Shown here piece after piece: positions 1 to 64,000 of a DNA stretch of 64,000 nt. The notes under the pieces were generated by a model. It saw nothing but the letters and a program-made list of their open reading frames with translations, ran no database searches and was not told where the DNA came from. The stretch is from Gemmata massiliana (GTDB lineage Bacteria; Planctomycetota; Planctomycetia; Gemmatales; Gemmataceae): assembly GCF_901538265.1 (NCBI RefSeq), contig NZ_LR593886.1:9817738-9881737 (forward strand), written 5' to 3'. The translations under genes and the position numbers were made by a program. How positions within the stretch are numbered: position 1 is the first letter of the stretch; every line of letters begins with the position of its first letter.

Positions 1-413
1 ACGTGAAGGCGTTCTCGGGCCAGAGCAACGGGCAGATCCTGGGGAGCTACTTCGCCTACGGTGCCGGGTACCTGGGTGGGATCTACGTGGCGGCCGGGGA
101 TCTGGACGGCGACGGGCGCGACGAGATCATCACCGGGGCCACGAACGCACCGCACGTCAAGGCCCTCGACGCGCTGACCGGAGCCGAGCGCCAGAGCTTC
201 ATCGCGTACCCGGGGGCCACGTTCGGGGTCCGTGTTGGGGCGATCGACCGCGACGGCGACCGGCTCGCGGACATCCTCACAGGTGCGGGCGGGAGCGCCC
301 CGCACGTCAAGATCTTCGACGGTCAAACCCTGGACCTTCTCGACAGCTTCCTGGCCGTGCCGCCGAATCAGTCTCCGTCCCCGGGGATCTTCGTCGGTGG
401 AAGTACCAAGTAA
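1..413 (+). CDS. FG-GAP/VCBS repeat protein, C-terminal end (partial)
   Basis: The reading frame is open to the left edge, so only the last ~137 residues are seen. They hold two FG-GAP-type repeats with calcium-loop motifs of the DxDxDG kind (DLDGDGRDE near residue 33, DRDGDRLAD near residue 81), each followed by a repeated xAPHVKxxD strand motif. Such repeats build beta-propellers in large exported planctomycete surface proteins. That this is one of those is inferred; the N-terminus and any signal peptide lie outside the window. A strong hairpin with a T-run follows the stop codon. Confidence 0.75.
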   Translation, partial: VKAFSGQSNGQILGSYFAYGAGYLGGIYVAAGDLDGDGRDEIITGATNAPHVKALDALTGAERQSFIAYPGATFGVRVGAIDRDGDRLADILTGAGGSAPHVKIFDGQTLDLLDSFLAVPPNQSPSPGIFVGGSTK

Positions 414-427
414 GTTCGTCCGATTCG

Positions 428-463
428 ACCGCCCCGGTTCGTGAGCCGGGGCGGTTTCGTTTT
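428..463 (+). terminator. Rho-independent terminator
   Basis: Ten-base perfect arms (ACCGCCCCGG at 428-437 and its complement at 446-455) around an 8-nt loop are followed by TTCGTTTTT. It sits just after the FG-GAP gene. Confidence 0.8.
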
Positions 464-616
464 TACACCGCCCACGGTCCGGATTAAATCTCTCGGCTCC
501 CGGCGCGAATCCCTTACTGTTCGGCGGTGTCTCCCCGTCTTAATCTCTTGGCACCGTGCCGTTTCGCGGTCACAATAGTTGTTATTCGTCTCCGCGCCCC
601 CCGCGAGCCGAGCACC

Positions 617-3514
617 ATGTCCGAAGTCAACCCGGCGGATTTCGCCGCTCCCAAAACTCCGACCCGCGCGCCGGCCCCCGACACCTTTACGGGCGGGCGC
701 ACCGGACCGAACGGCCCCAATCGGTCCGCACCTACACACACTCCGCCCGGGCGCATCGGGCGCTTCGAGGTGCGCACGCTGCTCGGCGAGGGCGCGTTCG
801 CGCGCGTGTACTTGGGGTTCGACCCGGAACTCGAACGGCAGGTGGCGATCAAGGTTCCGAAGGTCGACGAACTGACGCCCGAGTTTCGCGAATCGTTCCT
901 CCGCGAGAACCGGCTGGCCGCGATCATCCATCACCCCAACGTGTGCCCGGTGTACGAGGTCGGCACCGACGGCACCCTGCCCTACATCGTGATGCGCGTG
1001 GTGCCGGGCACGCTCGCCGGAGTGCTCCGGTACCGCGACGGGCTCCTGCCCCCGCGCCACGCACTCGCGATTGTGCGAAAGCTCGCCCAGGGACTGGCCG
1101 CGGCGCACGCGCAGAAAGTCGTTCACCGCGATTTAAAACCCGCAAACGTACTGTTCGACGAATCCCAGCGCGAGGTGCTTATTGCCGACTTCGGCTTGGC
1201 CCGGCTCGTCGATCAGGCGACTGCGGCCAGCAACGGGGTGCCCAAGGGGACGCCAGCGTACATGTCCCCGGAACAGGCCCGCGGAGCGGCGGCCGAGATC
1301 GGGCCGCTGTCGGATGTGTACAGCCTCGGCGTCATCCTCTACGAGATGCTCACCGGGCGCGTGCCCTTTTCCGGGTCCGTCTGGGAGGTCATGCGCGACC
1401 ACTGCGAGACCGCACCGATCCCCCCGTCGCGGGTCGTTGCGGGGCTCGATCCGGCTCTTGATCCCCTGTGCCTCAAGGCGCTGGCCAAGCGCCCCACGGA
1501 CCGCTACCGCTCCGCGAAGGAATTCGCTACGGCTCTCGGGACGTATTTGCGCTCGAACGAGCGACCAGAGGCACTCCCGGTAGCTGCGGAGCCTGAAGAA
1601 ATCCCGGCGCTGGAACTCGTTGAGGAGCCACTTGCGGACTCGGCGAAGTCTTCTGCTAAGCACACACCAGTTCCGCATTCGGTTCGCGAATCGCGCACCC
1701 AAAAAGCGGCTCCGCCTACGCCGGAGCCACGTGCCGCGTCGCGCCTCTCGGTCATTGCCCTGCTCGTCTCGGGCGCCGCACTGTTTGTCGGTGGAGTGGC
1801 GGTGGCACTTCTGGTGATGCAGAAACCAGAACCTACGAAGTCCTCGGACCCACCGGTCGCGCAGAACGACAACGTGGTGCAGACTCCGCCCGTTGTCGAT
1901 CCGGCCACTTCTACGCCCGTTGCTGCGAAGCCAGTCATCATTCCCGAAGCGCCGGAACCACGCCCGGTTCTGGCGCTGAAGCCCGAAATTGCCACCGCTC
2001 CAAAGAAGGTAGAGTTGGAGCCGGTGCCGACGGCACCGGAACCGAGGCCGGGAATCGAGGCCGAACTGCGGCGCGATTGGAGCGATTACCTCGCCGCGTC
2101 CGGGGGCGAAACGGCTTACCCGTTCTTCAAAGAACGGGGACCGGCGCGATGGCGCGCGTGGCGCGAAGCGGCCAGAGGCGACTGTGTGTACGGCATGGTT
2201 CTGTACGCGAACTGCCTGGAAAACGGTATCGGGGCCGCGAAAAGCCTGAAGAAGGCAGCCGAACTGTACCGTAAAGCGGCCGAGGCCGGTGAACCGATCG
2301 CGATGACCGAGTTGGGCGGGTGCTTCCAGGACGGGAAAGGCGTTCCGAAGGACGAAACCGAAGCGCTCGAGTGGTTCCGCAAGGGAGCCGAAGCCCAAGA
2401 GCGAATGGCGATGTATCTCCTCGGGATCACGTACCGGGACGGCCGTGGGGTGGACAAAGACCCCAAGGAAGCGGCCGAATGGTTCCGCAAGGCCGCGGAC
2501 CTCGACGGGTCGGCCGCAATGGTCGAGTTGGCACACTGCTACGCGAATGGGTCCGGGGTAGAAAAAGAGCCCAAGGAAGCGGTCGCGTGGTTCCGCAAAG
2601 CCGCGGACCTCGGGAACGCGATCGGGATGGACGAACTGGGTTACTGTCTCGCCAACGAGCGCGGGGTCAAAAAGGACACCACAAAAGCCCGCGAGTGGTA
2701 CGAAAAGGCCGCCGCGAAGGGGTACTCCAACGCCCAGAACAACCTCGGCCTGCTGTACGGCAACGGCCAGGGGGTCTCGACCGACTACGCGAAGGCCCGC
2801 GAGTGGTACGAAAAGGCCGCGACGCAGAATCACCCCGGCGCCCAGAACAACCTCGGCGTGCTGTACGAAAACGGCCTCGGCGTCACGCAGAATTACACCA
2901 CGGCCCGCGAGTGGTACGAGAAATCGGCCGAACAAGGTTACGCCATCGGACAGTACCACCTCGCGCTGATGTATTACCGCCCGGTGGGTGTCACGCAGGA
3001 CTACCTCAAAGCCCGGGATCTGTTCGAGAAGGCTGCGACTCAAGGGAACGCGAACGCGCAGTTGTACCTCGGGTTCCTGTATGGCACGGGCCGGCACGAC
3101 AGTAAGAGCGGAACGCCCGACCACGCGCAGGCCCAGGAGTGGTACGAGAAGGCCGCGGCCCAGGGACACGTACAAGCCCTTCACAACCTCGGCGTCCTCT
3201 ACAGTTCGGGCAAGTACAAGGGCGGAAACGGGAAACCGGACTACGTGAAAGCCCGCGAGTGGTACGAGAAGGCGGCCGAAAAGGGTCACGTCGGAGCCAC
3301 GAACAACCTCGGCCTCATTTACGAGCACGGGCGCGGCGTTACCGCAGACGCCCAGGAAGCGGTTCGACTGTACCGTAAGGCCGCGGACCACGGGGACAAA
3401 AACGGTATGACCAACCTCGCGCGGTGCTACGAGAAAGGCATCGGGGTCGCGAAGGACGAAAAGCTGGCCGCGTCGTGGCGGGAAAAGGCCGCGAAGGTCG
3501 CCGCGGATAAGTGA
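617..3514 (+). CDS. Membrane-anchored Ser/Thr protein kinase with Sel1 repeats
   Basis: This is a Hanks-type kinase joined to a sensor or scaffold half. Counting from the ATG at 617, the glycine loop is GEGAFARVY, the ATP lysine is K79 (VAIK), the catalytic loop is HRDLKPAN (H170-R171-D172), DFG is at 191-193 and an SPE motif follows, so the kinase should be active. A proline-rich linker leads to one membrane span near 376-402, another Pro-rich stretch, and then about twelve Sel1-type repeats (AREWYEKAA units) to the C-terminus. Sel1 repeats usually bind proteins and would lie on the far side of the membrane. The frame stays open upstream to a GTG at 527, but the ATG fits the family better. 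The ligand and substrates are unknown. Confidence 0.9.
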   Translation: MSEVNPADFAAPKTPTRAPAPDTFTGGRTGPNGPNRSAPTHTPPGRIGRFEVRTLLGEGAFARVYLGFDPELERQVAIKVPKVDELTPEFRESFLRENRLAAIIHHPNVCPVYEVGTDGTLPYIVMRVVPGTLAGVLRYRDGLLPPRHALAIVRKLAQGLAAAHAQKVVHRDLKPANVLFDESQREVLIADFGLARLVDQATAASNGVPKGTPAYMSPEQARGAAAEIGPLSDVYSLGVILYEMLTGRVPFSGSVWEVMRDHCETAPIPPSRVVAGLDPALDPLCLKALAKRPTDRYRSAKEFATALGTYLRSNERPEALPVAAEPEEIPALELVEEPLADSAKSSAKHTPVPHSVRESRTQKAAPPTPEPRAASRLSVIALLVSGAALFVGGVAVALLVMQKPEPTKSSDPPVAQNDNVVQTPPVVDPATSTPVAAKPVIIPEAPEPRPVLALKPEIATAPKKVELEPVPTAPEPRPGIEAELRRDWSDYLAASGGETAYPFFKERGPARWRAWREAARGDCVYGMVLYANCLENGIGAAKSLKKAAELYRKAAEAGEPIAMTELGGCFQDGKGVPKDETEALEWFRKGAEAQERMAMYLLGITYRDGRGVDKDPKEAAEWFRKAADLDGSAAMVELAHCYANGSGVEKEPKEAVAWFRKAADLGNAIGMDELGYCLANERGVKKDTTKAREWYEKAAAKGYSNAQNNLGLLYGNGQGVSTDYAKAREWYEKAATQNHPGAQNNLGVLYENGLGVTQNYTTAREWYEKSAEQGYAIGQYHLALMYYRPVGVTQDYLKARDLFEKAATQGNANAQLYLGFLYGTGRHDSKSGTPDHAQAQEWYEKAAAQGHVQALHNLGVLYSSGKYKGGNGKPDYVKAREWYEKAAEKGHVGATNNLGLIYEHGRGVTADAQEAVRLYRKAADHGDKNGMTNLARCYEKGIGVAKDEKLAASWREKAAKVAADK

Positions 3515-3724
3515 ACGCGCCGGCCCGAACTCTCGACAACGCTACGCGATCAGTGCCTCGCACGCGAGCCGGAGTACACGGTTCTTTCGCACGTTGTTTT
3601 CGCATGTGGCACTGTGTGGATCACACACTTTCAGGTGTTCCCAAGACCTCCGTTTTGCCCCGTCTTGTCCGGTCATTCTCCGGCGATAGCGTAGACCACA
3701 TACGACGTTTCCCGGAGTTCCCTC

Positions 3725-4810
3725 ATGCCTCTTCCGATTCGGACCGACGACTGCGCGCTCGACTTCCTCTCGCTCGGGGCTTTGATCCACCGGCTCGACC
3801 CCGGTGTCACGCCGTTCCGCAAGGCGCGCGCGTTCGACGTCCACGTTTCTGGCGGTGAGTACAACGTTGCCGCGAACCTGTCCGACTGCTTCGGCCTGCG
3901 CACCGGCATCGCCAGCGCGATGGTCAACTACCCGGTCGGTGAACTCGTGCAGGCGCGCGTGCGCGAGATGGGCGTCACGCCGTTCTACAAGCACTTCGAG
4001 CACGACGGCGTGCGCGGGCCGAACATCGCGACCGTGTACAGCGACCGCGGGCAGGGCGTCCGCGCGCCGGTCGTGTTCTACAACCGGGCCAACGAAGCCG
4101 CTTCGCTCCTCAAGGTCGGCGACTTCGATTGGGCCAAGATCATGGCCGGCGGCGTGCGGTGGTTCCACTCCGGCGGCATCTTCGCGGCGCTGTCCGAGAA
4201 CAACCCGGAACTCATCATCGAAGGGATGAAAGCGGCGAAAGCGCAGGGGGCGATCATCTCGTTCGACCTGAACTATCGTGGGAAGTTGTGGAAGCCGGTC
4301 GGCGGTGACACGCGCGCGGTGGAGACGCTCCGGCGCATCGTCGCGAACGTCGACTGCCTCATCGGGAACGAAGAGGACATGCAGAAGGGGCTGGGCGTGA
4401 AAGGCCCGGAGGTGACGAAGAAAGAGGAGTCGAAGCTGAACCCGGACGTGTTCTTCGGCATGATCGAGAACACGGCGAAGGAGTTCCCGAACATCAAACT
4501 GGTGGCGACCACGCTCCGCGAAACGCATTCGGCCAACCGACACGATTGGGGCGCGGTGCTGTGGCTCGACGGGAAGCGATACGTCAGCCCGACGGCCCAG
4601 CTCGACGTGATCGACCGCATCGGCGGCGGTGACGGGTTCGCGGCCGGCACGATCTACGGTCTCATGAGCGGGCGCGACACCCAACAGGCGCTCAACCTCG
4701 GCTGGGCACACGGCGCGCTGCTCACCACCTACCACGGCGACACCACGATGGCCACGCTCGCGGAAGTCGAAGCGTTCGCGGGCGGTACCGGGGCGCGGGT
4801 GCAACGGTAA
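3725..4810 (+). CDS. PfkB-family sugar kinase, 2-keto-3-deoxygluconate kinase-like
   Basis: A ribokinase/PfkB-fold carbohydrate kinase of 361 residues. The substrate-binding N-terminal motif SGGEYNVAANLS lies at 42-53 and the C-terminal PfkB signature DRIGGGDGFAAG at 297-308 carries the catalytic base D303. The DRIGGGD form is common in enzymes annotated as 2-dehydro-3-deoxygluconate kinase, which phosphorylate KDG in hexuronate or Entner-Doudoroff-type catabolism. No KDPG aldolase or dehydratase gene is adjacent, so the exact sugar is inferred. It converges with the FKBP gene across a hairpin. Confidence 0.8.
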   Translation: MPLPIRTDDCALDFLSLGALIHRLDPGVTPFRKARAFDVHVSGGEYNVAANLSDCFGLRTGIASAMVNYPVGELVQARVREMGVTPFYKHFEHDGVRGPNIATVYSDRGQGVRAPVVFYNRANEAASLLKVGDFDWAKIMAGGVRWFHSGGIFAALSENNPELIIEGMKAAKAQGAIISFDLNYRGKLWKPVGGDTRAVETLRRIVANVDCLIGNEEDMQKGLGVKGPEVTKKEESKLNPDVFFGMIENTAKEFPNIKLVATTLRETHSANRHDWGAVLWLDGKRYVSPTAQLDVIDRIGGGDGFAAGTIYGLMSGRDTQQALNLGWAHGALLTTYHGDTTMATLAEVEAFAGGTGARVQR

Positions 4811-4819
4811 GTGCCGCAC

Positions 4820-4857
4820 TTGCGAGTACCGAGTGCGCCGGCTCTCGGCACTCGCAA
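4820..4857. terminator. Bidirectional hairpin between convergent genes
   Basis: Fourteen-base arms with one mismatch (TTGCGAGTACCGAG at 4820-4833 against 4844-4857) around a 10-nt loop, between the 3' ends of the sugar kinase and FKBP genes. There is no long T-run, so this is probable rather than certain. Confidence 0.6.
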
Positions 4858-4869
4858 ACAGCTATCAGC

Positions 4870-5823
4870 TCACTTACCGCTTCCCAATCCGAACCCCAGC
4901 AGCTCGATTTCAAACACGAGCGTTGCGTTTCCCGGGATCTCTCCCTGGGCCTTCGCGCCGTAGCCCAAACTGGCCGGGATCATCAGCTTGCGAACGCCCC
5001 CCACTTTCATTCCGGGAACGCCCTGCTGCCAACCCGCAATCAGTTGGCCCAGTGGCATGTTGAGTGGTCCGTCACTCCCGGTCTTCCAACTGGAATCAAA
5101 CGGCTTGCCGCCGGTTGTGAGCCAGCCGGTGTAATCCATCACTACGCGCACCCCCTGGGGGCACTCTGGGCCGTCCCCGACCTTGAGATCGCGGTACTTC
5201 AAACCGTCTTTGCCGATCGGCTTCAAGTTCAGGTCGTCGGCACCGGGTTCGGTTCCGTCACTCAGCTTGGTGAGATCAGTCGGAGCAGGATAACGGCGCG
5301 CGCGGGGCGGTGGGGAGGACGCAAGCAACTCCACCTCGAAGACGAGCGTACTGTTAGCCGGGATTTTCCCCTTCGATTGTTTCCCATAGCCCTTATCCGG
5401 CGCAATGACCAGCTTGCGAATCCCCCCCGGCTTCATTCCGGGAATGCCCTCTTGCCACCCAATAATTAGATCTTTGAGTGGGAACGTCGCGGGCTGCCCG
5501 CGCTCTTTACTGCTGTCGAACACGGTTCCGTCGGGAATCCATCCGGTGTAATGGATTTTCACATCGGCACCGGGCTGGCACTCGTCGCCCGCTCCGACTT
5601 TCAGGTCACGGTACTTGATACCCGCGCTGAGTTCCTTTAGGTCGGGGTCGTCGATGGAGCCGTTCGAGCCGTCGGACATATTCTTCGGTGCGGCGGCATC
5701 GGAGACGTACACCACTAGCCCCACGAGGATCACGATCGCCGCGATCGCGAGGGCCGGTACGAGGATCTGCTTGATCTTCTGCTTGTCCAAACCGTCCGAC
5801 TGGTTCTTATTGGGGTCCGCCAT
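4870..5823 (-). CDS. Double-domain FKBP-type peptidyl-prolyl isomerase, membrane-anchored
   Basis: A 317-residue protein with a short basic N-terminus, one membrane span near residues 17-44, then two complete FKBP domains (about 75-165 and 200-317). Each has the family features: a YTGW strand, FDSS, a GWQxGxPGMKxGGxRKL segment and a conserved LGYG or KGYG loop. FKBPs catalyse cis-trans isomerisation of Xaa-Pro bonds. The N-terminal anchor suggests both domains act outside the cytoplasmic membrane as folding helpers for exported proteins. Tandem FKBP domains of this kind may come from an internal duplication. It is divergent from the TPR gene at 5919. Confidence 0.92.
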   Translation of the reverse strand: MADPNKNQSDGLDKQKIKQILVPALAIAAIVILVGLVVYVSDAAAPKNMSDGSNGSIDDPDLKELSAGIKYRDLKVGAGDECQPGADVKIHYTGWIPDGTVFDSSKERGQPATFPLKDLIIGWQEGIPGMKPGGIRKLVIAPDKGYGKQSKGKIPANSTLVFEVELLASSPPPRARRYPAPTDLTKLSDGTEPGADDLNLKPIGKDGLKYRDLKVGDGPECPQGVRVVMDYTGWLTTGGKPFDSSWKTGSDGPLNMPLGQLIAGWQQGVPGMKVGGVRKLMIPASLGYGAKAQGEIPGNATLVFEIELLGFGLGSGK

Positions 5824-5918
5824 CGAGTGACTCCGGGCGCGATTGAGGAAGATGGAAGTTGTTATAGGGCGGTCCGCCGGAATAGGATCATCCCCACTGT
5901 TTCCTCACGAGGGTACTC

Positions 5919-6800
5919 ATGCGCGTATTCATCGTTGCCGCGATCGTCGCGGGCGCTTGCCTCACCACGAGCGCGAGCCGGCCCGGGCGCGCCGAAGATA
6001 AGAAGGACGAGAAGAATGAGAAGGAGCTGGCCAAACTGCTCGACGACATCGAAATCGCAATGAAAGCGCAAAAGTACGCGGACGTGATTCCGCTCGCGAA
6101 GAAGGTCGCCGAACTCGACCCCAAGAACCCCGCGGCCCCGTTCGCCGCGGCCACCGCGCACACGCAACTCCGCCAGAACGCGGACGCCGTTAAAGCGTGG
6201 ACGAAGCTCCTGGCGCTGGAGCCGAAAGCCATGCGCGCCTACGACTCGCGGGGCGACGCGCAACTGAAACTCGGGAACTTCAAGGAGGCCCTCGCGGACT
6301 TCGACGAGTACCTCAAAACGGACCCGAAGTTCGGCCCGGACCACTGGCGCCGCGGCATCGCGCTCTACTACGCGGGTCGCTTTAAGGACGGCGTGGATCA
6401 GTTCGAGCAGCATCGCACGGTGAACGGCGAGGACGTCGAGAATTCCGTGTGGCACTACCTCTGCAACGCCCGAGCGACCACACCCAAGAAGGCGCGCGAG
6501 AACCTCATCCCGGTCACGAAGGACGCCCGCGTGCCGATGAAGCAGGTGCTCGAACTGTTCGCGGGGAAGATCCAACCGAAGGACGTGATCGACGCGGCCG
6601 AGAACGAAAAACTGAAGGGCGAAGCGCTCAAAGAAGCCCGGTTTTACGCGAACCTCTACGTCGCGCTCTACTACGAGTCCGAGGGCGACGCGAAGAAGTG
6701 CCGCGAGCACCTGAAAGAAGCCGTCGAGAAGTACGAGATCAGCCACTACATGTGGGACGTGGCTGCCGTACACCTCAAGCTGCTGAAGGACAAAAAATAA
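5919..6800 (+). CDS. Secreted TPR-repeat protein
   Basis: A 293-residue protein with a signal peptide-like N-terminus (about residues 1-25, ending near GRAED) and a lysine/glutamate-rich mature start. Several TPR-like helical pairs follow; the clearest is AYDSRGDAQLKLGNFKEALADFDEYLKTDP near 107-137. TPR folds mediate protein-protein contacts. The ATG follows a GAGGG ribosome-binding site. The gene ends beside a repeat element shared with the end of the MATE gene. The partner is unknown. Confidence 0.8.
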   Translation: MRVFIVAAIVAGACLTTSASRPGRAEDKKDEKNEKELAKLLDDIEIAMKAQKYADVIPLAKKVAELDPKNPAAPFAAATAHTQLRQNADAVKAWTKLLALEPKAMRAYDSRGDAQLKLGNFKEALADFDEYLKTDPKFGPDHWRRGIALYYAGRFKDGVDQFEQHRTVNGEDVENSVWHYLCNARATTPKKARENLIPVTKDARVPMKQVLELFAGKIQPKDVIDAAENEKLKGEALKEARFYANLYVALYYESEGDAKKCREHLKEAVEKYEISHYMWDVAAVHLKLLKDKK

Positions 6801-6804
6801 GCGT

Positions 6805-6903
6805 GCTCACCGCAAAGGGTGCGGAGAGCACGAAAAGAACCCGAACTGTCTTTAAGCTCTCTTATTTGCCTTTCTCTGCGCCCTCTGTGGTCTTTGCGGT
6901 GAA
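6805..6903. repeat. Imperfect inverted-repeat element between convergent genes
   Basis: The arms are about 34 nt: 6805-6838 (containing CTCACCGCAAAGGGTGCGGAG) and 6870-6903 (containing CTCTGTGGTCTTTGCGGTGA), imperfectly complementary. The right arm lies inside the MATE coding sequence and supplies its last ~13 codons. It resembles the short dispersed repeats often seen between genes in planctomycete genomes. Confidence 0.65.
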
Positions 6904-8484
6904 ACTCTTGTCATCTTCCACGCCCGGTTCGATCACGCGCATCGACTTCCACTTCCCGCTACGGAACCGGAACCAGAAGCACGCACTCATACCGAGAATG
7001 TGGAGCGTGGCGAACACCCAGCACCAGTACACGCTCCCGCCCATGAACACCGTGATCGCGGTGGGAATCACCATCAGCGGCCACGCAAGGGCGAACGTCA
7101 GTTTGGTGACGTACTTCGTATCCCCGGCGCCGCGGAGCGCGAACGCGAACGAAACGTTGACCGCGTCCGCGACTGAGAACACCGCAACACACAGTAGGAG
7201 CGTCGGTACGAGAGCGACGACCGCAGCGAACTTCTCTTGTTCCTCCGGCTTGTCCGGTCGGAACGGCTCGACCAAAAGGCTCGGGATCGTGACGTAGGCG
7301 AGCGCGATGAGACACATGTACCCGAACGCCCACTTCAGCCCGGTGTAGGTGCTCTTCTCCGCCAGGTCCGGCCGGTTCCCACCGAGGCGCTGACCAACGA
7401 GAATACAGATGGCTTGCCCCATCCCCATCATCGGTAAGAACGCGATCATGTTCAGTCGGATCGTGAGCGTGGTGGCCCCGAGCGCCGCGAAACCGAGGTT
7501 CCCGACGAGTACCGTAAAGCAGTGGAACACCAGCACGTCCAGAAACACCTGCATTCCGGCCGGGCCGCCGTAAATCATCAGCCGGCGGAACAATTCCCGC
7601 TCCGGCTTCCACCCGGCGAGCGTGCCGAACTCGTCGCGATACTTCTTGCGGAGCATTAGCGCGAGCGCGAACAGGGCCGCGGCCCACGAACCCGCGACCG
7701 TTGCCCACCCCGCGCCCTCGATCCCGAGTTCCGGGAATCCGAGCCGGCCGAAAATCAGGACCAGTGCGAGTGCGATGTTCACCGCGGTGCCGACGGCCTC
7801 GATGCCGAGCACGGTCCACGTCTGCCCCCGGCCCGAGAAAAAACCGTTGACGGCTCCCATCACAAGCATCGGCAGCGCGGCGAACGCCAAGCACTTGAGG
7901 TAAGTGGCTTCCAGTGGTTGAATGTCCGCCGGGTGGCCGCTGACCGCGATCAGGAACGGGGCTGCCGGCACCATCACCAAAAACAGGAGGCCGGCAACGA
8001 TCGCAAAGTGAATCCCCTGCCACACAGCCGCGCCCACGCGGTGAGGCCGTTTCGCCCCCGTGTATTGCGCGACGAACGTCGACGTGTACCCGGCGGTAAC
8101 CTGTAGCAGCCCGAAGAACAACCAGTACCACATCACCGCAGGGAACGACGCGGCCATTTCCAGCGGATCGTGCCACGACAGGAGCACGGTATCAACGAAC
8201 ACCTGCACCGTCATGAAGCTCTGACTGACGATCAGCGGTAGAGCGAGTTTGAGAAGCTCCTTCGACCCACCCGGAACGGCCGTGGGCGCGTCGGGCGAGT
8301 TCGATTCGGCTGCGAGCGCCTGGCGCTCCGCCACGGCCACTTCACCGGCCTCACTCGCACCGACCGGCTCCGTGTACGGGCCGGTCGGCACCCCGAGGTC
8401 CGGGGGCGGAACAGCAGTCGGATCGAGATAGGCGGCGGGTTGGGCACTTTCGGTCGGGGAGGGTTCAACCGGATTGATTCCCAT
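6862..8484 (-). CDS. MATE family multidrug/toxin efflux transporter
   Basis: A polytopic inner-membrane protein of 540 residues from the ATG at 8484; a GTG at 8523 would add 13. The first ~70 residues are Pro/Ala-rich and probably disordered. They are followed by about twelve hydrophobic helices starting at KELLKLALPLIVSQSFMTV, the usual first MATE helix, with a conserved QxxxG-rich core (GQAICILVGQRLGG). MATE proteins export cationic compounds using Na+ or H+ gradients; the substrate cannot be read from sequence. The C-terminal residues FTAKTTEGAEKGK are encoded by a dispersed repeat and are probably not functional. Confidence 0.88.
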   Translation of the reverse strand: MGINPVEPSPTESAQPAAYLDPTAVPPPDLGVPTGPYTEPVGASEAGEVAVAERQALAAESNSPDAPTAVPGGSKELLKLALPLIVSQSFMTVQVFVDTVLLSWHDPLEMAASFPAVMWYWLFFGLLQVTAGYTSTFVAQYTGAKRPHRVGAAVWQGIHFAIVAGLLFLVMVPAAPFLIAVSGHPADIQPLEATYLKCLAFAALPMLVMGAVNGFFSGRGQTWTVLGIEAVGTAVNIALALVLIFGRLGFPELGIEGAGWATVAGSWAAALFALALMLRKKYRDEFGTLAGWKPERELFRRLMIYGGPAGMQVFLDVLVFHCFTVLVGNLGFAALGATTLTIRLNMIAFLPMMGMGQAICILVGQRLGGNRPDLAEKSTYTGLKWAFGYMCLIALAYVTIPSLLVEPFRPDKPEEQEKFAAVVALVPTLLLCVAVFSVADAVNVSFAFALRGAGDTKYVTKLTFALAWPLMVIPTAITVFMGGSVYWCWVFATLHILGMSACFWFRFRSGKWKSMRVIEPGVEDDKSFTAKTTEGAEKGK

Positions 8485-8525
8485 ACGGTCCGTCGTCCTT
8501 GTTTTGGGGTCCGGGCGAATCACTA

Positions 8526-8925
8526 GTTGACAGCTGCCAGATGTTCCGAAACGGCACCGGATGCCCGTGATCCTGAAGCGTGATCGGGCCAGGATCGGCG
8601 GTATCTCCGCCGACCGGTTGTCACATCGTCGCTCGTCACGGGCGCGTCGTCGTGAATCTCGATTCCGTTATGAGACACCGACACGCGAGCAGGTTCGGTC
8701 TTCTTGCCATTTTCAACGACCGGGACCGAAATTTCGATGTCGTAGGTCTGCCATACGGATCAGCGCGTTGACACCACGGGGCGTCAGAGGCACGGTGCTG
8801 CAAATCGTGCCGCAATCGCTCTTTCCGCTCTTCAGCCGGAAAGTACCGAGAATCTGTACCTCGTACCGTCTCTGCACTTACAAGCCAGAATTTCCCGTCC
8901 TTGAGCTCGCCAAAACCTCACGAAT
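8526..8925 (-). pseudogene. Decayed DUF1080 (3-keto-disaccharide hydrolase-like) gene
   Basis: No long frame exists, but the minus strand shows pieces of a DUF1080 protein in order. First comes GNSGL, an in-frame TAA, then VQRRYEVQIL (about 8895-8857), then KSDCGTI. After a frameshift comes VWQTYDIEI (8756 downward) followed by PARVSVSHNGIEIHDD. After a second shift near 8605-8620 comes DPGPITLQDHGHPVPFRNIWQL, ending near 8526. The order and motifs match the C-terminal part of DUF1080 domains, which are numerous in planctomycetes. At least two frameshifts and one stop make it non-functional. The N-terminal half is missing or unrecognisable. Confidence 0.75.
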
Positions 8926-9263
8926 CGGCGACCACAGTGAACCCGGTTAGTTGAAGGCGGGACGGGTGCGAGCGAGGGCTCGCTTGATTGAGAGGTTCCG
9001 TGGAGAGCATCCAGAGATTGTATTGGAGGCGCCGTTTAACAATCCAACCCGCAACAGATCGATCTCTGGTCGCAATATCTTACCCGCGTCATTTCTTCTG
9101 CTCGCCGCGGCGTCATCTCTTCAAATCGCACGGGAATATTTCTCGCCTCGGGGCATCTCAATCTGTGAGGGGCAACGACGGGTGCGAGTTGCTCTCAACG
9201 ACCGGTCAAATCAACTTCGCACCTATTACCATTCCACATCACAACGTGTTGAGGGTACGTTCC
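8926..9263. other. Intergenic region without recognised gene
   Basis: Between the DUF1080 relic and the small lipoprotein I see no conserved frame or RNA. The right end must hold the lipoprotein promoter; a GAGGG ribosome-binding site lies 8 nt before its ATG. Confidence 0.4.
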
Positions 9264-9623
9264 ATGTTACGGACGTGCGTGATTTGCTGCGCGCTGGTCG
9301 GGGTTCTCAGCTTGGCGGTCGGGTGCAACCTGTCAAAAGATACAAAGGCCACGCCGACAAAGAAGGAAGAGGCGGTGACCCTCTATAAATCGGATCTGGA
9401 CAAGGTTGAAAAGCAAATCAACGACCTGAAGACAAAGGCGGAGAAAGCCGCGGGTGAGGAGAAGACCAAACTGGAAGCGAAGTTGAAAGACGCCACCACC
9501 AAGCGCGACGCGGCCAAAAAGAAACTGGAAGAACTGGAAAAGGCCGCGTCCGACAAGTGGGAAGCCGTGAGCAAAGAAGCCAAGACCGCGGTCGAAGACC
9601 TGGAGAAAGCGGTCAAGGAGTAA
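9264..9623 (+). CDS. Small lipoprotein with coiled-coil body
   Basis: A 119-residue protein starting at the ATG after GAGGG. The signal peptide ends in a lipobox (LAVGC, cysteine at residue 20), so it is probably a membrane-anchored lipoprotein. The rest is highly charged and alpha-helical, with heptad-like Lys/Glu/Ala/Leu patterning (YKSDLDKVEKQINDLK and onward) typical of a coiled coil. The frame is open upstream to 8988 but lacks a plausible start there. It resembles small periplasmic coiled-coil lipoproteins in general architecture only. A hairpin terminator follows. Confidence 0.75.
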   Translation: MLRTCVICCALVGVLSLAVGCNLSKDTKATPTKKEEAVTLYKSDLDKVEKQINDLKTKAEKAAGEEKTKLEAKLKDATTKRDAAKKKLEELEKAASDKWEAVSKEAKTAVEDLEKAVKE

Positions 9624-9635
9624 CGCGGCCCCCCC

Positions 9636-9670
9636 GCTCCATGACGACCGAGCCTCGGTCGTCATGGAGC
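9636..9670 (+). terminator. Hairpin terminator after small lipoprotein
   Basis: Perfect 15-base arms (GCTCCATGACGACCG at 9636-9650 and its complement at 9656-9670) with a 5-nt loop, 12 bases after the stop. No T-run follows. Confidence 0.6.
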
Positions 9671-9760
9671 ACTCAACGATCCACGTTGGTACCTGAAGGC
9701 GTGGTACCCATTCGAGTACGAGAGGCCACAATCGGCCGCGAACACAGCACGCGAACCGAC

Positions 9761-11176
9761 TCAGGCGATCGCGTCTTTGATGACGTGCCCGAACACGTCC
9801 GTGAGGCGGAAGTCGCGGCCCGCGTGCCGGTACGTCAGCTTCTCGTGATCGAAGCCGAGTTGATTCAGGATCGTGGCCTGCACGTCGTGGACGTGAACGC
9901 CGCCCTCTGCCGGGTGGAAGCCCAGTTCGTCTGTCTTGCCAAGCGTAACGCCCGGTTTAGTTCCGCCGCCCGCCATCCAGATCGTGAACGCCTGCGGGTG
10001 GTGGTCGCGCCCCAAACTGCGCCCGAGCACCGGGTTCGATTCCACCATCGGCGTGCGACCGAATTCGCCGCCCCAAACGACCAGCGTGCTGTCGAGCAGC
10101 CCCTTGCGCTTCAGATCGGCGACGAGTGCCGCTGACGCTTGATCGGTCACCTTGCAGTTGTTGCGCAGGTTCCCGACCACGTCCGAGTGCGCGTCCCAGC
10201 CCTCGTGATAGATGGTGATGAACCGCACCCCGCGTTCCACCATCCGGCGCGCGAGCAGGCACGCACGAGCAAAACTCGGTTTGTCCGGATCGGCGCCGTA
10301 GAGGTCGAGCACCTTCTTCGGCTCCTTCCGCAAGTCGGTCAGTTCCGGGGCGGCCGTCTGGAGTCGGCCGGCCATTTCATACGCCGCGGTACGAGTTGCG
10401 ATCTCGGGATCGCCCACCGCGCCGAGCCGCTTCTTGTTCATTTCGGCAACGAGATCGAGCGTGTCCTTCTGGAGCGCGGCATCGAACCCGGCGGGCGACG
10501 ACACGTTCAGGATCGGGTCACCCTGATTGCGGAACCGCGTACCGGTGTAGATGGTCGGCAGGAACCCGCTGCTCCAGTTGGCCGCGCCGCCGCTGATCCC
10601 GGCCCCGGTAGACATCACCACGAACGCGGGCAGTTCCTTCGTCGCGCACCCGAGTGCGTACACCGCCCACGACCCGATGCTCGGCCGCCCCGGTTGCGAG
10701 AACCCGGTGTTGAAGAAGATTTGCGCCGGGGCGTGGTTGAACTGGTCCGTGTGGACGGCCTTCAGGAAACACACGTCGTCGACCGTCTTCGCGAGGTGCG
10801 GCAGCATCTCGGACAGTTCCGCGCCGCACTTCCCGTGCTTGGCGAACTTGAATTGCGGTCCGAGAACCGCCGCATCCGGGCGAATGAATGCGTAGCGCTG
10901 CCCCTTGATGACCTCGGGCGGGAGCGGTTTACCTTCGAGCTTGGCCAGCGCCGGTTTGTAGTCAAACAGGTCGAGCTGGCTCGGCGCCCCGGTCATGAAC
11001 AGGTGAATGACCGCCTTCGCTTTGCTCGGAAAGTGCGGCTCTTTCGGCGCGAGCGGATCGACGGCGCGCACGGGCTCGGCGCCGCGGGCGTTGCCCACGA
11101 GCAGCGACGCGAGCGCGGCCTTACCGAGCCCGTAGCCGCAGTCGCGGAAGAAGTGCCGACGGGTGATCTCGATCAC
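9761..11176 (-). CDS. DUF1501 domain protein (exported, Tat signal)
   Basis: A 471-residue member of the planctomycete DUF1501 family, distantly related to sulfatases and alkaline phosphatases. A twin-arginine signal (TRRHFFRDCGYGLGKAA) at the N-terminus predicts export of a folded protein. Family motifs include FMTGAPSQLDLFDYKP near 60-75, GGEFGRTPM and DHHPQAFTIWMAGGG. The enzymatic activity of the family is not established. It starts 3 nt after the stop of the upstream PSD1 gene and is surely co-transcribed with it; this pair recurs many times in planctomycete genomes. Confidence 0.92.
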   Translation of the reverse strand: MIEITRRHFFRDCGYGLGKAALASLLVGNARGAEPVRAVDPLAPKEPHFPSKAKAVIHLFMTGAPSQLDLFDYKPALAKLEGKPLPPEVIKGQRYAFIRPDAAVLGPQFKFAKHGKCGAELSEMLPHLAKTVDDVCFLKAVHTDQFNHAPAQIFFNTGFSQPGRPSIGSWAVYALGCATKELPAFVVMSTGAGISGGAANWSSGFLPTIYTGTRFRNQGDPILNVSSPAGFDAALQKDTLDLVAEMNKKRLGAVGDPEIATRTAAYEMAGRLQTAAPELTDLRKEPKKVLDLYGADPDKPSFARACLLARRMVERGVRFITIYHEGWDAHSDVVGNLRNNCKVTDQASAALVADLKRKGLLDSTLVVWGGEFGRTPMVESNPVLGRSLGRDHHPQAFTIWMAGGGTKPGVTLGKTDELGFHPAEGGVHVHDVQATILNQLGFDHEKLTYRHAGRDFRLTDVFGHVIKDAIA

Positions 11177-11179
11177 GAC

Positions 11180-14100
11180 TCACTCCCGGGTTACGAATTC
11201 GTCGAAGTTCAGGACCGCCCGGGCTGTGGCGGTCCAGGCCGCACGCGCCACGGCTTCTTGCGCGGTGCCGGCGACGGTCGCGGCGCGCTTCGGATCGTCC
11301 GTGAATCGTGCGTACTGCGTCTCGTAGAACTTGGTCAGCAGCGACAACTCTTCGGCGGTCGGCGGGCGCACGAGGCACAGTCGCACGAGGTATTGCACCC
11401 GCTCGGTCGTTGAGCCGTCGTGTGCGGCCGCCCGTCGGCCGAGCGACTGCGCCACTTCGAGCAGCACCGCATCGTTCAGCATCGTGAGTGCTTGCAGCGC
11501 GGTGTTTGACACCTCGCGCCGGGCGGTACAAGCCTCGCCACTAGGGGCATCGAACGTGTTGGACATCGCATACGGGGCCGTGCGCTTGGTGAACGTGTAC
11601 AGCCCGCGCCGGTACCGGTCCTCGCCCTCGCTCACCTTCCAGGAGAGTTGACCATAAGTCCCCTCGGTCGTCACTCCCGGCGGTTGCGGCGGGAACACGC
11701 TCGGGCCATACATTTTCGTCGAGAGCAACCCGGCCGCCGTCAGCGCCGAATCGCGGATTTGCTCCGCTTCGAGGCGCACCCGCGGGCCGCGGGCCAGGAG
11801 CTTGTTCTCCGAGTCTTTCGCCAGCAATTCGGGCGTCACTTCGGACGCTTGCCGGTAGGTCGCGGACGTAACGATGAGCCGGTGTAGTTTCTTCACGCTC
11901 CACCCGCTCTCGCGGAACTCCAGCGCGAGCCAGTCGAGCAGTTCCGGGTTCGTGGGGACTTCGCCCTGGTAGCCGAAGTCGTCGAGTGTGCGAACGAGCC
12001 CACGACCGAAGAACGAGTGCCAGTGGCGGTTTACAGTGACTCGCGCCGTGAGCGGGTTCTCCGGCGCCACGAGCCACTTCGCGAACGTGAGCCGGTTCAC
12101 CTCCACCCCTTTCGGTAACGGCGGCAGCACCGTGGGGACACCGGGTCGTACTTCCTCTTTCGGTTCCAGGAACTCACCGCGGTGGTGGCGGAATGTCGGC
12201 CGTGGGTGGTCCGTCGGGCGCTCGCGCATCACGAGCGTCGTTGGGGGCACGGGAAGCTGCTTGCGAAGTGCATTAATCTCGTCGCGGGCGGACTTCAGTT
12301 CCGGCGCGATCGTGAGCCAGTGACGGAACAGAACAGCTCGTTCCGCACGAGTGAGCGATTCCGCGGGGTGCGTGAAAAGCTCCTCTACCTCCGCGGGCAG
12401 GTCACGGGCCGCGACCGGGCGGCTCTCGGTTGTCACCGCGAGGCGGAATCGGCCGAGACTGGCGGCGTAGTGGCGCTCGAAGAGGAGTTCGAGTTGTGCG
12501 CCTTTCGTTGTGAGCGGTTGCGCGAGGTTGAACACCGCGGATGAAGCGACGCCCGCTCGTCCGCTTCCGGCCCAACCGGTGAACGGGTGGCCGTCCAGCG
12601 CCATTTTCGCGCCCAAGTTCGCGCGCACGTGCGATTCGGAGGCCCCCGAGATCGCCACCGGCTTTCCGTTCGTGGTAAGCGTGAACTCGCTCAGCAGGAA
12701 ATCGCCCTTCGGTCCCTCGTAGTACGCGCGGCCGGGGCCAGAATCGGGTAAACGGCTGTCTGGTAAGGCTTCGATCCGAATCGCCGTGATTCCGGCGGGC
12801 AGATCATTGAGAGTGAGCGCGTACAAGTCGCGTTTCTGAGCGTCACCGCTCGCGAACACCGAATCGTCCGCTTGCAGCGCGAGCTTCGTTGGTGCCGCTT
12901 CCATCTTCGTTGGCCGTACCGTCGTCCACTTCACCGCTTGTTTGCGCCCCGCAGACACCCACTCATCGAACGCGGTCGCGAGCACTTCCGGGGCGACTTT
13001 CTTGATCGCCTCCTCTTGTGCAACGCGGATCTTCGACTCAATTTCGGCCCGCTTCTTGGTGAGTTCCGGCGTCGGGACCGGGAGTTCCGGTTCGTCCGCG
13101 TTGTTCAGGAGCGCGAAGAAGCGGAAGTACTCGGTGTGCGTGATCGGGTCGAACTTGTGCGTGTGGCACTGCGCGCACCCAACGGTGAGTCCGAGCCACA
13201 CGGTTCCCGTCACGCTCGTGCGGTCGGTGATCGCGTAGTAGCGGAACTCCTGCGGGTCGATGCCGCCCTCTTCGTTGAGCATCGTGTTGCGGTGGAACCC
13301 GGTCGCAATCTGAGAAGCGAGCGAAGGAGCAGCTCCCTTTTCGACCTTAAGCATGTCCCCCGCGAGTTGCTCGATCGTGAACTGGTCGAACGGCATGTCG
13401 TCGTTGAGCGCGCGAATGACCCAATCGCGGTAGGGCCAAATGGAGCGCCCGCGGTCCTTTTCGTAGCCGTTGGTGTCCGCGTAGCGGGCGAGGTCGAGCC
13501 ACTTTCGCGCCCAGCGCTCGCCGTAACGCGGCGACTTCAATAACGCATCGACCACCTTCTCGTAAGCGTTCGGCGACCGATCCTTGACGAATGTGTCCAC
13601 CTCTTCCGGCGTGGGCGGAATACCAATCAGGTCGAGGTACACCCGGCGAATCAGTGTGTAGCGGTCCGCTTCGGGCGACAGGGCTAGCCCCTCTTTTTGG
13701 AGGCGAGCCGCGATGAACGCATCAATGGGATTGCGGACGGTTACCTTCGCGTTTGTGATCTCGGGCACGGGAGGCCGCTTCGGTGGCACGAAGCTCCAGT
13801 GGGCCGCATACGGCGAACCGGCGGCGATCCACGCCTTCAGCGTCTGCTTCTCCTTGGCTGTGAGAGCAATTTTCGTCGACGGCGGTGGCATCACCTCGCC
13901 TTCGTCGGTCGTTTCGATGCGCCGGAGGAACTCGCTGTCGTTCGCTTTACCGAGAGTAGCTTCCGCCCCCTCGCGCATATCGAGCCGGAGCTTGGCCTTG
14001 CGGCTCTTCTCGTCCGGGCCGTGGCACTTGAAGCACCGCGCAGCCAGAATCGGCCGCACGTCGCGGTTGAAATCCACCTGAGTGTGGGCCAACTCGGGAG

Positions 14101-14191
14101 CGGGCTTCGCGGGCGGATCGGCGAATGCAACCGTCCCCGCGACTGCGCCGGCGAGCAAAACAAATATGGACGTGGGCCAGAAGGCCTTCAT
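11180..14191 (-). CDS. PSD1-type cytochrome c protein (PSCyt1-DUF1549-DUF1553)
   Basis: About 1003 residues from the ATG at 14191, which begins a normal signal peptide (MKAFWPTSIFVLLAGAVAG); an in-frame GTG/ATG-type start further up at 14269 is less likely. After it comes a Planctomycetes cytochrome C domain with haem motif CFKCH, then DUF1549 (from DAFIAARL, with PPTPEEVDTF and a second CAQCHTHKFDP haem-like motif), a middle carbohydrate-binding-like region, and DUF1553 to the end. These large exported proteins are linked in the literature to breakdown of complex polysaccharides, but their chemistry is not settled. It is the first gene of the operon with DUF1501. Confidence 0.93.
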   Translation of the reverse strand: MKAFWPTSIFVLLAGAVAGTVAFADPPAKPAPELAHTQVDFNRDVRPILAARCFKCHGPDEKSRKAKLRLDMREGAEATLGKANDSEFLRRIETTDEGEVMPPPSTKIALTAKEKQTLKAWIAAGSPYAAHWSFVPPKRPPVPEITNAKVTVRNPIDAFIAARLQKEGLALSPEADRYTLIRRVYLDLIGIPPTPEEVDTFVKDRSPNAYEKVVDALLKSPRYGERWARKWLDLARYADTNGYEKDRGRSIWPYRDWVIRALNDDMPFDQFTIEQLAGDMLKVEKGAAPSLASQIATGFHRNTMLNEEGGIDPQEFRYYAITDRTSVTGTVWLGLTVGCAQCHTHKFDPITHTEYFRFFALLNNADEPELPVPTPELTKKRAEIESKIRVAQEEAIKKVAPEVLATAFDEWVSAGRKQAVKWTTVRPTKMEAAPTKLALQADDSVFASGDAQKRDLYALTLNDLPAGITAIRIEALPDSRLPDSGPGRAYYEGPKGDFLLSEFTLTTNGKPVAISGASESHVRANLGAKMALDGHPFTGWAGSGRAGVASSAVFNLAQPLTTKGAQLELLFERHYAASLGRFRLAVTTESRPVAARDLPAEVEELFTHPAESLTRAERAVLFRHWLTIAPELKSARDEINALRKQLPVPPTTLVMRERPTDHPRPTFRHHRGEFLEPKEEVRPGVPTVLPPLPKGVEVNRLTFAKWLVAPENPLTARVTVNRHWHSFFGRGLVRTLDDFGYQGEVPTNPELLDWLALEFRESGWSVKKLHRLIVTSATYRQASEVTPELLAKDSENKLLARGPRVRLEAEQIRDSALTAAGLLSTKMYGPSVFPPQPPGVTTEGTYGQLSWKVSEGEDRYRRGLYTFTKRTAPYAMSNTFDAPSGEACTARREVSNTALQALTMLNDAVLLEVAQSLGRRAAAHDGSTTERVQYLVRLCLVRPPTAEELSLLTKFYETQYARFTDDPKRAATVAGTAQEAVARAAWTATARAVLNFDEFVTRE

Positions 14192-14599
14192 GGAATCGCC
14201 TCGTATCTCTGAGCTACCCCGCTGTAACCGTTCGGGCAGTTGTCTCTCAGTATCGTAGGTTGCGAGCAATTGAGGGTTGTGACCGCGTTTTAAGCATCTA
14301 GCGGTGTCGGTTGGCGGGGTGGGTGAAAACCGCTCGTGTGGTAGGCGAGGTTATTGTGCCACTAATCGTGCCCGAACGGAACCCGAAAGTGATCGTAGTT
14401 ATGAAGTTGCTTGGTTCGATACTTTGGGAATGAAAAGGAATCACTCCGCATCTGGGTGATTTCGTTCGCGCCGGGCCAAAAACGAACATGCGGGTCGCGC
14501 CGGGCACTCCGTTTGCGCCCACCTTGCTGCTTGCTTCTGCCCGGTCGTACAATGCCCGGTATCATTTGCGGGTCTGACCCACGGTTCACGGTGCGCGCG
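14192..14599. other. Divergent intergenic region
   Basis: About 400 bp between the divergent PSD1 and dxr genes. It should hold both promoters. I see no conserved frame, RNA or strong repeat in it; the dxr frame is open through most of it but lacks the family's sequence there. Confidence 0.4.
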
Positions 14600-15805
14600 A
14601 TGCCGTCCCCCACATTTACCGCCCAACGCCCGCGGCGGGTCGCGCTACTCGGTTCTACCGGGTCCATCGGAACTAGCACGCTCGACGTGGTGCGACACCT
14701 CCCTGACCGGCTCGAAGTTGCGGGACTCGCGGCTCATTCCAAATGGGAGCAGCTCGCCGGCCAGTGCCGAGAGTTCAAGCCGCGGTTCGCGGTGTTGTGC
14801 GACCCGGTCGCGTTCAAACAGGCCGACCGATCGGCGTTCCCAAAGGAAACCGAGCTACTGTGCGGCGAGGATGCCGTCGCCCGGCTCGTGACCGACGCGG
14901 GAACGGATGTCGTTGTTTCGGCAGTAGTTGGGGCCGCGGGACTAGCGGGGACGTGGGCGGCACTCGAAGCCGGGAAAACGGTCGCACTCGCGAACAAGGA
15001 AACGCTCGTCGTGGCCGGGCCGCTCGTGACCGAACTTGCGGCCGAGCGCGGCGCCAAACTACTCCCGGTCGATAGCGAGCACTCCGCGATCTTTCAGGCG
15101 CTCACCGGACACACGCCGGCCGATGTGACCCGCGTGGTACTTACCGCCAGCGGCGGACCGTTTCGGGGCAAGCGCGCCCCGGAACTTGAGGCCGTCACCC
15201 CGGCCCAGGCGCTCAAGCACCCCACCTGGCAGATGGGGCCGAAGATCACGATCGACTCCGCGACACTGATGAACAAGGCGCTCGAGGTCATCGAGGCGCG
15301 CTGGCTGTTCGGGCTGGCCGCGGAGCAGATCGACGTGATCGTTCACCCGGAATCGATCGTCCACTCGTTCGTCGAGTTCGCCGACGGCTCGGTTCTCGCG
15401 CAACTTTCCCCCCCCGACATGCGACTGCCGATCCAGCTCGCGCTCCTGTACCCCGAGCGTCTCGGCGGCCCAGCCAAGCGCCTGGACTGGCAGAAGTTCT
15501 CCGCGCTGAACTTCGAGCAGCCCGACCGGGAGACGTTCGCCGCACTGGAGTTGGGGTTTGAAGTGGCCCGGAGCGGCGGAACCTGTGGGGCTGTGCTCAA
15601 CGCCGCGAACGAGGCCGCGGTCGGTCGGTTCCTGAACGGTGAGTTCGCTTTTCTCGACATCGCCCGGTGCTGCCGGGCGGTGCTCTCTTCGCACGACTAT
15701 GAAACCCGCCCCACGCTCGAACGGCTCAAGGCCCTCGATGCGTGGGCGCGGCAGGAGGTAGCCCGTTGGACCCGAACCCGAACGCCGGTAGCTCCGTCCC
15801 CGTGA
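14600..15805 (+). CDS. dxr: 1-deoxy-D-xylulose 5-phosphate reductoisomerase
   Basis: Converts DXP to 2-C-methyl-D-erythritol 4-phosphate with NADPH, the committed step of the MEP isoprenoid pathway, in the cytoplasm. From the ATG at 14600 it is 401 residues, the normal family length. The NADPH loop is [16 protein letters not shown]; the active-site segments [23 protein letters not shown] (metal-binding D and E), [10 protein letters not shown] and [23 protein letters not shown] are all intact. The frame runs upstream to 14411 but that extension is not family-like. Its 3' end overlaps rseP. Confidence 0.96.
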
Positions 15806-18153
15806 ACCCGCCGGGGGCGCCCGCTCCCGGTGGCGAACCGGACCACAGCGGTGAGGTCTCCGCGGTCAAGTCATGGGTGCGCGAGAACGCCTTCTCGCTG
15901 GTCACCACCGCCGTCGTGATCGCGCTCGTGTGCGCGTATCTCGACCCGATCGACACCCTCAAGGTGGTGCTCGGGCTGGGGTTCATCATCTTCATCCACG
16001 AACTCGGGCACTTCCTCGCGGCGAAGTGGTGCGACGTTCACGTCAACATGTTCAGCATCGGGTTCGGCCCGGCGGTGCCGTTCTGCCAGTACAAGTGGGG
16101 CGAGACCACGTACAAGATCGGCATCATCCCGTTGGGCGGGTTCGTGCAGATGGTCGGCGAAGGCGACGGCGGTGACAACGAGGAGGCCGAGGACGACCCG
16201 CGGAGCTTCCGCAAGAAAACCGTGGGCCAGCGGATGCTCATCATCTCCGCGGGCGTGGTGATGAACATCATCCTCGGGATGGCGTGCTTCGTTGCCGCGT
16301 ACCTGCACGGCGTTCAGGAGAAGCCGGGCACAATCAACACCGTCGAGAGCGGTGGGGCCGCGTGGCGCGCCGGGATGCGCACCGACGACCACATCACCGA
16401 AATCGGCGGGCGCAAGAAACCGTTCTTCGATGACATTCGCCCGATCGTGATGAGCACCCAGAAGGACGAACAGGTGCCCATCGAGTGGGAGCGGAACGGG
16501 GTCGCGTCGGGCGCCAAATCCGTTTCCCCGCTCCGCGAAGAGGGGCAGCGGTTCCCGCAACTCGGGGTCTCGCCGCCGTACAACTTGGTCCTCATGACCG
16601 GGCCGAAGCGGTCGACGTTCACACCACTGACCGCCGGCTCACCGGCCGCGGCCACCGACCCGAAGTTCCTGCCCGGCGACCGCGTCGTCGCGATGAGTGA
16701 CCCCGCGAACCCCGCGACTATAACGCCCGTCGCGACCTACAGCGATTATCACCGCCGCATGGTATTGCTCGCAGGTAAGGACGTGACGTTCCATGTGGCC
16801 CGTGTCGGGGCCGGGAGCGAGACGCAACCGACCGCAATTACCGTCAAACCTTCGTACCGCTACGACCTCGGGATGCGGATGCGAATGGGCGAGATCAGCG
16901 CATTGCGCGTGAGTGGCAGCGCCGAGAAGGTGGGCGTGATCGCCCATACCGAAGGCGCCCAGCCGAAGCGCGGCGACCGGATCAAAGCGGTCATGCTGCC
17001 GCCGGACGAGAAGGGCAAGCGCGTCTGGTACGTCAACGGTTTGGATTGGAAGAAAAAGGAGTTCGAGACGCCCGATCAGAAGGCCGTGGACGTGCGCCCG
17101 CTCGACCCGCTGCTGCTGCCGCACCAGTTGAACCAGTGGGCGGCGGGTAAGGCCGGCCCCCTGTCGGTGGAACTGGTTCTGTCGCGTGAGGCGCACCCGA
17201 CCGACGAACAGGTCCGGCTGAAACTCGACTTCGACCCGTCGTTCCGGTTCGATCGTGAGACGCAGGTGCTCCCGAACAGCCCGTTACCGATCAGTGGGCT
17301 GGGATTGGCTTACTGGGTCGAACCGGTCGTCGATGACGTCGCGTCGGACGGTCCCGCGGCCAAGGCCAAAACGACTCCCGGCGAGCTTCCGGACGGGTGG
17401 TACTACCGCATCCGACGATCCCTGGGGCTGGACCCCCGAGACGTGGAACCGGGCGGGGAAGAGAAAGCGCTCCGGCCGAATGACACCATCGTCGGTGTGC
17501 GATTTAAGGGCCAGGGGGCCGACGGCAAGCCGTTACCCGGTGAGTGGAAAGACGAACTCCAGGCGCACCCGTGGGCGGCAGTTGATTTCACCTATCAGAG
17601 CCTTCCGCCGTTCGAGATCGACCTGAAAGTGAAGCGCAGCGAGACCGAGACGTTCACGGTAACGCTCCAGGGGCGGCCGAACACGGAGTTCCCGACCAGC
17701 GAGCGCGGACTGGTGTTCCAGTCCGAGAACCAGATCCAGAAAGCGGCCGACGTGGGCGACGCGATCGAACTGGGTGCCCGGCGCACCGGGCGGTTCATCA
17801 AGGTCGTGTACATGAACCTGTACGCGATGGCGTTCGGGCGCGTGAGTGTGAAGACGATGAGCGGGCCGCTGACGATCGCGACCGTGTCCTACCGGTTCGC
17901 GGGCGAGGACTTCTGGCAGTTCCTGTTGTTCCTCGGCATGATCTCGGTGAACCTCGCGGTAGTGAACTTCTTGCCGATCCCGGTGCTGGACGGCGGGCAC
18001 ATGGTGTTCCTGATACTCGAAAAGATCCTCGGGCGCCCCGTGCCGGAGCGCATGTTCGCGATCGCGATGTACACCGGCCTGTTTTTGATCTTATCTCTGA
18101 TGGTGTTCGTGATCTTCCTCGACGTGGGGCGACTGTTCTTCGGCAAGTTCTAA
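15766..18153 (+). CDS. rseP: RseP-type site-2 membrane metalloprotease, enlarged
   Basis: An intramembrane zinc protease (M50) that in other bacteria cleaves anti-sigma factors and signal-peptide remnants. HELGH lies near residues 78-82 in the first helix, and the second zinc-binding motif [12 protein letters not shown] near the C-terminus; both are intact. It is about 795 residues against ~450 in E. coli; the extra length is a large region between the catalytic helices with at least one recognisable PDZ-like part ([17 protein letters not shown]). I favour the TTG at 15766 because AGGAGG lies 7 nt before it; a GTG at 15742 has no such site. The start is inside dxr, so translation is probably coupled. 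Confidence 0.9.
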
Positions 18154-18165
18154 CGGTCGTGTTCC

Positions 18166-18197
18166 AAAGCCGCGAGCAGAATGCTCGCGGCTTTTTT
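18166..18197 (+). terminator. Rho-independent terminator of dxr-rseP
   Basis: Thirteen-base perfect arms (AAAGCCGCGAGCA at 18166-18178, complement at 18182-18194) with a 3-nt loop, running into TTTTTT. Confidence 0.9.
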
Positions 18198-18210
18198 CTT
18201 TGCTGCACCT

Positions 18211-19059
18211 TTATTTCTTGCGACTCGCAAAGAACTCAGCAATCAGTCGCTTCGATTCGTCCGACCCGGCCAGGCGCATGAACGCTTCGGTTTCGAGTTT
18301 GATCGCATCGTAAAGCGGTAGTGCGGCCCCTTCGCTCGTCACGCGAATCGCTTCCTGGGCAGCAATCGTGTCGGCGAGCACCGTGCTGGAAGTGGCTTTG
18401 GGTAGCGGGGCTTGCTTCTTTGCGCGAACCATACGGGCATCAGCGTGTTGATTTACCCTCGTCGCGGCTTCTTCGATCAACAGGCTCGAGTCCACCGTTG
18501 TGTCAACAAGCCCCGTCTTAGCCGCGTTGTGGCCAGAATCACTTCGCCCCGAGGTCACCATCTCGATTGCTTCTTTGGCGCCCACAATTCGCGGTAATCG
18601 CTGTGTCCCTCCCCAACCGGGAATTAGCCCGAGCTTCACCTCCGGTAACCCGAGTTGCACCTTCGGATTCGTACCGCAGACGCGGTAATCACATGCCAGC
18701 GCGACTTCCAGTCCGCCGCCCAGCGCCGCGCCGTCGATCGCCGCCCACGCCGGGAACGGGAGCGCTTCCAGTTGTTCGAGCACGCGCAAGCCCAGTTCGA
18801 TAAACGCCCGCACTTCGGGATCGTTCGGGCCGGGGGCGTTCGCGAGGAGCTTCAAATCGGCACCTGCGATGAAGATGCCCGGCTTCGCGCTCGCGAGCAC
18901 CAGCCCCTTCACGTCCGTGCGGCGGTCGAGGGCGGCGAGCGCGTTACCGAACTCGGCCCACAACTCGCGCGTGAGCACGTTCGCTTTGTTGCCCGGTTGA
19001 TCGAACGTGAGCACCGCGACGGAATCGGGGCGCACGGACACTGTGATTGCTTGTGACAT
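18211..19059 (-). CDS. Enoyl-CoA hydratase/isomerase family protein
   Basis: A crotonase-fold protein of 282 residues from ATG 19059. Visible motifs are the oxyanion-hole segment ASAKPGIFIAGADLKLL near 57-73 and the second oxyanion/catalytic segment AAIDGAALGGGLEVALACDYRV near 98-119, followed by LGLPEVKLGLIPGWGGTQRLPRIVG. The two usual catalytic glutamates are not both certain: the position after GGG is GLE and that after LPE is VKLG, consistent with a hydratase. It probably hydrates trans-2-enoyl-CoA in fatty acid oxidation. The frame extends upstream to 19215 without family similarity. Confidence 0.88.
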   Translation of the reverse strand: MSQAITVSVRPDSVAVLTFDQPGNKANVLTRELWAEFGNALAALDRRTDVKGLVLASAKPGIFIAGADLKLLANAPGPNDPEVRAFIELGLRVLEQLEALPFPAWAAIDGAALGGGLEVALACDYRVCGTNPKVQLGLPEVKLGLIPGWGGTQRLPRIVGAKEAIEMVTSGRSDSGHNAAKTGLVDTTVDSSLLIEEAATRVNQHADARMVRAKKQAPLPKATSSTVLADTIAAQEAIRVTSEGAALPLYDAIKLETEAFMRLAGSDESKRLIAEFFASRKK

Positions 19060-19099
19060 GGCGGCACCGAGGCGGCGGGCGACGCGGGCATTGTACCGC

Positions 19100-19768
19100 T
19101 TAGCGCCACCGGCGCGGAATACGTTCGCCCGGTTCGCGGCGCACCACGGGGTGCCGGTCCAGCCCCAGAGCGGGCAGGAGCCCGTCGTGCGTCTGGGTAC
19201 CGACGAACGCGCCACTCTTCACGTACTTGGCCGCCAGCTTGCTCGTGTCGGGTTCGCCCACGCGGAGCACCGGTTGGATCAGGTGGTGCAAGTTCGGGTC
19301 GGCGTAAGTGACCGCGTGAACGCAGTGCTGAACTTTCCGATTGCCACAAAACGAATCGATGCTCCGGAACCGCACCGCGCCGCTATCGAGCGTGCGGACC
19401 TGCTCGACCGCGAGTTCGTACCGGCGCGCGTCCGTCTCGAACGGCCCCCACATCGACATGCGCGAACCGGTGTGCTCAGCTTTTGCGAACGTCTCTTCCA
19501 GGGTGTAGTTCTTCCCGGCCACGGGCCGTACCCGCAACGGCTGCACTGGCCCCTCTGCCGGGAGCCAACTGATGGTGACTTGCTCGATGGCGAGTTTGCC
19601 GTCCGTCCCCGGTGTCGTTTTCACGAACGTTGCCCAGGTATGCGCGGTGCGCGGACTAAACGGCACCGACTGCCCGGCAAACAGAATGAAGTAGTACCGC
19701 GGTGCGGGCGCTTCCGGTGCGGGCGGGGGCAAAGCGGGCGCGAGCAGCGCGGCGAGCCAAACAGACAT
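19100..19768 (-). CDS. Secreted protein of unknown function
   Basis: Starts at ATG 19768, with GGGAG six nt before it, giving 222 residues. The N-terminus (SVWLAALLAPALPPPAPEAPAP) is a signal peptide followed by a Pro-rich stretch. The mature part begins YYFILFAGQSVPF and includes HTWATFVKT, SFCGNRKVQHCVHAVTYADPNLHHL and a C-terminal basic tail ending RIPRRWR; two cysteines could pair. I recognise no family with certainty. It looks exported and globular. It lies 40 bp from the start of the enoyl-CoA hydratase and could be co-transcribed with it. Confidence 0.65.
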   Translation of the reverse strand: MSVWLAALLAPALPPPAPEAPAPRYYFILFAGQSVPFSPRTAHTWATFVKTTPGTDGKLAIEQVTISWLPAEGPVQPLRVRPVAGKNYTLEETFAKAEHTGSRMSMWGPFETDARRYELAVEQVRTLDSGAVRFRSIDSFCGNRKVQHCVHAVTYADPNLHHLIQPVLRVGEPDTSKLAAKYVKSGAFVGTQTHDGLLPALGLDRHPVVRREPGERIPRRWR

Positions 19769-19936
19769 GAGCAACTCCCAGATGACTCTACTCAACATCA
19801 TCGGGGAGCTTTGCGGAACTTGTGCCGGAGTTGACGATATGTGGGCGGGCGGGCCGATGGGTGAGCCGCGCATTCGGCACGCATGTTATTGTCCGCACAG
19901 AGGCGCTAGTTCGCTCCCCATGCGGACGGGACGTCA

Positions 19937-21241
19937 TCACTTGGCGGGGCCGCAATACCGCCCCAGGAACAGCGTTGCGTTGGTCGTGTTGTCGCGGATC
20001 GCGAACACGAACGGCCGGTCGGCACGGAACTCCTTCGGCTGCGGGTTGGCGCTCACGATCTCCCGCCCCAGGATTACGGCAGTAGCGGCAGCGGCCTCGG
20101 TCCCTTCCTCGTCCACATCCACGAACGCCTTGTGCAGGACGTGCGTGATGAACAGGTGCTCGTCGCTGGTGTGCATCCCGGTGAAATCGGCGTCCCGGAA
20201 CGCAGCTTTCATGCCGAGATCAATCAGGGCCGCGTTAAGCGAGTACTCCGTTTCGATTTTGAACCGCGGAAGGAACACGTTCACCGTTTGCAATTTCATC
20301 GCGACGTTCGTTACCGTCTTGCTCGTGAGCGCCGTGACGATGTGCTCAACTGTGGTAGCTCCCTTCGGCAAAAACACGAGCATCGAAAGCTCGTTGTTGG
20401 TGTACGGCAGCTCCAGCACTTGCACCGGGTTTGAAGCGCGCGTGAGCCCGAGGTCGAACTCTCCGTACTCGAACCGGCCCGTTTGGGCCATCAGCGGAAC
20501 ATCGACCTTTGTGCCGTCACCGCGGGTGAACGGCGCGTCCTTCGTATTCTCCTTCGCGAACCTGTGCAGCCAGGCGCTTTTAAAGTAGATGGCGTTCGTC
20601 AACACCATGCGCGTGAGTGGGGAGAGTACGCCGTCCGGAATCAAGTTTTTGATCCTCTTCTGCGTTTCCTTCTCGACCCACGAATTGATCCGCTGGCGGG
20701 ACTCGTTCGGTTTGCGGAAGTCGGTTTCGACCACACCCGACCCGTAGTGCTTGCGCGTGAGGTCCATGAATTCTTTGCGCCACGGGTAATCCTTCATCGC
20801 CCAAATCGCGTTCGCGACATTCAGCTCGTAACCGCGCTTGGTGAACGGACCGGAGGGTTGTTCCGCACGACTCGGGAGCGGGCGCGTCGGACGGTTCAGA
20901 TGTGCGATGAGCGCGCCGAATGCCGGGTGCGGATCGGTAGGCAGATGCAGCGTTTTCTGCATCTCTTCGAGCGTCTTGCCTTTCGCACCGGCGCTGGTCA
21001 TACCGAGAGCGGCTTCGATGCTGAACGGCGAGAAGAACGTGCTGCCGTCACCCTTCGCGAGTCGGCGGTGCAACTCGTGGCCGAAGGCGTTGATCCCCGC
21101 GGCGAGTTCCTTCGCTTCGCGCAGAGGATCTTCACCGCCGAGGTTGGGACAGGCGCGGAGCCGCGAGCCAAAGAGCCCGCCCGCGGTGAGGGCGCTGGCG
21201 GCGGTCAGGAAACGACGACGGGTGATGTGAGACGGGTGCAT
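19937..21241 (-). CDS. Serpin family protein with Tat-like signal
   Basis: A full-length serpin (434 residues), a suicide inhibitor of serine or cysteine proteases. The N-terminus TRRRFLTAASALTAGGLFG is a twin-arginine-type signal, so it should act outside the cytoplasm. Core motifs include NAIYFKSAWLHRF, SMLVFLPKG and the C-terminal RPFVFAIRDNTTNATLFLGRY. The hinge of the reactive loop, EEGTEAAAATAV, has the small residues that mark inhibitory serpins. Counting from P17 the scissile bond falls near GRE-IVS, so P1 is Glu or the adjacent Arg. The target protease is unknown. Confidence 0.93.
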   Translation of the reverse strand: MHPSHITRRRFLTAASALTAGGLFGSRLRACPNLGGEDPLREAKELAAGINAFGHELHRRLAKGDGSTFFSPFSIEAALGMTSAGAKGKTLEEMQKTLHLPTDPHPAFGALIAHLNRPTRPLPSRAEQPSGPFTKRGYELNVANAIWAMKDYPWRKEFMDLTRKHYGSGVVETDFRKPNESRQRINSWVEKETQKRIKNLIPDGVLSPLTRMVLTNAIYFKSAWLHRFAKENTKDAPFTRGDGTKVDVPLMAQTGRFEYGEFDLGLTRASNPVQVLELPYTNNELSMLVFLPKGATTVEHIVTALTSKTVTNVAMKLQTVNVFLPRFKIETEYSLNAALIDLGMKAAFRDADFTGMHTSDEHLFITHVLHKAFVDVDEEGTEAAAATAVILGREIVSANPQPKEFRADRPFVFAIRDNTTNATLFLGRYCGPAK

Positions 21242-21359
21242 CGGATTGGTTCCTGGTGTTGCCCGACGGTCTTTATGACCGCCGTTGCTGACACCAGTTC
21301 GACGCGACCGTGCGCCCCTCGGATTTTTTGGTTACAGAGGCGTTACTGGGCCGAAGCGA

Positions 21360-22352
21360 TCACTTCCGCCGCTTCTCGGCGACGTCGGGGTTCACCCAGT
21401 TCGGGAGCGGCTCTCCCCGCACACCCGCGAGCAGATTGTTCGCGCACAAGCGCGCCATTGCGTTCCGCGTCTCGATAGTCGCGCTGGCGATGTGTGGAAC
21501 GATGGTGCAGTTCGGCAGCTTGTAGAGTTCGTGGGTCGTGGGCAGCGGTTCGGGATCGGTCACGTCCAACCCCGCAGAGAAGATCGTTCCGCTCCGCAAT
21601 GCCTCCGCGAGCGCGGACTGATCGACCAGCGGCCCGCGCGACGTGTTCACGAACACCGAGGTGCGTTTCATCTTTTTGAACTGTGCCGCGCCGAACAAGC
21701 CCTTCGTTGAGGGGTTCAGGTCTGCATGAACGGAAACGAAGTCGCTGCGTTCGAGCAGCTCGTCGAGTTCCACTCGCGTCGCACCGAGAGCTTGGTCGGC
21801 GTCCGCCTTCGGTCCGCGCGCGGTGTAGAGCACCGTCATGCCCCACCCACCGTGCAAGCGCTTCGCGGTCGCGAACCCGATGCGCCCCATGCCGACGATG
21901 CCGAGCGTGCGCCCCGCGAGGTCCGACCCGAGCCACCCGAGCGGCTCCCAGGTAAGCCAACGCCCCTCCTTCGCGTCGGCCGCGCTCTCGCTGATCCGGC
22001 GTGCGGCGGCCAGCAACAGCGTGACCGCGATGTCAGCGGTCGCGTCGGTGAGTGCCCCGGGCGTGTTCCCCACGCACACGCCGCGCGCGGTACACGCGGG
22101 CACGTCCACGTTGTTGAACCCCACGGCGAAGTTACTCACGACCTTTAACTGCGGCGCGGCATCGAGCAATCGCGCGTCCACGCGGTCGGTGAGGAGCGAT
22201 ACAAGGCCGTCACAGTCCTTGACGCGCCGGAGCAACTCGTCCGCTGAGGGCGGGAGCTGTTCGGGCCACACGTCCACATCACACACGGCGCGGATCGCGT
22301 TCAGTCCCTCTTCGGGAATGCGGCGGGCGACAAATACTTTGGGTTTGGTCAT
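21360..22352 (-). CDS. D-2-hydroxyacid dehydrogenase, glyoxylate reductase-like
   Basis: A 330-residue NAD(P)-dependent oxidoreductase of the D-isomer-specific family. The dinucleotide loop is GIVGMGRIGFATAKRL and the catalytic His lies in NCTIVPHIASATIETR; the Arg and Glu of the catalytic set fit SRGPLVDQSALAEALRSG and VTDPEPLP. Overall it most resembles glyoxylate/hydroxypyruvate reductase (D-glycerate dehydrogenase). It probably interconverts glyoxylate or hydroxypyruvate with glycolate or D-glycerate. It is divergent from the Pro-rich protein at 22598. Confidence 0.9.
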   Translation of the reverse strand: MTKPKVFVARRIPEEGLNAIRAVCDVDVWPEQLPPSADELLRRVKDCDGLVSLLTDRVDARLLDAAPQLKVVSNFAVGFNNVDVPACTARGVCVGNTPGALTDATADIAVTLLLAAARRISESAADAKEGRWLTWEPLGWLGSDLAGRTLGIVGMGRIGFATAKRLHGGWGMTVLYTARGPKADADQALGATRVELDELLERSDFVSVHADLNPSTKGLFGAAQFKKMKRTSVFVNTSRGPLVDQSALAEALRSGTIFSAGLDVTDPEPLPTTHELYKLPNCTIVPHIASATIETRNAMARLCANNLLAGVRGEPLPNWVNPDVAEKRRK

Positions 22353-22597
22353 GAAAATCGTGAGGTAAAGACGGGCCGGGCGATCGAGAGGAGGAGGTCA
22401 GGGTAGAGTGTATGTCCTGTGGTGAGACGGGGAAACGGCGCGACCGGCGGCACCGGTTCCGGGTCTGGGAAAGTGGCGCAGACACGGGAAGAACGGCCGG
22501 CTATTTCTTCCCCCGATTCGACCTGGCGCTCGGCGACCCCGTGGGCATGGAACCCGCGGTCCCCCTGGTGGCCGCGCCGCGCAGAGGAGCACTCACC

Positions 22598-23716
22598 ATG
22601 TCGTTGTCCCGCTGGAAGTTGATGGCCGGCGTTTTAGGCGTTTCGATCGGCGGGCTGGCCGCGGCCGCGAGCCAGTGCCCGAAACTCGACAAGTCGAAGG
22701 GGCGCCAGCCCGAAGAACCGCTCGCTTTCGCCGATACGGTCAAACTGCCACCGGCTGGTGCGCCGTCGGAACCCACCGCACCGTCGCTCCCGGTGCCCGG
22801 CCCGGCGGCTCCGCCCGCACCTGAACTGCCCAAACTGCCTGGCGCCCCGATCGACAGCGGTAAGGCTCCCGCCGTAGTATCCAGCGGGCCGGCCTCGATT
22901 CCGGATTTCCCGCCGCCCCCGTCGCCGGAACCGAAGCCCGCGAAGGGACCGGACCTGGTTCTGCCGGGGAGCACTCCGCCCGCGCTGCCGAGCACGCCGT
23001 CGGCGCCCGACTTGAAGTTCCCGCCCGTGCCGGCTACCCCGACCGAACCGAAGCCCGCGAAGCCCGATGGGCCGAAGGTTCCTCCGGTGGCCCCGGCGCT
23101 CCCGATGGGTGAACTGCTCCCGCCCGCGCCCGAGAAGCTGACCCCGCTACCGGGGAGCGTTCCGCCCGCGCCGCTGCCGGGCAAGCCGCCGGTCGTGGGT
23201 GCGGGCGGAACGCCGACCGTTCCGCCGACGGGTGGCGTGATCCCTTCCGGTGGGAATGATGCGCTCCAGCCGCCGAAGGCGGACACCCCGCCGCTGCCGA
23301 TCGAAACTCCGAAGATCGAAACTCCGGTGGCCAAGCCGGAAACCGCCCCGGCTGCGGCGACGAAGTACCGCATCGTGCTCCGCGTGGGCGAGGGCGAACC
23401 GACGTTCGAGGTGAAGAACGGTGACGACCTCGTGCTGAAGGTCGCGTGCGAGAAGGTGGACATCAAGTCGCCGGAGAAGGGCGCTTCGGGGTTGTCGGCC
23501 GTGACCGCTCGCGGGAAGGTCCGGTTCGCCGGGTTCGGCGTGGAAGGCACCTGCACCGAACTGTCGTTCATGGCCGGCACCGGCGAGGTGAGCATGAGCG
23601 GCGAAGTGAAGGTGCAAATGAAGGACAAGCTCGGCCGCGTGGAATCGGAACTGACCACCACGACCCTGAAGTACAAGATCGACGCCAGCGCCGTCGGTGC
23701 CAGCATTAAGCCGTAA
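22598..23716 (+). CDS. Proline-rich exported protein with OstA/LptA-like C-terminal region
   Basis: A 372-residue protein from the ATG preceded by GAGGAG. The N-terminus (SRWKLMAGVLGVSIGGLAAAA) is a signal sequence or anchor. Residues ~30-245 are Pro/Ala/Lys/Glu low-complexity sequence, probably a disordered spacer across the periplasm. The last ~115 residues (from KYRIVLRVGEGEPTFEV) are beta-rich, with repeated short strands ending in a KVQMKDKLGRVESELTTTTLKYKI segment. That pattern recalls OstA-like beta-jellyrolls, but this is only a shape argument. No known family was identified with certainty. Confidence 0.6.
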   Translation: MSLSRWKLMAGVLGVSIGGLAAAASQCPKLDKSKGRQPEEPLAFADTVKLPPAGAPSEPTAPSLPVPGPAAPPAPELPKLPGAPIDSGKAPAVVSSGPASIPDFPPPPSPEPKPAKGPDLVLPGSTPPALPSTPSAPDLKFPPVPATPTEPKPAKPDGPKVPPVAPALPMGELLPPAPEKLTPLPGSVPPAPLPGKPPVVGAGGTPTVPPTGGVIPSGGNDALQPPKADTPPLPIETPKIETPVAKPETAPAAATKYRIVLRVGEGEPTFEVKNGDDLVLKVACEKVDIKSPEKGASGLSAVTARGKVRFAGFGVEGTCTELSFMAGTGEVSMSGEVKVQMKDKLGRVESELTTTTLKYKIDASAVGASIKP

Positions 23717-23734
23717 TGAGACTTGAGACCGCAG

Positions 23735-23793
23735 AGTGGTGGTTCGTGATTGAGAGGCGCGAATGTAGCCGACTTCAATCACGAACCACCACT
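23735..23793. terminator. Long hairpin between convergent genes
   Basis: Perfect 19-base arms (AGTGGTGGTTCGTGATTGA at 23735-23753, complement at 23775-23793) with a 21-nt loop, between the 3' ends of the Pro-rich gene and the TolC-like gene. TTCGTTTTCC follows on the plus strand. Confidence 0.7.
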
Positions 23794-23806
23794 TCGTTTT
23801 CCAACA

Positions 23807-25033
23807 TCAATATCGTCCCTGTTCGCGCACCAGTAGCCCCATCGCCTGACGCAACTTCACTTCGGCTTGGTGCCATTCGATCACGCTGGAAAGTAAGTCT
23901 CCTCGCGCTTTGAACAGGTCCAGTTTCGCCGTCACGAGATCGGCCGCGACGTTGACGCCAGCGGCTTGTTTCTTTTGAAGTTCGACGATTCGGGCTTCGA
24001 CCGCACGCACATCAATCGCACGCGCCGCGACCGCGGATCGGTACCCGCGGAGCAGGGTCGCGGCTGCGCGAATTTCGGCTTCGGCCTGCCGTTCGCGTGC
24101 AACCAGCACCCCAGCGACCCGAGTTGCTACTGCTGTGCGTTGATGAGCGGGCTCTTTGGCAAACGGCGAGAACAACTGCACGAGCGGGTTATCCGGCTTC
24201 AAATTCGCGAGGAGCGGATTGATTCCGGTAAGCACTGCGTTCGTCATATCGCCCGCGCCGCCGTGCCCCGCGAGCACCCGCAGCGCGTTGAGGTCCGGCC
24301 GATAATGCAGACCGGTCGTCACCGCCAACGACACATCCACATCGTCGGGTTTCACTTTCAGTGGATCAGCGGGCCAGAGCGGAAGCGGATCATCCGCCGC
24401 CAGCCCGAGTCGGGTGCGGAGGCTCGCGTTCAGCGCGCCGGCGCCCGCTTCGAGTTTCGACTGCTGGGCCTCGATGTCCAACAGCTTTCGGCGCAACGCG
24501 GGCATGTCCGCCCGGTCCTTGAGGCCCGCTTTTTCGGCTTGCTCGGCGTCCGCGAGTTGCGTTCGGAGTTCGGCTCCGGCGGCGCTGAGCAAATCAAACT
24601 GCCCCTCGGCTTCGGCCAATTTGAAGAAGTCTTCGAGTGCCTCGGCCGCAGCACGGTTGCGAAGCTCGTCGGCTGCGTGCCCACGAACCAGGCAACTCAC
24701 TTCCGCAAACTTCGCGGCCTTCTTCATCAGTTTCGGGTGAGAAGGGGTCTCGTTCTCGGAGTGCCGGTCGAGATCGTCCGCGAACGGGGCATGGACAATT
24801 GCGAGGCGCTGGCAATCGGCGGGCGTGAGCTGGCGGTACTCGCCCGGGCGCTGGAGCGGCGGAGCCGATTCGGTCGGCACCGCGGACACGTCCGGTGTGA
24901 TTGCGGTCCGCTGCGTGACGGGCAACTGAGGGCCGGCACCTGTTATTCCGACAGACGGACCTTTCAGCGCATGGCACCCCGTGAGCGCGAAGACCGCGCA
25001 ATACGCCAACCGGGTTGCAGTGAAGGATGCCAC
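23807..25033 (-). CDS. TolC-like outer-membrane efflux lipoprotein
   Basis: A 408-residue protein starting at GTG. The signal peptide ends in a lipobox (FALTGC, cysteine at residue 19). The body is nearly all alpha-helical, in two halves with the long Ala/Leu/Glu/Arg repeats of outer-membrane efflux proteins (KFAEVSCLVRGHAADELRNRAAAEALEDFFKLAEA; and ERQAEAEIRAAATLLRGYRSAVAARAIDVRAVEARI). TolC family members form export channels; the beta strands are less clear here, so whether it makes a pore is inferred. No adaptor or pump gene is adjacent. It is divergent from the response regulator at 25209. Confidence 0.65.
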   Translation of the reverse strand: MASFTATRLAYCAVFALTGCHALKGPSVGITGAGPQLPVTQRTAITPDVSAVPTESAPPLQRPGEYRQLTPADCQRLAIVHAPFADDLDRHSENETPSHPKLMKKAAKFAEVSCLVRGHAADELRNRAAAEALEDFFKLAEAEGQFDLLSAAGAELRTQLADAEQAEKAGLKDRADMPALRRKLLDIEAQQSKLEAGAGALNASLRTRLGLAADDPLPLWPADPLKVKPDDVDVSLAVTTGLHYRPDLNALRVLAGHGGAGDMTNAVLTGINPLLANLKPDNPLVQLFSPFAKEPAHQRTAVATRVAGVLVARERQAEAEIRAAATLLRGYRSAVAARAIDVRAVEARIVELQKKQAAGVNVAADLVTAKLDLFKARGDLLSSVIEWHQAEVKLRQAMGLLVREQGRY

Positions 25034-25208
25034 ACCGGAACAATCGGCACCGCCGCTCCATCTTCTTCAGACGAAGCGAAGAGCTACGGAGCGGCCTCTC
25101 GCTCATGTACTCGCCTACTCTTCCTACCTCGCGCACAACACCGCGACCGGCGCGCCGTGTGCATCGATTATTCCGAGGAGCGCAGTCAGGACCGACACGG
25201 AGCGCGTG

Positions 25209-25652
25209 ATGATTACCGAACTTTCCCCGCCACCCGCCACCGTTTCGCGCCGCGTGCTGATCGTCGAAGACCTCGAAGATAGTCGGGAATCGCTGCAGGA
25301 ACTGCTTCAAGAAGCCTTAAAAATCGAAGTCGATACGGCTGCGGACGGCGTGCGCGGGCTGGAGCTATTGGCCGAGCGCCCGTATGCCCTCGTCGTCACC
25401 GACTTGCGGATGCCGAAAGCGAGCGGAATGCGTGTGCTCCGCGAGGTCCAGGATCGCGCACTTCCCTGCGCGGTTGTGGTGATGACCGGTCACGGATCGG
25501 TGCGCGAAGCGGTCGAGGCGATGCGATTAGGCGCCTACGACTTCCTCCAGAAACCCCTCGACCCACAAAAATTCGTCCTTCTCGTCGACCGCGTGCTGCG
25601 CGAGCGCGAACTGGTCGCAATTGGCGGAAGAAAAGAGTTTGGACAGGATTAA
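25209..25652 (+). CDS. Single-domain response regulator
   Basis: From ATG 25209 this is a 147-residue stand-alone receiver domain. Acidic pocket residues are in LIVEDLEDSRE (E/D pair near 19-20), the phospho-accepting Asp is in ALVVTDLRMPKASG (D of TDLRMP), the Thr switch is in VVMTGHG and the Lys in FLQKPLDP. No output domain follows, so it acts by protein contact or passes phosphate on. No histidine kinase is near. The last codons and stop (GQD-TAA) lie in a dispersed repeat, so the original C-terminus may have differed. Confidence 0.88.
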   Translation: MITELSPPPATVSRRVLIVEDLEDSRESLQELLQEALKIEVDTAADGVRGLELLAERPYALVVTDLRMPKASGMRVLREVQDRALPCAVVVMTGHGSVREAVEAMRLGAYDFLQKPLDPQKFVLLVDRVLRERELVAIGGRKEFGQD

Positions 25653-25776
25653 CAGGATTCACCAGATCCGAAACAAACACGCGAACGATGCACCGTCAAC
25701 GGAGTGGACCGGGGGCTCAATGTGCGTCCTGATTTGAAATCCGGTCGATTCTGTTAATCCTGTCCAAAACTCTTCT
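25633..25776. repeat. Inverted-repeat element, GGACAGGATTAACAG family
   Basis: Left arm 25633-25674 and right arm about 25731-25776 are imperfect complements; both contain GGACAGGATTAACAG in opposite orientations. The spacer is ~55 nt. Related copies are at 38371-38412 and 60544-60638. The left arm supplies the stop codon of the response regulator. Confidence 0.75.
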
Positions 25777-25868
25777 CTTCTGAACAACCAGAAACACTCA
25801 CTTCGTCCCGAATCGTATGATGCCTTCGCCCGGCTCCCGGTCGGGTTCACATCACTCGGAGGAGTCTC

Positions 25869-26288
25869 ATGCTGCGATTCGTTCGCACCGCGTTCGCGGT
25901 CGCTCTCGCCACCTTCGCGTTCAGTTCTCTCGCCGGGGCCAAGAAACTCGACGACAAGAAGGAACCCAAGGGTGAGGTGCTGAAGAAGGTCATCGACGTG
26001 AATTACGAGTTCGACAAGGACAAGAAGAAGTTAACGGTGAACGCGACCGGTCAGGTTCCAACCGGCGGATGGACGGATGCAAAACTGACGCCGCGTGTGA
26101 TGAAGGAAGCGCCGAAGGACGGCATCTACGAGTACGATTTTACCGCGGTGCGCCCGACCGGTATCGCGGCACAGGTCATCTCGAAGGTGAAAGCGAGTCA
26201 CTCGTGGGACAACCCGCCGGGTGACATCAAAGGTGTGAAGGTCTACGGCGTCGGCGAAGGCGCAAAGACGATCAAGTTCGACAAGTAA
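25869..26288 (+). CDS. Small secreted protein of unknown function
   Basis: A 139-residue protein with a clear signal peptide (LRFVRTAFAVALATFAFSSLAGA), preceded by GGAGG a few nt before the ATG. The mature part starts Lys/Asp-rich (KKLDDKKEPKGEV), then forms a compact beta-rich domain: VNATGQVPTGGWTDAKLTPRV and YEYDFTAVRPTGIAAQVISKVKASHSW. I recognise no named family. The domain size and strand pattern suggest an Ig-like or small beta-sandwich fold exported to the periplasm. It stands alone between a repeat and a convergent exonuclease gene. Confidence 0.75.
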   Translation: MLRFVRTAFAVALATFAFSSLAGAKKLDDKKEPKGEVLKKVIDVNYEFDKDKKKLTVNATGQVPTGGWTDAKLTPRVMKEAPKDGIYEYDFTAVRPTGIAAQVISKVKASHSWDNPPGDIKGVKVYGVGEGAKTIKFDK

Positions 26289-26328
26289 CACGTTCCCTGC
26301 GGCGCACTCGTTACGATCTCGTTCACGT

Positions 26329-26886
26329 CTAGTTCCGCGTTCGCTTTAGAAACTCGGCCAGGAGCGCAGCAATGTTCCACGCATCATCGTGACCGCGGTG
26401 GTGCGTGCCTTCGAGCTTGAGTCCGTAGAGCGCCAGTGCTTGAGGCAGGCCCACCTCCGTCGGCAGCCCTTTAGCAATGGAACAGAGCGTCTTCACGTTC
26501 AGGTGACTGGGGCCGAACGGGTAGCGCACGCCCTCGTCGCGGCACTGCTTGTCGAACTGGCGCCGATCGTAGTCACCGAAACTCGCCCACAGCCGCTCTT
26601 GGGACAAATACTCGGTTTCCAGAATCTTGCACGCATCCTTGAACAAGATCCCGCCGTCCACCTGTTCCTGGGTGAGCGTGGTGAGCTGCGTGCAGAACGG
26701 GCTGACCTTCGAGCGCTCCGGGCGCACGAGGATGCTTCGTTTCTCCAGGCGCCGGCCGCTACTCAGTTCGAGCGGGGTCAGGCCGATCTCGATGATGTCG
26801 TTCGCTTCGCCCCGCGGTGGCGTCCCTCCATCCCAGCACGTCGATTCGATGTCGATGACTAGGACGTGGTCGAGTCGTTTGGCCAT
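26329..26886 (-). CDS. DEDDh 3'-5' exonuclease, ERI1/KapD-like
   Basis: Starts at ATG 26886, giving 185 residues. It has the exonuclease motifs in order: VIDIESTCWDG (first Asp and Glu), ASFGDYDRRQF (second Asp) and THHRGHDDAWNIA (His and last Asp). The spacing and the ESTCW form match the ERI1-like branch, which in other organisms trims RNA 3' ends, and bacterial KapD relatives. The substrate here is inferred to be RNA. The frame extends upstream to 27057 without similarity. Confidence 0.88.
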   Translation of the reverse strand: MAKRLDHVLVIDIESTCWDGGTPPRGEANDIIEIGLTPLELSSGRRLEKRSILVRPERSKVSPFCTQLTTLTQEQVDGGILFKDACKILETEYLSQERLWASFGDYDRRQFDKQCRDEGVRYPFGPSHLNVKTLCSIAKGLPTEVGLPQALALYGLKLEGTHHRGHDDAWNIAALLAEFLKRTRN

Positions 26887-27043
26887 TGCGCGTCCCGTTC
26901 CAAGTGGTATACCTGTGCCGGTGCCCCGCAGCGCGAGGGCATGTGATATCGTATGGTCAGTGTAGCAATCGTGCTGTACCTTCTGGCGCGGCGTGTGCAT
27001 TGCGAACTCACTTGCGTCACAAACTCGAACACGGAGAGACCAA

Positions 27044-27523
27044 ATGGCGGACGACACTCAAGACGGCACCGGCGGCGCGGACAAGGACGCCGAGACCCTG
27101 GGCACGGTCGGCGGAGCGGCCGGAGGCGCAATGGCCGGGGCCGCGGCGGGGTCTATTCTCGGTCCGCTCGGTGCCGCACTGGGAGCCGCCGTGGGCGGTG
27201 TGGGCGGGGCGATCGCCGGTAACAACGCGGCGAAGAAGGGCAAATCGACTCCCGCGGTCAAGAAGGTGGTCAAGGCGGTGAAGAAGGTCATCGCGAAGAA
27301 GCCTGCGGCGAAGAAACCGGTCCCGAAGAAACTCGCCGCCAAGAGCACTGTGGCCAAGAAGCCGGCCGCAAAAGCAGCCAAGAAGCCCGCAGCGAAGAAG
27401 CCGGCCCCGAAGAAACCCGTGCCGAAATCAGCGGCCAAGAGTGCTGCGGCCAAGAAGCCCGTTGCGAAGAAAACGGTGATCAAGAAGCCGGCACCGAAGA
27501 AGGCCGCACCGAAAAAGAAATGA
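27044..27523 (+). CDS. Histone H1-like Lys/Ala/Pro-rich protein with glycine-zipper segment
   Basis: A 159-residue protein from ATG 27044 after GGAGA. Residues 1-20 are acidic; about 20-65 form a glycine-zipper stretch (AAGGAMAGAAAGSILGPLGAALGAAVGG) like those in small membrane-inserting or outer-membrane proteins. From ~66 to the end the sequence is almost only Lys, Ala and Pro in repeated AAKKPxxKK units, the pattern of histone H1 C-terminal tails and bacterial Hc1-like proteins that bind DNA. The combination is unusual. DNA binding is inferred from composition; membrane association from the zipper. Confidence 0.75.
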   Translation: MADDTQDGTGGADKDAETLGTVGGAAGGAMAGAAAGSILGPLGAALGAAVGGVGGAIAGNNAAKKGKSTPAVKKVVKAVKKVIAKKPAAKKPVPKKLAAKSTVAKKPAAKAAKKPAAKKPAPKKPVPKSAAKSAAAKKPVAKKTVIKKPAPKKAAPKKK

Positions 27524-27609
27524 CGATCTCGCACGTTGTTCGAGCGGGCCGAACTTGAAACGCGGCCCGTTAGCTTCCACACTAGTGGCATCCCCGTCGG
27601 AGCCACCCA

Positions 27610-28125
27610 ATGGAAGTGCTCATCACCGCCGACCGGATTCAGGCGCGCGTGGAGGAGTTGGCAACCGAGATCGTGCGCGCCTACGACGGCAAGCCGGTTA
27701 CCGTTGTGGGCATCCTGACCGGCTGCCTCGTGTTCACCGCCGACCTGATCCGGCGCATCAACCTGCCGCTGCGGGTCGCGTTCATCACCGCGTCCAGCTA
27801 CCGCGGCGAGACGGTCGTTCCCGGGCGGTTGGAGATCCGCGACGAGCTCCTGCCCGACATCGCGGGACGGCACATCTTGTTACTCGACGACATCCTCGAT
27901 ACGGGTAAGACGCTCACGCGGGTGGTCGCGCACCTGATCGACCGCGGCGCGGCCTCGGTCAAGGTGGGCGTACTCCTGCGCAAGATCGGGCGCCAGGAAG
28001 TACCGTTCGAGCCGGACTTCGTCGGGTTCACGATCCCCGATAAGTTCGTCGTCGGCTACGGACTGGACTTCAACGACGAGCACCGGCACCTCCCGTTCGT
28101 CGGGGTGCTTTTGTCGGGCGAATAG
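27610..28125 (+). CDS. hpt: Hypoxanthine phosphoribosyltransferase
   Basis: Salvages hypoxanthine and guanine to IMP and GMP with PRPP. It is 171 residues, the normal length. The PRPP-binding motif is HILLLDDILDTGKTLTRV, the pyrophosphate loop VVGILTGCLVFTADL, the flexible-loop segment ASSYRGET, and the base-binding end PDKFVVGYGLDFNDEHRHLPFVGVL. All expected active-site residues are visible. It follows the histone-like gene on the same strand by 86 nt and may share its transcript, without an obvious functional link. Confidence 0.96.
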   Translation: MEVLITADRIQARVEELATEIVRAYDGKPVTVVGILTGCLVFTADLIRRINLPLRVAFITASSYRGETVVPGRLEIRDELLPDIAGRHILLLDDILDTGKTLTRVVAHLIDRGAASVKVGVLLRKIGRQEVPFEPDFVGFTIPDKFVVGYGLDFNDEHRHLPFVGVLLSGE

Positions 28126-28162
28126 GGTTCGTATTTCGCCTTTCGTGGCTCGCGATTAGAGT

Positions 28163-29305
28163 GTGCTTCGCCCATATCCGTATCGTTTCCGGGAACCCAA
28201 GTCGAAACTCGTGAAGCTCTTCTTTTTGGCCTCCGATCTCGGTGACAGTGACACGGCGAGCCAACTCGCGTTGCTGGCGTGCGCGCTGCCGCGCGACCAG
28301 TTCGAGGTCGCTGTCGGGGTGCTCGGTCCCGCGACCGGGGCCGCGGCCGATGCGCTCCGGGACTCGGGGCTTTCGGTCAGCGCGCTGCCGGTACGAGCTG
28401 CGCTCGACCTCAGTGGCATGCGCCGGCTCCGGCGAGCCGTTCAGGGGTGCGGCGCAACGGTCTTTCACGCTTTCGGAACCAACGCGGTCCGGATCGCGCG
28501 ATTGTGCCTGGCGCGGTTCGACGAGGGCACGGCCCCGCGGCTCGTGGCGACCGGAGCGGTCAACCCGGGGAACGGCGTGGGCGGGTGGCTCACCGCGCGC
28601 CAGGTCCGGCGCGCGGACCGCGTGATCGCGACCAGTTGGGTTCAGGGCGAACGGTACCGACAAATCGGGGTGACCAACGACCGTCTCACGCGGATCGCCC
28701 CGGCCGTGGCGCTAATCGAGAAGTGCGCCGATCGTACACAGTTCTGTCGCGCGATCGGTTCCCCCGAGGACGGACAACTGATTTTCGCCGGCGGGCGCCT
28801 GGACGCCGCACACGGGGTGAAGGAGTCGGTCGGCGCGTTCGACATGATTCGCTACAGTTCGCCCGCGATCCAGTTGGTGCTGACGGGTGACGGCCCGGAT
28901 CGGGTAGCGGCTGAGAACTTGGGTCGGGCGCTCGCGTTCGACGACTACCGAGTCCGCTTCAGCGGAGCCCGGTCCGATCTCCCCGCGGCGACGCTTTTGG
29001 CCAACTTGGTGTGGGTGACGTGTGAGCGCGGGGGTGAGCACCTGGCGCTACGGGCGATGGCTGCGGGCAAACCGATCGTCGCTTACAACACGCCGGAACT
29101 GAGCGAGATTGTGGACGACGGGGTAACGGGGTACCTAATTCCGACCGGCGACCGGCCCGCACTGGCCGCCAAAACTCAGGCGTTACTCGCGGACCCGGAG
29201 ACGGCCACCCGGATGGGTGAAGCCGCCCGCACCCGCGCCGTCGAGCGGTTCGGTGTGGCGCGATTCGTTGACCAGCACGTGCGCGTGTACCAAGAGTTGG
29301 GGTGA
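28163..29305 (+). CDS. Glycosyltransferase family 4 (GT-B fold)
   Basis: A 380-residue protein starting at GTG 28163; a GTG at 28211 (KLFFLASDLG) matches the usual first strand better and may be the real start. It shows the two-domain GT-B layout: an N-terminal Rossmann-like half (KLFFLASDLGDSDTASQLALLA), a nucleotide-sugar half with GGRLDAAHGVKESVGAFDMI, then QLVLTGDGPD and the C-terminal GGEHLALRAMAAGKPIVAYNTPELSEIVDDGVTGYLIPTGD segment with the family glutamates. It probably transfers a sugar to a surface glycan or lipid; donor and acceptor are unknown. Confidence 0.88.
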   Translation: MLRPYPYRFREPKSKLVKLFFLASDLGDSDTASQLALLACALPRDQFEVAVGVLGPATGAAADALRDSGLSVSALPVRAALDLSGMRRLRRAVQGCGATVFHAFGTNAVRIARLCLARFDEGTAPRLVATGAVNPGNGVGGWLTARQVRRADRVIATSWVQGERYRQIGVTNDRLTRIAPAVALIEKCADRTQFCRAIGSPEDGQLIFAGGRLDAAHGVKESVGAFDMIRYSSPAIQLVLTGDGPDRVAAENLGRALAFDDYRVRFSGARSDLPAATLLANLVWVTCERGGEHLALRAMAAGKPIVAYNTPELSEIVDDGVTGYLIPTGDRPALAAKTQALLADPETATRMGEAARTRAVERFGVARFVDQHVRVYQELG

Positions 29306-29319
29306 AATTCCCCCTGCAC

Positions 29320-29904
29320 TCAGCGCGAGCCGCGAAGGGCCAGGAAGTTCCGCAGGATGGTCGGCCCTTCGACCGTGAGGAAGCTCTCCGGGTGGAACTG
29401 GACGCCGTGGAGCGGCCACGCCTTGTGGCGCACGCCCATGATCTCGCCCTCGGCGGTCCAGGCCGACACTTCAAAGTCCGGGTTCGTCCACGTCTCTTTC
29501 TTAATGACCAGCGAGTGGTACCGGGTCGCGTCGAACGGGTTCGACATCCCCGCGAACAGCCCCTTCCCGTCGTGGTGAATGGGCGACACTTTCCCGTGCA
29601 TGATGCGGCTGTTGCGGATCACCTCGCCGCCGAACGTGTGGCCGATGCACTGGTGCCCCAGGCACACCCCGAACACGGGCACGGTCGGCGCGAACCGCTC
29701 CAGTACGGCGTTGGAGATCCCGGCTTCCTTCGGCGTGCAGGGGCCGGGCGAGATCACGATGTGCGTGGGCGCGATCGCCGCAATCTCGTCGAGCGTGATC
29801 TGGTCGTTGCGCACGACCTTCATGTTCAGGGCGGCGTCGAGTTCCCCGAACCGCTGGACGAGGTTGTAAGTGAACGAGTCGTAGTTATCGATCAGGAGGA
29901 GCAT
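29320..29904 (-). CDS. Glutamine amidotransferase of anthranilate/aminodeoxychorismate synthase
   Basis: The class I amidotransferase subunit that supplies ammonia to chorismate-using TrpE or PabB. It is 194 residues with the nucleophile in GVCLGHQCIGHTFGG, the oxyanion segment VISPGPCTPKEAG and the His-Glu pair in GVQFHPESFLT. TrpG and PabA cannot be told apart from sequence alone, and no trpE or pabB lies in the window; one protein may serve both pathways. There is no clear ribosome-binding site: a dispersed repeat begins 7 nt before the start codon. Confidence 0.92.
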   Translation of the reverse strand: MLLLIDNYDSFTYNLVQRFGELDAALNMKVVRNDQITLDEIAAIAPTHIVISPGPCTPKEAGISNAVLERFAPTVPVFGVCLGHQCIGHTFGGEVIRNSRIMHGKVSPIHHDGKGLFAGMSNPFDATRYHSLVIKKETWTNPDFEVSAWTAEGEIMGVRHKAWPLHGVQFHPESFLTVEGPTILRNFLALRGSR

Positions 29905-29910
29905 GGAAAA

Positions 29911-29945
29911 AACGCGGAGCGCGGGGTTCGGAACGCGGAATCAGG
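29911..29945. repeat. Dispersed GC-rich repeat upstream of pabA/trpG
   Basis: Contains the core GCGGAGCGCGGGGTTCGGAA. The core recurs with one base missing inside dnaA at 53897-53935. The remaining ~160 bp up to 30107 hold no convincing gene; a 50-60 codon minus-strand frame is present but its end is made by this repeat. Confidence 0.6.
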
Positions 29946-30107
29946 AACCGGCCGGGCCGGTGCGAGATCGCCCGCGAGGGATCGGATTGATACCTTCTTG
30001 CCGTGCTCCTCGGTGTAGTATTTGTATCGCGCGCCCCGGAAGTGCCACATAGCTTCTCGAACGGGGGGCCGAGTGGTTCGGTTCACCTGGTTGGAGCTTC
30101 GGTGGTA

Positions 30108-30395
30108 TCACCCCTGGCGACCGGGTAGCTTCTGAGCGCTGCTCGCGGTGGCATCGAACTTGTCCTTCGCGTCCGCGTCCGGCACCACTTCGAGGTAAGT
30201 ATCCGTTGCCGGGATGTCGTACCACGCGCCGTCGGCGAAATCGACGAGCGCCCGGCCCCCGTAGTTCACCGTCACCACGCGCCCCACTTTGTTCGCGAAG
30301 CGCTCGTACTCGGTGTACCCCGGCTTCACGCGAACGAACTTGTCCGTCCACGCGCGCTTGAGTGCTTCGGCTTCGTTGTACGTGGGGAATCGCAT
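30108..30395 (-). CDS. Small conserved-looking protein of unknown function
   Basis: A 95-residue protein with no signal peptide. It begins MRFPTYNEAEALKRAW, with charged helices, and then a small beta-rich part (KVGRVVTVNYGGRALVDFADGAWYDIPATDTYLEVV) that looks like an SH3-like barrel. The last ~15 residues are probably disordered. It starts 24 nt after the tautomerase gene on the same strand and is likely in the same operon. I recognise no family. Confidence 0.65.
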   Translation of the reverse strand: MRFPTYNEAEALKRAWTDKFVRVKPGYTEYERFANKVGRVVTVNYGGRALVDFADGAWYDIPATDTYLEVVPDADAKDKFDATASSAQKLPGRQG

Positions 30396-30419
30396 CGTTT
30401 GTGCTCCCGAAGGCCGAGG

Positions 30420-30629
30420 TCAATGGTTCCCTTCGTTTTTCCGATATTCCGTCGTTAGCATCCCCGAGAACCCCCAGTTTTCCGGGTCGATCTCGTCGAT
30501 GACGATGTGCGTGAGGTCCGGGCGCTTCCCGAGAACGCGCTGGAGCGTTTGTGTGATCTCGGCGACGATCTGGGCCTTCTGTTCGGTGGTAACGCCGTCC
30601 CGTGTGATCCGCACGTTCACGTAAGGCAT
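30420..30629 (-). CDS. 4-oxalocrotonate tautomerase family protein
   Basis: From the ATG at 30629 this is a 69-residue tautomerase, the normal size of the 4-OT family. After removal of Met the N-terminus is Pro-Tyr-Val-Asn-Val, giving the catalytic Pro1. The rest (TTEQKAQIVAEITQTLQRVLGKRPDLTHIVIDEIDPENWGFSG) matches family helices and strands. The family does keto-enol tautomerisation; the natural substrate is not clear. The frame extends 12 codons upstream, but that would hide Pro1, so the shorter start is chosen. Confidence 0.88.
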   Translation of the reverse strand: MPYVNVRITRDGVTTEQKAQIVAEITQTLQRVLGKRPDLTHIVIDEIDPENWGFSGMLTTEYRKNEGNH

Positions 30630-30666
30630 CGGTTCATTTCCTGAGTGGTGACGGTACCAGAACACC

Positions 30667-31659
30667 CTATCCCCGGAACGCTTTAGGGCCGTGTGCCGGC
30701 GGGTCGAAATCGAGCTGTTTCAGGAACCGCAGAGCGTCCGCGGCGCCGTACTCGCGGTCCATTCCCGGGTCGTGCCAGTCCACTGAGAGAGGGCCGTCGT
30801 ACCCGATGGCGTTTAGCCCGCGGATAATCGCGGCCCAATCGATGCCGCCGTGACCGGGCGACCGGAACTGCCAGCCGGCACGCGGGTCGCCGCTCGGCCA
30901 GTATCCGGCTAACACCCCGGCGCGCCCGTTCAGCGTCAACTGGGCGTCTTTGATGTGAACATGATAAATGCGATCCGGGAACCGACGCAAGAACTCGACC
31001 GGATCGATCCCCTGCCAGTGCATGTGGCTCGGGTCGAACGTGAAGCCGAAGTCCTCGCGCCCGTCGAGGGCGTCGAGCACGAGTTCCGCGGAGTACAGGT
31101 CGAACGCGAGTTGCCCCGGATGCACCTCGCACGCGAACCGCACCCCGGCTTCCCGGGCGGCGTCTAAAATCGGGTGCCACTGACGGGCGAATTGCCGAAG
31201 TGCGTCCGCGATAACGTCCTGCCGCGGCGCCGGGTACCCCGCCACATACCCCCAAATGGGCGAACCGGTGAACCCGCTCACGACCCCCGCGCCGAGCCGC
31301 TCCGCGAGCCGAAACGTGGCCTTCATCTCCTCCGCGGCGCGCTGTTGAACCCCCGCAGGGGCGCCGTCGCCCCACACGTAATCGGGCACGAGCGACTGGT
31401 GCCGCTTGTCGATCACGTCCGAAACCGCCTGTCCAACCTTATGATTCGCGATGACGGGGACTTGCAGATCGTGGCGAGCGAGTAGGTCGAGGCGAGCGGG
31501 CGGGTACCCGTCGTCGGAAAGCCCGCGCTGCACTTCGAGGTGGTCGCCCCAGCAGCACAGCTCGAAGCCGGCGTAGCCCCACCCGGCGGTCTTCGTCGCG
31601 AGCGAATCGAGCGGTAGATCGGCCCACGGGCCGCTAAAGAGCACGATCGGGCGTCCCAT
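30667..31659 (-). CDS. Sugar phosphate isomerase/epimerase (xylose isomerase-like TIM barrel)
   Basis: A 330-residue AP-endonuclease-2-type TIM barrel, the fold shared by IolE, IolI and many planctomycete sugar epimerases. Metal-ligand segments are visible: FACEVHPGQLAFD (Glu and His), FTFDPSHMHWQGID (Asp and His), YHVHIKDAQ (His) and LSVDWHDPGMDREYG near the end. It starts with a short strand (PIVLFSGPWADLPL) and has no signal peptide. It probably isomerises or epimerises a sugar; the substrate is unknown. It is first in a minus-strand group with the tautomerase and small protein. Confidence 0.88.
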   Translation of the reverse strand: MGRPIVLFSGPWADLPLDSLATKTAGWGYAGFELCCWGDHLEVQRGLSDDGYPPARLDLLARHDLQVPVIANHKVGQAVSDVIDKRHQSLVPDYVWGDGAPAGVQQRAAEEMKATFRLAERLGAGVVSGFTGSPIWGYVAGYPAPRQDVIADALRQFARQWHPILDAAREAGVRFACEVHPGQLAFDLYSAELVLDALDGREDFGFTFDPSHMHWQGIDPVEFLRRFPDRIYHVHIKDAQLTLNGRAGVLAGYWPSGDPRAGWQFRSPGHGGIDWAAIIRGLNAIGYDGPLSVDWHDPGMDREYGAADALRFLKQLDFDPPAHGPKAFRG

Positions 31660-31686
31660 TCCCTCACCTGCAACTTGAGAAACGAT

Positions 31687-31894
31687 AGAGGGCAGAGAAC
31701 AGATCAGAACCGGATGTGTGGAGCTTTTAGCCCCGTGGGGCGCCAGTCAACACTGGCGCCCCACGGGGCTAATTTGTTTTACTGCTAACTCGCCGGAGTG
31801 AAGCAATCGCTCCACCCCGATACACCGAATGCCCCGGAAGGGGCTAACCCTCACGCACGTCCGATCTCTGTCTTCTGATCTCTGTTCTCTGCCC
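31687..31894. repeat. Nested inverted-repeat element
   Basis: Outer imperfect arms of ~20 nt (GGGCAGAGAACAGATCAGA at about 31690-31708 and its near-complement at 31874-31894) enclose an inner perfect hairpin. That hairpin has 20-base arms, TAGCCCCGTGGGGCGCCAGT at 31728-31747 and its complement at 31752-31771, with loop CAAC. Both flanking genes are on the minus strand. Confidence 0.75.
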
Positions 31895-31902
31895 CGCGGG
31901 CA

Positions 31903-33711
31903 TTACCCCAGAGGAGCGTCGTCCGCCGGCTTCTTCGGTTCCTCGACCGGCGTGGGCGGGCTAACGGCCGGCGCCGGGGGCGGGCTGCTCGCGGTCGGCG
32001 GGTTGAACGGGAGCGTCGCCGGGGGCGGGGGAGGCGATTGCACGACCACCGGAGGCGGGCTAACCACGACCGGAGGCACCACCACGGGGGGCGAAACCGC
32101 CGGCTTGTTCAGCAGGCTGCTGCCGAGCGGAACAGTGGCGTCGGCCGGCGCGGGGGCCGGGGTCGGCGCCAGTTTCGGTGGGGCCAGCGGCGCTTCCGGT
32201 TCGTCGTCCTCGAACACCTCGTCCAGTTCCGCTTCGTCCACCTTCTTCCGCATCAGGAAGTAGATCATCGTCGCGGAGGACCAGAAGAAGCTGTAGCTGA
32301 ACCCGAGCATCATGAGGAACGCGAGCGTGAGCCAGAAGCACACGAGCCCGGCGCCCCACTTGTTGTACATCCAGAATTCCTTCTTGCTCTCGTCGTAGAT
32401 CTCCTGGTTCACCGGCTTGTAGTGGTACACCTGACGGATCACCTTCGTCGGATCGGTCGTTTCCTTCCCGTCGCGGTCCAACCCCGTCCACTCGCCTTGC
32501 ACCGCGTAGGGGCTGTCCTTCGTCAGCAGTTCGCGCCAGCCGAACGATTCCGGAGCGTAGACGAACATGTACTCCGGCTTCCGGTCCTGCCACAGCCCGC
32601 TGGCGGTCAGGCCCACGGCCCACTTGCCGACGTACACCGCGACCGACGCGAAGAACAGCACGAACAGCGTAACCGCCGCACCATAAATGATCGCGACGAA
32701 CCAGTTCCAGAGGTAGTGCCATGGAGCTTGGTAGACGTAGTTCACCGACCGGCTCAGCGCGTCGAACGTGTCGCTCTGATCGCCCTCGACGCTGAGGGTG
32801 GTGTACATCATCGGGTACCCGACGAGGCCGACGAGGAACACCGTCATGATGGCCCCGCCGACGATGACCAGCGGCAGCCCGACGCCGAGCAGCACGATGT
32901 CGCCGATGAACGGAATCAGCGCCAGCAGGCCGTACAGGATCAGCCCGACCACGACCAAGCTGATAATGCCGAGCGGAACGAGCGGGGCCCCGAGGTAGCT
33001 CAGGTAGCGCTTGGCGACGAACTGGACCGCCTGCTTCAACGTGATCGGCCCCTTGTTCGCGAGCTGCACCGCCGCGAGTCGGGTAATGACCCCGCCGCAG
33101 AACGCCCACACCGCCACGTTGCTGAGCAGAATCAGGAACAAGTATAGGCGGGTCTGCGGACTGACGCCGGGCGAGAGCAGTTTCGCGACCGGCAGCAGCA
33201 ATTTCACGAGCGGTTCGACGAGAACCGGCACGGACCCGCTAATGAAACCGTAGACCGCGCGGGCGCGGTCCTCGGAGCTGCCCCCGAGCGCGTCCGTGAA
33301 GAACAGGAACGGGTTCGGCCCGCGGTATTCGTACCACGGCAGCGTGCGGAGCCGCCCGCCCGGGCCGGCCAGCGAATCTAGCACCTGCCACTGTTCGTAG
33401 TCGCGCTTGTACTTCTCCGCTCCGATGCGCGTGAAGTCGTCGGCCGTGTAGTTAGTGTCGTTGGCTTTTTTCTTGCCTTCGTAGGACTTCTCGATTGCCG
33501 CGGCCCCGTACTCCGGGTCGTTCGCGAGCGGCGCCTTGTAATAGAAGACGTTCGAGAGCAGCCACCAAGAGAACGACATCGCGAGGATGCCGAGGGCCGC
33601 GACGAACAGCTTCCTCGGGTCCAGGGCAATTTGGAAGGACCGAAATATGTTCGTCCACGGTAGGGCCGTGCGGTAACTGAACCCGCCGGATTGGTCGCGC
33701 CCGTCGGCCAT
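31903..33711 (-). CDS. Large polytopic membrane protein with Pro-rich tail
   Basis: A 602-residue protein with about six or seven hydrophobic segments. Examples are LFVAALGILAMSFSWWLLSNVFY near 35-57, LYLFLILLSNVAVWAFCGGVIT, a pair around IISLVVVGLILYGLLALIPFIGDIVLLGVGLPLVIVGG, FVAIIYGAAVTLFVLFFASVAVYVG and LVCFWLTLAFLMMLGFSYSFFW. Between spans there are soluble loops, and the last ~90 residues are Pro/Val/Ala-rich. No transporter or enzyme motif is recognised. It resembles conserved planctomycete membrane proteins of unknown function in layout. Confidence 0.8.
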   Translation of the reverse strand: MADGRDQSGGFSYRTALPWTNIFRSFQIALDPRKLFVAALGILAMSFSWWLLSNVFYYKAPLANDPEYGAAAIEKSYEGKKKANDTNYTADDFTRIGAEKYKRDYEQWQVLDSLAGPGGRLRTLPWYEYRGPNPFLFFTDALGGSSEDRARAVYGFISGSVPVLVEPLVKLLLPVAKLLSPGVSPQTRLYLFLILLSNVAVWAFCGGVITRLAAVQLANKGPITLKQAVQFVAKRYLSYLGAPLVPLGIISLVVVGLILYGLLALIPFIGDIVLLGVGLPLVIVGGAIMTVFLVGLVGYPMMYTTLSVEGDQSDTFDALSRSVNYVYQAPWHYLWNWFVAIIYGAAVTLFVLFFASVAVYVGKWAVGLTASGLWQDRKPEYMFVYAPESFGWRELLTKDSPYAVQGEWTGLDRDGKETTDPTKVIRQVYHYKPVNQEIYDESKKEFWMYNKWGAGLVCFWLTLAFLMMLGFSYSFFWSSATMIYFLMRKKVDEAELDEVFEDDEPEAPLAPPKLAPTPAPAPADATVPLGSSLLNKPAVSPPVVVPPVVVSPPPVVVQSPPPPPATLPFNPPTASSPPPAPAVSPPTPVEEPKKPADDAPLG

Positions 33712-33932
33712 GCTGGCTCCTAATGTCTTGAAGTGTGTCGCGGGCCGCGAACCGGTGGGCGTCCGCGGGACAGGGGGGGATTATACCCGCCCTAACGGTC
33801 TCGGCAATTGCCACAAGAAATGATGAACACGTGGTGCCCTACTGGTAATGCCAGGGGCGCCTGTTGTTCGGATTTTAAGTCGCGCGTGAGGTACGGATGC
33901 CCCTCAAAATCGACACAAGTGCCAAGACGGTC

Positions 33933-33964
33933 CGCCGCTCCCCACCGGCCGGTGGGGAGCGGCG
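33933..33964 (-). terminator. Perfect palindrome after BBP7 gene
   Basis: Two adjacent perfect 16-base arms (CGCCGCTCCCCACCGG at 33933-33948 and its complement at 33949-33964) without a loop, 38 nt past the end of the BBP7 gene. It is probably its terminator. Confidence 0.65.
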
Positions 33965-34002
33965 AACCGCATTTGGGGATTTGGATAGTCGTCCCGCTCG
34001 GG

Positions 34003-35196
34003 TTAGAAGAAGAACCCGATGCCCACGTTGAACCCGTGGATCAGTCGGAAGACTTTGGTCCCGTAGTTCGGGTCGATGTTCCCGAAGTTGTACCCGACCG
34101 GTTCACGCATGTACCGGGTGTTGAAGAACGACATCCCGGTGTACCCCAATTTCAGTTGAACGCCCTCGATCGGGTACATCCACAGGTTGAGGTCGGCGGT
34201 GGCACTCGGTACGAAGTCGAACGACTCGCGGCCGAACTTGGACTGCGTGGTCTTGTCGCCGAGTTCGTACTTGGCCCGCTGCTTGGCCACGTCCATGTAC
34301 GCGGCGGCCGTCAGGTCGAGGCTGGCCGAGAACATGTTGCCGAGGTAGACCTCGTGCCCGCACCCGACGAACAGACCGTACATCCGCTGCGAGAGCGAGT
34401 TGGTGTACACGGCCGCGCTCTGCGGCGTGGAGTTCCCGGAGTTGTCGAGGTCCACCGTGCGCCAGGTGAAGCGCTCGAAGAACCAGGCGAACCGGGCACC
34501 CGACAACCCGTACACGCTGCTCATTTCTGTCGCGAACATCGGGATGCGCATCCCGAGTTCCGCCTGCTGATACCGCTGCGTGAACTTCGTGTCCATGATG
34601 TCGGCCGCGTTCCAGATGCCGACCGTGTTGCTCCCACCGTTGGTGCTGTTGTCGAACGCAGTGTCCTGCAGCGGGCCGTTGAACAACTGGTTGAAGTTGT
34701 ACACCGGGGCCGACAAAAACGTGTCGGCCAGGTCGGGCCGGGCGCGGTACCCGAGCGGGTACTGCGAGGCCCCGGCCGAGTAGTGGGCGTCGTACAGTTG
34801 CAAGTAATTGGCGTAGATCCGGGTACCGGTGTCGAACTTGTACCCGATTTCTACTTTGAACCCGGGCTGGAACTCGCGCCGGCCCATCTTACTGGTGTTC
34901 AGCGCGTCCGCCCCGGTCCCGACGAACGTACCCGGGACGCCGGTGATCGCGCCCTGAGCGTCGAAGAACCCGCGTACCCCGATCGACTGATTCCCCAAGG
35001 CCCGCGTCTGCGTGAGCATGACGAACTCGGCCCCGAAGTAGAACCCCGGCTCCCCGGCCCTCCCGGTCGGGATCGGAATTACGGGATCGCTGTTAAGAGG
35101 TGTTTGGAACCCGCCCTCCTGGGCCGCGACCTCGCCCGGCCACCCGATCGCGACCACGGCCGCCAGCACGGCTCCCCCGATGTACCGATGGCGCAT
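34003..35196 (-). CDS. BBP7 family outer-membrane beta-barrel protein
   Basis: A 397-residue protein with a signal peptide (RHRYIGGAVLAAVVAIGWPGEVAAQ) and a body of alternating short strands ending in a terminal aromatic strand (FNVGIGFFF), as expected for an outer-membrane barrel. The segment PGFYFGAEFVMLTQTRALGNQSIGVRGF matches the BBP7 family (named after a Legionella protein; common in planctomycetes). Its role, porin or adhesin, is not known. Pro/Gly-rich promoter-side DNA separates it from the sigma-factor gene, which is divergent. Confidence 0.85.
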   Translation of the reverse strand: MRHRYIGGAVLAAVVAIGWPGEVAAQEGGFQTPLNSDPVIPIPTGRAGEPGFYFGAEFVMLTQTRALGNQSIGVRGFFDAQGAITGVPGTFVGTGADALNTSKMGRREFQPGFKVEIGYKFDTGTRIYANYLQLYDAHYSAGASQYPLGYRARPDLADTFLSAPVYNFNQLFNGPLQDTAFDNSTNGGSNTVGIWNAADIMDTKFTQRYQQAELGMRIPMFATEMSSVYGLSGARFAWFFERFTWRTVDLDNSGNSTPQSAAVYTNSLSQRMYGLFVGCGHEVYLGNMFSASLDLTAAAYMDVAKQRAKYELGDKTTQSKFGRESFDFVPSATADLNLWMYPIEGVQLKLGYTGMSFFNTRYMREPVGYNFGNIDPNYGTKVFRLIHGFNVGIGFFF

Positions 35197-35881
35197 AACC
35201 CGGCTCCCCCTTCAACGGACTGCATGAACGACCGGCCGTCGCAGGCTCCCCAACCTGCTTCGACCCGGCCCCCCGGTTCGTCCGGAGGGCCGATCCCCTG
35301 AATACGGCACTTTGCGCACGTGTTGCGGAAAGTCGCGGGGACGATAACGCGGGCTCCGATCCGGTCAAGCGTTTCCGCCCGAAAATTGGCACTTCACCCC
35401 GGAAAAATCAGGCGTCCGGAGGCACGCGGCGCGAAGTTGAAAGGGCTGTTAGTGCGGGGGTAAACCGGGTCGCGTCACCCGCGCTCGCGACCTAGGTAAC
35501 CGGCGCAGAATTGGTACCCGCGGACTCGTCTTTGGAGGATGATTTCGAGGGACCAAAATGAGGAATCGTGGCTCCGTCTGGGTTCCTCCGGAATGAAGAG
35601 AGGATTCCCATCGCGTTTCCGACCATGATTTTCGACGCTCCATTTATTGCATTGCCTCAACGGATCACGAGTTCACAACACCTTTTGCGCAGCACACGTG
35701 TCTGCGAACCGGGTAAAATCGAACTACTTTCCGTGGGTGCCAAAAAATCACTCCGAGCGCGCGGGCGTTCGCGGGCAATACACGGTGACGGACACGAGTA
35801 GTTCCGGGTTCCGGGCCGGAAGGTCACATCCACTACAGGGTGTTCTCTTACGATCCGGGACCGTTGAAAGAGGCTCTCATT
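35197..35881. other. Divergent intergenic region (~680 bp)
   Basis: Between the divergent BBP7 and sigma-factor genes. It is somewhat less GC-rich near 35600-35740. I find no convincing gene or RNA; it presumably holds promoters for both sides. The sigma-factor frame is open to a GTG at 35840. Confidence 0.4.
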
Positions 35882-38299
35882 ATGCCCACCGGGCAAGCCG
35901 AACGGTTGATGCCCACGCTCCGACGGGTCGTGATGGCCCGCCAGTCGGCCGCGCGCACGGACGGCGAGCTACTGAGCGCGTTCGTTCAAAACGCGGGTGC
36001 GACAGAGTACCCCCACGAGGGCGCACGGTCCCCGGAGGCGGCCGACGCCTTTGCGGAACTGGTCCGGCGGCACGGGGCGATGGTGCTCGGGGTGTGCCGG
36101 CGCGTCGCGGGCGACTACACCACCGCGGACGATGCGTTCCAGGCCACGTTCCTGGTGCTGGCCCGGCGCGCCGCGTCGGTGCGGCCCCGGGAACGGGTCG
36201 GGAGCTGGCTCTACGGTGTGGCGTACCGCACGGCGCTCAAGGCCCGAATGGTTCTGGCCCGTCGCCGGTCCCGCGAAAAGCAGGTGGACGTCATGCCCGA
36301 ACCGACCGCCCCGTCCGCCGTGCCCGCGTGGAGCGATCTCCAGATCGTGATCGACGAGGAACTGGCCCGGCTCCCGGACAAGCTCCGGCTCCCGGTCGTG
36401 CTGTGCGACCTGGAGGGCCGGCCCCAGCGCGAAGTGGCGAAACACCTGAACGTGCCCGCCGCCACGCTCGCGACGCGCCTGGCCTCGGCCCGGCGCACGC
36501 TCGCGGCGCGCCTCACGCGCCGGGGCGTGGCCCTCTCGGGGGGCGCGCTCGCGGGGCTTCTGGAGCAGCACGCTTCCGCGTCGGCGGTGCCGCACACGCT
36601 GGCTACGGGCGTCGTCCGGGCGGTCGAATCGGGAGCCACACAGGGCGCACTGAACTCACTCGTGTCCGCTCAAGCCGTTCACCTATCGGAAGGAGTGATA
36701 CGAATGATGATGATCGCCAAATTGAAAGCGGTCGCGGTGCTCGCCGCGGTCGCCCTGGCGCTCACGACCGGACTGGGCGTGGGGCTCGTACCGGCCGCTG
36801 CCGGCGACCAGCCCGCCACAACAAACGAACCGAACGCGACGAAGAAGGCTCCCGTAACGACGGAATCGGTTAACGAGTACGTCGCGGAGCGCCTGAAGAA
36901 CATCCGGGCCGAAGAACCGAGTCTCGACGACCCGACCTTCCTCCGGCGCCTCAGCCTCGACGTGCGCGGGACGGTCCCCACCGACGTGGAGACGTGGTTC
37001 TTCGTCTCCGACGGGGACGAAGACAAGCGCGCGAAGGTGGTGGAGTGGATCACCGATGACGACGCGAAGCGAGCTGCCATCGCGAAGAAACTCGGCGTGC
37101 CGATCGAGCGCGTCCGGGTGGTCCGCGCCCGTTTGGTGACGGACGACGTTAAGGGCGTGGACGTGAGTGTGGCCGAAGTTGTAGACGTTCCCGTTGTTAC
37201 GACCACGAAGGTGATCGAAACGCTCAACTTCACTCCGGACGGCAAGAAGCAGGTTGTGAGTGACGAAGTGAAGATCGTGCGGGGGGACAAAGTCGTCATC
37301 GAAAAGGATGCGCGGGTCAATCGGGCCGTCGTGCGCGTGACCGACGAGAAGACCGCGAAGAAGGACGATCACCTAGGGGTTTGGTCCGAGGCTGTGGTCG
37401 GCTCGAAACCGGCGAAGGACACGTTCTTTCAGTCTTGGACCGCAACCAGCGGAGACAAGGACGTGTTCCTGACGTGGGCGTCCGACGGGAAGCCGAGCGG
37501 AGACAAGTTCACCACGACCGTCGATCTCTTCGTCGCGACCCCGGACAACACAGACGCCGAGTTCCTGAAGCGCGTGCTCACCGACGTGCGCGGGAACGGG
37601 CCGACCGCGCTGGAACTCAAATACTTCACCGAGGACAAGGATCCGAAGAAGCGCGAGAAGCTCATCGACACGCTTCTGAAAGATCCGGCGGTGCAGAAGA
37701 AACTCGGCGACGAGTGGAAGAAGAAGATGCTGGCCCTTAAGTCCTCGAACCAGAAGTCACAGGTGGAATTCTTCTACCTCGTGACACCGGATCACGTGAT
37801 ACCGGAAGGGAAGAACCAGAACCGGGTTGTTCCCCTTGAGCTGACCCCGGCGAAGCCGTTCGTCGTGCCGCTCCCGCCGACCACCCCGAAGGTACCGAAA
37901 CCGCCGGCCCCCAGCGCGAAGCCGTTCGTTGTGCCCGACGCCCCCGCGGTCCCGGCGAAGCCGGCCACCCCGAAAACGCCGGCCGCACCAAAGACACCCC
38001 AATCCGACCGCCTGGAGAAGCTCGTTGGCGAGTTGATCGCGGCCCAAAAGAGTGACGAGGCCATTCTGGAAGCCATCACGCTCGCGACCCTCAGCCGCTT
38101 GCCGACGGACGCCGAGAAGAAGCTCGTCCTGGCCGTTGCTAGCACCGCAGGTGATCGCAAGACCGCGTGGGTCGCGGTGGCTCGCGCCCTCGCCGGGACG
38201 GATGTGAAGAAGGTGGACGTTATCGTCCCCCAATTCCGAGTTGAACTGGTCAACCCGGCCGCACCTCCGGCCCCGCCCGTTCCGCCCGCGAAACCGTAG
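35882..38299 (+). CDS. ECF sigma factor fused to membrane anchor and DUF1549/DUF1553-like exported region
   Basis: An 805-residue protein from ATG 35882 (GTG 35840 possible). Residues ~55-215 are an ECF sigma factor: region 2 (FAELVRRHGAMVLGVCRRVAGDYTTADDAFQATFLVLARRAASV) and region 4 (LPVVLCDLEGRPQREVAKHLNVPAATLATRLASARRTL). A span at ~279-305 follows. The outer part holds two segments like the start of DUF1549 (326-400, TFLRRLSLDVRGTVPTDVE; 552-616, EFLKRVLTDVRGNGPTALE), a Pro-rich spacer, and a tail like the end of DUF1553 (709-773, TLATLSRLPTDAEKKLV). The sigma part must be cytoplasmic and would be held at the membrane. ECF factors with long C-terminal extensions are known from Gemmata; this domain content is my reading. 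Confidence 0.85.
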   Translation: MPTGQAERLMPTLRRVVMARQSAARTDGELLSAFVQNAGATEYPHEGARSPEAADAFAELVRRHGAMVLGVCRRVAGDYTTADDAFQATFLVLARRAASVRPRERVGSWLYGVAYRTALKARMVLARRRSREKQVDVMPEPTAPSAVPAWSDLQIVIDEELARLPDKLRLPVVLCDLEGRPQREVAKHLNVPAATLATRLASARRTLAARLTRRGVALSGGALAGLLEQHASASAVPHTLATGVVRAVESGATQGALNSLVSAQAVHLSEGVIRMMMIAKLKAVAVLAAVALALTTGLGVGLVPAAAGDQPATTNEPNATKKAPVTTESVNEYVAERLKNIRAEEPSLDDPTFLRRLSLDVRGTVPTDVETWFFVSDGDEDKRAKVVEWITDDDAKRAAIAKKLGVPIERVRVVRARLVTDDVKGVDVSVAEVVDVPVVTTTKVIETLNFTPDGKKQVVSDEVKIVRGDKVVIEKDARVNRAVVRVTDEKTAKKDDHLGVWSEAVVGSKPAKDTFFQSWTATSGDKDVFLTWASDGKPSGDKFTTTVDLFVATPDNTDAEFLKRVLTDVRGNGPTALELKYFTEDKDPKKREKLIDTLLKDPAVQKKLGDEWKKKMLALKSSNQKSQVEFFYLVTPDHVIPEGKNQNRVVPLELTPAKPFVVPLPPTTPKVPKPPAPSAKPFVVPDAPAVPAKPATPKTPAAPKTPQSDRLEKLVGELIAAQKSDEAILEAITLATLSRLPTDAEKKLVLAVASTAGDRKTAWVAVARALAGTDVKKVDVIVPQFRVELVNPAAPPAPPVPPAKP

Positions 38300-38317
38300 T
38301 CGATGAACTGCGAACTC

Positions 38318-38355
38318 AAGCGGGCCGACCCCAATGGGCCGGCCCGCTTTTGTTT
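38318..38355 (+). terminator. Rho-independent terminator after sigma fusion gene
   Basis: Ten-base arms (AAGCGGGCCG at 38318-38327, complement at 38340-38349) with a 12-nt loop, followed by TTGTTTGG. Confidence 0.8.
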
Positions 38356-38370
38356 GGTGAGATTGGATGA

Positions 38371-38412
38371 AGGGGTTTTGGTAAGATTAGCAGGACCAAC
38401 ACGATCCGGAAC
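38371..38412. repeat. Degenerate single arm of the GGACAGGATTAACAG family
   Basis: The segment GGTAAGATTAGCAGGACC, continuing to CACGATCCGGAA, aligns with the left arm at 25641-25673 with several substitutions. It lies between two convergent genes. Confidence 0.5.
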
Positions 38413-38423
38413 AAGCCCCAATT

Positions 38424-39356
38424 TCATTCGATGGGGAGCGTCTTGCCCTTTGTCGCGAGCAGACGGCCGAGCTGATCGGCGCTCAAGCGCGGGTCATCCG
38501 TGAGGAGCGCGCCGAGTTCGGTCAGCACAAAATCTTCCAGCTCGTCCCCGGCCCAACCCTCGGCAATTAACTTTCCGCCAACGAATTCGAGCGCGCGGTC
38601 GCGGAGCTTGTCCGTGCGCCGGGTGAGCGTCCCCTCGTTCAGGTTGAACAGTTTCGCGGCCTCGCGCTGACTCAACCGGTACCGCCAGCGGAGCCCGAGT
38701 AACAAGCGCTCATCGTCGTCGATGGAGCCGAGCCACTCGCGCGCGGCGGAGACGAACGTCTCGTGCCACCGGTCCGAGCCGTTCGACTTCGGCGTCTCCA
38801 TCGGGAGCGCGATTTCGTCGTCCGGGAGGGCCGTGACACCCGTGGTCTGGCGCAACTTCGAGAGGTGCCAGTTCTGGAACACGCGGATCAGCCACGGGGC
38901 CAGCGGGCGCTGGCCGTCGTATCGCGCCAGCACCGGGAGCGTGCCCTCGCTCTCGGGGGCGATCAGGTTGCTCCAGAACTCGGTCACGGCCGTGTCCTGG
39001 CGCTCCTCGTTGCGCGGGTAGAGCCGCACCGCCCGGGCGCGGAGCGCATCCACGAGCAGGCAGTCGCTGCGCCCGGTGCGGGCGTTGAACAGTGCCTCCC
39101 ACGCGGCGCTCTGCCCCTCCAAACACCCGACACACACCAGCCAATCGACCGCGTACAGCCCCTCCAGGTACCCCGCCCACGAAACCGGCACTTGGTTCTT
39201 GGGAAGGAAGATGTGGAACGTGCGCTGGAGGTGCGCCAAGAACACCGGCTCGGCGAGCTTGACCGCGGGCATCTGGAGCCGCGCGAAGTGGTAGAGCAGC
39301 GTGACGCGGCCCTTGTCCGCGGGGCTGAGCGTCGGCAGTTCCGGGGGTGCAATCAC
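38424..39356 (-). CDS. Sigma-70 family (ECF-like) RNA polymerase sigma factor
   Basis: A 310-residue protein. The centre carries a region-2-like segment (FWSNLIAPESEGTLPVLARYDGQRPLAPWLIRVFQNWHLSKLRQTTG) and the C-terminal half a region-4 helix-turn-helix (DDDERLLLGLRWRYRLSQREAAKLFNLNEGTLTRRTDKLRDRAL). An N-terminal ~90-residue extension is specific to this group. It should direct RNA polymerase to an unknown regulon. No anti-sigma factor gene is adjacent. It converges with the sigma fusion gene, so two sigma factor genes end within 130 bp of each other. Confidence 0.82.
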   Translation of the reverse strand: MIAPPELPTLSPADKGRVTLLYHFARLQMPAVKLAEPVFLAHLQRTFHIFLPKNQVPVSWAGYLEGLYAVDWLVCVGCLEGQSAAWEALFNARTGRSDCLLVDALRARAVRLYPRNEERQDTAVTEFWSNLIAPESEGTLPVLARYDGQRPLAPWLIRVFQNWHLSKLRQTTGVTALPDDEIALPMETPKSNGSDRWHETFVSAAREWLGSIDDDERLLLGLRWRYRLSQREAAKLFNLNEGTLTRRTDKLRDRALEFVGGKLIAEGWAGDELEDFVLTELGALLTDDPRLSADQLGRLLATKGKTLPIE

Positions 39357-39488
39357 GGCCAGTCCAGGGAACGAATAGATCTCACGACAAAGACATCATA
39401 CGCGCACGGAACTGGCTCGCCCGGATCGGCGCGCCGTCATCGCATTCGCTCCGCTGGATACCCGAGATTCGGGCTCCCGGTTTTCTTT

Positions 39489-40691
39489 TTATCGCGGCGT
39501 GAACACCAATATCTGCACGTTCGAGGGCGCGTTCGGGTCCGGGTCGGTGGGCGCGAGATTCATTCCCATTCCCAGCGGAATGATCTTGCGCCGGGAAAAG
39601 GTGCCCAGTTTGTGCGCGCCGGCCGCCTTCAGGTACTCGGCCACGACCTCCGCCTGCTTCTTGGTTAGCTCCTGCGCTACTGCGGGTTGGGTCGCTTGGT
39701 CCTTCGGATTGTGGAACCCGACCACGACGATTTCGGACCCCGCGGCCTTGTTACTTTTGAGTGCGTTTGCGGCCCCGTCTAGGTGCCGGCGCCCCTCGCC
39801 GGTTAGGGTGGCGGTACCCGGCTCGAAGATGTCTTTGGACTGATACACCATCTGTGTGCGGGACATCGTCGGGCGGACGAGTAGCGCCACCGAATCTTCG
39901 ACGTAGTTGCGCACGATCGGGAGCCGACTCAGCGCGTCGCTGCCCTGTTTCACGGACTTCAGCGTGTCGCGCCCGTCAGCCACGAACCCGCGCAGGTTCC
40001 CCACCTCGCTCTCCATCGTCCCCACAGCTTTATCCGTCCGGCCGACCAACTTGCGCAAGTCGCCGAGCGTTCCCCGCGCGTCTTCGTACAAGTCGTCGTC
40101 ACGGACGAGTTTCGCGAACGTTCCGTTACTGCCCTCAATGTCCTTAATGAAATCCTTCGCGGTAGCGACGGTTTCGCGGGCTTCCGACGCGAGCGACTTC
40201 ACCTCGGTCGCGGTTCCCTTCGCTTCTTTCGCGAGGTCGCGTACTTCGGCAACAGCCTCCTCGAAAGCAAACGGTTTCACGCCCCGGAGTCGGCCATCGG
40301 CGATCGCGCCTTTGTTCGGGTCACCGGGCTGAATGCTAATTACTTTCGAGCCCAACATCCCGGTTCCGTGGATCTGGGCCGAAGCATCGGAATACAAACG
40401 AGTAGCGAATTTGGCCTGGAGGCGCATCCGGACCGTGACTTGTGCTCCAGGGCCGTCGTGATCGGGGTACTCGACCGCGATGACCTGCCCCGCGTCCACG
40501 CCGCGAATGCGAACGGGGGTACCGGGAGTAACGTCGTGGGCTTCGGGGAACCCCGCGGTGACCTCAACGGTATCGGCCCACAGCCCTTGTTTGTCGGCAA
40601 TGCGCGCGATGCCGTAGCCGCCCAGAACGAGCGCGACGACAACGACCAACCCCAACGTCACCGCCTGCCAGCGCGAAAGCGATTGCGACAT
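39489..40691 (-). CDS. MCE/MlaD domain protein with C-terminal OmpA-like domain
   Basis: From the ATG at 40691 it has 400 residues. One N-terminal span (WQAVTLGLVVVVALVLGGYGIARI) is followed by an MCE/MlaD domain (VEVTAGFPEAHDVTPGTPVRIRGVDAGQVIAVEYP), a long helical region (AVAEVRDLAKEAKGTATEVKSLASEARETV), and a C-terminal ~110 residues with an OmpA-like fold (FEPGTATLTGEGRRHLDGAANAL ... KKQAEVVAEYLKAAGA). MlaD proteins bind phospholipids in retrograde transport at the cell envelope; OmpA-like domains bind peptidoglycan. The pair suggests a lipid conduit tied to the wall. No MlaE or MlaF gene is adjacent. Confidence 0.82.
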   Translation of the reverse strand: MSQSLSRWQAVTLGLVVVVALVLGGYGIARIADKQGLWADTVEVTAGFPEAHDVTPGTPVRIRGVDAGQVIAVEYPDHDGPGAQVTVRMRLQAKFATRLYSDASAQIHGTGMLGSKVISIQPGDPNKGAIADGRLRGVKPFAFEEAVAEVRDLAKEAKGTATEVKSLASEARETVATAKDFIKDIEGSNGTFAKLVRDDDLYEDARGTLGDLRKLVGRTDKAVGTMESEVGNLRGFVADGRDTLKSVKQGSDALSRLPIVRNYVEDSVALLVRPTMSRTQMVYQSKDIFEPGTATLTGEGRRHLDGAANALKSNKAAGSEIVVVGFHNPKDQATQPAVAQELTKKQAEVVAEYLKAAGAHKLGTFSRRKIIPLGMGMNLAPTDPDPNAPSNVQILVFTPR

Positions 40692-40779
40692 GACACGGCT
40701 CCCGGAAATCGGTTCCGCAGCATTATACCCTTCGGTGTGTCGTTCCACGGATTGACGTTTTGTACTTCGGCAGGAAAAG

Positions 40780-40815
40780 ACGATCGGCGACGCGGACCAC
40801 CACGTCGCCGATCGT
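40780..40815 (-). terminator. Hairpin terminator after the 89-residue protein gene
   Basis: Perfect 13-base arms (ACGATCGGCGACG at 40780-40792, complement at 40803-40815) with a 10-nt loop, just past the 3' end of the gene at 40848 on the minus strand. Confidence 0.65.
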
Positions 40816-40847
40816 GAAATCGGGTGCGTACCGCCAAGCACTGGCGT

Positions 40848-41117
40848 TCACACTTCTTCCGGCCCCTGCTCGAACCCGACGCGGACGGCCGCCCGCACCC
40901 AGTCCCACTCCGCCGTTTCACCCCGCAAAAACCACCCGGCCCGGAGATCCGCTTCTACTTCCGAGAAGTCTTGATCCTGGTACTGCGACTTGGCCCGTTC
41001 CCCGTAGCGCATCGCCCGCCGCAGCGACGCGGGGTCGATCGACGGCGGTTGTGTCTGTGTTACCGCGTGGAACAGGTTAATCGTCAAATCAGTCGCGTCC
41101 TCGGGACTGTTCGACAT
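40848..41117 (-). CDS. Small hypothetical protein
   Basis: From ATG 41117 it is 89 residues (an upstream start at 41156 is also open). It is soluble and acidic: SNSPEDATDLTINLFHAVTQTQPPSIDPASLRRAMRYGERAKSQ, then QDFSEVEADLRAGWFLRGETAEWDWVRAAVRVGFEQG. It is mostly helical, with no motif I recognise. It is probably real because of its amino-acid composition and following terminator. It is divergent from the LapA-like gene. Confidence 0.6.
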   Translation of the reverse strand: MSNSPEDATDLTINLFHAVTQTQPPSIDPASLRRAMRYGERAKSQYQDQDFSEVEADLRAGWFLRGETAEWDWVRAAVRVGFEQGPEEV

Positions 41118-41251
41118 GAATGACTCCGCAGCGTTAAGTGGATGAAGACGAAACATGCGAATGAGATGCCATATTTAGGAATCGGCACTCCGTTCGCATA
41201 ACTACAAGCGTCGAATTGGCGAAAATGTTTCATCCCTTTCGGGAGAAAACA

Positions 41252-41485
41252 ATGCGGTTCATTAGTGGTTTGTTCCTGATTGCGCTGGTCGCAGTTCTGG
41301 CGCTTCTGACTTACGAAAACTCCAGCGTTACCCGCGTGAACGCTTGGTCGTGGAACTGGGACGTGCCGCTACCACTACTCGTAGCTGGGGTGTACGTTCT
41401 CGGCATGGTGAGTGGGTGGTGGCTCATCGGGTTAACGAAACGCTCCTGGCAACGGGTGACCGAACCCGACCGCGCACGAGCGTAA
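41252..41485 (+). CDS. LapA-domain small membrane protein
   Basis: From ATG 41252 (GGGAG five nt before) it has 77 residues with two membrane helices: RFISGLFLIALVAVLALLTYEN and PLPLLVAGVYVLGMVSGWWLIGL, and a short basic C-terminus (KRSWQRVTEPDRARA). The size, the FxxENxxxVxV-type middle strand and the GMxxGWW helix match the LapA/DUF1049 family, whose E. coli member is involved in lipopolysaccharide assembly. The role here is inferred. An upstream in-frame start at 41216 is less likely. Confidence 0.75.
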   Translation: MRFISGLFLIALVAVLALLTYENSSVTRVNAWSWNWDVPLPLLVAGVYVLGMVSGWWLIGLTKRSWQRVTEPDRARA

Positions 41486-41511
41486 CATCAGCACGAGCAC
41501 GCGGGATGTCA

Positions 41512-41563
41512 CCAAATACTCGACCGGGGGCGCAAACTTTGGCGCCCCCGGTCGAGTATTTGG
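41512..41563. terminator. Long perfect hairpin between convergent lapA-like and ligA genes
   Basis: Perfect 22-base arms (41512-41533 and 41542-41563, beginning CCAAATACTCGACCGGGGG) with an 8-nt loop. It ends three bases from the stop codon of ligA. A bidirectional terminator is likely, though there is no T-run on either side. Confidence 0.75.
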
Positions 41564-41565
41564 CA

Positions 41566-43611
41566 TCAACCCGCACCGATAATCTGGCGGAACTCATCTT
41601 CGTTGATGATCTTCACCCCGAGTTCTTTCGCCTTGGCGTGCTTGCTACCGGGATTTTCGCCGAGTAACAGGAAATCCGTCTTCTTCGACACGCTCCCGCT
41701 CGCCTTCCCGCCCGCGTCCTTGATGGCAGTCTCGATACCGACGCGGTCGTAATTCACGAGCGTTCCCGTTACCACAATCGTTTTGCCCGCAAGGGGAAGC
41801 CCGCCGACCGGCGCGGCCTTCTTGTCGTGCGTCATCTTGATGCCGAGTTCTTTTAGCTCCGCGATGAGCTTCCGACCGTTCTCGCCATCGAAGTACGCAC
41901 GCAGGTACTTCGCTCGTTCCGGCCCCCATCCCTTCACACGCGCCAGATCCTCGGGCTTCGCGGCGATAATGAGATCGATGTCCGGGAACTCTTCGACGAG
42001 GTCGTCGGCCATCTTCTCACCGACGCTGTAGATCGCCAGCGCGGGGAGCAACCGGGCCAGCCCGCGGTCCTTACTCGCGGCGATCCCGTCGAGCAGCTTC
42101 TGAGCCTTCGTGTCCGCAAATTTCTCCAGCGCGAGGAGCTGTTTCTTGGTCAGCCGGTAGAGGTCCGCGACCGACTTCACGAGCCCGGACTCGACGAGTT
42201 GAATCGCGACCTCGCGCCCGAGTCCGTCGATCTCCATGCGCGTCTTGCGCGCGTACCCTTCCAGGCGCTTCCACATGCCCCCGGAGCACGACTCGGGGTT
42301 GCTGCAAATGAAGTTGTAACTGCTCGCCGACTCCTGTTTGACGACCGGCCCGCCGCACTCCGGGCAGTTCTCCGGCCACGTGATGACCGTTTCCGTGCCC
42401 TTGCGGTCCGCTTTGATGACGTCCACGATTTGCGGGATGATCTCGCCCTTTTTCTCGACCACGACCGTGTCGCCGATCCGAACGTCCATCTCCGCGACCC
42501 ACGACGCATTGTGCATGCTCGCGTGCGTGACCGTGGTGCCGGCCAGTTGCACCGGCGGGTCGAACGTGGCAACCGGCGTCAGTTCGCCGAATTTCCCGAT
42601 GTGGAACACGACCGCACCGAGCTTCGTCGTCCCCTGTTCGGCCTCGAACTTGAACGCCCGCGCCCACTTCGGCACCTTCGCCGTGTACCCGATGCGCTCG
42701 CGCTGCGCCCAGTCGTTCACCTTCACCACGATACCGTCGGTGTCGTAGGGCAGCTCCTTCCGCTTCGTGTCCCACCCCTTGCAGTACGCGATCACCTCGT
42801 CGATGCTCGCGCACAACCGCTCGTGCGGGTTTACGGGGAACCCGAACTCTTTAAGCTTCGCGAGCATCTCCGACTGCTTCTTGATGACCAGCCCGTCGAT
42901 CGCGCCGGACCCGTAGGCGAACATGCTAAGCTTCCGCTTGGCGCACTCGCGGGGATCGAGCAGTTTGAGCGTCCCCGCGCTGAGGTTTCGGGCGTTCTTG
43001 TACGGCTCTTGCTTGTTCTTGGTTTGTTCCGCGTTGATCCGGGCCAGTTCGCTGCGGGTCATGTACACTTCACCGCGCGCCTCAAAGATCGCCGGCGGGC
43101 TGTTGGTGTTGAGCTTCAGCGGGATGGCGGCGATCGTCTTGACGTTGTGCGTCACGTCGTCGCCCACGCTCCCGCTCCCGCGCGTGGCCGCGAACGCGAG
43201 CTTGCCGTTCTCGTAGGTGATCGACATCGACACGCCGTCGATCTTCAGTTCCACGACGTATTCCACGACCGCACTCGCCCCGAGCGCTTTCTTCACGTCC
43301 GCGTCGAACTTCCGCAAGTCGCCTTCGTCGTAGCTGTTCTCGATCGACAGCATCGGCACCTTGTGCGTGACCTGCTTGAACCCGGGGACCGGCGCCCCGC
43401 CGACGCGCTGCGTCGGGCTGTCCGGGGTGACGAGTTCCGGATGGGCTTTCTCGATGTTGGCGAGTTCTTGGAGCAACTTGTCGAACTCGCGGTCCGAAAT
43501 GACCGGCGCGGCTTCGACGTAGTACAGGTGGTTGTGGTGATCGAGTTGCTTGCGGAGTTCGGCCGCCCGGTCCGCGGGCGCGGCGGGCGAAGCGGTAGTG
43601 GTTTTGGCCAC
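41566..43611 (-). CDS. ligA: NAD+-dependent DNA ligase
   Basis: Seals nicks in DNA during replication and repair, using NAD+. It is 681 residues, the normal length. The adenylated lysine is K123 in ELKIDGVSMSITYENG. The zinc finger is CPECGGPV ... CSNPESC (four cysteines). A helix-hairpin-helix region follows (LLDGIAASKDRGLARLLPALAIYSVG; EDLARVKGWGPERAKYL), and a BRCT domain ends the protein (LPLAGKTIVVTGTLVNYDRVGIETAIKDAGGKASGSVSKKTDFLLLGENPGSKHAKAKELGVKI). The first ~15 residues are low-complexity. All core parts look intact. Confidence 0.97.
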   Translation of the reverse strand: MAKTTTASPAAPADRAAELRKQLDHHNHLYYVEAAPVISDREFDKLLQELANIEKAHPELVTPDSPTQRVGGAPVPGFKQVTHKVPMLSIENSYDEGDLRKFDADVKKALGASAVVEYVVELKIDGVSMSITYENGKLAFAATRGSGSVGDDVTHNVKTIAAIPLKLNTNSPPAIFEARGEVYMTRSELARINAEQTKNKQEPYKNARNLSAGTLKLLDPRECAKRKLSMFAYGSGAIDGLVIKKQSEMLAKLKEFGFPVNPHERLCASIDEVIAYCKGWDTKRKELPYDTDGIVVKVNDWAQRERIGYTAKVPKWARAFKFEAEQGTTKLGAVVFHIGKFGELTPVATFDPPVQLAGTTVTHASMHNASWVAEMDVRIGDTVVVEKKGEIIPQIVDVIKADRKGTETVITWPENCPECGGPVVKQESASSYNFICSNPESCSGGMWKRLEGYARKTRMEIDGLGREVAIQLVESGLVKSVADLYRLTKKQLLALEKFADTKAQKLLDGIAASKDRGLARLLPALAIYSVGEKMADDLVEEFPDIDLIIAAKPEDLARVKGWGPERAKYLRAYFDGENGRKLIAELKELGIKMTHDKKAAPVGGLPLAGKTIVVTGTLVNYDRVGIETAIKDAGGKASGSVSKKTDFLLLGENPGSKHAKAKELGVKIINEDEFRQIIGAG

Positions 43612-43693
43612 GGGCGTGAACCTCGGTTGGTGTGTGTTTCAACACCGGGGATTGTGCCGTGAAAGGTGAGCGAGAGCAAGCTTGGGAGCCGGT

Positions 43694-44119
43694 TCAGGCC
43701 GGAGGCGAACTGGCGATCGTCCAATTTTCCGTGTGTAGCCCGGGCACCGCTGAGAGATCCGAATCTGTTGTGACGACGGTACATCTGCCAAGCGCGACCG
43801 TGATTGCGGCAATCTGGATGTCAATCTGCTGCATCGGGCGCCCGACGCGCCGTAGCTCGGCGGCCAAGCGACCGTATTCTTCCGCGGCATCGTTCGTGTA
43901 CGGCCAGATCTTCAGTGACGGCAACGCAGCCCGAAGTTCGCGAAGTGCTCGTTCCCGTGACGCACTGTGTTCTGCACCGTAGTGCAGCTCCCCAAGAACC
44001 GGAACGCAAATACCGATGACGTTTCCCTTTCGCACCTCATCTCGAGCACGAGCGAAAACGGGATCACGGCGAGCGATGTACGCCCCGGCGATACCGGTGT
44101 CGAGGAGGTAACGTTTCAC
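43694..44119 (-). CDS. PIN-domain toxin, VapC-like
   Basis: From the GTG at 44119 this is 141 residues beginning Met-Lys-Arg-Tyr-Leu-Leu-Asp-Thr, the usual VapC start. Acidic active-site residues fit D7, E44 (LGELHYGAE), D100 (QQIDIQIAAI) and D119 (VVTTDSDL), so it is probably an active ribonuclease; VapC toxins cut tRNA or other RNA. The start codon overlaps the antitoxin stop codon as GTGA, which indicates coupled translation. Longer starts up to 44158 would add residues unlike the family. Confidence 0.85.
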   Translation of the reverse strand: MKRYLLDTGIAGAYIARRDPVFARARDEVRKGNVIGICVPVLGELHYGAEHSASRERALRELRAALPSLKIWPYTNDAAEEYGRLAAELRRVGRPMQQIDIQIAAITVALGRCTVVTTDSDLSAVPGLHTENWTIASSPPA

Positions 44120-44418
44120 TCCCACGGTTCCGCCACCTCTCGGTTCCACTTTTCCCACTGGCTGAGTTGAAACGCCTTATCTTCCGCGCGTGTCTTCTCC
44201 CACGCGGCGAACTCTTCCGGCGTCATCCAGGGTTGAAACTGGTCCATTAACGCGAGGCGCTTTTCGATCGCTTCGGGGCTACTATCGTCGTCATCGGGAA
44301 GAAGCGCTGCCAGAGGTGGCCTAATCAGCTTAACAACCACCTGCGTTCCATCAGGTAAATCGGTCGGAGTATCCAAAACGACCCGTCCGCCGCGGATCGT
44401 GCCGCGAATTGTGCTCAT
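44116..44418 (-). CDS. Antitoxin of PIN toxin pair, DUF104-like N-terminus
   Basis: A 99- or 100-residue protein from ATG 44418. The first ~35 residues (STIRGTIRGGRVVLDTPTDLPDGTQVVVKLI) resemble DUF104/AF2212-type antitoxins (pattern: xGxxVLxxPxxLPdGtxVxV). The C-terminal part (MTPEEFAAWEKTRAEDKAFQLSQWEKWNREV) is a charged helix likely to wrap the toxin. The pair forms a small type II toxin-antitoxin operon; autoregulation of its promoter is assumed from the family. It is longer than most such antitoxins. No such pair neighbours it. Confidence 0.75.
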   Translation of the reverse strand: MSTIRGTIRGGRVVLDTPTDLPDGTQVVVKLIRPPLAALLPDDDDSSPEAIEKRLALMDQFQPWMTPEEFAAWEKTRAEDKAFQLSQWEKWNREVAEPWE

Positions 44419-44522
44419 GCGTGGTCCTCCTTCCGAAAGCGTCGCTCTCATTGTACCACGAGGGCAACTCCGGCTTGTGGAGCCAGAAACCGCCCTCGTT
44501 TGACAAATTCAGCGCGAATTGC

Positions 44523-44813
44523 TTACCGGCGGAACGTTTGCTTGCTGAATTGCCCCGAGAGCGGGTTGTAGACCGTGCCCGTGTACTTCGACTTGTGCGT
44601 GAGCGGGTTGGTGAAGTGCCCCGTGCGCTGAACGGAACCGATGACCGGTTGGAGCCTCGCATTGGCCGAAACGACGCCCCCACTACGCGGATCAACGACC
44701 GCGGTGCGTGCAGTAGTTCCGCGCGCGTTCCCCTTCAGCGGCGACCATCCACCCGCGCTGGCGGTGCCCACAAACACCAGAGTCACCAGCATTGCGATCA
44801 GCGCCCGTCTCAT
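44523..44813 (-). CDS. Small secreted protein of unknown function
   Basis: A 96-residue protein with a signal peptide (RRALIAMLVTLVFVGTASA). The mature part is basic and Gly/Thr/Asn-rich: GNARGTTARTAVVDPRSGGVVSANARLQPVIGSVQRTGHFTNPLTHKSKYTGTVYNPLSGQFSKQTFRR. Two similar units of the form T-G-x-x-x-NPLTHKS and TGTVYNPLSGQF hint at a short repeat. I recognise no family. Similar small exported basic proteins are common in Gemmata genomes. Confidence 0.7.
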   Translation of the reverse strand: MRRALIAMLVTLVFVGTASAGGWSPLKGNARGTTARTAVVDPRSGGVVSANARLQPVIGSVQRTGHFTNPLTHKSKYTGTVYNPLSGQFSKQTFRR

Positions 44814-44887
44814 GGTTCCGTCCTCGGTGGTGTCACATCTTTCCTCACCCCACCATCTTTCGGTTTAGGAACGGCACCAAAAGCAAA

Positions 44888-44927
44888 ACCTTCCGGTCGC
44901 AGGTGCGATCAGAAGGCAACGGAAGGT
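44888..44927 (-). terminator. Possible terminator of ndk
   Basis: Eight-base arms (ACCTTCCG at 44888-44895 and its complement at 44920-44927), followed on the minus strand by TTTGCTTTT. The loop is long (24 nt), so the call is tentative. Confidence 0.5.
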
Positions 44928-44957
44928 CGGTTTGTGCGAGCTGGCGCGGATCGCTCG

Positions 44958-45404
44958 TTACGCGACCCAGTTCGCGTCCGTCGAGGTGAACGCGACCAGT
45001 TCTTCCGGGGTGAACCACAGTGCGATTTCGATCGCGGCGTTTTCGGTGCTGTCGCTGCCGTGAACGAGGTTGTTCTGCACGCTCAGCGCGAAGTCCCCGC
45101 GGATCGTGCCGGGGGCCGACTTCGCACCGTCGGTCACGCCCATCAGGTTGCGGCACACGGCAACCGCTTCGCGCCCCTCCCACACCAGCGCGACCGTCGG
45201 CCCGCTCGTGAGGAACGTGAGCAGGCTCTCGTAAAACGGCTTGCCCTTGTGAACGGCGTAGTGCTTTTCGGCCAGCTCACGCGACACTTGCACCAGCTTT
45301 AACCCCGCGAGTCGCAAACCCTTGCGCTCGAATCGGGTGGTGATGTCGCCGACCAACCGGCGCTGCACCGCGTCCGGCTTCAAGAGGATCAGGGTTCGTT
45401 GCAT
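44958..45404 (-). CDS. ndk: Nucleoside diphosphate kinase
   Basis: Transfers the gamma phosphate between nucleoside triphosphates and diphosphates, keeping dNTP pools balanced. It is 148 residues from ATG 45404. It starts [19 protein letters not shown], has the conserved LKPDAV motif, [18 protein letters not shown] and the active-site His in [13 protein letters not shown]. The C-terminal segment [23 protein letters not shown] is somewhat longer than in E. coli. All catalytic residues appear present. The frame could start 4 codons earlier. Confidence 0.96.
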
Positions 45405-45982
45405 GGCAGATCTCATTTTTTCAGGGAGAACGCAACTCGCGTACCGGTCATGGTGCGGAACGGGCGCGGGTTCGTCTACCGACGGTACACCAAGTTCTCA
45501 GTTCCGGAGCTTGGAGTTCCCGAGTCCCAAAACAACCCTGCGAGCGTCTCACTGTTCGGTCATCGTTGGACCCTCGGAACCTCGGAACTCTGAACTTGTT
45601 TCGGCGCGAGGGCGCCGGTAATGAGGACGCGATAAGAGGTACTGCGCGGAACGGGCGCGCCGACTTCGCGGTTCTCGCTGCGAATCGGCGGGAAGTGCCG
45701 GCGCCACGTTGAAACTCTGGGTGAGCGCGCGGCGAAGAACAGCCGAAACAGCTTTCGGCGAAGGTCGATAGCCGTTTCGCGTTCCGTTGGCGAGTGCGAG
45801 GGGCAATAGTGGAAACTGAACCGGTTGTTCACGACGGCGTGCCCATTCGTCCGGAAACAGTACGATTGGCCAATGGATCAGTGCTCACCGCCGGTGCGCC
45901 CCGCGATCCGCGGCGCTTTGGCGAAGCCGGTTCCCGCGCGAGCGATTCTAGCGGAGCGGAACCGGTCAACCGATTGCCCGTC
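45405..45982. other. Intergenic region with inverted repeat
   Basis: About 580 bp between divergent ndk and the hotdog gene. An imperfect inverted pair, CAAGTTCTCAGTTCCGGAG (45491-45509) and CTCGGAACTCTGAACTTG (45580-45597), resembles the other paired-arm elements in this window. The hotdog frame is open back to 45794 but the extra 63 codons look unlike a protein. No other gene seen. Confidence 0.5.
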
Positions 45983-46420
45983 ATGGCCATCACACACAGT
46001 CACAAACTCGTTCTCCCAGCCGACGCGAACCACCACGGAACGCTGTACGCGGGCGCGATGCTCCGGCTCGTGCTGGAAGCGGGCTACGCCACCGCGTGGA
46101 AGCACATTGGCCCGGAAGCGAACCTCGTGCTGCGCCGCGTGCTGAATATGGAGTGCCTGCGCCCGGTGCCGGTGGGCATCGTGGTGGAGATCCAGGGTGC
46201 CGTGCTTCATCGCACAGCAGCCTATCTGGTGTGCGGATTGGTGGGCGCGCCGTGGGACGACAACGGGCCGTGGGCGGAAGCCCTCTTCGGCTTCGCCCAA
46301 GTGAACCCGGACGGCAAACTCACGCACTTTCCCGAACGGCTTCCGGCCGTGAGCACGCCCTCCGGGGCGGTCTGGGATCGTCTGGAGCGCCGCATGAACA
46401 AGTTTCTGCGACTCCGGTGA
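45983..46420 (+). CDS. Hotdog-fold acyl-CoA thioesterase-like protein
   Basis: From ATG 45983 it has 145 residues. The N-terminal strand and helix (HKLVLPADANHHGTLYAGAMLRLVLEAGYATAWKH) match the hotdog motif of acyl-CoA thioesterases of the YciA/Acot type, where the N-H-x-G-xLYxG segment lies in the active site. VLRRVLNMECLRPVPVGIVVEIQGAVLHRTAAYLVCGLVG provides the later strands. It probably hydrolyses acyl-CoA; chain length is unknown. It ends 6 nt from the convergent UDP-glucuronate decarboxylase gene. Confidence 0.75.
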   Translation: MAITHSHKLVLPADANHHGTLYAGAMLRLVLEAGYATAWKHIGPEANLVLRRVLNMECLRPVPVGIVVEIQGAVLHRTAAYLVCGLVGAPWDDNGPWAEALFGFAQVNPDGKLTHFPERLPAVSTPSGAVWDRLERRMNKFLRLR

Positions 46421-46426
46421 GAAGGG

Positions 46427-47362
46427 TCACTTCCCCATCTTGTTGCGGAAGAAGTCCATTGTCCGTTTCAGCCCTTCATCGCGGCCGACCTTCGGTTCCC
46501 AACCTAAAAGTTGCCGCGCGCGGGTGATGTCCGGCTGGCGCACCTTTGGGTCGTCCTGTGGCAGCGGTTTGAACACGATCTCGCTCTTGCTGCCCGCGAG
46601 TTTCCGGATTTCCTCCGCAAACTCCAGAATGGTGATTTCGGCCGGATTGCCGAGGTTGACCGGTTCGTGGAAGTCCGTGAACAGTAACCGCCAGATCCCC
46701 TCAACCAAATCGGACACGTACTGGAAGCTCCGCGTCTGGTTCCCTTCACCGTAGACGGTGATCGGCTCGCCGCGCAGCGCCTGATACATGAAGTTCGGCA
46801 GCACGCGCCCGTCGTTGAGGCGCATGCGCTCGCCGTAAGTGTTGAAGATGCGAATGATGTGCGTGTTCACGCCGTGGGCGCGGTGGTAGGCCATTGTGAT
46901 GGACTCGGCGAACCGCTTCGCTTCGTCGTAGCACCCGCGCACGCCGATCGGGTTCACGTTGCCCCAATAGCTCTCTTTCTGCGGGTGTTCGAGCGGGTCG
47001 CCGTACACCTCGCTGGTGCTGGCGAGCAGGTAACGTGCGCCGTGAGTCTTCGCGAGGCCGAGCGTGTTGTGTGTCCCCAGCGAGCCGACCTTCAGCGTCG
47101 GGATCGGGTGTTCGAGATAATCGACCGGGCTGGCGGGGCTGGCGAAGTGCAGGACGTTATCGAGCTTCTGCTTCACTTTCAGCGGCGCGGAGATGTCGTG
47201 CCCGATGAACCGGAACCGCGGGTTCGCGCGGAACGGGTCGAGGTTCGCGAGGTCGCCGGTGATCATGTTGTCTACGGCGATGACTTCGTGCCCCTCGGCC
47301 AGGAACCGTTCGCACAGGTGAGACCCGATGAATCCGGCTCCGCCGGTAATGAGCGTGCGCAC
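46427..47362 (-). CDS. UDP-glucuronate decarboxylase (UDP-xylose synthase), SDR family
   Basis: Converts UDP-glucuronic acid to UDP-xylose, a sugar donor for polysaccharide. It is 311 residues starting at GTG 47362 (GGAGA before it). The NAD loop is [15 protein letters not shown], the catalytic pair is in [10 protein letters not shown] (YxxxK) with Ser in ASTSEVYG, and the C-terminus has [10 protein letters not shown]-type recognition ([16 protein letters not shown]) as in UXS enzymes. UDP-glucose or dTDP-sugar epimerases are alternatives, but the extended [10 protein letters not shown] motif supports UXS. Confidence 0.9.
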
Positions 47363-47893
47363 GCGCGTCTCCGTTGTAATGCGTAATGGGCGGAGTTGGG
47401 ATACCGACGCGCGCCGCGCGCCGCAAGGGGCCGGAACGCGACACGGTGTGCGATGACGTGAGAGTAACGAACGGTGTCGCTACTGCCCCAAAACGGGTGA
47501 AGCCGGACGGGCGCCGGTTTACTTCCCGACCCGGTTCGCGGAAGGCTCACGGCACCGCCGGCCAGAAGTGGAATACTTCTTCGGCGGAACCACGACCCGC
47601 GGGGTTGCCCCAGTCCGCCGAAGAAGTATTCCACTTCTGGCCGAAAGCGGTGCTGGAACAGCCTTCCCCGAGGCGAATGCGAAGCAATACGCTCGGCTGA
47701 CGCAACATCAGCCTGCTGTAAAACAGCGAGCTAAACCGATCCTCATGCACCCAAAAACGCGATTACGGTTCGTGTGCCGAGGGCGCCCGTCCGACTTCAC
47801 CAACAGACGATACCCGCCGCGCGTTCCACTGACAACAGGTTCGTCTCGCGGCGAACCGCACCGTTCGGCTACCATGCGGCGGGAGGGTTCCCG
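47363..47893. other. Divergent intergenic region (~530 bp)
   Basis: Lies between the decarboxylase and WD40 genes, which are divergent. Apart from the long inverted repeat at 47560-47642 I find no gene. The WD40 gene frame is open from 47774, but that stretch is not protein-like. Confidence 0.45.
47560..47642. repeat. 29-bp perfect inverted repeat
   Basis: Left arm 47560-47588 starts GGCCAGAAGTGGAATACTTC; right arm 47614-47642 is its exact complement. The spacer is 25 nt. No transposase or T-run is near. It lies upstream of both flanking genes, so it is not a normal terminator. Confidence 0.85.
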
Positions 47894-50314
47894 ATGTCGC
47901 GTGCCGCGCTGTCGCTAGCTCTACTGTTTCTCGTACAAATCGCGTCCGCGGCCGACCTGCCGCCGGGGGCCGTCGCGCGCCTCGGCGACGACCGGTTTCG
48001 CGCGGGGAGTGGCGTTTACCGCATTGCTTTTTCCCCTGACGGCAAATACCTCGTTACCGCGCGCAGGAACAACGACGGTCTTGACGCACTAACGCTTTGG
48101 GATGCGACGACCGGCTACCCGGTCCGTGAGCAGAAAGTTAATAGCGAACGACTCAAGGGGTTCGTGTGGGGATCAATCGGCGCCCTCGCGGTCGTTATCC
48201 GTGCCGACGATGAAAAGGTTTATTCGGACGACTTCTGCGTGTGGGAGTTTACCAATCCGAAAGCCGAACCTCCGCCGATTTTATCCGAGAGACGTTTCTC
48301 GGGATTGCTCGATCGGGGCCCCGTCGAGCGAGCCGAAACAGGTGACCGGTACACCGACTTTTACCTCAGTGCCGACGGGCACCGGGTCGCGGCGCTGAAG
48401 AAGTCATCAAAGGCAAAGTACACGGTTCACGTGTTCGAGTTAAAGCCGACGGACAGAGCTACAAAGCTCACCGGCGTCGGCACCATCGATTTGGGGGCGG
48501 AAGGAGCGCAAGGCATTCACCTCTCCGCCGACGGCAAAACGCTCGTCACGTTTCGCACACTGGTTTCCGCCGATTCGGAACTTAACAAAACAGAATGTAC
48601 TGCGACCGTGTGGGAAGTGGCAACCGGTAAGCCGGAGAAACCGGTGCGCACGTCGGGCTCCTCTGGGTGGGGCTTGGACTTCGAGTCGTGGTACTGGCCG
48701 GCGCTCAGCCGCGATGCACGAAAACTCATTGAATTCGAGCAAGCGGATGGGAAAGAGGGCTACACCGTCGTCGAACTCGACACCGGCCGGCGCCACAAAC
48801 TGAGCCGGGCGCCACGCACCGACCGTGAGCCCTCTTACGAGCGCTGCGCTCACAGCCTGTGCTTCCCGTCCGGCCGCGTGCTCGTCGAAACGGGCGATCT
48901 GCACACCCGAATCGTCGACCTGAGCACGGGTAGGGAACTCGGCCAACTAAAAGGGCACTTATTCGCACCTACGGCGGTCGCGGTGTCGGCCGACGAAACG
49001 CGGATCGCCACCGCGGACCCCTCCGGGTTGATCCGCTTGTGGGACGCGCGAACCCTGCGCCCGTTACACGAGGCCCCGGGCCACCGCTTGCCGATCGAGT
49101 ACGCTCGGCTCTCGCCCGACGGCAAGCGCGTGTTGACGTGGGCATGCGACGACACGACCCGATTGTGGGATTTGGCAACTGGAAAAGAATTACGCGCCTT
49201 CACGGGCGAGCAAGGCACGAACGGTCCGTTCGATCAACCAACGTTCACCCCCGACGGCACGACCATCCTCTTTAACTACAAGGACCGCCTGATCGCACGA
49301 GACCTTCAAACCGGACTCGAAGTTCCGCTGCCGGGTGACATGAAAGGGCTCCCACAGCGAACAGCAGTATTCGCCCCGAACGGAACGGCCGTGCTGACGT
49401 GGGATACAGACAATAAAAACGGCGTGTGTGACGTGTGGGACTGGCCGAGCGGGAAAAAAAGGTTCTCGTGGAAAACGAGTAGGCACGACTTCGCACCGGG
49501 GTTCTCCTCCGATGGGTCCGTGATCTTCCATAGCCCCGCGTCACCAATTCGTTTGGACACGAAAACCGGTAAAGAACTCCCGCCCGCGTGGAACGCCGAC
49601 GAGCGCGACTTTGCCGAATTGCTGTCGCTTCGCTCCGATCCGTGTTGGGTGTTGCACATGGGGAATCGATTTGTCCCCAGAGTACGTGAAGCCGGCACCG
49701 GTTCGTCAGTCCCGCACTTCTATTTCGGGCGCAGGCACTTGTGGCCGGAATCACTTCAAAACGTCGCACTGTCACCGACTTGCGGGCAGTACGCTCAGAT
49801 TGCGGATGACGCCTCGGACCAAATCCACCTGTTCGAGCCCGCAACTCGCGATGTGCGCCGTGCCCTGATCGGGCACCGCAACGGGGTTCGCGTTCTCGGG
49901 TTCACCCCGGACGGGACAAAGCTTCTCACTGCGGGCGGGGACCACACCGTTCTCGTGTGGGACATGCGGCTCCAGTCCGTGCCACTACCAGATGCGCTCA
50001 AAAGGGAAACGAGTGCTGCGAAATTGTGGGACACGCTCACGGCCCTCAACGCAAAAGATTCGTACCTCGCGATGTCGCGCCTCGCTCGCGAACCAGAGGC
50101 GGCGGTCAAGATCGTGAGGATGCGCCTCAAGCCGGCCGCAAGGGAGAACCGCGAGACCGATGAGAGTCGGATCACCGATTGCCGTGCAGTTGAGTTACTC
50201 GCAGCACTCGGCACCGACAGTTCGCGTGCTCTTCTGAAGGAACTGGCCGCCGGTCACGCGGGGGCGTTCCGCACCCAGGAAGCAAAGCGCGCTATCGAGC
50301 GTAACAAGCCGTAA
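47894..50314 (+). CDS. Exported WD40-repeat protein
   Basis: From ATG 47894 it has 806 residues with a signal peptide (SRAALSLALLFLVQIASA). The body has many WD40-like blades, for example YRIAFSPDGKYLVTARRN, APTAVAVSADETRIATADPSGLIRLWDARTLRPLHE, YARLSPDGKRVLTWACDDTTRLWDLATGKEL and VRVLGFTPDGTKLLTAGGDHTVLVWDM. This predicts one or two beta-propellers. The last ~100 residues are helical with an ALERxP-type pattern (LIAMSRLAREPEAAVKIV-like) common after WD40 domains in planctomycete proteins. Its partner is unknown; it is probably periplasmic. A longer frame starts at 47774 but lacks a signal peptide at that start. Confidence 0.88.
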   Translation: MSRAALSLALLFLVQIASAADLPPGAVARLGDDRFRAGSGVYRIAFSPDGKYLVTARRNNDGLDALTLWDATTGYPVREQKVNSERLKGFVWGSIGALAVVIRADDEKVYSDDFCVWEFTNPKAEPPPILSERRFSGLLDRGPVERAETGDRYTDFYLSADGHRVAALKKSSKAKYTVHVFELKPTDRATKLTGVGTIDLGAEGAQGIHLSADGKTLVTFRTLVSADSELNKTECTATVWEVATGKPEKPVRTSGSSGWGLDFESWYWPALSRDARKLIEFEQADGKEGYTVVELDTGRRHKLSRAPRTDREPSYERCAHSLCFPSGRVLVETGDLHTRIVDLSTGRELGQLKGHLFAPTAVAVSADETRIATADPSGLIRLWDARTLRPLHEAPGHRLPIEYARLSPDGKRVLTWACDDTTRLWDLATGKELRAFTGEQGTNGPFDQPTFTPDGTTILFNYKDRLIARDLQTGLEVPLPGDMKGLPQRTAVFAPNGTAVLTWDTDNKNGVCDVWDWPSGKKRFSWKTSRHDFAPGFSSDGSVIFHSPASPIRLDTKTGKELPPAWNADERDFAELLSLRSDPCWVLHMGNRFVPRVREAGTGSSVPHFYFGRRHLWPESLQNVALSPTCGQYAQIADDASDQIHLFEPATRDVRRALIGHRNGVRVLGFTPDGTKLLTAGGDHTVLVWDMRLQSVPLPDALKRETSAAKLWDTLTALNAKDSYLAMSRLAREPEAAVKIVRMRLKPAARENRETDESRITDCRAVELLAALGTDSSRALLKELAAGHAGAFRTQEAKRAIERNKP

Positions 50315-50394
50315 CATGTCGAATCACGACCCGAACGGGAGGCGAACCGGCCGCGTACAATCGGCATCGGAAGCGAACTTCGGAGGGTCACGCC

Positions 50395-50805
50395 ATGAGC
50401 TGGAAGAAGGTCTTCCTCAAGGTCGCAGCGTTCGTACCCGCGATCGTTCTTGTCGGTGGGTTCGTCGGCGTTCGAGCCGGGCTAATCCAGGTCACCTCGA
50501 AACCAGAACCGGCACCCGAACCAACCGCAACCACAGCACCCGAAAAGCCTGCCGTGGCCGGTGAGGTGCCGACCTACATGCCCGGCTCCAAATCGATCGT
50601 GTTTACGACGCAAATCCCCGCCGGGGCGAGCCCACCTGCCGTGCCGAACAGCACTCCACTCGTACCCACACAAGGCAGTTCCGAAAAACCTCCAGCCGTT
50701 ATGTACGGTTCCAAATCTGCTCCAATAGTCGTTCCACTCGAACTGATACCGGGCACCAAGCCAACTTCGCCACCCATAGCACCGCCGAACACACCCAAAC
50801 CGTGA
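50395..50805 (+). CDS. Small membrane-anchored Pro-rich protein with SKS motifs
   Basis: A 136-residue protein, ATG preceded by GGAGGG. One N-terminal span (VFLKVAAFVPAIVLVGGFVGV) is followed by Pro/Ala/Thr-rich sequence. Two short similar units occur: TYMPGSKSIVFTTQ near 60-73 and VMYGSKSAPIVVPLE near 100-114, with a related unit in the next gene (YMTSSKSTFMFVG). No known family. It starts 80 nt after the WD40 gene and may be co-transcribed with it and the next two genes. Confidence 0.65.
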   Translation: MSWKKVFLKVAAFVPAIVLVGGFVGVRAGLIQVTSKPEPAPEPTATTAPEKPAVAGEVPTYMPGSKSIVFTTQIPAGASPPAVPNSTPLVPTQGSSEKPPAVMYGSKSAPIVVPLELIPGTKPTSPPIAPPNTPKP

Positions 50806-50869
50806 GCGGGCGCGGAATTCGGGCGTGAACTATGATTGTCGACACGCACCTTCCTCGCGAGGTCGACAC

Positions 50870-51118
50870 ATGGAACGTTCCCAGCGGCTCCGCAAGGCCG
50901 TAGCGCTCGTCAGTGCGGCTCCGTTGATTTCCGCGTTCGTCCTTTACCGCGCTGGCTTGGGCAGCGGGTACATGACCAGCTCCAAATCGACGTTCATGTT
51001 CGTCGGGAGCAACATCAAGCCGTCAGCACCGCCCGGCGACACGAATGCACCAACCGAGCCACTCGCCGTGGCACCGGCACCGCACGAAGCGCCGTCAGCG
51101 GTTAAATCGAACGAGTGA
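50870..51118 (+). CDS. Small membrane protein with SKS motif
   Basis: An 82-residue protein from ATG 50870, preceded by GAGG. It has an N-terminal basic segment (ERSQRLRKA) and a hydrophobic helix (VALVSAAPLISAFVLYRAGLG), then YMTSSKSTFMFVGSNIKPS, the same kind of YMxxSKSxxxxV unit as in the preceding gene, and a Pro/Ala-rich tail. It is probably a relative of that protein. It ends 22 nt before the sterol desaturase gene, so the two are likely one transcript. Function unknown. Confidence 0.6.
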   Translation: MERSQRLRKAVALVSAAPLISAFVLYRAGLGSGYMTSSKSTFMFVGSNIKPSAPPGDTNAPTEPLAVAPAPHEAPSAVKSNE

Positions 51119-51140
51119 ACCCACCTTCGCGGGAGCACAC

Positions 51141-52034
51141 ATGGACATCGTCTCTCTCCTGCTCGCGACCGGGCTGAGTCTGGTGTTCCTCGTCGTCGTG
51201 TTCCGCCCGCTCGAACTCGCCTTCCCCGCGAAGAAGGGCCAACGATTCTTCCGCCCCGACTGGTTCACGGACCTGCTGTTCCTTCTAGGTCAATACCTGC
51301 TCTGGAATGGCCTCGTCTTCTGGTGCCTCACGCAGACACGCGGCACGCTGACCGAAATCGTGCCCCACGAGTTCCGGAGCGCCGTCGCAGCACAATCGCT
51401 GTGGCTCCAAATATTAGAAGTGGTGTTTCTGAGTGACTTCTGTGTGTATTGGGGCCACCGATTGCAGCACCGCGTGAGCTTCCTCTGGCGGTTCCATTCG
51501 GTTCACCACAGCGCCGAACACCTCGACTGGCTCGCCGCTCACCGCGAGCACCCGCTCGACACGGTCTACACCGTGACGCTCATCAACTTGCCCGCGTTCG
51601 TGCTCGGGTTTCCGCTGGAAACGCTCGCAGGATTCATCGCGTTCCGTGGTGTGTGGGCGATTTACATTCACTCGAACGTGCGGTTACCGCTCGGCCCGTT
51701 CCGCCCGCTTCTCGGCGCGCCAGAACTACACCACTGGCACCACGCCCGGGATCGCGATGCGGGGAACTACGGCAACGTGTGCCCGCTCATGGACCTGATT
51801 TTCGGAACGTATCGTTGCCCGGACCACGAGCCGGAGAGTTTCGGGATCAACACACCAACCCCGAGCACGTGGCTCGGGTACATGGTGCAACCGCTGCTCC
51901 CCAAAATTCGCGGAATCAAAGCGACCGAAGAAGTGAGTGAACCAGAGCCAACGTCTCAAGCCCGGATCGCGCGGGTCGCCGCGAAGCAAGAAATGTATTC
52001 CGATAATTTCCAGCCCTCGCCACCGTCTTCGTAG
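51141..52034 (+). CDS. Sterol desaturase/fatty acid hydroxylase superfamily protein
   Basis: From ATG 51141 it has 297 residues, an integral membrane di-iron enzyme. His clusters follow the family pattern: [17 protein letters not shown] (HxxxH), [11 protein letters not shown] (HxxHH) and [12 protein letters not shown] (HxxHH type). Hydrophobic segments around them give four or so spans. The family adds hydroxyl groups or double bonds to sterols, carotenoids or fatty acids; the substrate is not deducible, although Gemmata is one of the few bacteria known to make sterols. The C-terminal end overlaps the convergent methyltransferase gene by 79 nt. Confidence 0.88.
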
Positions 52035-52723
52035 AACCCGGCGAGCAGGAACCCGGCTTCGAGCTGACCACCGATCTGATCTGCGAGCGTGTGCCCGAAG
52101 CAGAGCGGCTCGTTGTTATCCGTGTACCGGCGACGCTCTTCGTCCGTGATGCTGGTGAGGTCCGAGTACGGAATCCGGTGCCGAACCACGAACTCACCGG
52201 TCTGCATCTTCGCGTCATCGAACAGACACAGGACTGGGTTCACAAAACCCGCGAGTAGAACTCCACCCGGGCGCAGGACGCGCGCTGCTTCGCGCCACAC
52301 CGGGCGAATGTCCGGGACGAAACCGTTCGAGCAGGCGTGGAAGATCAGGCCGAAGGTCGCGTCCGGGAATGCGGACAGATCCCGCATATCGCCTTCGACG
52401 GTCGTGAGTGCCAGCCCGTCGCGGGTAGCCACTTCTTGATCGCGTGCGAGTTGAGCCGGAGAATTGTCGAACACTGTCACGTTCGCACCGGCCGCGGCCA
52501 GGATCGGACCCTGTTGCCCACCACCAGAAGCCAGACACAACACGTCCAGCCCTTTAAGCGGCGGGAACCAGCCGCGAGGAACAGGCTTGGTCGGTGTGAG
52601 AACGATGGACCACTCACCCCGACGCGCGGCGGCAATCACCTCCGGCCCGACCGGAACGGTCCACCGGTTTCCCGTAGCGACCTGATGGTCCCAGGCCGCG
52701 CGGTTGTAGTTGCGAATGTCCAT
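51956..52723 (-). CDS. SAM-dependent methyltransferase
   Basis: A 255-residue class I methyltransferase. The SAM-binding strand and loop are [30 protein letters not shown], then [31 protein letters not shown] and the later [17 protein letters not shown] segment. The family is broad; this subgroup (starting [12 protein letters not shown]) is often described simply as class I methyltransferase, and the substrate is not known. Its 3' end overlaps the convergent sterol desaturase gene. Confidence 0.88.
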
Positions 52724-52754
52724 GAGTCGTTCTTGCTACCCCTGGAACGAAGCC

Positions 52755-54365
52755 CTACCGTTGCAGTTCGCGCTCGATACGATCGATCAGCTCTTTCACC
52801 GGCCACTCGCGGTCACCGATCGCCACGCTCGCGTTCTTCTCCACCCATTCCCGCACTTTCTTCTCTGCCGCCACCGCGGTGCTGTGCGTCTTGGCACCGA
52901 AGTGCTTGCTCACTTCGCCGTAGGTCGCTGCCGTGTGCTTGCGGGCCAAATAGATCGCGACCATACGCGGGTGACTCACGGCCCAGGTGCGGGCCTTCGA
53001 CTGGAGCGTACCCGCGGCGAGCCGGAGCGTTGTACACACGGCCGCGTCCACGTCTGCAACGGTAACCACGCGCACCGCGTGCCGGAGCAGGTCGCCGAGG
53101 GCTTCGCGTGCCGTTGCCATGTCCGCCGGGCGCCCGGTCACCTTCGCGTAGTGGCGCAGGCTGTTCACCGCGCCTTCGAGTTCGCGCACATTTCCGCGGA
53201 GCGTGTTCGCGAGGGTCTTCAGTACCGCGTCCGGGATCGCCGGCCCCGCGCCGCACGACTTCTTCCGGAGGATTTCGAGGCGCGTTTCTGGGTCCGGGGG
53301 GAGCAGACCCCACACCGCGCCGCCGAGGAGCCGGTCGAGCAGTTCGGGCATCAGTTCGTCGGCCAACCGCGGGTGGCAGTCCGTCGTGACCACAACCTGC
53401 CGCCCGTCCGCCACGAGCGCATCGAACGTGTGGAGGAACTCTTCCTGCGTGGCCTTCTTGGTCGCGAGGAAATGAAGATCGTCGAGGAGCAGCGTGGTGC
53501 ATTCGCGGAACTGGCGCCGGAACGCAGACATCTTCCCGAGGCGCGACGCCTGCACGAACCGCGTGGTGAATTCTTCCGCGGTGACGTAGCACGGGCGCTG
53601 GTCGCTCTGCCGCTTCAACCCCGCAAAGATGCCTTCGAGCAGGTGTGTCTTCCCGGTCCCGACCGGGCCGTGGATCACGAGCGGGTTCGCACCCTGCCCG
53701 GGTTCCTCGACCACGCTGAGTCCGGAAGCGTGTGCGACGCGATTGCACGGCCCGCTCACGAAGTCCGCGAGCGACTTCCACCGGCGCCCGGTGCGCTGGG
53801 ACGCCATCGGCCGAGCGAGTGCTTCTGCTTCCGGGTCGGGGCGCTTCACCTTCGGCTTCGGTTGGGCAACCGGGTCGCCGAACAGGTCGACTTGGGGAAC
53901 CGCGGAGTGCGAAGCGCGGAGCGCGGGGTCGGAAGCAGAAGCGGCGGCGACTTTCTTGTCTTCGCGCCGAGCCGCCTCAGCGCCCCGCTTCTCGCTCTTT
54001 TTGTCTTCGCTCGGCGCTTCGGGTTCCGTGTTCTGCGTTTCTTCAGAGAAGACGCCTTCCACGGTCCAACGCAGAGCCGTGTCCGAGCCATACACCTCCG
54101 CGACCGCGGACCGCACCGCGGCGCCGAACGTGTGTTCGAGCCACTCTTGCGTGTGCTGGTTCCGGGCGGCAACAATCACGCGATCGCCGTGCGGGACAAA
54201 CGTCGCGTGTCCCTGGAACCACAAGTTGAAGCGCGTGGCTCCGACGCGGGCCGAAACCGCATCGGCCAGAGCCTTCACGGACGGACCGGACCGCACGGGG
54301 GCGACCGGAACCGACACGGGCGCGGCTTGGTAAGCGAGATCGCGAGTAGCGAGTCGGGGTGGCAC
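52755..54365 (-). CDS. dnaA: Chromosomal replication initiator protein
   Basis: Binds DnaA boxes at the origin, oligomerises with ATP and opens DNA. It has 536 residues from GTG 54365, with GGGGAG seven nt before it. Domain I is near 28-100, a long charged linker (domain II) spans ~101-195, the AAA+ part has Walker A GPVGTGKT (233-240), Walker B LLLDDLHFL (292-300) and sensor 2 in GNVRELEGAVNSL (391-403). Domain IV ends SHPRMVAIYLARKHT and GAKTHSTAVAAEKKV (464-504). Residues ~143-157 (SASDPALRASHSAVP) come from a dispersed repeat. The canonical GRDHTT is GAKTHST here. It is in single-gene context, not beside dnaN. Confidence 0.92.
   Translation of the reverse strand: MPPRLATRDLAYQAAPVSVPVAPVRSGPSVKALADAVSARVGATRFNLWFQGHATFVPHGDRVIVAARNQHTQEWLEHTFGAAVRSAVAEVYGSDTALRWTVEGVFSEETQNTEPEAPSEDKKSEKRGAEAARREDKKVAAASASDPALRASHSAVPQVDLFGDPVAQPKPKVKRPDPEAEALARPMASQRTGRRWKSLADFVSGPCNRVAHASGLSVVEEPGQGANPLVIHGPVGTGKTHLLEGIFAGLKRQSDQRPCYVTAEEFTTRFVQASRLGKMSAFRRQFRECTTLLLDDLHFLATKKATQEEFLHTFDALVADGRQVVVTTDCHPRLADELMPELLDRLLGGAVWGLLPPDPETRLEILRKKSCGAGPAIPDAVLKTLANTLRGNVRELEGAVNSLRHYAKVTGRPADMATAREALGDLLRHAVRVVTVADVDAAVCTTLRLAAGTLQSKARTWAVSHPRMVAIYLARKHTAATYGEVSKHFGAKTHSTAVAAEKKVREWVEKNASVAIGDREWPVKELIDRIERELQR
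53897..53935. repeat. Dispersed repeat inside dnaA
   Basis: Contains GCGGAGCGCGGGGTCGGAA, nearly identical to the copy at 29911-29945. It falls in the coding region for the flexible linker and keeps the frame open. Confidence 0.65.
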
Positions 54366-54604
54366 TGACTAACTCCCCGGTGCAGGTCTGAGTTCTTCTC
54401 AATATCTGCGCCAGAAGCCCCGCGCCTACGCGCTGGAAGGTCGGTAAGTGGCGCGAGCCGGGACCGGCGCTTGGCGCGGCCGGTAGAGTCACGCGCGCCG
54501 GGTATGCGCGCAGTAATCGCGCCAGAAGGCGCAATATGGCGCCGACGAGCGCATGTGCCCCAATTGAAAGCGCGAAGGTGGACTTAAACGAAATCGAAGT
54601 GAAG
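54366..54604. other. dnaA upstream region with 10-base direct repeat
   Basis: This 239-bp region between dnaA and the GNAT gene, both on the minus strand, has two copies of GCGCCAGAAG (54408-54417 and 54519-54528) and many GGCGCG/GCGCC motifs. No consensus DnaA box (TTATCCACA) is seen. It must include the dnaA promoter; a link to replication is not shown. Confidence 0.45.
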
Positions 54605-55489
54605 TTACGCGCCCCACGACGCGAGCCAAACCTCGCGCCGATCGTACTCGACGAACCCGTGGCGCGCGTAGAGGCGCATAGCTGGTAAATTGCGTGCGTC
54701 TACGGACACATTCAGCGGGCCTGAGTACCCGACCGAGGTGACGATAAAGTTCAATAATTCCGAACCGAATCCGCGCCCGCGCAGTCCGGGTTCGATTCCC
54801 AGGTACGTCAGCTCAATAGCCCCCTCCGCACCCGGCTCGACGATCGCCAAACCGACGTGCTCGTTGCCTCGCGTCGCGAGGTACCACTCGGAATGAAGCG
54901 CTTCGGTGAACCCCTCTGCGATTTCGTCCGCGGTCCGCGGGCGGTTCAATTCGGGGCAGTCGAGGCTGTCCAAGTGTGTGGCAAGAAGCGTACCGCGCAT
55001 GTCACCGACGAGCGGCGGCGCACGGAACGCGAACGTCAGCCGAGAGGATGGTTGCGCCGGACTTTTCGTTCGGGTACCGGTGTGCTTTAAGAACACCAAC
55101 TGCGTGGTGTGCTTGAAACCGTTGCGTTCGAGTGGCGCCATTTCGTCGCGTTCATCAGCCATCGCAAACGCCTGACACACTTTCACCCCGCGTGCCCGTA
55201 GCCACGCACACGCGGCCACAGTTACCGCATCTTCGAGTTGTCGGGACTGACCGCGCGGAGGTAGCGCGATTCCGAGCGCCCCCGGCAGCGTTTGAACAAG
55301 GGCCGCGGCCCGCAGGCGCCCATTCTCTCTTGCCACAAAAATGGTCGAAGCTTCGCCGTCGGAAAGGAGCCGATCGTGGCAGTGCTCCGCGGCCCGGTCG
55401 CGTTCGGCACCGGGTGTGCGTGCGAACAGAATCCGGCACGCGGGCAACAATTCGTGCGGCGCGGCCGGGGACACGTCGAAACGCGACAT
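54605..55489 (-). CDS. GNAT family N-acetyltransferase, two-domain
   Basis: About 294 residues from ATG 55489 (GTG 55513 would add 8). The C-terminal ~120 residues hold the acetyl-CoA site: IELTYLGIEPGLRGRGFGSELLNFIV (motif A, RGRGFG) followed by SVDARNLPAMRLYARHGFVEYDRREVWL (motif B). The N-terminal half resembles a second, degenerate GNAT fold (STIFVARENGRLRAAALVQTLPGALGIALPP). It acetylates an unknown amine. It lies directly upstream of dnaA in the same orientation. Confidence 0.85.
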   Translation of the reverse strand: MSRFDVSPAAPHELLPACRILFARTPGAERDRAAEHCHDRLLSDGEASTIFVARENGRLRAAALVQTLPGALGIALPPRGQSRQLEDAVTVAACAWLRARGVKVCQAFAMADERDEMAPLERNGFKHTTQLVFLKHTGTRTKSPAQPSSRLTFAFRAPPLVGDMRGTLLATHLDSLDCPELNRPRTADEIAEGFTEALHSEWYLATRGNEHVGLAIVEPGAEGAIELTYLGIEPGLRGRGFGSELLNFIVTSVGYSGPLNVSVDARNLPAMRLYARHGFVEYDRREVWLASWGA

Positions 55490-55569
55490 GGGCAACTCGG
55501 GCTCAATTCCCACAATCGGAACAGTCGATTAAGATGATTACATCGTAAACCCACGGACGGGCCTCGCAC

Positions 55570-56424
55570 ATGGTTGTGCCTATTCCTCACCCAACAGTTT
55601 CTCCTGTGGATACCGGTATCCGCGTCATCACAGAGCCTTCGGTGTACGTGCTCGGCAAGCAAACCGTGGACGACGCCGAACTCGACCGCTTCCTCGCGGA
55701 CCACGGCGTGAGCTGGGAGAGCGACAGCGAGGTCGCCGGTGAAGTGCTCACCGAAACGGCCGGGCGCGTGTGTTACATGAGCTTCGCCAAACCCCGCCCG
55801 GGCGGGAACGCGGCGTACCTCACGCACATCAAGGAAGTCGGCCATGGCAGCGTGCTCGAACACGCCGTTTGGAACCTGCTCCTCACTGGCGTGTCGCGCT
55901 CGCTCACGCACGAACTGGTGCGGCACCGCGCGGGGTTCGGGTTCTCGCAACTCTCGCAGCGCTACGTCGATGAGTCGGTGGCCGAGTACGTGGAACCGGA
56001 CATCATCGCGAACGACCCCGAGTTGCACGCGATCTGGCTCGAAACCGTGAAACAGTCGCACGCGGCCTACGTCAAACTGGCCGAAGCACTGAACACGAAA
56101 TTGGCAGATCCCGCAGCAGCAACAGCAGCGATGCTCCCAGCCAATGCGGACCGCACCACCCGGCGCAAGACCGCGCGTCAGGCCGCACGCAGCGTGTTGC
56201 CGAACGCGACCGAGACGAAGATTTTCATCACCGCCAACGCCCGTGCGCTGCGGCACTTCTTCGAGCAGCGCGGGTCCGCATTCGCAGAACCCGAGATCCG
56301 CAAGCTCGCGGGAGCGATCCTCGACGTGCTCCAGAAGGACGCACCGAACCTCTTTGGCGACTACCAAAAGGTTCCGCTGCCCGACGGTACTTTTGAACTC
56401 ACCACGCAGTTCAAGAAAGTCTGA
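55570..56424 (+). CDS. thyX: FAD-dependent thymidylate synthase
   Basis: Makes dTMP from dUMP using methylene-tetrahydrofolate and FAD. It has 284 residues. The ThyX signature RHRxxxxxSxxSxRY is present as RHRAGFGFSQLSQRY (118-132), with the upstream HGSVLEHAVWNLLLTGVSRSLTHELV segment that binds FAD and dUMP. The C-terminal half (ITANARALRHFFEQRGSAFAEPEIRKLAGAIL) fits the family, with the RALRHFF motif. No thyA is visible in the window. An N-terminal ~20-residue extension precedes the core. Confidence 0.95.
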   Translation: MVVPIPHPTVSPVDTGIRVITEPSVYVLGKQTVDDAELDRFLADHGVSWESDSEVAGEVLTETAGRVCYMSFAKPRPGGNAAYLTHIKEVGHGSVLEHAVWNLLLTGVSRSLTHELVRHRAGFGFSQLSQRYVDESVAEYVEPDIIANDPELHAIWLETVKQSHAAYVKLAEALNTKLADPAAATAAMLPANADRTTRRKTARQAARSVLPNATETKIFITANARALRHFFEQRGSAFAEPEIRKLAGAILDVLQKDAPNLFGDYQKVPLPDGTFELTTQFKKV

Positions 56425-56523
56425 GCGCGTTTGCGCTTTGCGTTGCGGCTAAACTGTTGGCATTTGTGTCGCACACCGAGTTACAATCCGCCTCGTGCCA
56501 CCTTTCCGCACGAGGTTTAACCG

Positions 56524-57819
56524 ATGGTTCGCTTGCTCGCTTCGGCCGCATTTGTGTCTGTGTTCGCTGTCGGACTCGCACCCACTCACCCCACACTTCA
56601 AGCCGCTGATCCTCAACCGACCTCGGCGGCGCGAGAGGGAGTGGCAAAGGACTTCTTCTTCAAACCGAACGACCGCATCGTCTTCCTCGGTGACAGCATC
56701 ACCGCGCAGTACCAGTATTCGACGTACATCGAGCTGTACCTGACGACGCGGATGCCGAAGGGGAACTTCACGTTCATCAACGCGGGGATCGGTGGCGACA
56801 CCGCTAACGGTGGCGCGAACCGGTTTCAAACGCACGTTCTCGCCGAGAAGCCCACCGCCATCACGATCAACTTCGGCATGAACGACGGCGGGTACGGCGC
56901 GTTCAATCCGCAGGCGAACAAGGTGTTCGTCGAGAAGACCGGGGCCATGCTCGACCTGGCGAACAAGGCCGGGGCGCGGGTCGCGCTGCTCTCGCCCAAC
57001 GCGGTGGACCGCCGCAACAAGAGCAACGGCAAACAGTACGTCGAGACGCAGAAGGAGTTTTACGCGCCGCTCAAGGATCTCGCGACCAAGCACAAGGTGA
57101 GCTTCGTCGACCAGTACGCGATCACGCGCGCCGCAACCGACAAAATGGAAGTCGATGACCCGATGGCGAAAAAGGCCGTGCCGTACTACGACGGGTTCCA
57201 CACTTCCCCTCCGGGCGGGATGCTGATGGCCCACGCGATCCTCACCGGGCTGCACGCGCCGGTACTGGTCAGCGACGTTTCCGTGGACGTGAAGAGCTCG
57301 CAAGCGGCCGGTAAGGGGTGCAAAGTGGACGGCCTGGAAGTCACGCCCACGAGCGTGACCTTTACGCGCACCGACGACGCCCTGCCACTCCCGGTCCAGA
57401 AGGACTGGCTCCCGATGCTGCCGTACACGAATGAGCTGAAAGACCTGAACTACTACGGCCTGACCGTGCAAGGTTTGAAAGACGGCGACTACACCGTGAG
57501 CATCGGCGGTACCGCGGTGGGCAAGTTCTCCGCGGCGGAACTGGGCAAGGGTGTGAACCTCGGTAACGCCACCACCGGACCGGTGTGGGAGCAGAGCAAC
57601 AAGGTGCTCCAGGCGATCAACGCGAAGAACAACATGGTCGCGCAGCGGTTCTTCGGCGTGGTGATGTTCAACGCCCCGGACTGGCTCGCGGACGTGGCCA
57701 CCGAGCGCAAGCCTGCGGAGCTGAAGAAGCGGATGGACAAGATCGACGCGGCCCAGGCCGAGATCTACAAACTCGCCGCGCCCGTCGCTCGCAAGTTCGA
57801 GATCAAGCCCGCTCAGTGA
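56524..57819 (+). CDS. Secreted SGNH/GDSL hydrolase family protein
   Basis: A 431-residue protein with a signal peptide (VRLLASAAFVSVFAVGLAPTHPTLQA). The GDSL block is RIVFLGDSITAQYQYSTY (nucleophile Ser in GDSIT), the oxyanion Gly and Asn are in NAGIGGDTANGG and NFGMNDGGYG, and the His is in DGFHTSPPGGMLMAHAIL with Asp three residues before it. The last ~190 residues are a second, beta-rich part (KSSQAAGKGCKVDGLEVTPTSVTFTRT). It is likely an exported esterase or carbohydrate esterase. It ends in a long hairpin shared with the convergent gene. Confidence 0.9.
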   Translation: MVRLLASAAFVSVFAVGLAPTHPTLQAADPQPTSAAREGVAKDFFFKPNDRIVFLGDSITAQYQYSTYIELYLTTRMPKGNFTFINAGIGGDTANGGANRFQTHVLAEKPTAITINFGMNDGGYGAFNPQANKVFVEKTGAMLDLANKAGARVALLSPNAVDRRNKSNGKQYVETQKEFYAPLKDLATKHKVSFVDQYAITRAATDKMEVDDPMAKKAVPYYDGFHTSPPGGMLMAHAILTGLHAPVLVSDVSVDVKSSQAAGKGCKVDGLEVTPTSVTFTRTDDALPLPVQKDWLPMLPYTNELKDLNYYGLTVQGLKDGDYTVSIGGTAVGKFSAAELGKGVNLGNATTGPVWEQSNKVLQAINAKNNMVAQRFFGVVMFNAPDWLADVATERKPAELKKRMDKIDAAQAEIYKLAAPVARKFEIKPAQ

Positions 57820-57822
57820 GCC

Positions 57823-57870
57823 AAGCACTGTTCGGCGCGCTGAGATTTCGCAGCGCGCCGAACAGTGCTT
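57823..57870. terminator. Long perfect hairpin between convergent genes
   Basis: Perfect 20-base arms (AAGCACTGTTCGGCGCGCTG at 57823-57842 and its complement at 57851-57870) with an 8-nt loop. It starts 3 nt after the SGNH gene and covers the first two bases of the opposing stop codon. Confidence 0.75.
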
Positions 57871-59422
57871 ACCGCTTCACCCGCCAGTCGACGCGCTCCT
57901 TGTAGGCCATCGTCTCGTCCACCAGCGCGAACAGTTCGGGGTCGTAAGCCTTCAGCATCTCGCGCGTCGTGATGGGCCGATCGGCCCCGTTCGGAGCGAC
58001 GCCGGTGCCGACCGCGTCGAAGTACGCCTCCACGCCCGCGGCCCAATACTCGACGCGGTCGCGTGCGGCCGCCGTCCCCTTCCACAGTTTCTTTTCCTTG
58101 GCCGCGTCGAACAACTTGGCAACTCGCTTGTCGAACTCAGAGTCCAGGCGCTTTACGCGCAGTTCGTATTGCTGCTTCTCGCGCCGGTTCTCGAACTCCG
58201 GGTCCACCGGGCGCGTCGCGGTCACGTGATACAGCCCCTTCGCGAACACGCTCACCATCATGCACTTCCCGGCGAACGGCTCATCGGCCGTGTTGAGCAC
58301 GCTTTCCTCGGGAACGACCATCAGCTTCAGCGCCGGCGAGTAGTCGAGATACCGCACGAGATCGAGTTCGGTCTTGTTCTTTGCGCCGGCGAACTCGGGT
58401 AGATCACTCAGCTTTTCTGTGCGGCCGAGGACCACGAGTCGCGCACCGTCTGTGATCATCGCTTTCAGGATGTCGTGCCGGTACGCGAACATCTTGCGCA
58501 CGGTATCGTTCGCCGCGAGTAGAGCCGCATCACTCACGTGCTTCGACCCCAGCACCGGGAACTCGCGGGCGAACGTGAACTTGGTGTAGTAACCGTCGAA
58601 CTTGAACCGCGCGGGCGGGGCAATCACGCTCGGCTGTTTGCGCACCGGCGCGTACCGCCAGTCGTTCTCCGGCTTCAGGTTCATCGTCTTCCGCACGAGT
58701 TCGTAGCCGTCGGGGTCGTGCTGCTTCAGTTGCTCGCGCGTCGCGATCGGGCCGTGGTTCCAGTTGTTCACGCGGTTGCAGTCGAAGTAACACTGCGCGA
58801 TCTCGGCCCAGTATTCCGCCGGGTTCGAGGCCGCGTAGGTGTTCTTCCACAAACCCTTCTCCACAGCCCCCTTGTATGTTTCGCCCAGGCGGTTGCGCCA
58901 GCCCACATCGACGCGCCCGAGGGCCGCATCAATGGTGTGCAGGAACTCGTGAACGCCGATGCTCTCGTCGTCGTACCGGTCGCCCGCGAGGTTCAGCAGG
59001 TTCTCCTCGCCGAAGCTCGTGACCCCCAGCCCGCCGGTCCCGCGCACGCGCTCGTTCATGTACGCCGGGTTCGGGGTGTTCCGGTACTCCGGCATGTCGG
59101 TGTAGACCTGGTCCTTGCCGATGATGATGAGCCGCGTGCCGTGCTTCGCCATCGCTTCCAGCACGTCCGGGCGCCCCGCGAGCATGTGCGTGACGATGTG
59201 GTGCGTGCGCACGAGCGCCTCGTCCGCGACCTCCTGCGCCGCGAGTATCGACAGCCCGTTCATGTCGATGTGCTTCTTGTAGAACTTGCGGGCGGCCTCT
59301 TTGTCGGCCGCGCGGTACTTGTCGAACACCGCGTCCGGCGGCGCCGCCACCTTGGGCTGGGCCGAGGCGGAGGCGAGAACGCAGGTGACGGCGAGAAGCG
59401 CGAATAGCGCGCGGTAACGCAT
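57869..59422 (-). CDS. Exported two-half metallopeptidase-like protein
   Basis: A 517-residue protein with a signal peptide (RYRALFALLAVTCVLASASA). Residues ~30-260 contain HEFLH at 158-162, a zinc-protease motif, and a later EYWAE segment that could give the third ligand. Residues ~270-517 repeat the same plan (ARLVVLGRTEKLSDLPEF matching TRLIIIGKDQVYTDMPEY; KLWKGTAAARDRVEYWAAGVEAYFD matching GLWKNTYAASNPAEYWAEIAQCYFD), but the HExxH position reads SVFAKGLYHV. So one half looks catalytic and one not. The family is not identified by name. Confidence 0.8.
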   Translation of the reverse strand: MRYRALFALLAVTCVLASASAQPKVAAPPDAVFDKYRAADKEAARKFYKKHIDMNGLSILAAQEVADEALVRTHHIVTHMLAGRPDVLEAMAKHGTRLIIIGKDQVYTDMPEYRNTPNPAYMNERVRGTGGLGVTSFGEENLLNLAGDRYDDESIGVHEFLHTIDAALGRVDVGWRNRLGETYKGAVEKGLWKNTYAASNPAEYWAEIAQCYFDCNRVNNWNHGPIATREQLKQHDPDGYELVRKTMNLKPENDWRYAPVRKQPSVIAPPARFKFDGYYTKFTFAREFPVLGSKHVSDAALLAANDTVRKMFAYRHDILKAMITDGARLVVLGRTEKLSDLPEFAGAKNKTELDLVRYLDYSPALKLMVVPEESVLNTADEPFAGKCMMVSVFAKGLYHVTATRPVDPEFENRREKQQYELRVKRLDSEFDKRVAKLFDAAKEKKLWKGTAAARDRVEYWAAGVEAYFDAVGTGVAPNGADRPITTREMLKAYDPELFALVDETMAYKERVDWRVKR

Positions 59423-59621
59423 GTGCGGCTCCGACGAGGAACGAAACGACCCGCCGATACGTTACGCGGGGCGCGACCGCGACTCAAAGGTTTTCGCCCG
59501 GCTACCGACACTGCGTCCGGTTCTGCGCCGGGGTACAAATTTCTCCGCTCCAATTTCCGCGCGCGAACCACGAACCAACTTCAGCGGTCCTGTTCGCGAA
59601 CTTTCACCTTTCGAGGGCACA

Positions 59622-60536
59622 ATGGTGAACCGTCTCCCGGTCCGCAACGAGTACGGCTACCAGTGGATGATTACCGGGCCGAACAAGTACCAGGTGTGCG
59701 GGCGCACGGCCGACATACTCCCCGCCGGCGCGTACACCGTGTTCCTCGATAATTGCGGGCACCCGAATTACCAGGGCCGCGACGTCCAGGCGGACGAACT
59801 GATTCACTTCCCGGACAGCCTCCCGGCCCAGGTGCAGAACGAGATCAAGAAGTTCTGGACGTTGGGCGACCGGTTCGCGCGCTACGGGTACCTGCACCGG
59901 CGCGGGTACCTCCTCTACGGCAAACAGGGGTGCGGGAAGTCGTCGCTGGTCAACCAGATCATCTCCGACGTGGTCGCCGACGGGCACCTCGCGTTTTACT
60001 GCCAGTATCCCGGCCACTTCATCCACTGCATGCAGAAGTTCCGCGAAGTGGAACCGACCCGGCCCATCGTGTGCGTGTTCGAGGACATCGACGCCATCAT
60101 CGAGCAGTACGGCGATTCGGACTTGCTCCAGTGGCTCGACGGCAACCACCAGGTCGACAAGGCCGTGAACCTCGCGACGACCAACTACCCGGAGAAACTC
60201 GACCGGCGCATCATCTCGCGCCCCCGGCGCTTCGACCGCATCCTGCGCATCGACGCCCCGGACGCCCGGATGCGCGAGGCGTACCTCGCCCGCAAGTTGC
60301 CGGAACTCACCGCGACCGAACTCGCGCGCTGGGTCGAACTCACGAACGACCTGCCGTTCGCGGCGCTCGCGGAAGTGGTCATCAGCGTGTGCTGCATGGG
60401 AAACGAACTGGAAGAGGCCGCGAAGCTGCTCCGGTCGATCGATGCGCACAACCCGTCGAGCACCGAGTTCGCGAACACCCCGCCGCAAGACGGGACGAAC
60501 GAGGAAGCCGACGAGTACGAAGATCAGCCGGCGTGA
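59622..60536 (+). CDS. AAA+ family ATPase
   Basis: From ATG 59622, after GAGGG, it has 304 residues. Walker A is GKQGCGKSS (100-108), Walker B VCVFEDIDAII (150-160), sensor 1 is around N188 in LATTNYPEKLDRRI and candidate arginine fingers lie in SRPRRFDRIL (199-208). A ~95-residue N-terminal domain precedes the core (YQWMITGPNKYQVCGRTADILPAGAYTVFLDNCGH); the acidic tail is probably disordered. The N-terminal domain plus single AAA+ module resembles BCS1-like or phage-type remodelling ATPases. Its substrate is unknown. The frame is open back to 59421 without further similarity. Confidence 0.82.
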   Translation: MVNRLPVRNEYGYQWMITGPNKYQVCGRTADILPAGAYTVFLDNCGHPNYQGRDVQADELIHFPDSLPAQVQNEIKKFWTLGDRFARYGYLHRRGYLLYGKQGCGKSSLVNQIISDVVADGHLAFYCQYPGHFIHCMQKFREVEPTRPIVCVFEDIDAIIEQYGDSDLLQWLDGNHQVDKAVNLATTNYPEKLDRRIISRPRRFDRILRIDAPDARMREAYLARKLPELTATELARWVELTNDLPFAALAEVVISVCCMGNELEEAAKLLRSIDAHNPSSTEFANTPPQDGTNEEADEYEDQPA

Positions 60537-60543
60537 TGCTTAA

Positions 60544-60638
60544 GAAAGATATTTGACAGGATTAACAGGATCGACGGGATTGAAGACAAAACGTCTCTTA
60601 ATCCTGTTCATCTTGTTAATCCTGTCAAAACGTCTTCT
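60544..60638. repeat. Inverted-repeat element, GGACAGGATTAACAG family
   Basis: Arms 60544-60590 and 60591-60638 are imperfect complements; each contains TTTGACAGGATTAACA. It is the closest relative of the element at 25633-25776 and lies between the 3' ends of convergent genes. Confidence 0.75.
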
Positions 60639-60642
60639 CGAA

Positions 60643-61422
60643 TCAATCTCCGATCGCGCCGTTCGCCCACTCGATCGCGACGTGGAAGTTGTTGAAATCA
60701 GGGTCTTCCAAACTCCCGCGCAGGTGACACACACCGCCCGGCGGGAGCGAGTCCATCCGAATCGCTTCGCCCTCGCGGATCACACCGCCAAGCGCCTGGA
60801 ACGCGGTGAAGCGCTCGATCAGCTCCGTGACCGCGTCGAGGTACAGCGAGCCGACGCCGCGCACGCTCAGGTCCGGGCGCCCGTACTGCCGCATCCCGCG
60901 GGTGTGAAGCCACGTCGTTTCGGGCTTCTCGTCGTCGGACACCAGAATCACGGTATGGGCCAGTGGTTGCGGTTCGCCCGGCGCGACCACTTCGTCCCGC
61001 CACTCGTCGGCCGACCACAACCACAAGCGCTGCGGGTCGTAGATCGACGTGCCGCCGCAATCGATCAACCACGACACGAGGCCGATCGCGTCGCGGAAGT
61101 AATCGAGCGTGTTCGGGTCCGTCATCGTACCGCGCACAACCACTGTGTGCGGTGCGCGTTCCGCCTCCGCGACCGTAACCGGTGCGTCGCGCCGGATCTG
61201 TTCCCACAGCGGACCGGACTGGTACTCCGCGGTCTCCTCCGGGGCTTCGGCGCGGTTCACCCGGAGCACCTCCAACCACTCGCCCGGCCCGCGCGAGCGG
61301 TACCTCGACACACTAAACGATTTGTTCAGATCGAAGTTACCGAACACCACGAAGAACAAAAACGGGTCACCGCCCCCCGGCGCGAAGTGCGGGCGCGGCC
61401 ACGAAACGAGCGTGCTCGGCAT
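60643..61422 (-). CDS. Protein of unknown function
   Basis: A 259-residue soluble protein without a signal peptide. Conserved-looking segments are GDPFLFFVVFGNFDLNKSF near the start, DPNTLDYFRDAIGLVSWLIDCGGTSIYDPQRLWLW, and TWLHTRGMRQYGRPDLSVRGVGSLYLDAVTELIERF. The last of these, with WLHTRGM-x-x-x-GxPDL, resembles the end of DUF4261-type proteins, a weak likeness. It could be a Gemmata-specific family. It is 10 nt from the VWA gene on the same strand, so they may form one operon. Confidence 0.7.
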   Translation of the reverse strand: MPSTLVSWPRPHFAPGGGDPFLFFVVFGNFDLNKSFSVSRYRSRGPGEWLEVLRVNRAEAPEETAEYQSGPLWEQIRRDAPVTVAEAERAPHTVVVRGTMTDPNTLDYFRDAIGLVSWLIDCGGTSIYDPQRLWLWSADEWRDEVVAPGEPQPLAHTVILVSDDEKPETTWLHTRGMRQYGRPDLSVRGVGSLYLDAVTELIERFTAFQALGGVIREGEAIRMDSLPPGGVCHLRGSLEDPDFNNFHVAIEWANGAIGD

Positions 61423-61432
61423 ATCGCCTCCG

Positions 61433-62422
61433 TTATTTCAACTCGCGAGGCTGTTGTACGCCCTCGGGGGTCACAAGTCCGACACATACCGGCGGCGCTT
61501 TGGAAACCGACGACAGCACCGGTTTGAGCGTGCGAGCGGTCAGATCGTCCGCGTCCGTGAGCAGCACGATGAAATCGGGACTTATGCCGAGTGCAGCACG
61601 CACGGCGACGAGGTGATTACTCTTCCCGCGCGGCTCCAGAGCGGCGAGCGCAGTAGTCGCGGCCCGAATGTTCGCCTCGGTCGTGGGTAGGGCGCTGCCG
61701 TTTGACGCGAGGAGCGGATAGGCACTGCTGTCGTACACGATGATTTGGAACCGCACGGTCGCGGGCTGTTGCTTGAGTGTGGCCACGAGTGCGGCTCGAG
61801 CCGCCTCGAACTTGCCCGCGGCTCCCATGCTGCCCGAGGTATCGAGAACGTACACCACAGTCTGACTTTCCCGAAGTGCTCCGTGCATCGCCCGTGCAGC
61901 AGGCGCGCTGGGCCTCGCTCCGTTCGTGCCACTCGCGGGTTTAACGTTCGGGTCGCGCACGGGCGGTGAAACGGCCACGGGCGCAGAATGTGTGATCGCC
62001 CCCGGCTTGTGGATCATCGCAATCAGTTCCGGCGGAAGTGTTTTGGGCACAGCCGCTTTGAACGGGCCGGCCGGTGCCGCCGGGATCACATTCGCGCTGG
62101 TTGGAACTTCGGGCGGTTGCGGTGCGCGGGGTGGCTCAGGTTTTGTGGTGCCGATCTCGGGAGGAATACTGGATGGTGTGGGCGCTGGTGGTGTCAGAGG
62201 GACGGATTGCGGTGAAACTTCGACACCGACAACGTCTTCGACAAAACTCATCCGCACGTCCGGATCGGCTGACGCGCGCGTGTTGATTGCGACTTCGCGT
62301 GTTTTGTGTTCGTTGGAACGCAACAGAACGAAAAGCACGCCCGCAACGGCAACGTGAATGGCGACAGATACGCACACCGCCCAGCGAAAGGCGACACGAG
62401 TCGAGTGGGGGCGCGGCCTCAT
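61433..62422 (-). CDS. Membrane-anchored VWA domain protein
   Basis: From ATG 62422 it has 329 residues. A TonB-like N-terminal anchor (RVAFRWAVCVSVAIHVAVAGVLFVLL) is followed by ~140 residues of Pro-rich linker. A C-terminal von Willebrand factor A domain has the MIDAS motif DTSGSM (in VYVLDTSGSMGAAGKF) and a later TDADD. VWA domains bind metal-dependent partners. The Pro-rich linker with N-terminal anchor suggests it spans the periplasm. The end of the next gene lies about 100 nt upstream of it. Confidence 0.85.
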   Translation of the reverse strand: MRPRPHSTRVAFRWAVCVSVAIHVAVAGVLFVLLRSNEHKTREVAINTRASADPDVRMSFVEDVVGVEVSPQSVPLTPPAPTPSSIPPEIGTTKPEPPRAPQPPEVPTSANVIPAAPAGPFKAAVPKTLPPELIAMIHKPGAITHSAPVAVSPPVRDPNVKPASGTNGARPSAPAARAMHGALRESQTVVYVLDTSGSMGAAGKFEAARAALVATLKQQPATVRFQIIVYDSSAYPLLASNGSALPTTEANIRAATTALAALEPRGKSNHLVAVRAALGISPDFIVLLTDADDLTARTLKPVLSSVSKAPPVCVGLVTPEGVQQPRELK

Positions 62423-62523
62423 GGCCCGCGGAATATCGATGCGGGCGAAAAAAGGGAAGGCCGAAGCGAACGATTGAACGATTTTTCTGGGACGCGAGTG
62501 TCGAGGTTCCGACCCAAAATGGG

Positions 62524-64000
62524 TCAGTTCTTCGTGGCGTTGCGTTGTTGAATGACGGCCTCGCGCACTTTGGCGAAATCCGGATCGCGCCGGTTGACTG
62601 CTTCCCACTCCGGGGTAGCGAGTGCGCCCGCGTCATGGAACCCTTCGTTGATCGCCTTTCGCAGCGCGGCCACGGCCTTCTTCGCGTCGCTGATCTTGGC
62701 CGAATCGGTTCCCCGTGACGCGGCGGCGCACCCGGCGAACGTGTTTGCGATCGCAAACAAATCCTCAGCGGTCTTCGCGTAGCGCGCCAGTTCGTAAGCG
62801 ACCGCGGCGGCTTCGGGCGGGTGGTCCGCACGCACTTCGAGCGTCGCGACCATCCGCAGCGCCAGAATCCGCGTGGAGTCGTATTTCTTGTCGGCGAGAT
62901 TCTGAGGGTTGCTCAGACCGACCTTCACCGCCTCCAGAAACACGAGTTTCTCGTTCGCGAGTTGGGCGACCGGGCCGAGCAGCGGATCGTCTTTCATTCG
63001 TTGCACTTCGCTCAGCGCCTGCTCGTACCAGTCCTTCGCGGTGGACAGTTGCCGTATCTCGGCGTTGATGTCGCCGCACCGGATCAGCGCGAGCGCGAGC
63101 CGGCGCTGGCCGGCCTTGGTGCGCGTGTCCGCGTTACCCTTGAGCGCGAGCCATAGCGTGATCGCGCTGCGCGCGGACGCGAGCGCCTGGGGGCCGTTAC
63201 CGAGGGTCGCGTAGAACCCGGCGAGCCGCTCCCACGCGGTCGCCTCTTCTTCTTTCGCTTGGAAGTTCTTCTCGTCGAGCCGCGCGAGTTTCTGGAACCG
63301 GTCCAGCGAACTCTGCCACACGATGAGGGCGCCCGTGGGGTGGCCGTCGTTGGCGAGCACCTGGCCCCATTTGCCGTAAGCCAGGGCGACGTCGCGCTGG
63401 GCTTGCGCACTACCCGGGTTGGCGGCGGCGAGGCCCACGAGCATCTTCGTGGATCGGCTCGCGAGCTTGTTAGCCGGAACGGGTTTCCCATCCGCGCAGT
63501 GTGCGTCCGCCTGTTTGTACAGCGTCACCGCGAGGGCGCGCGTCACGGTCGCACACCCCTCGTCTTTGCCGCCCAATTCCTCAAGAATTCCCGCACCCTT
63601 CTGAAACGCGATTACGGCCCCCTTGGGGTCTTTGAGAGCGAGTTTGCAATCGCCGATGTACTCCCAACCGTGTGCGAGCTCGAACCGGGCCGCAGCGCTC
63701 TCGGTGTCGAGTTCCTGGAGCGCCTTCAGAAACGCAAACGATGCCTCGTACTCCGCCAAAGCGTCTTTGGTGTAGCCGTTAGCGAGAAGGGCATCGCCGT
63801 GGCGCTGGCGCGCGAGCGCGAGGTCGCGTTGAGCCTTCGCCGATTTGGAGTCGATCGCTTCGAGCGCCAGGCACGCTTCCTTTCCCTTTTTGGTGTTTGT
63901 GAAGGCCGTCGCTAAATCGCCGGTGCGAATTTGGACGTGCCCGAGCCGGCCCCACAGGAGCGCGCGATCGGCGGCGGCGCCCGCGTTCTGCGGATCGAGC
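62524..64000 (-). CDS. TPR-repeat protein, N-terminus beyond window (partial)
   Basis: The frame is open to the right edge; about 490 residues are seen. They form many TPR-like helical pairs, for instance AKAQRDLALARQRHGDALLANGYTKDALAEYEASFAFLKAL, SAAARFELAHGWEYIGDCKLALKDPKGAVIAFQKGAGILEE and AQRDVALAYGKWGQVLANDGHPTGALIVWQSSL. A TTG at 63759 is in frame but translation clearly continues upstream. The C-terminal part (VAALRKAINEGFHDAGALATPEWEAVNRRDPDFAKVREAV) is the kind of tail found after TPRs in planctomycete Ser/Thr kinases. A kinase N-terminus is possible, not visible. Confidence 0.8.
   Translation of the reverse strand, partial: LDPQNAGAAADRALLWGRLGHVQIRTGDLATAFTNTKKGKEACLALEAIDSKSAKAQRDLALARQRHGDALLANGYTKDALAEYEASFAFLKALQELDTESAAARFELAHGWEYIGDCKLALKDPKGAVIAFQKGAGILEELGGKDEGCATVTRALAVTLYKQADAHCADGKPVPANKLASRSTKMLVGLAAANPGSAQAQRDVALAYGKWGQVLANDGHPTGALIVWQSSLDRFQKLARLDEKNFQAKEEEATAWERLAGFYATLGNGPQALASARSAITLWLALKGNADTRTKAGQRRLALALIRCGDINAEIRQLSTAKDWYEQALSEVQRMKDDPLLGPVAQLANEKLVFLEAVKVGLSNPQNLADKKYDSTRILALRMVATLEVRADHPPEAAAVAYELARYAKTAEDLFAIANTFAGCAAASRGTDSAKISDAKKAVAALRKAINEGFHDAGALATPEWEAVNRRDPDFAKVREAVIQQRNATKN

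What the first reader, a model, noticed from the sequence alone, without database searches (positions are those of the whole stretch)
35882..38299. ECF sigma factor fused through a membrane span to PSD1-like pieces
The protein has sigma regions 2 and 4, then a membrane helix, then two segments that align with the start of DUF1549 (residues 326-400 and 552-616) and a tail that aligns with the end of DUF1553 (709-773). Both are parts of the exported planctomycete cytochrome protein encoded here at 11180-14191. The haem-binding CxxCH motifs are absent. This looks like a sensor that keeps a sigma factor at the membrane, possibly reporting on DUF1549/DUF1553 partners or substrates. It could be released by a protease such as the RseP homologue encoded in this window.
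Basis: partly seen in the sequence, partly recalled or inferred. Interest (0 to 1): 0.75.

Follow-up and report, generated by a model that had tools for sequence, protein, structure and literature searches.

The report
Membrane-tethered sigma factor with borrowed sensor
In bacteria of the Gemmata group, a gene-switching protein is fused across the cell membrane to three small pieces of a planctomycete protein family of unknown function; evolution has preserved the pieces and a DNA signal in front of the gene, which suggests a dedicated outside-to-inside sensor.

Summary
Window 35882-38299 (+) encodes an 805-aa ECF sigma factor, one membrane span and a tail with three helical modules. M1 (346-406) and M2 (554-622) are copies of the first ~60 residues of DUF1549; M3 (711-774) matches the last ~60 residues of DUF1553. 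The rest of both domains, and CxxCH, are absent. The architecture occurs once per genome in 18 of 95 Gemmataceae genomes (3 of 39 genera), its sigma domains form one clade, and it was not seen outside that family in samples of the class and phylum. Modules and span are under stronger purifying selection than most connecting segments. New here: a two-block DNA element, CCGAGCG-N13-GGGCAATA, lies 31-182 bases before the start codon in 16 of 19 genes exactly (3 with changes) and has no other exact copy in the window's genome: a dedicated, possibly autoregulatory, promoter. The host genome has at least 103 such ECF genes, nearly all tailed, so a tethered, tailed ECF is a known kind; the DUF1549/DUF1553 tail is a new variant. 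Sensing of DUF1549/DUF1553 partners and release by RseP remain inference; the RseP gene is unlinked. Signal-peptidase cleavage of the tail is a live rival.

The parts
35753..35780 (+). Two-block element CCGAGCG-N13-GGGCAATA (candidate promoter/operator); a less constant conserved stretch follows to 35798
   Evidence: Located; upstream of 16 genes of this family exactly and 3 with changes; no other exact copy in own genome
35882..38299 (+). Whole gene: ECF sigma factor with membrane span and DUF1549/DUF1553-module tail, 805 aa
36059..36244 (+). Sigma-70 region 2 (aa 60-121), contains Cys72
   Evidence: Pfam PF04542
36350..36502 (+). Sigma-70 region 4 (aa 157-207), contains Cys175
   Evidence: Pfam PF08281
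36716..36781 (+). Membrane span (about aa 279-300)
   Evidence: Hydropathy; conserved in orthologues; Ka/Ks 0-0.09
36788..36802 (+). Signal-peptidase-like [AV]-x-A motif after the span (within aa 303-307)
   Evidence: [AV]-x-A in 17 of 17 readable genes, 8 different residues in the middle (16, G121); A-x-A not enriched in the genome's ECF proteins at large
36917..37099 (+). Module M1 (aa 346-406), start of DUF1549
   Evidence: Pfam (31.1 bits), hhalign, permutations
37112..37534 (+). Variable insert (aa 411-551)
   Evidence: No Pfam hit; fast evolving; WD40 hit in 1 and FG-GAP hits in 2 of 9 tails of A4
37541..37747 (+). Module M2 (aa 554-622), start of DUF1549
   Evidence: Pfam (42.2 bits), hhalign, permutations
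37871..38005 (+). Proline-rich linker (aa 664-708)
   Evidence: Sequence
38012..38203 (+). Module M3 (aa 711-774), end of DUF1553
   Evidence: hhalign 96%; own-genome PSD1 match E 2.8e-6; Ka/Ks 0.09-0.12; no Pfam hit alone

Best explanation
A one-component, membrane-tethered ECF sigma factor. The sigma domains lie in the cytoplasm, one span crosses the membrane, and the exported tail carries three small helical modules taken from the two ends of exported DUF1549-DUF1553 proteins, held apart by a variable insert and a proline-rich linker. The modules act as a docking or sensing surface for an envelope ligand or partner, plausibly the same partners that full-length DUF1549/DUF1553 proteins bind. 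A signal on the tail leads to its removal and release of the sigma domain (regulated proteolysis, as in IutY), which then transcribes its own gene from the dedicated upstream element, giving a positive feedback switch. Shown: the architecture, module homology, conservation and selection, one sigma clade, and the conserved element. Inferred: export of the tail, sensing, proteolytic release, autoregulation.
For: Architecture and homology. Orthologues keep sigma, span, M1, M2 and M3 in this order. Purifying selection on sigma, span, M1, M2, M3; insert, juxtamembrane segment and proline linker more relaxed in the two more distant comparisons. Topology: net charge higher before than after the span in 89 of 99 ECF proteins of the genome, 6 ties. 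Sigma domains of the window gene and 17 orthologues form one clade, support 0.994, among 119 sequences. Conserved element upstream of the gene, no other exact copy in own genome. Precedents seen in passages: IutY and ECF52 SCO4117 (PMC8999054, PMC5826349); autoregulation predicted for around 55% of ECFs (PMC8103513).
Against: No ECF/DUF1549 gene adjacency enrichment, so no partner evidence. No anti-sigma domain in Pfam at E 1. The element does not look like the textbook AAC/CGT ECF promoter (PMC8103513), and no regulon beyond the own gene was found. In the closest pair (Gemmata sp. IIL30) the selection contrast is small: M1 0.22 against insert 0.25 and proline linker 0.17. Structure model of the tail is weak overall (mean pLDDT 44.6), with no PDB match at E <= 0.001. 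RseP gene unlinked.
Confidence: 0.5

Rival explanations
1. The span is a cleavable internal signal peptide: signal peptidase I cuts at the conserved [AV]-x-A site, so one gene yields a membrane-held sigma factor and a separate exported module protein.
For: 17 of 17 readable genes have A or V at -3 and A at -1 with eight different residues at -2 (16, G121), the pattern expected of a signal peptidase I site (rule recalled). The span has a Met- and Lys-bearing front like a signal peptide.
Against: Among 99 ECF proteins of the own genome A-x-A after the span is no more frequent than after shuffling (54 against 51.4), so alanine richness can explain much of it. The G016 copy, left out because its frame is broken, reads VPAAGDG there.
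Confidence: 0.22
2. The tail is a cytoplasmic or peripheral regulatory extension that works by protein interaction, as proposed for WD40-bearing ECF57 members; the hydrophobic segment is not a true span.
For: At least 31 of 100 ECF tails of the genome match a WD40-type propeller family, and the cysteine pair described for ECF57 is present here and in 88 of 101 paralogues; PMC8999054 (passage) suggests protein interaction for ECF57.
Against: Strong hydrophobic segment in nearly all the ECF proteins examined with positive-inside bias; the modules come from proteins that look exported (the four short relatives printed begin with signal-like segments, judged by eye).
Confidence: 0.15
3. The tail is evolutionary debris left by domain capture.
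For: The insert and linkers evolve fast and vary in length, and one genome (G016) carries the gene in several frames.
Against: The tail is kept in 18 genomes, with Ka/Ks of 0.06-0.27 for M1, M2 and M3 in three comparisons.
Confidence: 0.04

Closest known systems
ECF57 sigma factors of planctomycetes (WD40-tailed; passages of PMC8999054)
   Same: ECF with long C-terminal extension; one cysteine each in sigma regions 2 and 4; at least 103 such genes in this genome
   Different: Tail is DUF1549/DUF1553 modules, not WD40; assignment by the ECF57 profile was not testable
IutY, ECF243 (Pseudomonas putida; passages of PMC8999054)
   Same: Single polypeptide with sigma and a membrane-bound C-terminal part; proteolysis by Prc and RseP releases the sigma
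   Different: IutY carries an anti-sigma factor tied to an iron-siderophore signalling system; here no anti-sigma domain was found
SCO4117, ECF52 (Streptomyces; passages of PMC5826349)
   Same: Sigma, span, proline-rich region and a terminal ligand-type domain; autoregulation suggested
   Different: Has a zinc finger and a carbohydrate-binding domain; described as exclusive to Actinobacteria
PSCyt2/PSD1 (DUF1549/DUF1553) proteins
   Same: M1 and M2 equal the start of DUF1549, M3 the end of DUF1553
   Different: The remainder of both domains including CxxCH is missing; fused to a sigma factor
ECF RB10049 and PSC2/PSD1 protein RB10051 in Rhodopirellula (Studholme et al., as cited in passages of PMC2754498)
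   Same: Links an ECF sigma factor with a DUF1549/DUF1553 protein
   Different: There separate genes; here one fused protein

Membership tests
ECF sigma factor (group IV sigma-70) | Sigma regions 2 and 4 only | tested here: met
   PF04542 60-121 and PF08281 157-207 above cut-off; TIGR02937 70.2 bits against 42.9
ECF57 | Two conserved cysteines that could link regions 2 and 4 | tested here: met
   Cys72 and Cys175, the only cysteines of the protein; both in 88 of 101 paralogues. The exact ECF57 positions are not known to me
ECF57 | WD40-like repeats in the extension (prevalent in the group) | tested here: not met
   No WD40 hit in the window tail; at least 31 of 100 ECF tails of the genome have one
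ECF57 | Match to the ECF57 profile of the current ECF classification | not testable with these tools
   That profile library is not held
IutY / ECF243 type | C-terminal membrane-bound anti-sigma region | tested here: inconclusive
   Span present; no anti-sigma domain in Pfam at E 1; the NCBIfam list showed 25 of 53 families
IutY / ECF243 type | Release by Prc and RseP proteolysis | not testable with these tools
   RseP homologue exists in the genome; needs experiment
ECF52 type | Zinc finger plus carbohydrate-binding domain | tested here: not met
   Neither found by Pfam at E 1
PSCyt2 (DUF1549) | Full 209-position domain | tested here: not met
   Only profile positions 2-63 and 18-82
PSCyt2 (DUF1549) | CxxCH haem-binding motif | tested here: not met
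   None in the protein
PSD1 (DUF1553) | Full 244-position domain | tested here: not met
   No PF07587 hit; only the end matches

The most novel reading that the evidence does not exclude
A self-contained single-output switch: a sigma factor whose exported module chain is cut off at a conserved signal-peptidase site or by a triggered protease, the modules acting as decoys or docking pieces of the DUF1549/DUF1553 machinery, and whose only strong promoter in the genome is its own, so that the circuit amplifies itself and reports the state of a planctomycete envelope pathway of unknown function.
Probability: 0.15. Interest if true: 0.75.

Novelty: new variant of a known kind. Interest (0 to 1): 0.52.

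Why it matters
[quoted passage not shown] A sigma factor that keeps their end modules, under selection and behind a dedicated DNA element, gives a handle: its ligand and its promoter could reveal what those proteins bind and when they are needed. It would also be a test case for the 100 or so tethered ECF sigma factors of this genome; in the passages I saw, none of that kind had been studied beyond detection in a proteome (PMC8567305).

Tried and rejected
(1) Three copies of one module: M3 against M1 or M2 is weak (probability 3% and 13%), though M2-M3, M3-DUF1549 start and DUF1549 start-DUF1553 end beat all 100 permutations, a lenient test; not claimed. DUF4214 at the end of one DUF1553 protein is sub-threshold (E 0.081). 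(2) A helix-turn-helix after M1 (HTH_23, E 0.0014) falls to 0.078-0.14 in pieces and appears in 2 of 9 tails; rejected. (3) Adjacency of ECF and DUF1549 genes: no enrichment. (4) A regulon from the element: sites with up to 2 mismatches are no more common than for the reversed pattern (18+22 against 20+23). (5) Element shared by other ECF genes: best score 3.5 in 29 paralogue loci with upstream flank, against 67 here; best elsewhere 9.5 in 77 other stretches; the other 70-odd ECF genes were fetched without upstream DNA and not tested. (6) Synteny: of eight loci (L071-L078) only Gemmata sp. IIL30 keeps the neighbours tested. (7) Folds: tail model mean pLDDT 44.6, best in M2 (70-83) and M3 (63-82), lower in M1 (43-76) by blocks of ten; Foldseek no match at E <= 0.001; VIA-align best Z 5.0, which may be only a common arrangement; model of a DUF1549/DUF1553 relative unusable, pLDDT 38.8. 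(8) PDB by sequence: none. (9) A-x-A enrichment after the span in the genome's ECF proteins: none.

Rows dropped: of 107 ECF loci, three (L017, L034, L036) were replaced by longer refetches, giving 104 entries. L143 was dropped because the script picked a neighbouring ECF gene already counted, so the gene at G000:C1:1592866-1593486 was never examined. Three with tails under 60 aa (L089, L109, L129) were left out, leaving 100; one more without a clear span is missing from the 99. One search scored 150 of 265 candidates, so 103 is a minimum. G016 was left out of the tree and of the [AV]-x-A count because its frame is broken.

Full report
What is there. The ORF at 35882-38299 (+) encodes 805 residues. 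Pfam finds sigma-70 regions 2 and 4 and two stretches of PSCyt2/DUF1549, 65.8 bits against a cut-off of 29.8; NCBIfam gives the ECF superfamily model TIGR02937 above its cut-off. A strong hydrophobic segment follows region 4. The protein has two cysteines, 72 and 175, one in each sigma region, and no CxxCH, whereas the PSCyt1-PSCyt2-PSD1 protein at 11183-14269 has two CxxCH.

The modules. M1 (346-406) and M2 (554-622) are each the first ~60 residues of DUF1549, and each passes the Pfam cut-off alone. Profile comparison gives 98.7% and 99.6% probability against the start of DUF1549 and 96.0% for M3 (711-774) against the end of DUF1553; none of 100 column-permuted profiles reaches these scores. 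The set used for the comparison was collected through hits of the tail, mainly of M2, so Pfam is the independent test for M1 and M2; the DUF1553 ends in that set were not chosen through M3. M3 also hits a PSD1 protein of the own genome at E 2.8e-6, 45% identity, but gets no Pfam hit by itself. All 9 tails of alignment A4 carry PSCyt2.

The family. A profile of the tail finds the gene in 18 of 95 Gemmataceae genomes, 3 of 39 genera: 10 of 19 genomes of the window's genus, 6 of 6 and 2 of 4 in two others, one gene per genome. The same 18 are the only ones among 397 genomes drawn from the class, and only the window's own among 392 drawn from the phylum (only three candidates per genome were scored there). 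A nineteenth, G006, has the element and the sigma part at a contig end, tail not seen. The named nearest relative is Gemmata sp. IIL30, 93% identical over the whole protein. Sigma domains of the window gene and 17 orthologues form one clade, support 0.994, against 101 paralogues, all from the own genome, so the fusion most likely arose once. In G016 the gene lies in several reading frames: sequencing errors or a broken gene.

Selection. Against Gemmata sp. IIL30, G012 (L043) and G002 (L044), Ka/Ks is 0.06-0.25 for sigma, 0-0.09 for the span, 0.17-0.22 for M1, 0.06-0.27 for M2 and 0.09-0.12 for M3, but 0.25-0.96 for the insert, 0.30-1.37 just after the span and 0.17-0.78 for the proline linker; the linker between sigma and span gives 0.19-0.36. 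In the closest pair the contrast is small for M1 (0.22 against 0.25 for the insert and 0.17 for the proline linker). Synonymous change against G002 is high in several segments, so those ratios are rough.

The setting in the genome. The genome has at least 103 ECF genes of this kind; 100 have a tail of 60 residues or more after the span, median 348. At least 31 of these 100 tails match a WD40-type propeller family (25 of 132 families were shown). Of the 66 PSCyt2 matches of the genome, the two in this gene are the only ones in an ECF gene, judged by position. Charge favours N-in for 89 of 99 proteins with a clear span, with 6 ties. The cysteine pair is present in 88 of 101 paralogues, which fits the description of ECF57 in a passage of PMC8999054.

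The upstream element. Upstream DNA of the window gene and nine orthologues shows CCGAGCG-13 bases-GGGCAATA, exact in nine of the ten and with one mismatch in G002, followed by a less constant ACGGTGACGGACACGAG; most of the other upstream DNA differs except in the closest relatives. More orthologues carry it. A blind exact search of 95 Gemmataceae genomes gave 19 places in 18 genomes: 16 lie upstream of a gene of this family, including G006 and G065, where contig ends split the gene (for G065 the sigma part and the tail are on different contigs and are assumed to be one gene); the other 3 (in G014, G033, G058) are not upstream of an ECF gene; the reversed pattern gave 1 place. G138 also differs at one base and G121 has a degenerate version with a 12-base spacer. 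So of 19 genes with upstream DNA, 16 have it exactly, two with one mismatch and one in a degenerate form. It ends 31 to 182 bases before the start codon, 101 in the window. In the own genome the only exact copy is this one, and near matches are no more common than for the reversed control. It is a dedicated element of this gene, probably a promoter; that the sigma factor itself reads it is inference, from the frequency of predicted ECF autoregulation (PMC8103513, passages). It does not resemble the AAC/CGT boxes named there.

The end of the span. In 17 of 17 genes whose frame can be read, the span ends in [AV]-x-A with eight different residues in the middle (16, G121), as at a signal peptidase I site (rule recalled). 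In 99 ECF proteins of the own genome A-x-A is no more frequent than after shuffling (54 against 51.4). Cleavage is thus a live rival, not a result.

How it probably works. The closest studied cases, seen in passages, are IutY, whose sigma is freed by Prc and RseP from a membrane-bound C-terminal part, and SCO4117, with span, proline-rich region and carbohydrate-binding domain (PMC8999054, PMC5826349). By analogy the tail here senses or docks in the envelope and its removal frees sigma. The RseP homologue of the window (15967-18099) could do the last cut, but nothing ties it to this gene. No gene-neighbour evidence points to DUF1549/DUF1553 partners: within 5 kb, 3 of 63 DUF1549 genes have an ECF gene against 6.6 expected. 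In Rhodopirellula an ECF gene has been suggested as regulator of a PSC2/PSD1 protein (Studholme et al., as cited in PMC2754498, passages).

Novelty. Searches for DUF1549/DUF1553, planctomycete ECF extensions and PSCyt2/PSD1 terms in the held library listed no report of this fusion or element that I could recognise from listings and passages; most subscription papers are not held, and the planctomycete ECF surveys cited there (Jogler 2012, Wiegand 2020) were not read. Tailed ECFs with a membrane span are a known kind, so I file this as a new variant.

Noticed in passing
window 38427-39356 (-): Convergent neighbour with only weak HTH and sigma region 4 hits (E 0.0005 and 0.007, both below cut-off); 310 of 310 residues identical in Gemmata sp. 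IIL30 while the ECF protein is 93% identical.
   Followed up: partly
window 34006-35196 (-): Outer-membrane-protein-like gene upstream, Legionella_OMP just under its cut-off (25.1 against 25.4 bits); 98% identical over most of its length in Gemmata sp. IIL30.
   Followed up: no
own genome G000:C1:2128445-2132537: Another ECF gene with a long tail is followed on the same strand by a short DUF1549/DUF1553 gene, an operon-like pairing worth comparing with this fusion.
   Followed up: no
L216 (G014:C1:31892-31919): A second exact copy of the element in G014, with a spacer almost like that of its own ECF gene, ahead of an ATG whose product begins like a signal peptide: possible target gene, in one genome only.
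   Followed up: partly
L079 523-573 and DUF1553 ends: The start module of DUF1549 and the end module of DUF1553 resemble each other weakly (53%; 0 of 100 permutations), and one DUF1553 end hits DUF4214 below threshold.
   Followed up: partly
insert between M1 and M2 in orthologue tails (A4, e.g. L076, L078): Pfam gives a WD40 hit in one and FG-GAP hits in two of nine tails (which tails and where was judged by eye), suggesting a propeller-type ancestor of the tail.
   Followed up: partly
window 19940-21241 (-): A full-length serpin (PF00079, 2e-112).
   Followed up: no
G016:C1:2322025-2324311: The orthologue in G016 switches reading frame several times between sigma region 2 and the tail, while the upstream element is intact.
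   Followed up: partly
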